Shown piece by piece: positions 1 to 33,521 of a DNA stretch of 33,521 bases; the stretch's first letter is position 1, and every line of letters begins with the position of its first letter. The stretch is taken from the NCBI GenBank assembly GCA_019686175.1, contig JADGHJ010000011.1, forward strand, positions 1-33,521, in the 5' to 3' direction. Position numbers and translations under genes: made by a program. The stretch is from Chloroflexota bacterium. Lineage in GTDB: Bacteria; Chloroflexota; UBA6077; JAJPHF01. Under the pieces are notes generated by a model. The model was not told the DNA's origin and ran no database searches. It worked only from the letters and a program-made list of their open reading frames with translations.

Positions 1-77
1 CCGCAGGCCACCAGGACCAGGCAGGCGACCAGCGCGGCCACCAGATACGCCCGCCCACCCGCGCAGCGACGCTGCAT
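1..77 (-). CDS. Truncated lipoprotein N-terminus (window edge), possibly another solute-binding protein
   Basis: ATG at 77..75 on the minus strand reads MQRRCAGGRAYLVAALVACLVLVACG..., a lipoprotein signal peptide with lipobox LVAC; runs off the window. Confidence 0.5.
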   Translation of the reverse strand, partial: MQRRCAGGRAYLVAALVACLVLVAC

Positions 78-104
78 ATCCTGTCCCCCCGTTCCGCCAC
101 GCGC

Positions 105-1052
105 CTACAGGCCGAGCAGCGCCCGCGCGTTCTCCCCCAGCACGGCCGCCTGCTCCTGCGGCGCCAGTCCCGCCTCGGCCACGTACTGCACACAGTGCCG
201 GTAGCGGTCGCCGACCGCGAACGGGAAATCCGAGCCCAGCAGCAGATGGTCGGCCCCCCACGCCTCGCGGGCCAGCCGCAGGGCGCCCGGGTGGTGGCTC
301 ACCGTGTCGTACCAGAACCGGCGCAGGTGGGTGCTGAGCGGGCCCTCGGCCTGGATGTCGGGCGAGCGCGGCGCGGCGCCGCCCCCGGTCGAGCCGTCGA
401 TCCGGCGCAGCAGGAACGGGAGCGTGCCGCCCAGGTGGGGCACGATCACCCGCAGGCGTGGGTAGCGGGTGGTGAGGCCCGAGCACACCAGGCGCAGCGC
501 GGCCACCGTGTCCTCGAACGGCGCGCCGACCACCCAGGGCAAGTTGTACTTGTCCATGCACGGCCCGCCGACCCCCACCGGGTGCAGGAACACCACCGCG
601 CCCCGCCGGTCCAGCTCGGCCCAGAACGGTTCGAACGCCGGCTCGTCGAGCGGGCGGCCTGCCACCGAGCAGCCGGTGGTGATCCCCACCATGCCAAGCG
701 AGTCGAGGCAGCGCGCCGCCTCGGCGATAGCCGCGTCCACATGCGGCAGGGGCACGCAGCCGAACGCCGCGAAGCGGCCCGGATACTGGCGCACGATATC
801 GGCGTAGAGGTCGTTGGCCAGCCGGGCGGCGGTTACCGCATCGGCCTCGCGCGCGGCGTACGGCTGGATGGCCGAGACGGACAGCACCTGCAGGTCCACC
901 TCCGCCGAGTCCATCAGCTCCACGATCTGGGGCAGCGTCAGCGGGGTGCCGGGCGCGCGGGTAGCCGGAACGACGCTGTCGCGGCCCAGGAGCCGCTCGG
1001 CGCAAGCGAGGTACTCGGGATGGAAGTAGTGCGCGTGCACGTCGATGCGCAT
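105..1052 (-). CDS. Amidohydrolase-2 family protein (ACMSD-like metal-dependent hydrolase/decarboxylase)
   Basis: N-terminal DVHAHYFHPEYL, HLGGTLPFLLRRID and GSDFPF motifs typical of amidohydrolase_2/ACMSD-like proteins. Confidence 0.85.
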   Translation of the reverse strand: MRIDVHAHYFHPEYLACAERLLGRDSVVPATRAPGTPLTLPQIVELMDSAEVDLQVLSVSAIQPYAAREADAVTAARLANDLYADIVRQYPGRFAAFGCVPLPHVDAAIAEAARCLDSLGMVGITTGCSVAGRPLDEPAFEPFWAELDRRGAVVFLHPVGVGGPCMDKYNLPWVVGAPFEDTVAALRLVCSGLTTRYPRLRVIVPHLGGTLPFLLRRIDGSTGGGAAPRSPDIQAEGPLSTHLRRFWYDTVSHHPGALRLAREAWGADHLLLGSDFPFAVGDRYRHCVQYVAEAGLAPQEQAAVLGENARALLGL

Positions 1053-1090
1053 GCTCGCTCCTCAGTCGGGCGGCCCCGTGTCGTACCTGA

Positions 1091-2158
1091 TCAGCTCTCC
1101 GCGCCGGACGAGGGCGGGGGGAGCAGCCCCGGAATGCCATTCAGCACGTAGTCCACCACGCGCTCGCCGGGCACGATGCGGTGGCTCAGCATGCCGATCC
1201 CCTCCACCTCGAAGGTGATTGTCTGGCCCACGCGCACCCAGCGGTGCGTGTCCATCGAGCAGCTCAGCCCGATCGTGCCCGTCCCCAGCACGTCGCCGGG
1301 ATACAACGTCTCGTTGTCCGACGCAAAGGCGACCAGGTGCTCGGCCAGGTAGTTGCGTCGGTGGCCCGTGTGCCCCTCGTACCACACCTCCCCGTCCACC
1401 GACAAGCGGACCCGCAGGTTGGCCTCGTCGATCTCGTCGGCCGTTACTAGGCACGGCCCCAGCACGTTGCACCAGTCCTTGGTCTTCGCCGGGCCGAAGT
1501 AGTCCGAGCGGGTGTACACGTCGCGCGCGCTACAGTCGATGAAGATCGTGTAGCCGGCGATGTACTGTTTGGCGTCCTCCACGCGGAGGTTGCGCCCCTC
1601 GCGCCCGATGACGATGCCGATCTCCAGCTCGCAGTCGAGCTGCTCGGTGAAATACGGGTAGGGGATCGGGTCGTCTGGCCCGATCACCGACGCGGGGTTG
1701 CCCTTGTAGTACGGGGGGTAGCGGTACCATTTGGGTGCCTTGGGCGGGATGCTGGGCGCCTGGGTCATGTGCTCCTCGAACACCGAGAAGTCGCGCAGCG
1801 AGCGCGGGCGCGGCAGCGGCGCGCGCAGGCGCACGTCGCGCCGGGCGTACACCAGCCGCGCGCCCTCGTGACCGCGCGGGTCGGGCTCGCCCGCAGCGAG
1901 CTGGCGGCGCACGAAGGCGAGCGCCTGCTCGGCGGCCTCGCGGGCCTTGTGAGCCCCCTCCAACCAGCCGATCATGTCGGGCGGCGTGCGCAGCGCCGCG
2001 AGCTGGCGCGGGGTGGGCTCGTCGGTCCCGGCGCGCAGATACGCCTCGTAGGCCGCGGTGAGGTCCACGATGCGGCCGTTGGGGTCACCGTCGAGCAGCG
2101 CGCCCAGCCGGTCGAATCGCCCCAGCGGCGTTTCCACGCTAAAGGTCACGAGCTTCAT
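1091..2158 (-). CDS. Fumarylacetoacetate hydrolase (FAH) family protein
   Basis: Start at MKLVTFSVETPLGRFDRLGALLDG; core LRDFSVFEEH, DCELEIGIVIGREGRN, YIAGYTIFIDCSARD, GDVLGTGTIG and EVEGIGMLSHRI motifs. Confidence 0.88.
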   Translation of the reverse strand: MKLVTFSVETPLGRFDRLGALLDGDPNGRIVDLTAAYEAYLRAGTDEPTPRQLAALRTPPDMIGWLEGAHKAREAAEQALAFVRRQLAAGEPDPRGHEGARLVYARRDVRLRAPLPRPRSLRDFSVFEEHMTQAPSIPPKAPKWYRYPPYYKGNPASVIGPDDPIPYPYFTEQLDCELEIGIVIGREGRNLRVEDAKQYIAGYTIFIDCSARDVYTRSDYFGPAKTKDWCNVLGPCLVTADEIDEANLRVRLSVDGEVWYEGHTGHRRNYLAEHLVAFASDNETLYPGDVLGTGTIGLSCSMDTHRWVRVGQTITFEVEGIGMLSHRIVPGERVVDYVLNGIPGLLPPPSSGAES

Positions 2159-2184
2159 AGCCTCCTCGCTCGGACTGAGGTAGC

Positions 2185-3297
2185 TCAGCGCATCGCGGCG
2201 AGTTCGCGCACGACCTGCTCGACGAACGACAGGTCGACCACCGTTGCCAAGTCGATGCGTTGCGGCTGCAAGCCCCTGCTCAGGAACCACTCCTGATCGG
2301 CAGCCATCGTCTGCACGTTGGGGAACGGATCGGCCTTCAGGTTGCTGGGCTGGAGCTTCTCCAGTAGCGCCCGGTCCTTGACCGCAGTGCGTTCGAGCAG
2401 CACCGGGATGACCGCGCTGCGGGCCACTGGGTCGCGCTCCCACATTGCGTGCCGATAGGTGCGGATGCCGCGTACGTAGGCGCGCATGTAGCGTAGACCC
2501 AGGTCGCGGTCGCGCAGCAGGCGCTCGCCGTAGAGCACGATCCCGATCTGGTGGTCAGGATACACCTCGCCCGCCCGGGGGCCAGCGACCGCCCAGCCGC
2601 GCTCCAGGGCGATAGTAATGAAGGGTTCCTGGAGGTACGCGGCGTCAACGGCACGGTTCTCCAGCGCGGAGAGGATATCGGCGAACGGCAGCAGGGTGAA
2701 GTCGATGTCCTCCAGCGTGAGGCCATCGCGCTGCAGCAGCAGGTCCAGCTCGATCGTCGTCGCGTCGGCGGTGTTAGCGTTGGCCACCTTGCGACCGCGC
2801 AGGTCCGCTACCCGGCTGTACGTGCCATTGTCCACGAGATCCTTGCGGATCAACAGCATCGAGCCAGCTTCCGTCCCAGCGTTGGAGCCGTGGTCGGCTA
2901 CGACTCGCAGCGGCAGGCCGCGCGCGAAGGCGTTGTACAGGCCGGCGTTGACCGAAGTGATCCCGATGTCGAGCTGGCCGGACACCAGCAGCGGCAGCAT
3001 GTCGGGCGGGCTGCTCCGCACGAACTCGACCTGGATGCCCTCCTCGCGGAAGTACCCGAGGGCGTCCGCTACGTAGTGCCCTGCTCCCGCCAGGATCTGG
3101 TAGTCGCTGACTCGAACGAGCGCCAGCTCGGGAGGCGCGGGCGCCGCGGTGGCCGCTACGACTACCGTTGGGCGAGCGAGAGGCGGCGTGGTCGCCGGCA
3201 GAGAGGGTGGCGGCGTCGCGGTGGGAGTACAGGCGAGCAGCACCCAGAAGGCAACCGCCAGCACGCCCATACAACACGGGCACAGTAGCACGCGCAT
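2185..3297 (-). CDS. ABC transporter substrate-binding lipoprotein, NMT1/NitT-TauT-like (SBP1)
   Basis: MRVLLCPCCMGVLAVAFWVLLACTPT lipobox; ADALGYFREEGIQVEFV...PLLVSGQLDIGITSVNAGLYNAFARG fold signature. Confidence 0.85.
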   Translation of the reverse strand: MRVLLCPCCMGVLAVAFWVLLACTPTATPPPSLPATTPPLARPTVVVAATAAPAPPELALVRVSDYQILAGAGHYVADALGYFREEGIQVEFVRSSPPDMLPLLVSGQLDIGITSVNAGLYNAFARGLPLRVVADHGSNAGTEAGSMLLIRKDLVDNGTYSRVADLRGRKVANANTADATTIELDLLLQRDGLTLEDIDFTLLPFADILSALENRAVDAAYLQEPFITIALERGWAVAGPRAGEVYPDHQIGIVLYGERLLRDRDLGLRYMRAYVRGIRTYRHAMWERDPVARSAVIPVLLERTAVKDRALLEKLQPSNLKADPFPNVQTMAADQEWFLSRGLQPQRIDLATVVDLSFVEQVVRELAAMR

Positions 3298-3659
3298 GGT
3301 CGCTGCCCTCGTCATCGGCCAGGTGGAACCGCGGCTGGGTAGGCCGCCACTACCGTGCCCATCGCCGCGCACAGCCGCTCGCCGAGCAGTGCCCCCCGGC
3401 GGCTCGCCACGGCGCTCAACAGAGGCATAGTGCAGGCCGGGCACGATCCACTCGCGCTGGGGCCAGCCGGTGAACCGCTCGATGCGTGCACGCACCTCCT
3501 CCACCCAGAGGAGCGGCACCACCGAGTGAGCCCAGGGCTAGGCAGGTGGAAGCGGCGCATCGCTCCCTCCCGGTTGCGCAGCATGGCAGCCAGCAGGTAC
3601 CGCGAGCGTACACTAACCGCTACCGGACAGCCAGACAAACTCTCGCGAGGTTACGTTCA

Positions 3660-4664
3660 ATGTCCGCTCAACAAAATGTCGTGCTGCGCTCGCTCGGCCT
3701 CGGCTCGATCGAGGGCATCGGGCCGGACGATGCCCTGGTGAACCTCGCTCGGCTGGCCATCTTCTGCACCGTCGTCGACTGTCACAGCTTCGCGCGCGCC
3801 GCCGACGCGCTGGCCATGTCCGTGGCCAATGTGAGCGTGCACATCCGCACGCTCGAACGGCTGTGGGGCTGCCCGCTGTTCGACCGGCGCCGCCGCGGCG
3901 CCCAGCTCACCGAGGCGGGCCACGCCGCCTACGAGTACGCGACGACCGTGCTGCGGGAGACGGTGGCGCTGCGCGCGCGGCTCAGCGACCTCGCGGGGGG
4001 CGAGGCCGGCGTGGTCACCCTCGGCGCCTCGTCGGTGCAGGGCACCTACATCCTGCCGGCCATGCTGGCCGAGTTCCACCGCCAGCATCCCGGGGCGCGC
4101 CTGCGCCTGCTCGACCTGGTGCCGGACCAGCTCGGGGAGGCAGTGGCGCGCGGCGAGATCGACTTCGCCGTGGCCAGCGAGGTGACGCCCGTGTACCGCG
4201 GGCTGCGGGTGGAGCGGCTGTGGGTCGATACGATGGTCATCCTGGCCCCGCCGCACCACCCGCTGGCCCAGCGTGGCCGCCTGACGCTGGCGGACATCGC
4301 CAGCCAGGAGTTTGTGACCGGCCGCATTCGCACGCTCGGTGACCAGATGCTGGACGCCGCGCTGGCGCAGGCCGGGTTACCCCCGCGCCGCTCGGTGATG
4401 CTCGTCGCCTCGCACGAGGCCCAGAAGCAGATGGCGCTCCAGGGCGTCGGCCTGGTCATCCTGTTCCGCCGCAACGCCGCCGAGGAGTTGGCCACCGGGC
4501 GTTTGGTGGAACTGTCGGTTGAGGGCCTGGACATGACCGAGGAGTGCCGGCTGCTGTACCGGGCCACGCACCACTTCTCGCCCCTCGCCCGGCGCCTGAT
4601 GGACTTCATCCGCGCCCAGGCGCCGCGCATTGCGACCGAACGGCAGGGTCCAGCTACGAGTTAA
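3660..4664 (+). CDS. LysR family transcriptional regulator
   Basis: N-terminal HTH: LARLAIFCTVVDCHSFARAADALAMSVANVSVHIRTLERLWGCPLFDRRRRGAQLTEAG; C-terminal LysR substrate-binding domain. Confidence 0.93.
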   Translation: MSAQQNVVLRSLGLGSIEGIGPDDALVNLARLAIFCTVVDCHSFARAADALAMSVANVSVHIRTLERLWGCPLFDRRRRGAQLTEAGHAAYEYATTVLRETVALRARLSDLAGGEAGVVTLGASSVQGTYILPAMLAEFHRQHPGARLRLLDLVPDQLGEAVARGEIDFAVASEVTPVYRGLRVERLWVDTMVILAPPHHPLAQRGRLTLADIASQEFVTGRIRTLGDQMLDAALAQAGLPPRRSVMLVASHEAQKQMALQGVGLVILFRRNAAEELATGRLVELSVEGLDMTEECRLLYRATHHFSPLARRLMDFIRAQAPRIATERQGPATS

Positions 4665-4698
4665 ATCCGTGTTTGAGGTTTGTACGCTGACAATTCGC

Positions 4699-4727
4699 TG
4701 GACTTGAGGTGCCCGCCTGCCTATCAT
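4699..4727 (+). promoter_or_regulatory. Possible sigma70-type promoter (TGGACT-N17-TATCAT) upstream of the VOC gene
   Basis: TGGACT at 4699-4704, 17-nt spacer, TATCAT at 4722-4727, in the 187-bp gap before 4852. Confidence 0.3.
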
Positions 4728-4851
4728 CGGCTTACCCTGTGCCACGCTCTGCGAGACGGACACGGGTACGGGCCGCGTGCTCCGGCCGGGCCGTATCGCA
4801 TAGGGCGCGCGGTGGTCCGGCCGAGGAGCCACGAGAGGCTGGAGGAGCCCG

Positions 4852-5709
4852 ATGGAGGCGATCAAAGTCACCAGGCTGGCGCACGTGGGCCTGCGTGCCA
4901 CCGACTTGAGCCGACAAGCGGCCTTCTACATCGACCGCTGGGGCCTGGAGCGCACCGAGGAGCACGGCCGCCAGCTGTTCCTGCGCGCCGCGGGACCCGA
5001 CCACCACGTGCTCACGCTGCACGAGGGCGGCACCGGGCTCGACCACGTGGCGTTCGAGGTCGCGCATCCCGACGACATCGAGCGCGCGGCCGAGCTGCTG
5101 AGCCGCCAGGGGATCGCGATTGCGACGCCGCCCACCCGCGAGCTGGAGCCGGGGGTGGCGAAGGCCCTGCGCTTCACCGACCCCGAGGGTAACCTGGTCG
5201 AGCTGGTGGCGGGCGTGGACCAGGTGCGCGAGCCGTACGGCCGGCGCGACGTCAAGCCACAGGCGCTCAACCACGTGGTGCTGTGGGCGAGCGACCGGCC
5301 GTCGATGGAGGCGTTCTACCGCGACCTGCTCGGTTTCAAGCTCTCGGACAACATCGGCAACTTCATGACCTTCTGGCGCTGCAACGCCAACCACCACTCG
5401 CTGGCGTTCCTCTGCCCGCGCCACGGCCAGCGCGGCCTGCAGCACGCCGCGTTCGAGCTGCGCGACTGGGAGGAGTTCATGCGCGCCGTGTTCTTCATGG
5501 GGGAGCGTGGCGTGCGGCGCTACTGGGGGCCGGGGCGACACCTGGCGGGCAACAACCTGTTCGCCTACTACTACGACCCCGAGGGGAATATCGTCGAGTA
5601 TACCGCCGAGGTCGAGCAGATCCTGGACGAGGCTAGCTATGTGCCGCCGTTTCGCGTGCCGGGTCCTGGAGTGACCGACCAGTGGGGCTCTGAGCCGCCC
5701 GACCTGTAG
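4852..5709 (+). CDS. VOC family protein, type I extradiol (catechol 2,3-dioxygenase-like) dioxygenase
   Basis: Two glyoxalase-fold repeats; putative 2-His-1-carboxylate ligands in LNHVVLWASD, GLQHAAFEL and PEGNIVEYTAE. Confidence 0.85.
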   Translation: MEAIKVTRLAHVGLRATDLSRQAAFYIDRWGLERTEEHGRQLFLRAAGPDHHVLTLHEGGTGLDHVAFEVAHPDDIERAAELLSRQGIAIATPPTRELEPGVAKALRFTDPEGNLVELVAGVDQVREPYGRRDVKPQALNHVVLWASDRPSMEAFYRDLLGFKLSDNIGNFMTFWRCNANHHSLAFLCPRHGQRGLQHAAFELRDWEEFMRAVFFMGERGVRRYWGPGRHLAGNNLFAYYYDPEGNIVEYTAEVEQILDEASYVPPFRVPGPGVTDQWGSEPPDL

Positions 5710-5833
5710 GGACGGGGCACGGTAGAGCGCTCCGGCGCCAGAGCGAGGTTGGGGATATGTACCCGCTGATCGCCCCCTGGCCGGTTCCGGCGGGTTGCCC
5801 GCGCTCGCCGGCGCCGACGACCGAGAGAGACAC

Positions 5834-6772
5834 ATGAGCACATCGCACCACGACCACGCCGCGCTGCCGCCGCCTTACCTGCAGGAGGTGTCCGACGGCA
5901 TCTTCGCCTACGTGCAGCCCGATGGGAGCTGGTTTCTCAACAACACCGGCTTCCTGGTGGGCCGCGCCGGCGTGGTATCGATCGACACCACCTCCACCGA
6001 GCGCCGCACCCGCGCCTACCTGGAGGCGATCGCCAGCGTGACCGACCGGCCTGTGCGCCTACTCGTCAACACGCACCACCACGGCGATCACACCCACGGC
6101 AACTGCCTGCTGCCGCTGGCTACCATCGTCGGCCACCGGCTGTGCCGCGAGGAGGTGCTTCGCGCCCCCTTCCCCCCGCCGCCGACGATCTTCGGCACGG
6201 TCGACTGGGGCGAGCTCCGCCCGGCGCCCCCGTTCGTCACCTTCGACGACCACCTGACGGTCTGGGTCGACGAGCTGCGCGTCGAGCTGCATCACCTCGG
6301 CACGCCGGCGCACACCACGAACGACGTCGTGGCCTGGATTCCAGAGCGCTCGGTGCTGTTCACGGGCGATCTGCTGTTCGTCGGCGGCACGCCGTTCGCG
6401 CTGATGGGCTCGGTGGCCGGCTGGCTCCAGGCGCTGGAGCGGCTGCGCGCCTTCGGTGCCACCACGCTGGTGCCCGGCCATGGCCCGGTGAGCGCGCCGA
6501 CGGCCATTGACGAGGTGGCCGCTTACCTGCGGTTCGTGCAGCGCACCGCCGCGGCCGGCAAGGCGGCAGGGCTGACGCCGCTGGCGGTGGCGCGCGAGAC
6601 CGATCTGGGCGAGTTCGCCAGTCTGACCGATCCGGAGCGCCTGGTGGGCAACCTGCACCGCGCCTACGCCGAGCTGGAGGGGCTGCCCCCGGGCGCGAGC
6701 ATCGACACGCTGGCCGCGCTGCGCGATATGGTGGCCTACAACGGCGGGCGGCCGCTGACGTGCCTGGCGTGA
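5834..6772 (+). CDS. MBL-fold metallo-hydrolase
   Basis: VNTHHHGDHTHGNCLL (HxHxDH), GTPAHTTNDVVAWIPERSVLFTGDLLF and LVPGHGPV motifs. Confidence 0.9.
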   Translation: MSTSHHDHAALPPPYLQEVSDGIFAYVQPDGSWFLNNTGFLVGRAGVVSIDTTSTERRTRAYLEAIASVTDRPVRLLVNTHHHGDHTHGNCLLPLATIVGHRLCREEVLRAPFPPPPTIFGTVDWGELRPAPPFVTFDDHLTVWVDELRVELHHLGTPAHTTNDVVAWIPERSVLFTGDLLFVGGTPFALMGSVAGWLQALERLRAFGATTLVPGHGPVSAPTAIDEVAAYLRFVQRTAAAGKAAGLTPLAVARETDLGEFASLTDPERLVGNLHRAYAELEGLPPGASIDTLAALRDMVAYNGGRPLTCLA

Positions 6773-6810
6773 GGCGGCGGGCCACGGGCTAGAGCAGCAG
6801 GAGGAGCGAC

Positions 6811-8004
6811 ATGGCGAGCACGAGGACGACGCCGACCATCGCGGAGCTGGTGGCGCGTGCCGAGGCGCTGCTGCCGCGACTGCGCGAGCGCGCCGCGGCC
6901 ACCGAGGAGCAGCGGCGGGTGCCCGACGAGACGATCGCGGAGTTTCGCGCGGCGGGCTTCTTCCGGCTGTTCCAGCCCGCGCGCTACGGCGGCTATGAGC
7001 TGGACTACGGCCTCACCCAGATCGAACTCGGCACGCGGCTGGGGCGGGCCTGCGGTTCCAGCGCCTGGGTGCAGAGCGTGGTAGCCTGCCACGCCTGGCT
7101 GCTGGGCATGTTCCCCCGCGCCGCGCAGGACGCGGTCTGGGGCGACGACCCCGACGCGCTGCTCGCTACGGGCATCGCCATGCGACACGGCGAGGGGCGT
7201 CCGGTGCCGGGCGGCTTCCGGGTCACGGGCCACTGGGAGTTCTCCAGCGGCATCGACTCCGTCGGGTGGGTCCTGCTGTTCGTCCCGTGCCTCACGGGCG
7301 ACGGTCCACCCCTCATGCGCTGTTGCCTGCTGCCCCGCGCCGACTACACCATCGAGGACACCTGGTACGCGGCGGGCCTGCGCGGCACGGGTAGCAAGGA
7401 CGTGGTGGTCCACGACGCGTTCGTGCCCGAGGCGCACACGGTGCCCATCCCGGCCATGGCGGCCGGCGAGGCGCCAGGCCGGGCGGTAAACTCCGCGTGG
7501 ATCTATCGCCTGCCGCTGACCCCGGTGTTTCCCTACAATCTGGTCGGCCCGGCGCTGGGCATCGCTTACGGTGCGCTAGACGAGTACATCGCCCAGACTG
7601 CCGCGCGGCCCGACCGGCGCGAGTCGGTGCCGCGGCACCTGCGCATCGCGGAGGCTAGCGCGGAGATCGCCGCGGCCGAGGCGCTGCTCCGCGCCGATGC
7701 GGCCGAGATCAAGTGGTGGGGCGAGGCGGGGACGGCCGTGCCCATGGAGCGCCGCGTCACCTGGCTGCGCAACCTCTGCTACGCCGCACGCCTGTGTCAG
7801 CAGGCGGTGGACCGGCTGGTCACGGCCGCGAGCGCCCACAGCCTCTTCGAGCCCAGCGCGCTGCACCGTGCCGCGCGTGACCTCCACGCCGTGATCAACC
7901 ACGTCGGTGTCTCGTGGGACAACTGGGGGGTGTGCTATGGCCGCGTGCGGGTGGGCCTCGATCCGGCCAATCCTCTGCTCGGCGCGGCGCCGCGCCACGG
8001 CTGA
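6811..8004 (+). CDS. Acyl-CoA dehydrogenase-fold flavin-dependent monooxygenase (HsaA/DszC-like)
   Basis: ETIAEFRAAGFFRLFQPARYGGYELDYGLTQIELGTRLGRACGSSAWVQSV and GFRVTGHWEFSSGID patterns typical of the HsaA/hydroxylase branch of the ACAD superfamily. Confidence 0.82.
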   Translation: MASTRTTPTIAELVARAEALLPRLRERAAATEEQRRVPDETIAEFRAAGFFRLFQPARYGGYELDYGLTQIELGTRLGRACGSSAWVQSVVACHAWLLGMFPRAAQDAVWGDDPDALLATGIAMRHGEGRPVPGGFRVTGHWEFSSGIDSVGWVLLFVPCLTGDGPPLMRCCLLPRADYTIEDTWYAAGLRGTGSKDVVVHDAFVPEAHTVPIPAMAAGEAPGRAVNSAWIYRLPLTPVFPYNLVGPALGIAYGALDEYIAQTAARPDRRESVPRHLRIAEASAEIAAAEALLRADAAEIKWWGEAGTAVPMERRVTWLRNLCYAARLCQQAVDRLVTAASAHSLFEPSALHRAARDLHAVINHVGVSWDNWGVCYGRVRVGLDPANPLLGAAPRHG

Positions 8005-8026
8005 GTGCCGGTCGAGGCGGGCAGGC

Positions 8027-9136
8027 GTGAGCGGGGGGCTGCTGGCGCTCGCCGTCGGGTTGCTCGCGCTGGGCTCTAGTGCGTGTGCTGCGGCAGGCCC
8101 CCCGCGCGCCACCGAGCCGCCGACGGGAGCGCCAGCTGCGGCCCCCGTTGCCACGGCCGCGCCGGCCGTCGGCGGCTTGCCCACGGCGCCTGGCCAGCCG
8201 TTCCACGTGGTGGCGCTCGACCCGGGGATCATTCCGGCCGTGCCGCTGTACGTGGCGCTCGACCGGGGGTACTTCGCCGAGGAGGGGCTGGAGGTCGAGC
8301 TGCAGCCGAGCCCCGACGCGACCACGGGGGCGCAGATGCTGGCCGTCGGCCAGGCCGCCTTCAACATGGCCGTGCCCGATCCGGTGCTGTTCAACGCCCT
8401 GGCGCGGGGCATCGACATCAAGCTGCTCGCCTCGGGGACCGTCAACGGGCCGGAGGATCGCCCCGCGGCCTTCCTGGTGCGCTCCGACCTGATCGCCAGC
8501 GGGCAGTACGCCTCGCCCGCGGACCTGAAGGGGCTGACCATCGCCACCCCGGCCAATTCCTCGGAGTTTTATGTCGAGCGCGTGCTACGCCAGGGCGGCC
8601 TGACGCTCGACGACGTCCAGCGGGTGATCATGCCGGTGCCGGACATCCTGTCGGCGTTCGCCAGCCAGCGGATCGCGGCGGCCTGGCAGGTCGAGCCGCT
8701 GATCACGGCGGCGGTCCGCCGCAACCTGGCTACCGTGATCGCGGGCACCGGCGAGCTGTTCCCCGGCGCGAACGGCATGGACCTGGTCATGGCGGGCAGC
8801 TTCGGGCGCGAGCAGCCCGAGGTCGCCCGGCGCTTCGTGGTCGCCTATCTGCGCGGCCTGCGCGACTACTACCACGCCTTCAACAAGGGCGACGGCGACC
8901 GCGAGCCGGTAGTCCAGGCACTGGTGGCCCACACGGTGGTCAAGGACCCGGCGCTGTACGACGTGATGGGCATGCACACGGTGGACCCGAACGGTGCGCT
9001 GAACTCGGCGAGCTGGGATGCGTTCCAGGAGTTCTACCTGCGCATGGGCCTCCAGCAGCAGCGCGTCGATCTCGCGCGCCACGTCGATGAGTCGTATCTC
9101 CAGGCCGCGCTCGACCGGCTCGGCCGTGAGCCGTGA
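8027..9136 (+). CDS. ABC transporter substrate-binding lipoprotein, NMT1-like (SBP2)
   Basis: GTG start gives VSGGLLALAVGLLALGSSACAAAG lipobox; VPLYVALDRGYFAEEGLEVELQPSPD...MLAVGQAAFNMAVPDPVLFNALARG. Confidence 0.83.
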   Translation: MSGGLLALAVGLLALGSSACAAAGPPRATEPPTGAPAAAPVATAAPAVGGLPTAPGQPFHVVALDPGIIPAVPLYVALDRGYFAEEGLEVELQPSPDATTGAQMLAVGQAAFNMAVPDPVLFNALARGIDIKLLASGTVNGPEDRPAAFLVRSDLIASGQYASPADLKGLTIATPANSSEFYVERVLRQGGLTLDDVQRVIMPVPDILSAFASQRIAAAWQVEPLITAAVRRNLATVIAGTGELFPGANGMDLVMAGSFGREQPEVARRFVVAYLRGLRDYYHAFNKGDGDREPVVQALVAHTVVKDPALYDVMGMHTVDPNGALNSASWDAFQEFYLRMGLQQQRVDLARHVDESYLQAALDRLGREP

Positions 9137-9181
9137 CCCGCGGCGCCACCGGCCCGGTCATCCCTACTGCGAGGTGAGCCG

Positions 9182-10207
9182 ATGGCGATCGATGTCCACG
9201 CGCACCTGTATCCGCCGGCCTACCTGGACGCCGTCCGCCCGCTGGAGCATGCCGGGGGCGCGGTGGGCGCCGCGGCCCAGCGCACGCTGCACGCCTTCAT
9301 CCGCCAGGACCCGGTGTTCACGGACGCCCTCGACGAGCGGCTGGCGCTAATGGACGCCGCGGGGGTGGAGCGGCAGGTGCTCAGCTTCTCCACACCCAAC
9401 ATCTGGCACCCCGACGTGGCGGTGCGCAGCGCGCTGGTGCGCGCCTTCAACGACGCCTGTGCCGAGGTGGCAGCGCAGTATCCCGGGCGGTTCGCGCTGT
9501 TCGCCAGCGTTCCGCTGCCGTTCGTCGAGGCGGCCATCGCCGAGGCGGCCCGCGCCCTCGACGAACTGGGTGCCGTCGGCATCGGCATCTGCACGCACAT
9601 CGCCGATCGCCCGGTGGACGCGCCAGAGTTCGAGCCGTTCTACGCCTACCTCGACGCGCGCGGGGCGGCGCTGTTCTTCCATCCCGACGGCTTCTGCGCC
9701 CCGGGTGTGCTCGACGAGTACCTGCTGGCCTGGGGCGTGGGCGTGCTGTTCGATGACACGCTCGCCGCACTGCGCCTGGCCGCCTCGGGCCTGGTGGCGC
9801 GCTACCCGCGCATCACCTGGATCGTGCCGCATCTGGGCGGCACCCTCCCGTTCGTTATCGGCCGGCTCGACCGCGTGTGGCGCAACGGGCAGCGTTTCGG
9901 CCTGCTCAGCCCGGCGCAGGCCGCGCTGCCGGAGCTGCCGAGCGTCTATCTGCGGCGGCTGTACTACGACACGGTGACCTACCAGGTCAACGCGCTGGCG
10001 CTGGCCCGGGAGGTGCTGGGCGTGGAGCGGCTGGTGTTCGGTAGCGACTTCCCGTACAACTCGCGCCAGAACCTGGCCACGGGCCGCGAGCAGCTCGCGG
10101 CGGCCGGCTTCACCCCGGCGGAGATCGCGCGGGTGCTACGCGACAACATCGCCGGGGTGCTGGGCCTGGCGCAAACGGCGGAAGGGCCGAGCTGTCCGCC
10201 GGGCTAA
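9182..10207 (+). CDS. Amidohydrolase-2 family protein (ACMSD-like), paralogue of 105..1052
   Basis: MAIDVHAHLYPPAYL, HLGGTLPFVIGRLDR and VFGSDFPYNSRQN motifs. Confidence 0.87.
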   Translation: MAIDVHAHLYPPAYLDAVRPLEHAGGAVGAAAQRTLHAFIRQDPVFTDALDERLALMDAAGVERQVLSFSTPNIWHPDVAVRSALVRAFNDACAEVAAQYPGRFALFASVPLPFVEAAIAEAARALDELGAVGIGICTHIADRPVDAPEFEPFYAYLDARGAALFFHPDGFCAPGVLDEYLLAWGVGVLFDDTLAALRLAASGLVARYPRITWIVPHLGGTLPFVIGRLDRVWRNGQRFGLLSPAQAALPELPSVYLRRLYYDTVTYQVNALALAREVLGVERLVFGSDFPYNSRQNLATGREQLAAAGFTPAEIARVLRDNIAGVLGLAQTAEGPSCPPG

Positions 10208-10289
10208 CGGGCGGGCCCGCCGTTCACGGCGGCTCCACCTAGCGCCAGAGGCGTTCGTGGCCGGCCGGTGGCGAGGAGGGGAGCGGGCG

Positions 10290-11279
10290 ATGAAGCTACT
10301 AACGTACGACGCTGGCGCCGGGCCGCGCGCCGGGGTGCTCGTTGACGACCGCGTGGTCGATCTGTCGGCCCTGCTGGGCACACGCGAGACGCTGCGCGAC
10401 CTGCGCGCCCTGCTGGAATGGGCCGACGACGCCGTCGAGCGCGTGCACGCCGCGCTGGCCAGCGGGCGGCCGGCACCAAGCGTGCCGCTGGCGCGCGTGC
10501 GGCTGCGTGCACCGGTGCTCCAACCGCCCACGGTGCGCGACTTCTTCGCCTACGAGGCCCACGCGGCCCACTGGCGGCAGCTGCGTGGCGAGACGCTGCC
10601 CGAGGCGTGGTATCGGCTGCCCATCTTCTACTTCTCCAACCCGCTGTGCATCGCCGGTCCCGACGACGAGGTGCCGCACCCATCAGCCTCCGACCAGCTC
10701 GACTACGAGCTGGAGCTGGCGGCGGTGATCGGTCGCGAGGGCCGTGACGTGGCCGAGGCCGAGGCGCTGGACTACATCGCCGGCTTCACCATCCTGTGCG
10801 ATTGGAGCGCGCGCGACCTGCAGCGCGACGAGAGCCAGGTGGGGCTGGGGCCGGCCAAGGGCAAGGACTTCGCCACCTCGCTCGGGCCGCTGCTGATCAC
10901 CTCCGACGAGCTGGCCCCGTACCTGCGCGACGGACGGCTGGCCGTGCGCTGCCGGCTGCGGGTCAACGGCGAGCTGTGGATGGAGGGCGACGGCGGGACG
11001 ATGCATCACTCCTGGGGCGCGCTGATCGAGCGCGCGGCGCACGACAGCCGCATCGTGCCGGGCGACGTGATCGGCAGCGGCACGGTGGGCGGCGGCACGG
11101 TGAGCGAGGCGCGCCACGGGCGGTACCCGCAGGCGCGCTACCTCCAGGCGGGCGACGTGGTGGAACTGGAGGTCGAGGGGATCGGCGTGCTGCGCAATCG
11201 CATCGGGCCCAAGCGCCGCGCCGACACCGACTATCGCTACCGCGCTCCTGCGCCCGCCGACTCGGGTGGCGCGCGCTAG
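10290..11279 (+). CDS. Fumarylacetoacetate hydrolase family protein, paralogue of 1091..2158
   Basis: MKLLTYDAGAGPRAGVLVDDRVVDLSALL; VRDFFAYEAH, DYELELAAVIGREGRD, YIAGFTILCDWSARDLQ and GDVIGSGTVGGG motifs. Confidence 0.9.
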   Translation: MKLLTYDAGAGPRAGVLVDDRVVDLSALLGTRETLRDLRALLEWADDAVERVHAALASGRPAPSVPLARVRLRAPVLQPPTVRDFFAYEAHAAHWRQLRGETLPEAWYRLPIFYFSNPLCIAGPDDEVPHPSASDQLDYELELAAVIGREGRDVAEAEALDYIAGFTILCDWSARDLQRDESQVGLGPAKGKDFATSLGPLLITSDELAPYLRDGRLAVRCRLRVNGELWMEGDGGTMHHSWGALIERAAHDSRIVPGDVIGSGTVGGGTVSEARHGRYPQARYLQAGDVVELEVEGIGVLRNRIGPKRRADTDYRYRAPAPADSGGAR

Positions 11280-11344
11280 GCTCGCGATTCGGCGCCGTGT
11301 CGGGCTCCGGCCACAGCTGTGAGCAGGTAGAAACTACCGCCATT

Positions 11345-11385
11345 GGCGGGCTGGTGGAGCTGCGGCCCACAAGGGCGAGCCCGCC
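11345..11385. repeat. Nested inverted repeat (8-bp perfect outer arms GGCGGGCT/AGCCCGCC) between convergent genes
   Basis: Arms at 11345-11352 and 11378-11385; inner GTGG/CCAC pair; flanked by CCGCC-ATT-GGCGG and GGTAG-AAA-CTACC hairpins at 11337-11349 and 11326-11338. Confidence 0.5.
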
Positions 11386-11424
11386 GTGCACGACGACACA
11401 GGCCCCACCAGTCCGACCGCCGCG

Positions 11425-13014
11425 CTAGGCGGCCGCGGCGGCGGGCTCGACCGGGTAGCCCGCGGCGCGCCAGCCGTCCAGGCCGCCTTCCAGTGCCGCC
11501 GCGTCCCATCCCAGCGCAATCAGCTTCTGCGCCGCCCGGGCGCTCGTGGCCTCGCGCGGTCAGGTGCACCAGGTAACCACGGGCCGGCGTGCCGCCTGCT
11601 CCACGGCCCAACGGGTGATCGCGTCGGGCGGCACTGGCACGCTGCCTGGAATCTGCACGGGATCGCGCGCCCGGGCCCCCGCGCTGCGCACATCGAGCAC
11701 CAGCGGCGGCGCCGGGCCGGCCAGCCGTGCTGCCAGCTCCGCCGGCGCGATCCGCGGCACCGCTTCCTCGGCGGGGCGGAACAGGTCGGCCGCGCTCTCC
11801 TCGCGCTCTTCGGCCAGCGTCTGTCGCGCCCTGCACCGTGCGTACCAAGTGGCGACGGGTGTGGCAGAGCAGCCGTGGACGACGACCGAGACGATGACGA
11901 CCACGCCGACCAGCGCCAGTAGCCGCTCGCCGTCAGGCAGCCCTGCCTGGACGGTCAGCAGGGCGAACAGTAGCGAGCTGAGCCCGCGGGGGCCGAACCA
12001 AGCGATCAGTACCCGACCGGTGGGGCTCAGCCGCGCGCGGGCGAGCACGAGGGCCAGGGCCAGCGGGCGGGCCACGACGATGGCGAACAGGGCGAGCAGC
12101 AGCGCCCGGCCCAGCGGCACCGTGCCCAGCAGCGTGGAGAGCACCGCGCCGAACAGGATGAAGGCGAGCAGCATCGCCATCTCGGCGGTGACCTCGCCGT
12201 ACTCCAGGAAGCAGTCGCACAGCTCGTGGTTGAGCACCGTGATGGCCGCCCCGGCGGCGAACGCGGCCAGGAAGCCGTCGCCGCCGACCGCGACCCCGCC
12301 TGTGTAGGCGGCCAGCACCAGCCCCAGGCCGTACAGCGCCTGGTACTCGCGCCGTACCCCGAGCGCAGCGTCGACCCGCATCATGAGCCAGGAGCCGATC
12401 GCCCCGACCACGAAGCCCACGGCGGGGCCGAGCAGGAACACCCGCGCCAGGAACACGGCCCATTCGCCGGGGGTGCCCGCCCGCGCTAGCGCTACCGCCA
12501 GCAGCACCAGTACCAGCGGCAGTACGACGACATCGTTCGTGCCCGCCTCGACGCTCAGCGCCTGGCGCACCGCCCGGGGCAGGCGCGGGTCGCGCACGAC
12601 GTCGCGCAGTACCACGGGATCGGTCGAGGCGAGGATGGCGCCCAGCAGCAGCGCGTGCACGAGCGGGAGCTGGAGGAGCAGCAGCGCGGCGCCCGCGACC
12701 AGCGCCGTGATCAGCAGGGTGCCGGGCCCCAGCGCCAGCACGGGGATGGGCCAGTCGCGACCCAGCTCGTCGAGCTGGAGCTTCACCGCATCGAGGAACA
12801 GCACCAGCGCCAGGTTGAGGATAGCGATCACCTCGAGCGTGCGGTCGTGGGCGTCGAGATGCAGCAGCCCGGCGCCGCTCGGGCCCAGCAGGAAGCCGAG
12901 GGCGAGGAAGATCATGGGGAACGACAGGGGCGCCCGGTCGACCAGGCCAGCGGCGAGCGCCGCGACGACGAGCACGAGCGCGGCGACGCCGAAGCCGGTC
13001 AAGAGGTCCGGCAT
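11425..13014 (-). CDS. NhaP-type Na+/H+ antiporter with C-terminal rhodanese domain; candidate selenoprotein (in-frame UGA at 11562-11560, proposed Sec485)
   Basis: CPA1-type membrane domain (FLLGPSGAGLLHL, GAILASTDPVVLRDVV, EAGTNDVVVLPLVL). Rhodanese domain from ~11754: RIAPAELAARL...LVLDVRSAGARARDPVQIPGSVPVPPDAI...VVTWCT[UGA]PREATSARAAQKLIALGWDAAALEGGLDGWRAAGYPVEPAAAAA, ending at TAG 11427-11425. The frame is unbroken apart from the UGA. Confidence 0.72.
11529..11543 (-). promoter_or_regulatory. Candidate bacterial SECIS hairpin GCGCC-CGGGC-GGCGC downstream of the UGA
   Basis: On the mRNA strand: UGA, 16 nt, 5-bp perfect stem GCGCC/GGCGC, 5-nt loop CGGGC with G at the second loop position. 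Confidence 0.4.
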
Positions 13015-13017
13015 GCC

Positions 13018-14154
13018 TTACCCCTCAACGCGGCCGATCTCGCTCAGCACCTCGTCGAGCAGGTCGAGGCCCCACAGCGCCTCCATGGCCGCTTCGCCAA
13101 CCGGCTCGGGCACCGCTCCGGCGCTACGGAAGAACTGGTAGCAGTAGCGAATCGACTCCACGTTCGGCTGGCCGTTGGGGTCGATCGCGGTCGGGTAGAT
13201 CTCGCGGATCGTGGCCACGTCGAGCCCGGTGTAGCGCGCCAGGGTGGCGGCGATCTGGTCGCGGTCGGCCTCGCTGGCGCGGCCCTGGTTCGCCGCGTGG
13301 TAGTCGCGGCTGGCGCGCAGGTACGCGCGAATGAACCCCTTGGCCAGCGGGCGGTTCTGGTACAGTGCCTGGGAGAACGCCACCACGTTGAGCGTGAGGC
13401 CCGGGTACATGGCGTCCTGCCCCATGACGAACACGCCCGTGCCCTGCTTGAGCGTGTGGGTCAGGAACGGCTCGGCGAACAGTCCGCCATCGATCGCCCC
13501 GTTGGCCAGCGCGGCCGGCATATCCGGAAACGGCAGCGGGGCGATGGCGATGTCGTCGTCCGGAATGCCAGCCCGTTCGAGGGCATAGTGCATCCCGCAG
13601 TAGTTCGTTGTCGCCTTGCCCGGGGGCGTGTTGACGAGGTTGAGCCCGCGTAGGTCGGCGAGCGTCCGGCCGCGGCCGGCGTCGTACAGGTCTTTGCGAA
13701 TGACCAGCGCGGTGAACGGGGCACCGGGCCGGAGGCTGCCCTGGTCGAGTACCGCTTTCAGAGAGACTCCGCGCGCGACCGCGTTCCAGAACGCCGCGTT
13801 CATCGACACGCCGCCCGTCTCCACCTGCCCCGTGGCCAGGGCGGGGATCGACTCCGAGTTGCTCGCGAAGCGCTCGAACTGGAGGTCGATGCCCTCTTGC
13901 AGGAAGTACCCGCGATCCACGGCCAGGTACGCGGCTACCCCACCCGAGGCGAACTGGGTGGCGAACCGCAGGCGCGTGAGGGCTGGCGCAGTGCTGGACG
14001 CTGGGGTGCTGCCGGCCGCAGTAGGACTCCGGCTAGCTGGCGTGCTACCCGCCGCAGGGGCGGCCGGCCCGCCCGACGCGGAGCAGCCGGCCAGGAGCAG
14101 GGTAGCGAGCAGGCCGCCTAGCAGGTGGGGGCGAGCCGTGGCGCGTGCAGGCAT
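13018..14154 (-). CDS. ABC transporter substrate-binding lipoprotein, NMT1-like (SBP3)
   Basis: MPARATARPHLLGGLLATLLLAGCSASGG lipobox; VAAYLAVDRGYFLQEGIDLQFERFASNSESIPALATGQVETGGVSMNAAFWNAVARG. Confidence 0.85.
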   Translation of the reverse strand: MPARATARPHLLGGLLATLLLAGCSASGGPAAPAAGSTPASRSPTAAGSTPASSTAPALTRLRFATQFASGGVAAYLAVDRGYFLQEGIDLQFERFASNSESIPALATGQVETGGVSMNAAFWNAVARGVSLKAVLDQGSLRPGAPFTALVIRKDLYDAGRGRTLADLRGLNLVNTPPGKATTNYCGMHYALERAGIPDDDIAIAPLPFPDMPAALANGAIDGGLFAEPFLTHTLKQGTGVFVMGQDAMYPGLTLNVVAFSQALYQNRPLAKGFIRAYLRASRDYHAANQGRASEADRDQIAATLARYTGLDVATIREIYPTAIDPNGQPNVESIRYCYQFFRSAGAVPEPVGEAAMEALWGLDLLDEVLSEIGRVEG

Positions 14155-14354
14155 GGACACCTCCTGACGACCGGCTATCAGCGCGGCGGCGGGACGGACA
14201 TGGGCTCTGGGCGATAGTCTAGCATCGCGGTCCTGGTGCGCTCTGTGACGCGCACAGTCTGCCAGGGGCGCGGCCTCGCTCCCCGAGAGCGGAACTGTCC
14301 CTCCGGCTAGCCCGCCATGGTCGCTAGCGAGTCGGAAAGGCCCAGTTGGCGCGC

Positions 14355-14383
14355 TTGGCACCTGCGGTCGCACACCGCATAAT
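14355..14383 (+). promoter_or_regulatory. Sigma70-type promoter TTGGCA-N17-CATAAT
   Basis: TTGGCA 14355-14360, 17-nt spacer, CATAAT 14378-14383, upstream of SBP4. Confidence 0.5.
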
Positions 14384-14455
14384 GGCCCCTACCAGGGTGT
14401 AAGTGCGGCCCGCGCCAGCAGTCCGCGCGGGTGATGCGGAGGTGGGGACGTGGGT

Positions 14456-15580
14456 ATGCGCTTCTCGTGGTCACGACTCTGGTCGATCCTCGCTGGCAGC
14501 GCGCTGTGGATGGCGGCCTGCACGGCCCCAGCGCAGCCACAGGCGGGCCGCGACCAGCCTCCACCTGCAGCAACGTCCTCGGCCACCGCGCCTAGCCCGC
14601 CCGCGCAGGGGCGCGCGGCGTATCCGGCGCCCACTGATGAGGTCACCAAGGTGCGTGCTGCCTGGTGCGCCGTGGCGGGTGCGATGTTCCCGCTGTGGGT
14701 AGCCAAGGAGGCCGGCATCTTCGAGCGCCACCGGCTCGATGTCGAGCTGAGCTACGCGCAGGGCGCGGGCCCCAACCTGGCGGCGCTCGGCTATGGTGAC
14801 CTGGACTTTCTAGAGTGCGCGGGCGGCGCGACGATCCCGGCGATGATGGCCGGCGGCGACGCCGTGTTCATCGCCACCTTCCACCAGGGCAACCCCTACC
14901 GTGTGATCGTGTCCCCAGACATCACCAGTCCTGCCGAGCTGCGCGGGCGGAAGATGGCCATCAGCCGGCCGGGCGAGTTCGACAACCGCCTGGTGATGAT
15001 CTTCCTGGAGCGGCACGGCCTGGTGCCGAACGTGGACGTGACGCTGGTCCCCATCGGCGGCCAGACCGACCGCTACAACGCCCTCAAGGGCGGCATCGTC
15101 GATGGCACGTCGGTGAACCCGCCCGTGAACCTCACAGCGCAGAACGAAGGCTTCCGCGAGATCTACGACATCGCCGACCTGGGCGTCGCGGGCGTCTACA
15201 TCTCGTTGTTCACCAACCGGCAGACGCTCCAGAACCGCCCGCGCCTGGTCGAGCGCTTCCTGGCCGCGATGACCGAGGCGGCCGCCTACGCCCGCGCGAA
15301 CCGCGAGTTCACCATCAAGACGATGGGCGACTACCTGAAGCTGAACGACCAGCAGGCGCTGGCCGGCGCCTGGGAGGTGTACGCGGACCGCATGCTGTCG
15401 CTGCCGCCCCGCGTGCCGGTCGAGGGTGTACAAGCGGTAATCGACGAGTCGCTGAGCGTGAATCCCACCGCGCCAGTGCGCGATGCCACGGCGATGATCG
15501 CGCCGGGGCCCTTGCAGGCCGTGGAGGCCAGCGGCTTCGTCGATGCCGTGCTGACCGAATACGGGTTCCCGCGCCGCTAG
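14456..15580 (+). CDS. ABC transporter substrate-binding lipoprotein, NMT1/NitT-like (SBP4)
   Basis: MRFSWSRLWSILAGSALWMAACTAPA lipobox; PLWVAKEAGIFERHRLDVELSYAQGAGPNLAALGYGDLDFLE. Confidence 0.82.
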   Translation: MRFSWSRLWSILAGSALWMAACTAPAQPQAGRDQPPPAATSSATAPSPPAQGRAAYPAPTDEVTKVRAAWCAVAGAMFPLWVAKEAGIFERHRLDVELSYAQGAGPNLAALGYGDLDFLECAGGATIPAMMAGGDAVFIATFHQGNPYRVIVSPDITSPAELRGRKMAISRPGEFDNRLVMIFLERHGLVPNVDVTLVPIGGQTDRYNALKGGIVDGTSVNPPVNLTAQNEGFREIYDIADLGVAGVYISLFTNRQTLQNRPRLVERFLAAMTEAAAYARANREFTIKTMGDYLKLNDQQALAGAWEVYADRMLSLPPRVPVEGVQAVIDESLSVNPTAPVRDATAMIAPGPLQAVEASGFVDAVLTEYGFPRR

Positions 15581-15639
15581 GCCCGTGTGGCCGCTCACGA
15601 GCTGTCGCAGGCGATTCTGAGGCGAGGAGGGGGAAGGCG

Positions 15640-16629
15640 ATGGGATACCGGGGGCTGTTCGTGGTCGTGGGCGCGCTCGTGTGTGGCACGGTCTTGCTCG
15701 GTCCCCTGGCGCGAGCGCAGGCCCCCGAAGGGCGCACGCTGGATACGCTGCGCCTCATCACCTTCACGCCGCCGCTGGTGCTCTCGGTGGCCCAGGAGCG
15801 CGGCTTCTTCACGGCGGAGGGGCTGGTGGTGGAGCACACGATCACGAGCTCCTCGCGCGAGCTGATGACCGGCGTGATCGATGGCACCTACGACATCGCC
15901 TTCACCAACCCGGACAACTGGATCACCTACGCCGTGCGCGACGGCGCCGACGTGGTCATGTTCCAGGGCGTGATCGGCAGCACCGAGCGGACGCTGGTCG
16001 CGCGACCCGAGATCCAATCGGTCGCGGACCTGCGCGGCCAGGACATCGCCGTCGATGCCGTCGACTCCGGCTTCGTGCTGATCCTGTGGCAGATCCTGGC
16101 CGACCACGGGATCGACTTCCGCACCGGTGATCCCCGGCTGGTGCCGGTCGGGGCCCCGGCCCAGCGGCTGGCCTCGATGGAGCGCGGGGAGACGGTGGCG
16201 GCGATCCTGGTCTCGCCGCAGACCGAGGAGGCGCTGGCCCGCGGCTACCGGGTGCTGGGCCGCTCCCTCGACCACCTGCCCCAGTACCCTGGCCCGCAGG
16301 GCGGCACCACGCGCCGTTGGGCCGCCGCGAACGAGGACCGACTCGTCCGCTTCATCCGCGCCTACGTGGCGGCCACCGACTGGGCGCTCGCCCCCGCCAA
16401 CCGCGAGGAGGCGATCGCGCTCCATCAGCGCCGCGCCGGACTGGAGCGCGCGGTCGCCGAGGACGACTACGCCGCGGTGCAGCCCGGCGCGACGATCAAC
16501 ATCCCGGGCATCCAGATCGTGCTCGACCTGCGCGCGGCGCTCGGGTTCTTGCCGCCGCCCGTGCCGCCGGCCGAGCAGTTCTACGACACGCGGTACTGGG
16601 AGCGAGCGACGGGCCGCCCGCACCCGTGA
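15640..16629 (+). CDS. ABC transporter substrate-binding protein, NMT1-like (SBP5), secreted without a lipobox
   Basis: MGYRGLFVVVGALVCGTVLLGPLARAQAPEG signal peptide; LVLSVAQERGFFTAEGLVVEHTITSSSRELMTGVIDGTYDIAFTNPDNW. Confidence 0.8.
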   Translation: MGYRGLFVVVGALVCGTVLLGPLARAQAPEGRTLDTLRLITFTPPLVLSVAQERGFFTAEGLVVEHTITSSSRELMTGVIDGTYDIAFTNPDNWITYAVRDGADVVMFQGVIGSTERTLVARPEIQSVADLRGQDIAVDAVDSGFVLILWQILADHGIDFRTGDPRLVPVGAPAQRLASMERGETVAAILVSPQTEEALARGYRVLGRSLDHLPQYPGPQGGTTRRWAAANEDRLVRFIRAYVAATDWALAPANREEAIALHQRRAGLERAVAEDDYAAVQPGATINIPGIQIVLDLRAALGFLPPPVPPAEQFYDTRYWERATGRPHP

Positions 16630-16639
16630 GCCCGGTAAA

Positions 16640-16668
16640 TTGGCGGGCGCGGGCGGCCGCAGTATACC
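16640..16668 (+). promoter_or_regulatory. Sigma70-type promoter TTGGCG-N17-TATACC upstream of the small NHLP-like ORF
   Basis: TTGGCG 16640-16645, 17-nt spacer, TATACC 16663-16668. Confidence 0.45.
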
Positions 16669-16713
16669 GACGGTAGAGGATGGGCCAGCTTCGCGGACGA
16701 ACGGAGTCCCGTC

Positions 16714-16962
16714 ATGTCGCAGCAGGCACTTGCCAGCATCATCGAGCGCGCCAGCATGGACGAGGCCTACCGCCTGGAACTCCAGCGCGCCCCGGACGCC
16801 GCCCTGCAGGGGTACGATCTGACCGCCGACGAGCGCACCGCGCTACTGAACCGCGACGTTGCCCGGCTCGAATCGCTCGGGGTGGACCCGCGCATCACCA
16901 AGCAGGCCATCTACATCGACCCGCCGGGCATGGGCCCATTCGCGCCGGGCCAGCCGGGCTAG
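16714..16962 (+). CDS. Small NHLP/Os1348- or LigA-like leader-peptide-family protein (82 aa)
   Basis: MSQQALASIIERASMDEAYRLELQRAPDAALQGYDLTADERTALLNRDVARLESLGVDPRITKQ resembles NHLP/Os1348-clan leaders; Pro/Gly-rich tail; GGAG upstream of ATG. Confidence 0.6.
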   Translation: MSQQALASIIERASMDEAYRLELQRAPDAALQGYDLTADERTALLNRDVARLESLGVDPRITKQAIYIDPPGMGPFAPGQPG

Positions 16963-16990
16963 CGGACGCTTCTGCGACGGCGCGAACTAC

Positions 16991-17401
16991 CTAGCTGACG
17001 CGCGTGCCGTTGGGCACCGGGGGGTCGACGGTCAGCAGGCCGAGGGGCTCACCGGGCGCCTGGCCACCGGCCGCCAGCAGCATGCCCTGCGACTCCACTC
17101 CCCGCAGCCGGGCGGGCTTCAGGTTGGCCACCACGATGATCTTGCGGCCGAGCAGCTGGACGGGCTGGAAGAACTCGGCGATGCCCGCCACCAGCTGCCG
17201 CCGCTCGGTACCCAGGTCCACCTCCAGGCGCAGCAGGCGCGTGGCCCCGGGAATCGGTTCGGCCGCGACGATCTCCGCCACGCGCAGATCGAGTTCGCGG
17301 AATCGCTCGAGGTCGATCTGCGGCGGGCGCGCCTCCGTCGTGGCGGTATCGGCCGTGGCTGGGGCTGGCAGGTTGGCGGGCTGCGGCTCGCCCTGGCTCA
17401 T
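16991..17401 (-). CDS. Stand-alone tRNA-binding (OB-fold) protein, MetRS C-terminal/beta-subunit-like
   Basis: LRVAEIVAAEPIPGATRLLRLEVDLGTERRQLVAGIAEFFQPVQLLGRKIIVVANLKPARLRGVESQGMLLAA is a canonical tRNA_bind domain. Confidence 0.9.
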   Translation of the reverse strand: MSQGEPQPANLPAPATADTATTEARPPQIDLERFRELDLRVAEIVAAEPIPGATRLLRLEVDLGTERRQLVAGIAEFFQPVQLLGRKIIVVANLKPARLRGVESQGMLLAAGGQAPGEPLGLLTVDPPVPNGTRVS

Positions 17402-17462
17402 CGGTAGGCTCCTCCCTAGTTCTCAGGGGTTCGCGCCGCGCGGACCGGTGGCGCGGGGCGGA

Positions 17463-19778
17463 CTAGCTCGCGTACAGCGCGCGGTAGATCGCGTAGTTCT
17501 CGTACACACGGCGCACGTAGGTGCTGGTCTCGGTGTAGGGGATCTGCTCCACGTAGAGGTCTGGGTCCTGGCCGCCGGCCTGCCGGCGCCAGTTCGCTGC
17601 GGCACCGGGGCCGGCGTTGTAGCCTGCCAGCGCGGCGTACACATCGCCGCGGAACTGCCGCAGTGCCGTGGCCAGATAGTAGGCGCCGAACTCGATGCTC
17701 ACCGCGGGCTTGAACAGGTCGCTCTCGTCGAACGCGCTCCGTCCCAGGGCGCGCGCGATCTCGCGTCCCGTGCTGGGCACGACCTGCGTGAGCCCGCGGG
17801 CGCGCGCCGCCGACTCGGCGCGCGGGTCGAAGGCGCTCTCCTGCCGGATCAGCGCCAGCAGGAGCAGGGGATCGATCCCGTGGCGCTCCGCGTACCGCGC
17901 GACCAGTTCGGCGTAGGGCGCCGGGTACAGCAGGCCCTGCACCACGGGCGGGAGGTCGAAGAGGGTCGCCGCGCCGCTGGCCGTGCGGAGGCGCTCCGCC
18001 GTACGCAGTGCCTCCGCGTCGGCGCCCAGGTCGCGCAGGGCCACGGCCAGCACCGCCAGGCGCGCCGGGTCGGCCGCGAACTGGGCGCGCAGGTCGTCGA
18101 ACTCCCAGGCCGCCTCGCGCCCGCGGCCGAGGTTCCATAGCGCCAGGCCGCGCTGCCAGGCTGGCATGGCGGCCAGCTCGGCCGCCAGGGCGCCGCGCGT
18201 GGCGCCCCATTGGGCGAGCCAGGCGTCGAGGCTGCTGGAATCGGGCGCGTCTAGCAGCCGGCCGAGGTGCAGCGAGCCGGCCCCCGCCTCGCCGGCGAGC
18301 AGCGCCTTGGCGCGCAGGCCGTAGAAGTCGTCAGCGCCGGCGCTGGTCGCCTCCTGCCAGCGCGCCCGGGCCTCCTCCAGCCGGTTCTGTGCGGCCAGCG
18401 CCTTGCCCAGCCAGAACAGCACCGCGGCGCGCGCGTGGAGGCTGACTCCCAGGATCGGATCGCGCACTCGCTGCCCGGCCACTTGCTCCAGCGCCGCTTC
18501 CCAGGTCGCGATGGCCGCCTCCGTACGCCCGGCCCGATACTGACTGAGGCCGGCATGGAACGCCGCTAGCGCACCGAGCGGGCTGTCGGGGTAGCGCGTG
18601 GCGAGGGTCCAGTAGGCCTCGGCCGCGCCGCTCGGACCATCGCGGTCCTCCAGCGCGCGCACCCGACGATACAGGGCGTCGGCGGCCAAGGGGCTGTCGG
18701 GGTACTGCGCCGCGAACTCTTCGAGGGCGCCCGCGGCGGTGTCGGTGCGGCCCAGGCGCAGCAGGCTGAGCGCGCGGTAGTAGCTGGCCTGCTGCAGCTC
18801 GTCTGGCGCCCCGCCCGCGGCGAGTTGCGCGTCGAAGCCGACCAGCGCGCGCTCGTAGTCGCGCTGATAGTAGCGCACCAGCCCTGCCTGGTAGTGGCTG
18901 ATGACGTCGGCCCGGTCGAGTTCGTTGAGGGCGGCGAGCGCGCGCCCGGCCTGTGGCGTGCTGGGATACTCGACGACCAGCGCGCGGTAGCGCTCCACGG
19001 CCGCGTCGAGCTGGCCGCGACGCCGAGCGAGGTGGGCGAGCTGCCAGAGGACCTCGGCGCGGTAACTATCCGTGGCCGCCAGCGGAAGGATCGCCTCCCA
19101 GCGCTGCTGGGCGCCGGCGAGATCGCCCTGCTCGGCGGCCAGCGTGGCCAGCCGCTCCAGTGCTTCGATCCGCACCCGGCGCGACTGGGGCGCGGCCAGC
19201 GCGCGCTCGGCTGCCGCCGCGGCGCGGTCCAGCACGCCGATGGTCTGGTACAGGTCGGCGAGCTGCAGGGCGACGTTCGCGGCCAGGAGATCGGCGCTGG
19301 CCAGGTACTGCTCGAGATAGCGGATCGCCTCGCGCGGCTCGCCCTGCTGCTCGAGCGCCCGCCCCAGCAGGTAGCTCGCCGCCGCACGCTCGGCCGCGCC
19401 CGCTGGTCCCTGGAGCAGCGTTTGCAAGTGGCTGATGGCCTGCCCGGGCTGCCCATCGTCGAGGGCGAGCAGCGCCAGTTGGAGGCGGGCGGCGGCCGCC
19501 ACGTCCGGCCCGCGCTCGAGGAGCAGTTCGAACACCTGGCGGGCGCGCTCCGTCTCGCCATTGCGGTACAGGCGTCGACCGAACTCGAGATCGACGGGCA
19601 CCAGCTGGGGGAGCGGCGGCCGCCCCACGAGCCCCGGCAGCTCGGCCTCGGATGCCGCGCCCGGCTCCGCCAGCAGCACGACCGCGCTTGGCGGGGCGGT
19701 CCAGGGCGGCGCGCAGCCCTGCAGGAGAACGCTGCTCGTGAGCACGCCTAGGACGATCCGCACCGCTGCCCGCGCCAT
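17463..19778 (-). CDS. TPR-containing lytic transglycosylase (Slt-like), lipoprotein
   Basis: LLQGCAP lipobox; multiple TPRs; C-terminal RHGIDPLLLLALIRQESAFDPRAESAARARGLTQVVPSTGREIA...ALAGYNAGPGAAANW. Confidence 0.92.
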   Translation of the reverse strand: MARAAVRIVLGVLTSSVLLQGCAPPWTAPPSAVVLLAEPGAASEAELPGLVGRPPLPQLVPVDLEFGRRLYRNGETERARQVFELLLERGPDVAAAARLQLALLALDDGQPGQAISHLQTLLQGPAGAAERAAASYLLGRALEQQGEPREAIRYLEQYLASADLLAANVALQLADLYQTIGVLDRAAAAAERALAAPQSRRVRIEALERLATLAAEQGDLAGAQQRWEAILPLAATDSYRAEVLWQLAHLARRRGQLDAAVERYRALVVEYPSTPQAGRALAALNELDRADVISHYQAGLVRYYQRDYERALVGFDAQLAAGGAPDELQQASYYRALSLLRLGRTDTAAGALEEFAAQYPDSPLAADALYRRVRALEDRDGPSGAAEAYWTLATRYPDSPLGALAAFHAGLSQYRAGRTEAAIATWEAALEQVAGQRVRDPILGVSLHARAAVLFWLGKALAAQNRLEEARARWQEATSAGADDFYGLRAKALLAGEAGAGSLHLGRLLDAPDSSSLDAWLAQWGATRGALAAELAAMPAWQRGLALWNLGRGREAAWEFDDLRAQFAADPARLAVLAVALRDLGADAEALRTAERLRTASGAATLFDLPPVVQGLLYPAPYAELVARYAERHGIDPLLLLALIRQESAFDPRAESAARARGLTQVVPSTGREIARALGRSAFDESDLFKPAVSIEFGAYYLATALRQFRGDVYAALAGYNAGPGAAANWRRQAGGQDPDLYVEQIPYTETSTYVRRVYENYAIYRALYAS

Positions 19779-20021
19779 GACCTTGCTCCCCCGCGGTGCG
19801 CGCCCGGCGGCGGGTGCGCACCCTCAGCACGCCACTGCTCCTGCTCGTGTCGCGCGGCTCCCCGCCAGGCATGCCGCGCGCTCGCCTCGGTACGCTATCC
19901 AGATGCGCCGAGCGTCCAGCCCGCCGATCGGGCCGCCGCCGTGAAGCGGACGGCGGGGCGCGCGGCACAACGGTAGGCTAGCAGGGGGCTTCAGAGGGTC
20001 GCAAGATAGTCGGTCCGCGTT

Positions 20022-20582
20022 TCAATGGACGGCGATGGGCGTCGTGGGCAGCACCAGCTCGGGCCGGTAGACGCAGCGCACGCTGGTACCGCTAGCCGTC
20101 GCCAGGATGTTGCCGCCGTAGAGATGGAGCGAGACTGTCGGCCCGGCGAGCGGGTTCGTCACCTGGTGGATGTCGCCGGGCGGGACGATGGGCACCACCT
20201 CGCCCGCGGTCACCTCGTGGGTCTCGCCCACGCGCAGCCGCGGCGTGCCGTCGTGGTCGCACCACTCGTAGCGGGTCTCGCGCTCGCAGCCGCGGTACAC
20301 CCCGGCCAGCCCCCAGGCGATGTGATCGTGGATCGGCGTGCGCGCGCCCGGCCGCCACACTAGCGCCACTAGCGCGAGACGCCCGCTGGGACTGCTATAT
20401 AGCGCATGCTGCACGTAGCTGCCGGGGCCGAGCTGCTGCTGCTCGGGAGTGAGGAGGTCCGGCTCGGTTAGGAGCTGGCGGAACGGGAGCGCGAGCTGTG
20501 CCACCAGCCGCGTCCAGTCCGCTTCGCGCGCGGCCAGTCGTTCGGCCGCGCGGAGGAACTCCTGCAACGGCGCGCTTAGCAT
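20022..20582 (-). CDS. Cysteine dioxygenase-like cupin (thiol dioxygenase family)
   Basis: YVQHALYSSPSGRLALVALVWRPGARTPIHDHIAWGLAGVYRGCERETRY...VVPIVPPGDIHQVTN...SLHLYGGN. Confidence 0.78.
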   Translation of the reverse strand: MLSAPLQEFLRAAERLAAREADWTRLVAQLALPFRQLLTEPDLLTPEQQQLGPGSYVQHALYSSPSGRLALVALVWRPGARTPIHDHIAWGLAGVYRGCERETRYEWCDHDGTPRLRVGETHEVTAGEVVPIVPPGDIHQVTNPLAGPTVSLHLYGGNILATASGTSVRCVYRPELVLPTTPIAVH

Positions 20583-20601
20583 CGCTCTGCTCCTTCCAGG
20601 C

Positions 20602-21300
20602 TCAGTCGGCCACGAGCCGGATGCCGCTGGCCGCGCTCTCCGAGCCGACCAGCGCCTCCAGCACGCGCTTGCGCGAGCTCTGCAACTGGGCAGTCACCAC
20701 CTGGCGCGCCAGCGCGCCGTCGCCGCGGAGCAGGGCGTCCACCAGCTCGGCGTGCTCCGCGGCCATCTCGTCGGCGCTGTCGCGCAGGTCCAGGCCCAGG
20801 TGCAGGATGCGCTCCATATCCTCGAGCAGCTTGCCCACGAAGGCGGCGAGGCGCCGGTTGCCCGAGGCCTCGGCCACCGCGACGTGGAACTCGCGGTTGG
20901 CGCGCAGGAAGCGGCCGTAGCTGGCGCGGTCGCGATAGGTGTAGCGCACGGCGACCAGGGCCTTGAGGCGGCGCAGCTGCTCCTCGGTGATGTGCTCGGC
21001 GGCCAGTTCGGCGGCGGCCGTCTCCAGCAGCAAGCGGAGCTGATACACCTCCTGCACGTCGCGCAGCGTGACGGGCGCGACGAGGTAGCCGCGGCGGGGC
21101 AGCACCTGAACGAGCCCCTCCTGCCCGAGCAGGTTGAGCGCCTCGCGCACCGGCGTCTTGCTCATGCCGTAGCGCGCGGCCAGCTCGCCCTCGAAGATCT
21201 GCGCCCCGGGCCGCAGGGCGCAGGTAAGGATGTCCTGCTTGAGCGCCTCGTAGGCGCGCCGGGCCAGCGAGCGCGGGCCGGGACCAGGCTGCTGTGCCAT
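20602..21300 (-). CDS. GntR family transcriptional regulator with FCD domain
   Basis: SLARRAYEALKQDILTCALRPGAQIFEGELAARYGMSKTPVREALNLLGQEGLVQVLPRRGYLVAPVTLRDVQEVYQLRLLLE. Confidence 0.93.
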   Translation of the reverse strand: MAQQPGPGPRSLARRAYEALKQDILTCALRPGAQIFEGELAARYGMSKTPVREALNLLGQEGLVQVLPRRGYLVAPVTLRDVQEVYQLRLLLETAAAELAAEHITEEQLRRLKALVAVRYTYRDRASYGRFLRANREFHVAVAEASGNRRLAAFVGKLLEDMERILHLGLDLRDSADEMAAEHAELVDALLRGDGALARQVVTAQLQSSRKRVLEALVGSESAASGIRLVAD

Positions 21301-21316
21301 ACGTCTCGCACTTCAG

Positions 21317-21340
21317 TGATATATCAGCTATATGCTAGCT
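21317..21340. promoter_or_regulatory. Overlapping palindromes (TGATATATCA; AGCTA-N5-TAGCT) upstream of gntR, candidate operator/promoter
   Basis: AT-rich island 17 bp upstream of the GntR start codon; perfect 10-bp palindrome at 21317-21326 overlapping an inverted repeat at 21326-21340. Confidence 0.4.
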
Positions 21341-21411
21341 GGTATCCCTCCGGCGTGCAAGCGGGTAGGGGCTGGCGGCTCGCAGCGAGACGCGGGATGG
21401 ACGGGTGCGGG

Positions 21412-22269
21412 CTATTCCCAGCGGAACGTGAGCGCGGCGGCGGCGGGGGCGAGCAGCCCCCAGGCGAGCAACACGCCCCAAGCCAGCACGGGTAGTTCGG
21501 GGGTCGGGTGCAGGGCGGCGCGGAGCGCCTGCGCCAGGGCGGCGGCGGGCAGGAGGCTGCCGAAGGCGGCCATCCAGGGCGGCAGCACGTCGAGCGGCAC
21601 GAACAGGCCGCCCAGCAGGAGCAGCGCCAGGAACAGGCCGTTGGCGCCCGCGAGCGTGGCCTCTGGCCGCAGTGTGCCAGCCATCAGCAAGCCGAGGCCC
21701 GCGAAGGCGGCGGTGCCTAGCAGCAGCGCCAGCAGGGCCAGCTCGGGGGCCCCCGTGGGCCGCCAGCCGTACGCCAGGGCGGCGATCCCCACCAGGATCA
21801 GCACCTGCACCAGCTCGATCACGCCCACCGCCAGCAGCTTGGCGACGATCAGGCCCGCCCGGGGCAGCGGGGTGGCGCCCAGGCGCTTGAGGACGCCGTC
21901 GCCGCGCTCGTAGGCGGTGGCGATCCCCAGGTTGGGGAGGCCGGCGGCCATGACGGCCAGTGCCAGCGTGCCAGACAGCAGGAAGTCGATGGTCGCGGCT
22001 TCCGGCAGGGGCGCGCGAGGCAGCGACATGAAGAACACCAGCAGCACACAGGGGATAATCAGCGTGACCAGCACGCTCTCACCGCGGCGCAGGGTCAGGC
22101 GTAGCTCGGCGCGCGTCTGGGCGGCCAGCATCCGGGCGAGCGCCGCGGGCCGCTGGTCGCTCGCCGGGGCCACGGCCGGCGCGGCCACGGGGCCGGGCGC
22201 CAGGGGCTGACTCTGTGCTGTGGGCTGTGAGGTCGCGGCGGCGCCGCGATCGTTGCGCCACCTGCTCAT
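21412..22269 (-). CDS. ABC-2 type transporter permease
   Basis: RRGESVLVTLIIPCVLLVFFMSL...LGIATAYERGDGVLKRLGATPLPRAGLIVAKLLAVGVIELVQVLILVGIAAL. Confidence 0.88.
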   Translation of the reverse strand: MSRWRNDRGAAATSQPTAQSQPLAPGPVAAPAVAPASDQRPAALARMLAAQTRAELRLTLRRGESVLVTLIIPCVLLVFFMSLPRAPLPEAATIDFLLSGTLALAVMAAGLPNLGIATAYERGDGVLKRLGATPLPRAGLIVAKLLAVGVIELVQVLILVGIAALAYGWRPTGAPELALLALLLGTAAFAGLGLLMAGTLRPEATLAGANGLFLALLLLGGLFVPLDVLPPWMAAFGSLLPAAALAQALRAALHPTPELPVLAWGVLLAWGLLAPAAAALTFRWE

Positions 22270-22322
22270 GGTCTCTGCTCCGCTGCTACAGCGCCGTGGC
22301 CTGCTCTGCGCTCGTGGCGGCT

Positions 22323-23204
22323 CTAGCTGCCGCCGTTGCTCGTCAGGCGCAGGTACACATCCTCGAGCGATTCCGCGCCGACGCGCAGCTCGTTGGGGAC
22401 CACGCCCTCGGCGCGCAGCCAGGTCGTCAACTCGACCAGCAGGCTGCCCGCATCGCGGGTCTGGAGCACGTAGAGCCCGGGCGCAGGCGACTCGGCGCCT
22501 TGGGCCGAGGGCAGCGCCTGGAGCGCGCGCACATCGAGGCTGGCCGGGGCGCGGAGCTGCACGCGGGTGGCGTCGCCGCGGGTGAGCGCGGCGGGCGTGC
22601 CCAGCGCGACCAGGCGCCCGTGGTCGATGATCGCCACGCGGTCGGCCAACCGCTCGGCCTCCTCGAGGTAGTGCGTGGTGAGTACGACCGTTACCCCGGC
22701 TGCCTGCAGGCCCCGCACCAGCTCCCAGGTGGCGCTGCGGGCCTGGGGGTCCATCCCCGCTGTCGGCTCGTCCAGGAACAGCACCTCGGGCCGGCCCACC
22801 AGCGCCAACCCGAGCGCCAGCCGCTGCCGCTGGCCGCCGGACAGCCGGCGGTAGCGCGTGCGCGCGGCGTCCTCCAGGCCCACGAGCCGCAGCAGCGCGT
22901 CGGGCTCGACGGGCGCCGCGTAGTAGCTGGCGAACAAGTGTAACGCCTCGCGGGGGGTGATGCCGCGATACAGGCCGGTCTCCTGGAGCATCACGCCGAT
23001 GCGCGGGCGCAGCCGCTCGCTGTCGCGGCGGGGGTCGAGGCCCAGCACGCGCACCGTGCCCGCGTCGGGCGCGCGGAAGCCCTCGAGGATCTCCACGGTG
23101 GTGGTCTTGCCGGCGCCGTTGGGCCCCAGCAGGGCGAACGTCTCGCCGCGCGCGACCGTGAAGCTGAGGTCGTCGACCGCACGCTTGCCGCCGTAGCTCT
23201 TCAC
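22323..23204 (-). CDS. ABC transporter ATP-binding protein (start may lie further upstream)
   Basis: Walker A GPNGAGKTT, LSGGQRQRL signature, Walker B VLFLDEPTAGMDP; in-frame IQVEHLVKSYGGK upstream suggests an alternative start. Confidence 0.92.
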   Translation of the reverse strand: MKSYGGKRAVDDLSFTVARGETFALLGPNGAGKTTTVEILEGFRAPDAGTVRVLGLDPRRDSERLRPRIGVMLQETGLYRGITPREALHLFASYYAAPVEPDALLRLVGLEDAARTRYRRLSGGQRQRLALGLALVGRPEVLFLDEPTAGMDPQARSATWELVRGLQAAGVTVVLTTHYLEEAERLADRVAIIDHGRLVALGTPAALTRGDATRVQLRAPASLDVRALQALPSAQGAESPAPGLYVLQTRDAGSLLVELTTWLRAEGVVPNELRVGAESLEDVYLRLTSNGGS

Positions 23205-23251
23205 CAGGTGCTCGACCTGGATCGCCGGGGGGGTATCGATCGGTCGCGTAC

Positions 23252-24664
23252 TCAGCGCCCTCGCCTTCCTGGCGGCGCCACGTGGGGCCGCTTCTTCAGC
23301 GGCGCTCCGCCCGCCAGGCTGCTCATGTCGCCCATGGCCCCCGGCAGGAGGCCCTTGACGTGGCGCGGCATCTTGGCGCCGCTCATCTGCTTCATCATCT
23401 GCTGCATCTGCTTGAAGGTGTTCAACAGCTGGTTCACATCGGCGGTCGTCGTGCCGCTGCCGCGGGCGATGCGGCGCTTGCGGCTGCTGCCGATGATCTC
23501 CGGATGCGCCCGCTCGTACGGCGTCATCGACTGGATGATCGCCTCCACGCGCTTCAGGTCCTTCTCGTGGATGGCGGGTAGACGCTGGTCACGCAGCAGC
23601 TTGCCCATCCCTGGGATCATGTCCAGGATCTGCTCCAGGGGGCCCATGTTGCGGATCTGCTGCAGCGACTTGAGGTAGTCGTTCAGGTCGAAGCTGCCGG
23701 TCTTGACCTTGCGCTGCATCTCCAGCGCCTGGTTCTGGTCGATGGTCTGCTGCGCCCGCTCGATGAGGCTCAGCACATCGCCCATGCCCAGGATGCGCGA
23801 GGCGAGGCGGTCGGGGTAGAACGGCTCGAGGCCGTCGAGCTTCTCTCCCACGCCGAGGTACTTGATCGGGACCCCCGTGACCTCGCGGATCGACAGCGCC
23901 GCGCCGCCGCGCGCGTCGCCGTCCATCTTGGTCAGGATCAGCCCGGTGAGGCCCACCCGCTTGTGGAACTCCTCGGCCACGCGCACGGCGTCCTGGCCGG
24001 TCATCGCGTCGGCGACCAGCAGCACCTCGTGCGGCTGTACGCGCCGCTTGATCTCCTCCAGCTCGCGCATGAGGTCCTCGGCGATCACCAGCCGGCCCGC
24101 CGTGTCGAGGATGACGTACGGCAGGTTCAGCTGCCGGGCATGTTTCACGGCGTCCTGGGCCAGCTCCGGCGGCTTGCGCCGCTCCTCGTAGAACACGGGG
24201 ATGTCGATCTGCTTGCCGAGTGTCTGGAGCTGGGTGACGGCGGCGGGCCGGTACGGGTCGGCCGCGACCAGCAGGCTGCGCGGCCCTTGCTTGCGGAGCT
24301 GGAGAGCCAGCTTGGCGGCGGTGGTCGTCTTGCCCGAGCCCTGCAGGCCGACGAGCATGATCACGGTCGGCGGCTGCGGCGCGATGGCCAGCCGGCTCGG
24401 CTCGCCGAGCAGCACGAGCAGTTCGTCGTGGACGATCTTGATCACCTGCTGGGCCGGGGTGAGGCTCTGCAGCACCTCATGGCCTACCGCGCGCTCGCGC
24501 ACGCGGGCCATGAACGCCTTAACCACCTTGAAGTTGACGTCGGCGCTGAGCAGCGCCTGACGCACCTCCTTCAGCGCCTCGTCGACGTCGCGCTCGTCCA
24601 GCCGGCCCTTGCGGCCCAGCCGGCTGAACACCTCCTGCAGCTTGTCGGACAGGCTCTCGAACAT
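23252..24664 (-). CDS. ffh: Signal recognition particle protein Ffh (SRP54)
   Basis: MFESLSDKLQEVFSRLGRKGRLDE, GLQGSGKTTTAAKLA, DTAGRL, TKMDGDARGGAALS, M domain RRIARGSGTTTADVNQLLNTFKQM. Confidence 0.97.
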   Translation of the reverse strand: MFESLSDKLQEVFSRLGRKGRLDERDVDEALKEVRQALLSADVNFKVVKAFMARVRERAVGHEVLQSLTPAQQVIKIVHDELLVLLGEPSRLAIAPQPPTVIMLVGLQGSGKTTTAAKLALQLRKQGPRSLLVAADPYRPAAVTQLQTLGKQIDIPVFYEERRKPPELAQDAVKHARQLNLPYVILDTAGRLVIAEDLMRELEEIKRRVQPHEVLLVADAMTGQDAVRVAEEFHKRVGLTGLILTKMDGDARGGAALSIREVTGVPIKYLGVGEKLDGLEPFYPDRLASRILGMGDVLSLIERAQQTIDQNQALEMQRKVKTGSFDLNDYLKSLQQIRNMGPLEQILDMIPGMGKLLRDQRLPAIHEKDLKRVEAIIQSMTPYERAHPEIIGSSRKRRIARGSGTTTADVNQLLNTFKQMQQMMKQMSGAKMPRHVKGLLPGAMGDMSSLAGGAPLKKRPHVAPPGRRGR

Positions 24665-24665
24665 G

Positions 24666-25604
24666 CTAACCCCTGCCCCGCTTCTCCTCGCCGAACAGCG
24701 CGTCGACGAAGTCCATTGGCCAGAACTCGGCCAGGTCCTGGAGCTTCTCGCCCGTGCCGATGAAGCGCACGGGGATCTTCAGCTCGTGCACGATGGCGAA
24801 CACCACGCCGCCCTTGGCGGTGCCGTCGAGCTTGGTGACGATCAGCCCGTCCAGCCCCACCGCCTCGCGGAACTGCTTCACCTGGTTGATCGCGTTCTGG
24901 CCGGTAGTGGCGTCGACCACCAGCAGCGTGGTGATCGCCTCGACGCCCTGCTTCTCGATGACCCGCCGGACCTTCTTGAGCTCCTCCATCAGGTTGTACT
25001 TGGTGTGCAGCCGGCCGGCGGTGTCGATCAGCACCACGCCGGCGCCGCGGGCGCGCGCCGCGGCGAGGGCGGCGCGGCCCCCCGAGCCCCCCACGGCGCC
25101 CCGCGGGTGCGCCCACACCGGTAGGCCGGCGCGCTCGCCCCAGATCTTGAGCTGGTCGATCGCCGCGGCGCGGAACGTGTCGCCGGCCGCGAGCAGCACC
25201 CGGTGGCCCTGGTCGCGCCAGTAGGCGCCCAGCTTGGCGATGGTGGTGGTCTTGCCCACCCCGTTGACCCCTACGACGAGCACCGCGTTGAGCTGGTCCG
25301 GCTGGAGCAGCGGCCGCTCGAAGTCGACGCCCTCGGCGATGACCGCCTCCATCTCCTCCTTGAGGATCTCGAACAACTCCTCGCCCGTGCGCGCCTCCCC
25401 GAGCTGCACCGCCTCCCGCAGGCGGCGCAGCAGCTCCTCGGTCGTGGGCACGCCGACATCGGCCTGCAAGAGGATCGCCTCCGCCTCCTCCCACAGGTCG
25501 TCGTCGATCACCGCGGCCTGCTGGAACACGTTGCGGATGCGGTGGACCAGCGACTCGCGGGTCTTCTGCGTGCTGCGATCGAGGCCGAACAAGCGCTTGA
25601 GCAC
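24666..25604 (-). CDS. ftsY: Signal recognition particle receptor FtsY
   Basis: [92 protein letters not shown]. Confidence 0.96.
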
Positions 25605-25652
25605 GAGCGTGTTGCCTTTCCGTCCCGCACGGGTGCGTCGGGGGTGACTATC

Positions 25653-25686
25653 AAAACGGCGCGCGCTGCTAGCAGAGCGGCGCGCG
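25653..25686 (-). terminator. Candidate intrinsic terminator downstream of smc
   Basis: Minus strand: imperfect GC-rich hairpin CGCGCCGCTCTGCTAGCAGCGCGCGCCG followed by TTTT (25656-25653). Confidence 0.4.
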
Positions 25687-25689
25687 TAG

Positions 25690-28600
25690 TTAGTGTACCA
25701 CGCCGTTCGTCGTGGCCGCCGGGAGGTCGGCGAGCCGCACCGCGACCACCTGCGACACGGCGTTGTCCACCATCGTCACACCGTAAAGAGTGTCGGCGGC
25801 CTCCATGGTGGTCCGATTGTGCGTCACCACCAGGAACTGAGTCCGCGCGGCCTGCGCCCGCAGCAGCGCGGCGAAGCGGCGGACGTTCGCCTCGTCGAGC
25901 GCCGCATCGACCTCGTCGAGCACGCAGAACGGGCTGGGCTGGACGCGCAGCAGCGCGAACAGCAGCGCCACTGCCGTGAGCGCGCGCTCGCCGCCCGAGA
26001 GCGCGTGCAGCGTCGTCGCGCGCTTGCCGGGCGGCTGCGCGATTACCTCGATACCCGCGCTCAGCACGTCGTCGGTCTCGGCCAGCGCGAGATGGGCGCG
26101 GCCGCCGCCGAACAGCGTCTGGAAGCACTCGGCGAACGCCGCGTTCACGTCGGCGAAGGTCTCCTGGAAGCGCTGGCGCATGCGCTGCTGCAGCTCGGCC
26201 ATCCCCGCGCGCAGAGCGGCGGCCGCCGCTTCGAGGTCCGCGATCTGCCTCTGCACGAACTCCGCACGGGCGGCCACCGCGCGGTACTCCTCAAGCGCAG
26301 CCGGGTCGACCGCGCCGAGGGCGCGCAGCTCGCGCTGGCAGGCCGCGAGCTGGCGGCGGAGGGCGTCCAGCTCACGCGGTGGCAGACTCCCCGCGGACGC
26401 GGCGGCCGGGGGCTCGGCACCCGCGGGGAATAGCGCGCCGTGGCTGGGGACTGTGCCGTCGGGCTCGCCTAGGTCGGCGACGCCCAGCTCCGCGCACAAG
26501 GCGGCGCGCTCGCGGTGCAGTGCCGCCAGGGCGTCAGCCGCCCGCGCGTGGGCCAGCGTCGCCTCGTGACAGCGGGCGTCGGCTGCACGCACGGCCTGCT
26601 GGTGCGTGTGCAGCGCCTCGTCGAGCGCGGCCAGCGTGGCGGCGAGATCGGCCAGCTCGGCGCGCCGCGCCGTCTCGGCAGCCGCCAGGGGGGTCAGTTC
26701 GGCCTCCACCTCAGCCAGGCGCGCGGCCAGGCGGTCACGCACGGCTGCGGTCGCGCGCGCTGTGTCGGCGGCGGTCGCGGCCTCGGCGCCCGCGCGTTGC
26801 TGCTCGGCGGTGACGCGCTCGAGCTCGGCAGTCGCCCGGGCGGCACGCTCGCGGGCCGCCCGAGCCTCGGCGGCCGCTACCGCTCCTGCCGTCCTGGCCG
26901 TCGCCAGTTCGGCGTTCGCCTGGGTCACCGCCTCTTCGGCGGCGCGTACCTGGGCGCCGGCGGCGCGCTCCACGGCTCGAAGCTGCTCGGCATCCTCGCG
27001 GGCACGAGCGAGGGTCGCCTCGATCTCGGCGAGCTCCGCGCGCGCCCGCTGCTGCGCGCTCTCCTCCTGGGCCAGGTCGGCCGCGTGGCGCGCGGCGGTA
27101 CGCCGAGCCGTCTCGCGCGCCTGCTCGGCCAGCCGGACGGCATGCTCTGCCTCGCGTTGGCGCGCTGCCGCCTCGGTGGCAGCCTCGCGCGCCGCGCGCT
27201 CGCGCTCCTCGGCGGCGCGGGCGGCGGCAGCGGCCTCCTCGAGCACAGCCTCGGCGGCGCGCAGCGTGGCCGTGGCTTCCTCCTCGACGGCCGCCAGCCG
27301 GGCTGCCTCGCGCTGGTACGCCAGCAGATGGTCGCCGTCGGCGGCGCGTCCGCCATGCCACTCGCCGTGCCCGCACAGCACGCAGCCCTCGGGCGTGACC
27401 ACCTGGAAATCCGTGGCGCCCGCCGCGCGCAGGCGGCGCCAGAGCTCCGCTGCGTCGGCCAGCGACCGCGCCAGCAGTGTGGTGCCGAGGTAGCGGGCCA
27501 CCAGCTCGGAGTACGGCGCTGGCGCGGCGACGACCTCGGTGGCCAGCGTCCAGCGGGTCCCCGAGCCCAGGGCCTCGCGCACCAGCCGGGCGAACTGCTG
27601 CGCGCGCTCCACAGCCTCCGCCTCACTCAATGGGGCGACGAGTCCCAGGCGGGATGCCGCATGTGCCACGGCGGCGCGCAGACCCGCTACGGCACGCTCC
27701 GGGCTATCGACCACGAGGTAGCGAGTCCGGCCGCCCAGCGCCGCGGCGATCGCCGCCTCGTGCTCGGCGGGCACGCGCAGCAGGGTACCGAAGAGCTGGC
27801 TGCCATCGAGGGCCGGCAGCGTGCTAGCGGCTGTCAGCTCGGGTGCGGCAGCCAGCGCCGTGGCCAGCGCGGCGCGGCGCGCCTCGGCTTCCATAGCCGT
27901 GGCCCGAGCCTGCTCGATGGCCCGCCGCGCCGCGGCGAGCGCGCGGTTCGCCTCCTCGCGCTGCTGGCGCGCCGCCGTCAGGTGCTCCTCGCGCTGGGCA
28001 CGCTCCTGCTGGCTCTCGGCGAGCGCGGCGGCCGCGGCGGCGACCTGCTTCTCGGCGCGCGCCACGGCCTCCTGGGCGGCAGCCGCCTGCTCGGCCAGCG
28101 CGGCCCGCCGGCGCTCGGCGTCGCGCAGGGTGGCGTCTTGCAGGTGGCGGCGCTGCTCGAGACGGGCGATCTCGGCGGTCCGGTCGCGCGCGGTGCGGCG
28201 GGCGGCGTCCAGGGCGCGGCGCGCCGCGGCCAGGCGCGCCTGTGCGCCCTGCACGGCCTGCTCGGCGGCGCGTTGTGCGGCCTCGGCGTCCGCGCGGCGC
28301 GCTTCGGCGGCGCGGGCGGCGGATGCTTGCTCGTCGGCCTCGGCGCGCGCCGCGGCGACCCGCGCGGCGAGCATGCTGGCCGCTGCCTGCCGCTCTGCCG
28401 CGCGATGCTCCGCGGCCGCGAGCCGCTCGGCGGCGACCGCCTGCTCGCGGACCAGCCGCTCGCGCTCACCGCGTAGCTGCCCGAGCCGCTCGCTGAGCGC
28501 AGCGAGATCGGCCTCCGCGCGCTGGCGAGCCTCGCGACGCTCCGCGCGCTCGCGCTCGGCCGTCGCGAAGGCTATCTCGGCGTCCTGGCGGGCGGACCGG

Positions 28601-29352
28601 GCGGCGTCGAGTGCGGCTTGCTCGGCCTGGACCTGCGCCGTCGCGGCCGTCAGGGCGGCGGTGAAGTAGGTGCGGCCGATGGCGAGCGCGCGGGCCACCA
28701 CCTGCGCGCGCTGCTCGGCCCGCGCGGCCGCCGCCCGCAGGCGCTCGACCTCGGGAGCCAGCGCGGTGGCCAGGTCGCGGGCGCGCTGGAGGTTGCCCGC
28801 GGTGGCGGCCAGCTTCTGTTCCGTCTCGGCCAGGCGCTGGGTGTGCCGGCGCACGTCGGCGGCGTCCTCGATCAGCACGCGCCGCTCTTCGGGGCGCTGG
28901 AGGATGAGTTGCTCGACGGTGCCCTGGCCAACCACGCAGTACGAGTCGGGGCCCAGCCCGACGCCGAGCAGCCAATCGTGGAGGTCGCGCAGGCGCACGC
29001 GGGCACCGTTGAGGAGGTACTCGCTCTCTCCCGAGCGGTACAGGCGGCGAGTGACCACCAGCTCGGCGTACGGCAGGGGCACCCGGCCGTCGCTGTTGTC
29101 CAGCAAGAGGCTGACCTCGGCCATGCCCAAGGGCCGCCGCGCGCCCCCACCCGCGAAGATGACATCCTCGGCGCGCCGGCCGCGCAGGGTCCGCGCGCTC
29201 TGCTCGCCCAGGGCCCAACGCAGCGCCTCGGCGAGGTTGCTCTTGCCCGAGCCGTTCGGCCCGACGATGGCGGTGATGCCCGGTTCGAAGCGCAGGCGGG
29301 TGCGCTGCGGGAAGCTCTTGAAGCCGACCAGCTCTAGCTGCTTGAGATGCAA
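25690..29352 (-). CDS. smc: Chromosome segregation protein SMC
   Basis: LELVGFKSFPQRTRLRFEPGITAIVGPNGSGKSNLAEALRWALGEQ N-terminal head, central hinge, C-terminal LSGGERALTAVALLFALLRVQPSPFCVLDEVDAALDEANVRRFA; TTG start. Confidence 0.97.
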   Translation of the reverse strand: MHLKQLELVGFKSFPQRTRLRFEPGITAIVGPNGSGKSNLAEALRWALGEQSARTLRGRRAEDVIFAGGGARRPLGMAEVSLLLDNSDGRVPLPYAELVVTRRLYRSGESEYLLNGARVRLRDLHDWLLGVGLGPDSYCVVGQGTVEQLILQRPEERRVLIEDAADVRRHTQRLAETEQKLAATAGNLQRARDLATALAPEVERLRAAAARAEQRAQVVARALAIGRTYFTAALTAATAQVQAEQAALDAARSARQDAEIAFATAERERAERREARQRAEADLAALSERLGQLRGERERLVREQAVAAERLAAAEHRAAERQAAASMLAARVAAARAEADEQASAARAAEARRADAEAAQRAAEQAVQGAQARLAAARRALDAARRTARDRTAEIARLEQRRHLQDATLRDAERRRAALAEQAAAAQEAVARAEKQVAAAAAALAESQQERAQREEHLTAARQQREEANRALAAARRAIEQARATAMEAEARRAALATALAAAPELTAASTLPALDGSQLFGTLLRVPAEHEAAIAAALGGRTRYLVVDSPERAVAGLRAAVAHAASRLGLVAPLSEAEAVERAQQFARLVREALGSGTRWTLATEVVAAPAPYSELVARYLGTTLLARSLADAAELWRRLRAAGATDFQVVTPEGCVLCGHGEWHGGRAADGDHLLAYQREAARLAAVEEEATATLRAAEAVLEEAAAAARAAEERERAAREAATEAAARQREAEHAVRLAEQARETARRTAARHAADLAQEESAQQRARAELAEIEATLARAREDAEQLRAVERAAGAQVRAAEEAVTQANAELATARTAGAVAAAEARAARERAARATAELERVTAEQQRAGAEAATAADTARATAAVRDRLAARLAEVEAELTPLAAAETARRAELADLAATLAALDEALHTHQQAVRAADARCHEATLAHARAADALAALHRERAALCAELGVADLGEPDGTVPSHGALFPAGAEPPAAASAGSLPPRELDALRRQLAACQRELRALGAVDPAALEEYRAVAARAEFVQRQIADLEAAAAALRAGMAELQQRMRQRFQETFADVNAAFAECFQTLFGGGRAHLALAETDDVLSAGIEVIAQPPGKRATTLHALSGGERALTAVALLFALLRVQPSPFCVLDEVDAALDEANVRRFAALLRAQAARTQFLVVTHNRTTMEAADTLYGVTMVDNAVSQVVAVRLADLPAATTNGVVH

Positions 29353-30116
29353 CCGCCCTCGCCCTCCGCCGCCGTCGGTTCCCTAGTCTCCCACGCGGCC
29401 AGCGCCGCCTCCGCCGCGGCGCGCTCGGCGGCTTGCTTGCTGCGCCCGATGCCGCGCGCGATCTCCTCCTCGCCGAGGCACACGGCCACGGTGAACGTCG
29501 GGCTGTGCTGCGGTCCCACCGTGCTGACCACGCGGTAGACGGGCACCGTGTTGCGCTCCGCCTGGGCCCGCTGCTGGAGCCGCGACTTGACGTCGAGCAG
29601 CGGGCGATCGAGCGCCAGATTGGCCAGCGCCGGGGTAAGGAAGCGGTCCAGGAACCGCTTGACGCGCGACCAGCCGCGCGGGCCGCCGTCGAGATAGATC
29701 GCGGCCACCAGTGCCTCGAACGCGCTGGCCAGCGCCGTCTCGCGCTCGCGTACGCCGCTGGCCTCCTCGCCGCGTCCCACGAGCAGGAAGCGACCGAGAT
29801 CGATCTCCCGTGCCCAAGCGGCCAGGGCGGGAGCGCAGACCAGGTTGGCTCGGCTCAAGGTGAGAACGCCCTCGTTGGCCTGGGGAAACTGGAGGTACAG
29901 GCGCTCGGCCACCGCCGCGCCGAGCACGGCGTCCCCCAGGAACTCGAGGCGTTCGTTGGAGCCTCCTGGCAGGTCGGTGCGCTCGTTGAGCACGGAGCGA
30001 TGTACGAGCGCGGTGAGCAGCAGGGCCCGGTCTTTGAACCGCAGCCCGAGGCGCTGCTCCAGGGCTGCCACGCGGCGCTCGTCGGCGGCGCTGAGCCTCG
30101 TGTCCGATGGTGTCAT
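29334..30116 (-). CDS. rnc: Ribonuclease III
   Basis: NERLEFLGDAVLGAAVAERLY signature, C-terminal dsRBD (DVKSRLQQRAQAERNTVPVYRVVSTVGPQHSPTFTVAV). Confidence 0.96.
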   Translation of the reverse strand: MTPSDTRLSAADERRVAALEQRLGLRFKDRALLLTALVHRSVLNERTDLPGGSNERLEFLGDAVLGAAVAERLYLQFPQANEGVLTLSRANLVCAPALAAWAREIDLGRFLLVGRGEEASGVRERETALASAFEALVAAIYLDGGPRGWSRVKRFLDRFLTPALANLALDRPLLDVKSRLQQRAQAERNTVPVYRVVSTVGPQHSPTFTVAVCLGEEEIARGIGRSKQAAERAAAEAALAAWETREPTAAEGEGGCISSS

Positions 30117-30124
30117 CGCGGGCG

Positions 30125-30130
30125 ATTATA
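30125..30130 (-). promoter_or_regulatory. Perfect -10 hexamer TATAAT 8 nt upstream of the rnc ATG
   Basis: Minus strand ...CTCTGCTATAATCGCCCGCG-ATG. Confidence 0.4.
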
Positions 30131-30265
30131 GCAGAGGCGAACGGCTGTTCCCCGTCGCCCCCGCTTCCTGGGGGCGCGGGGAGTACGTGTGCGCGTTCTC
30201 GACGTGGCTCTCGCCAGCTGGCGGCGCGGGCCACATCCTGCGCGCCGCCAGGGGCGCTACTCGGC

Positions 30266-31603
30266 TCAGAACTCCGTGATCCCCGTGAAGCGGAACCGCC
30301 CGACGAGCAGGGCGGGCACCACGTCTCCACCAAACCAGTTCGGTAGCACGATCGCCTCGCGGCTGATCGCCTCGACGCTGGCCAGCGCGTCGAGGACACT
30401 GGTGGTGAATCGCAGGTTGCGTACCGGGCCGACCACCTCGCCGTGCTCGACCAGAAACGTGCCGTCGCGGGTCATTCCCGTGAGGATCGTGTGCAAGGGG
30501 TGGACCACGTTGACGTACCAGAAGCGGGTCACCCACAGGCCGCGATCGAGGCCGCGGAGCAACTCCTCGCGGCCGGCGTTGCCTGGCGCGAGGAACAGGT
30601 TGCCCGGCAGCGGGCCCAGGGTGTTCGGCGCGGGCAGCGCGTGGCCCGTCGACGCGCGGCCCTCCTTGGCTGCCGTCTCACGGTCGTACACCACCCCGCG
30701 CGCGACGCCCTGGCTGATCAGCTCCACGCGCTGCTTCGGCACGCCCTCGAAGTCGAACGCCTGGGGCAGCCCGCGGGGGTCGTGCCCATCGTCCCAGAGG
30801 CTGACGGCGGCCGCCGCCACCGGTTGGCCCAGCCGGCCGCACAGGAAGCTGCGCCCCTCCTGCAGCGCCAGCGCGCCCAGCCCGATGTACGCCAAGTAGT
30901 CCAGCATCTCCGCCACGGCGTACGGCTCCAGCACCACGCGATACTCGCCCGGCGCGACCGTCTGCGGTTGCCGGCCGCGCAGCGCGCGCTCGATCGCCTC
31001 GCGGCCCAGCGCCTCCACGTCCAGCGCCTGCACGTCGGTGGCGGCGCGCTCGGCGTAGCCGGAGCTGTCCTCGCCCAGGATCACCGTCGTGAAGTGGGCG
31101 CGGGTGCTGGCCTGGTAGGCGAACAGGCCCTTGGAGTTGGCCACCGCCAACTCGCGCACGCCGGTGCTGAAGGCGCCAGAGGCGGTCAGCCCGCGCTCAA
31201 CCGCCAGGTCGCACACGGCCCGCACGGCGCGGGCACGCTGCGCTGGCGAGTAGGCGGCGGTCGCCTCGGCGAAGGGATGCAGTGGCGCGATCGCCTGGGG
31301 CTCAGGCAGGCCGGGGAAGTCCGGGTTCTCGGGCTGGAGGCGGGCGATGGCCGTCGCCTGCGCCACGGCATCGGTCAGCGCCGGCGGGTCGAGGCGGTTG
31401 GTCACCACCACGCCGCTGCGGCGGCCGACCACCGCCCGCACGCGCACCTCGGCGTTGCGCTCATAGACGTTCTGGTGGATGCCCGAGTTGGCGAAGCGGG
31501 TGAGCGCGTCGTCGGCCGCCAGCACCACGATCTCGGTCTCGTCGGCCGGCGAGGCGGCCAGGGGGGCGCTCAACAGGTGCTGTAGCTGCTCGCGACCCAG
31601 CAT
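30266..31603 (-). CDS. TldE/PmbA-type metallopeptidase-family protein
   Basis: TRFANSGIHQNVYERNAEVRVRAVVGRRSGVVVTNRLD; VAVANSKGLFAYQ-type region; TldD/PmbA fold; no HExxxH seen. Confidence 0.88.
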   Translation of the reverse strand: MLGREQLQHLLSAPLAASPADETEIVVLAADDALTRFANSGIHQNVYERNAEVRVRAVVGRRSGVVVTNRLDPPALTDAVAQATAIARLQPENPDFPGLPEPQAIAPLHPFAEATAAYSPAQRARAVRAVCDLAVERGLTASGAFSTGVRELAVANSKGLFAYQASTRAHFTTVILGEDSSGYAERAATDVQALDVEALGREAIERALRGRQPQTVAPGEYRVVLEPYAVAEMLDYLAYIGLGALALQEGRSFLCGRLGQPVAAAAVSLWDDGHDPRGLPQAFDFEGVPKQRVELISQGVARGVVYDRETAAKEGRASTGHALPAPNTLGPLPGNLFLAPGNAGREELLRGLDRGLWVTRFWYVNVVHPLHTILTGMTRDGTFLVEHGEVVGPVRNLRFTTSVLDALASVEAISREAIVLPNWFGGDVVPALLVGRFRFTGITEF

Positions 31604-31620
31604 CGCTCTCTCCTCGCCGC

Positions 31621-33054
31621 CTAGACGACACCGACGCGCACGTTGCGGAAGCGCGTGGCCGCGGCGCCGTGGCCGACGTGCGCGACCTGCGAGGGCTGGC
31701 CCTTGCCGCAGTTCGGCGTGCCCCACACCGCCCACTCGGAGCACACCGCGTCGCAGCTCTGCCAGAACTGCGGGGTGATGCCCGTGTAGGTCGGGTTGCG
31801 CAGCAGCGCGCCCAGCTTGCCGCCGCGGATCTCCCAGGCGATCTCGGTGCCGAACTGGAAGTTGAGCCGCTTGTCATCGATGCTCCAGCTCCGGTTGGTC
31901 TCCATGTAGATGCCGCGGTCGGTGTCGGCGATCAGGTCCTCCAGCCGCCACGGGCCCGGCTCGAGGTTGATGTTGGTCATGCGGATGAGCGGGATGCGAT
32001 TCCAGCCGTCGGCGCGCATGGTGCCGTTGCTGGTCTCGCCGAACACCGCCGCCGTCTCGCGTGAGGTCAGGTAGTTGCGGAAGATGCCCTGATCGACGAT
32101 CACCGTGCGCTGCGCGGGCACGCCCTCGTCGTCGAAGCCGAAGGTGCCCAGCCCGCCGGGCACGGTGGCATCGGCGACGATCGTGACCACCTCCGAGCCG
32201 TAGCGGAAGTGGCCCCGCTTGTCCGGGGTAAGGAAGCTGGTGCCGGCGTAGCTGGCCTCGGTGCCCAGCACGCGGTCCAGCTCGATGGCGTGGCCGCACG
32301 ACTCGTGGACCTGGAGCGCCGTCTGGGTAGGGTCCAGGATGAGCGTGGTCACCTCGCTGGGGCATGGCTTCGCGGTGAGGAGCGCCACGGCCTGCTCGGC
32401 GATGCGCTGGGCGTTGCCCGGCAGGTCCATCGCCTCGAGGAACTCGTAGCCGGCGGTACCCTGGTGGCGGCCGAAGCTGTTGGGGTAGGAGCGCTTCTGC
32501 GTCTCGTGCTCGCCCACGGCCAGCGCCTCGATGCCGCCGCCGGTCTCGATCAGCACCTGCTCGACGTAGGCGCCCTCGCTGTTGGCGAACGTCTTGTCCA
32601 CGCGCTGGCACTCGCAGGAGCTTTCGGCCACCGTGACGCCCCGCACCGCACGCATGAGGGAGTCGGCTGCCTGCAGCAGCGCTAGCTTCTCCTCGATGGG
32701 TACTCTGAACGGGTCGCGCACGACGGGCGTCTCGTAGCGCCCCTGCGAGCGGACCGGCGGGCCGAGCTGAACGGGGGTGCGGCAGGCGAGCGCGCTGGCG
32801 CGGGCGATCTCCACCGCCAGCCGGGTCACGCGCTCCAGCTCGGCCGGAGCGAAGTCGGCGCTGCTGGCGAACCCCCAGGCGCCATCGACCAGCACGCGCA
32901 CGCCGAACCCGCTGCTGGTCTCGTCACTGAGCGCGTTGACCATGCCGTTCTTGACGCTGACCACCTGCACATGACGGGTCTCTACGCGTACGTCGGCGTA
33001 GCTGGCGCCCAGCCCCGTGGCCAGGTCGAGGACGCGCGCCGTCAGGTCTCGCAT
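31621..33054 (-). CDS. tldD: TldD-type metalloprotease
   Basis: Zinc-binding HExxxH in ALQVHESCGHAIELDRVLG; GTEIAWEIRGGKLGALLRNPTYTGITPQFW. Confidence 0.92.
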   Translation of the reverse strand: MRDLTARVLDLATGLGASYADVRVETRHVQVVSVKNGMVNALSDETSSGFGVRVLVDGAWGFASSADFAPAELERVTRLAVEIARASALACRTPVQLGPPVRSQGRYETPVVRDPFRVPIEEKLALLQAADSLMRAVRGVTVAESSCECQRVDKTFANSEGAYVEQVLIETGGGIEALAVGEHETQKRSYPNSFGRHQGTAGYEFLEAMDLPGNAQRIAEQAVALLTAKPCPSEVTTLILDPTQTALQVHESCGHAIELDRVLGTEASYAGTSFLTPDKRGHFRYGSEVVTIVADATVPGGLGTFGFDDEGVPAQRTVIVDQGIFRNYLTSRETAAVFGETSNGTMRADGWNRIPLIRMTNINLEPGPWRLEDLIADTDRGIYMETNRSWSIDDKRLNFQFGTEIAWEIRGGKLGALLRNPTYTGITPQFWQSCDAVCSEWAVWGTPNCGKGQPSQVAHVGHGAAATRFRNVRVGVV

Positions 33055-33182
33055 GGTGTCCTCTCCGAATGCCCTGGGTTGACCAACTGGCGGAGCGTCT
33101 CTAGACTATGCCACAGACCACGCCGCTCTCGCTGCGTCATCTCTGCTCCCGCGCCATGGCGAGAGTGCTGGGAGGCGTTGCC

Positions 33183-33410
33183 ATGCCGATGTACGAGTAC
33201 TACTGCTCCTCGTGCCGCACCCGCTTCGAGAACTTAGTGCGTGTCCCGGAGGCTGGCGCCCAAGCCACCTGTCCGACCTGTGGCCGGCACAATGTGCCAC
33301 GCGTGCTGTCCACATTCGCGGCCGTGCGTGGCAGCGGTGCTGACGCGGAACTGGCCCCGACGGCCGGGGGCGGCTGCTGCGGCGCGGGCGGCTGCGGCTG
33401 CCGCGCCTAG
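33183..33410 (+). CDS. FmdB-family zinc ribbon protein
   Basis: MPMYEYYCSSCRTRFENLVRVPEAGAQATCPTCGRHNVPRVLSTF with Cys-rich tail GGGCCGAGGCGCRA. Confidence 0.9.
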   Translation: MPMYEYYCSSCRTRFENLVRVPEAGAQATCPTCGRHNVPRVLSTFAAVRGSGADAELAPTAGGGCCGAGGCGCRA

Positions 33411-33479
33411 CAGTCGGCGATCGCAGCGTTGGGGCCATGGTCGAGTTGTTGCCACGTGGGCAGTGTCGAGGAGGACACT

Positions 33480-33521
33480 ATGCGTGAGGACACGTCGAAG
33501 GCTACCGACGGGCTGTGGCAG
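33480..33521 (+). CDS. Possible start of a truncated CDS at the window edge
   Basis: GAGGAGGACACT-ATG CGT GAG GAC ACG TCG AAG... (MREDTSKATDGLWQ...) with an SD-like GAGGAGG upstream; runs off the window. Confidence 0.3.
   Translation, partial: MREDTSKATDGLWQ

Follow-up and report, generated by a model that had tools for sequence, protein, structure and literature searches.

Does the in-frame TGA at positions 11562-11560 of a 33,521-nucleotide stretch of Chloroflexota DNA (contig JADGHJ010000011.1 of assembly GCA_019686175.1; hereafter the window) end an antiporter halfway through an appended rhodanese domain, or is it read as selenocysteine within a longer protein? We consider the second reading almost certain; it rests on several independent sequence signals, with no protein, 75Se or mass-spectrometry data.

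A TGA codon inside a rhodanese domain fused to an antiporter

The minus-strand ORF 13014..11560 comprises 484 codons from its ATG to the TGA, and the same frame continues for 44 further codons to a TAG at 11427-11425, giving a read-through product of 529 residues in which U485 is the sole odd codon. A first-pass annotation, made from the sequence alone, had described this layout, and it held in every detail checked, the 44 residues after the TGA being identical. The interval it had assigned to the feature (11425-11754) covers the rhodanese part only; the full predicted selenoprotein gene, an antiporter-rhodanese fusion delimited by the ORF and its Pfam matches and sharing its architecture with the relatives, occupies 11425..13014 on the minus strand.

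Pfam searches of the read-through product revealed a CPA1/NhaP-type cation/proton antiporter domain at residues 16-390 (11845..12969, minus strand; PF00999, E-value 4.6e-40, 138 bits against a cut-off of 26.2), already complete upstream of the TGA. The rhodanese domain lies at residues 424-517 (11464..11745, minus strand; PF00581, E-value 2.3e-6, 28.4 bits against a gathering cut-off of 22.2), and its match spans the TGA, bearing out the earlier claim that the residues beyond this codon are the rest of the domain. According to the structure model (mean pLDDT 87.5, pTM 0.81), the 484-residue truncated product would end in the rhodanese loop, without the last helices and strand. We agree with the first-pass annotation that automated gene calling would cut the protein at residue 484, with loss of the redox site. 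One refinement concerns the loop itself: its first cysteine, the invariant Cys483 (11566..11568, minus strand), occupies the site where rhodaneses usually carry their catalytic Cys, in alignment with the loop Cys of PDB 3nhv, and codon 485 (11560..11562, minus strand), the predicted selenocysteine of a Cys-Thr-Sec motif, follows two residues on.

In the proposed reading, the ribosome would not stop at UGA 485; a downstream stem-loop (bacterial SECIS) would recruit SelB with Sec-tRNA(UCA), and selenocysteine would be inserted to give a rhodanese loop with Cys483-Thr-Sec485, in a domain that is presumably cytosolic.

Conservation of the TGA codon and of a downstream hairpin

Codon 485 was readable in 36 related genes, down to about 40% identity, and was TGA in 34 and TGC (Cys) in two, with no other codon found. 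This count includes the window and was made after removal of duplicates, some near-copies remaining (L013/L014, L078/L080/L081). Scanning a single genome per species yielded 23 loci, of which 19 were full-length relatives with a readable site, and further relatives, again down to about 40% identity, came from a search through 399 Chloroflexota genomes. The search queries bore Cys at the site and were thus not biased toward TGA. The compared genomes were mostly MAGs, and plasmid searches returned domain-level or distant relatives only. The Sec-form loop was CTU in 33 of the 34 genes and CAU in the remaining one (L076). Selenocysteine, not cysteine, is therefore the predicted usual state of the fused family, a second refinement of the initial proposal.

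A lone TGA in a draft MAG of 425 contigs would normally suggest a pseudogene or a sequencing error, that is, a Cys codon broken in this assembly only. Against this, 34 loci share the codon across many assemblies and families, one of them in a complete MAG chromosome (CP126532.1, L026), and the tail remains under coding constraint, with mean nucleotide differences of 0.30, 0.35 and 0.63 at the three codon positions of codons 498-524, beyond a conserved RNA hairpin described below. This explanation is all but excluded, and an error in the bases at 11562-11560 in particular is very unlikely because the TGA and the hairpin 3' of it are both conserved.

The two Cys-form genes come from an Anaerolineae MAG (L022) and a Nitriliruptoraceae MAG (L030). 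They lie apart in the tree, L022 pairing with a Sec gene (L009) with support of 98/93, a placement compatible with separate Sec-to-Cys changes.

Synonymous constraint was estimated by comparing observed codon identity among the Sec genes with that expected from each gene's own codon usage. The highest-scoring segment of the entire gene was codons 491-496, immediately 3' of the TGA (z 8.9), and away from this neighbourhood no segment exceeded z 1.9. These constrained positions fold into a hairpin, GCGCC-CGUGY-GGCGC, with a 5-bp stem and a 5-nt loop, which in the window reads GCGCC-CGGGC-GGCGC (11529..11543, minus strand; apical loop CGGGC at 11538-11534; -7.9 kcal/mol). From the TGA it is 16 nt to the start of the stem and 21 nt to the apical loop. 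Pairing was 100% across 33 distinct sequences, compared with 20-62% in slid controls, and included two fully compensatory pair changes, G-C to A-U in L076 and C-G to U-A in L077, both of which alter the encoded amino acids. The hairpin is lost in the Cys gene L022 (-1.1 kcal/mol versus -7.9 in the window), and its sequence is absent from the other Cys gene, L030.

The window hairpin satisfies the published requirements for a bacterial SECIS element (PMC13188914): a loop of 3-9 nt, a stem of 4-16 bp, a G within the first two nucleotides of the loop, a spacing of 16-37 nt and an MFE <= -7.5. It is nonetheless short (5 bp), neither the L076 nor the L077 hairpin reaches -7.5 kcal/mol on its own, and MFE folding of 48-nt segments gave no consistent structure, several sequences, that of the window included, pairing differently; the structure was settled from the alignment and not from these folds. 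Neither Rfam nor tRNA scans found a match within the window.

A subtler rival is a regulated stop, in which the gene would mainly produce a 484-residue antiporter with half a rhodanese, and the full-length form only when selenium is plentiful, making the codon a selenium switch. Sec-UGA codons are in general partly terminated, and no part of the antiporter domain lies beyond the TGA, both of which favour this possibility. On the other hand, the short product would end inside the rhodanese loop, and conservation does not drop after the TGA relative to the remainder of the protein. We regard a regulated stop as unlikely; it is compatible with selenocysteine insertion and departs from our reading solely on the question of a role for the truncated form.

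Selenocysteine decoding in the host and related genomes

Three of the four outcomes that the first-pass annotation had named as refuting selenocysteine at this site were checked: a genome without selA, selB, selD and tRNA-Sec, a TGA unique to this assembly, and a column that is not Cys in homologues. None was observed, the TGA being shared and both non-TGA homologues carrying TGC as described above, and none of the checks run refuted the proposed 529-residue protein with Sec485, which is supported. The host genome encodes a tRNA-Sec with anticodon TCA (73.3 bits; ARAGORN), on a contig other than that of the window, together with SelB (355.7 bits), SelA (574.5 bits) and SelD (385.3 bits), all over their cut-offs.

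Two further in-frame TGA codons were observed in this genome. Its SelD gene (L041, G000:C70:376-1296) carries one in the HGAGUACKL loop and is itself a predicted selenoprotein, and a second rhodanese (VIVYCHDSR-U-DLSPRAA; G000:C325:8374-8634, minus strand; locus L084, frame 874..1911, minus strand) has a UxxS motif that fits the known 'form 1' Sec rhodanese (PMC13188914).

In the first set of relatives checked, tRNA-Sec and/or SelA was found in every genome with a readable TGA site, SelA of one genome (G041) being split into two fragments, each under the cut-off. A second set comprised 21 antiporter-bearing Chloroflexota genomes, and SelB passed the cut-off in 18 of them; the exceptions were G267, with a fragment only, and G349 and G307, of 77-84% completeness. 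In two of these 21 genomes (G073 and G307) the antiporter copy was cut short and the codon-485 site could not be seen. Neither Cys-form genome had a tRNA-Sec or a SelB over the cut-off, their matches to the SelB model lying in open frames of near 400 residues, as expected for EF-Tu. In one of them, that of L022 (G042), SelA has been kept in the absence of tRNA-Sec and of SelB over the cut-off, alongside an antiporter with Cys; this looks like a loss of selenocysteine decoding.

These data also bear on a variant code or altered tRNA by which UGA would be decoded as Trp, Cys or Gly. We found no specific evidence in its favour. Other genes in the window end at TGA in the normal way, which rules out recoding of the genome as the explanation; in addition, tRNA-Sec(TCA), SelA, SelB and SelD are present, and the column is Cys in the non-TGA relatives. 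This alternative is very unlikely, and a plain stop at the TGA was rejected along with it and with the pseudogene.

Cysteine pairs, possible function and relation to known systems

The antiporter part adopts the NhaP fold in the structure model, its best PDB matches being PaNhaP and MjNhaP1 (E about 1e-11). N160-D161 is invariant across the aligned fusions; such an Asn-Asp pair is typical of CPA1 exchangers. Also invariant in all aligned fusions are Cys266 and Cys268, at the start of a transmembrane helix (12211..12219, minus strand), and most fusions contain exactly four Cys/Sec residues, namely Cys266/Cys268 and Cys483/Sec485. The Cys266-x-Cys268 motif is absent from PaNhaP and from the few unfused antiporters compared (Cnuibacter, Streptomyces); among unfused antiporters in genomes of the same class, only two distant ones were found, with no alignment over the motif. 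The model places four spans between Cys266-x-Cys268 and the C-terminal domain, and we therefore infer from this helix count that the two lie on the same side of the membrane.

The function that we favour, at slightly less than even confidence, is a redox coupling in which the Cys-Thr-Sec and Cys-x-Cys motifs tune exchange. It is favoured because Cys266-x-Cys268 is invariant in the fusions, absent from the compared unfused antiporters and, by inference, facing the same side as the rhodanese. Cys483/Sec485 would cycle between a reduced state and a selenenylsulfide or persulfide, and would exchange with Cys266-x-Cys268 at the cytosolic end of the transporter helix, so that the cytosolic thiol/sulfane-sulfur redox state would be coupled to cation/proton exchange. 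This proposal is inferred: there are no transport data, exchange activity and ion selectivity are themselves inferred, and no distance between the cysteines has been measured. In a bolder version, which we would not yet back over its alternatives, the protein would be a selenium-dependent redox-gated antiporter whose Cys-x-Sec rhodanese acts as a sensor of sulfane sulfur or thiol oxidation, switching exchange via the Cys-x-Cys motif.

The main functional rival is a membrane-tethered rhodanese for sulfur or selenium transfer or for detoxification (acting, for example, on sulfane sulfur, or binding metals and metalloids by Cys-x-Sec), with an ungated antiporter supplying ion or pH balance; its sulfurtransferase activity is likewise inferred. 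In its favour, the domain is also similar to ChrE, a rhodanese linked to chromate (46-51 bits), and several other Sec-containing transporters are linked to metal or metalloid resistance (PMC13188914). Against it, there is no conserved resistance or sulfur gene neighbourhood, and the invariant Cys266-x-Cys268 is left unexplained. We hold this rival to be somewhat less likely than the redox coupling, and well short of an even chance.

Gene neighbourhood offered no functional hint, none being conserved among 20 loci. In the window, an NMT1/THI5-like substrate-binding gene (13018-14373, minus strand) ends 3 nt before the antiporter start, and the two could possibly share a transcript; the pairing is not kept in relatives. 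A possible sulfur-metabolism gene at 20022-20582 (minus strand) showed a weak cysteine dioxygenase match (22.3 bits, cut-off 23). A cation antiporter gene that looks KefB-type, a name given by sequence reading, lies near the selenoprotein gene in three loci only (L013:1754-3466, L014:6635-8362 and L015:921-2645).

The Cys-x-Sec type of rhodanese, put forward in the first-pass annotation for this locus, is already known as a domain. Five forms of rhodanese are distinguished in an inventory of prokaryotic selenoproteins from 2026 (PMC13188914), of which form 3 is CxU (NF041203, rhodanese_LYCAU, 'rhodanese-like form 3'; example TKB26178.1) and has the same Cys-x-Sec loop. NF041203 was the best-scoring NCBIfam rhodanese model (E-value 1.4e-18; 66.7-71 bits, the latter for the isolated domain), under its curated cut-off of 115. 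It models a domain of 126 residues, whereas that of the window is fused to an antiporter; filing the protein under this model was rejected on score.

Other known systems share parts of the architecture. CPA1/NhaP antiporters (PaNhaP, 4cz8; MjNhaP1, 4czb; PRK05326 K+/H+ antiporters) have the fold, PF00999 and the invariant Asn-Asp in common with the window protein, which adds the C-terminal rhodanese and the invariant Cys-x-Cys and scores under the PRK05326 cut-offs. DedA-rhodanese fusions of Burkholderiales (e.g. L087) also join a membrane protein to a C-terminal rhodanese, of Y-C-x-C-P-N-E type, but the membrane domain is unrelated and the residue is Cys, not Sec. YgaP and other membrane-anchored rhodaneses tie the domain to the membrane without an ion antiporter and without Sec. 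The exchangers SLC9C1 and SOS1 were fold matches of the core; in both, the Na+/H+ exchanger core is followed by extensive regulatory regions at the C-terminus, but these exchangers are controlled through cyclic nucleotide or other cytosolic domains, with no redox rhodanese involved.

No antiporter or exchanger appears among the Sec transporters of the 2026 inventory, no fusion model was among the NCBIfam matches (June 2026), and the older selenoprotein inventories searched do not mention any antiporter; prior mention in PMC12013261 (Haft and Tolstoy 2025) or in the groundwater selenoproteome (Deng et al., cited in PMC13188914) is not excluded. The protein thus likely combines an already described Sec-rhodanese loop with a new membrane architecture, and represents an apparently unlisted selenoprotein family.

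As such, the fusion family would be one of few with selenocysteine in a transport protein. It is found in many Chloroflexota lineages, and Cys forms were found only in the two genomes in which selenocysteine decoding is missing. The paired Cys-x-Cys and Cys-x-Sec motifs provide a model, open to testing, of how redox state might control cation/proton exchange and, if the redox-gated antiporter proves true, it would constitute an unrecognised coupling of selenium/sulfur redox state to ion homeostasis.
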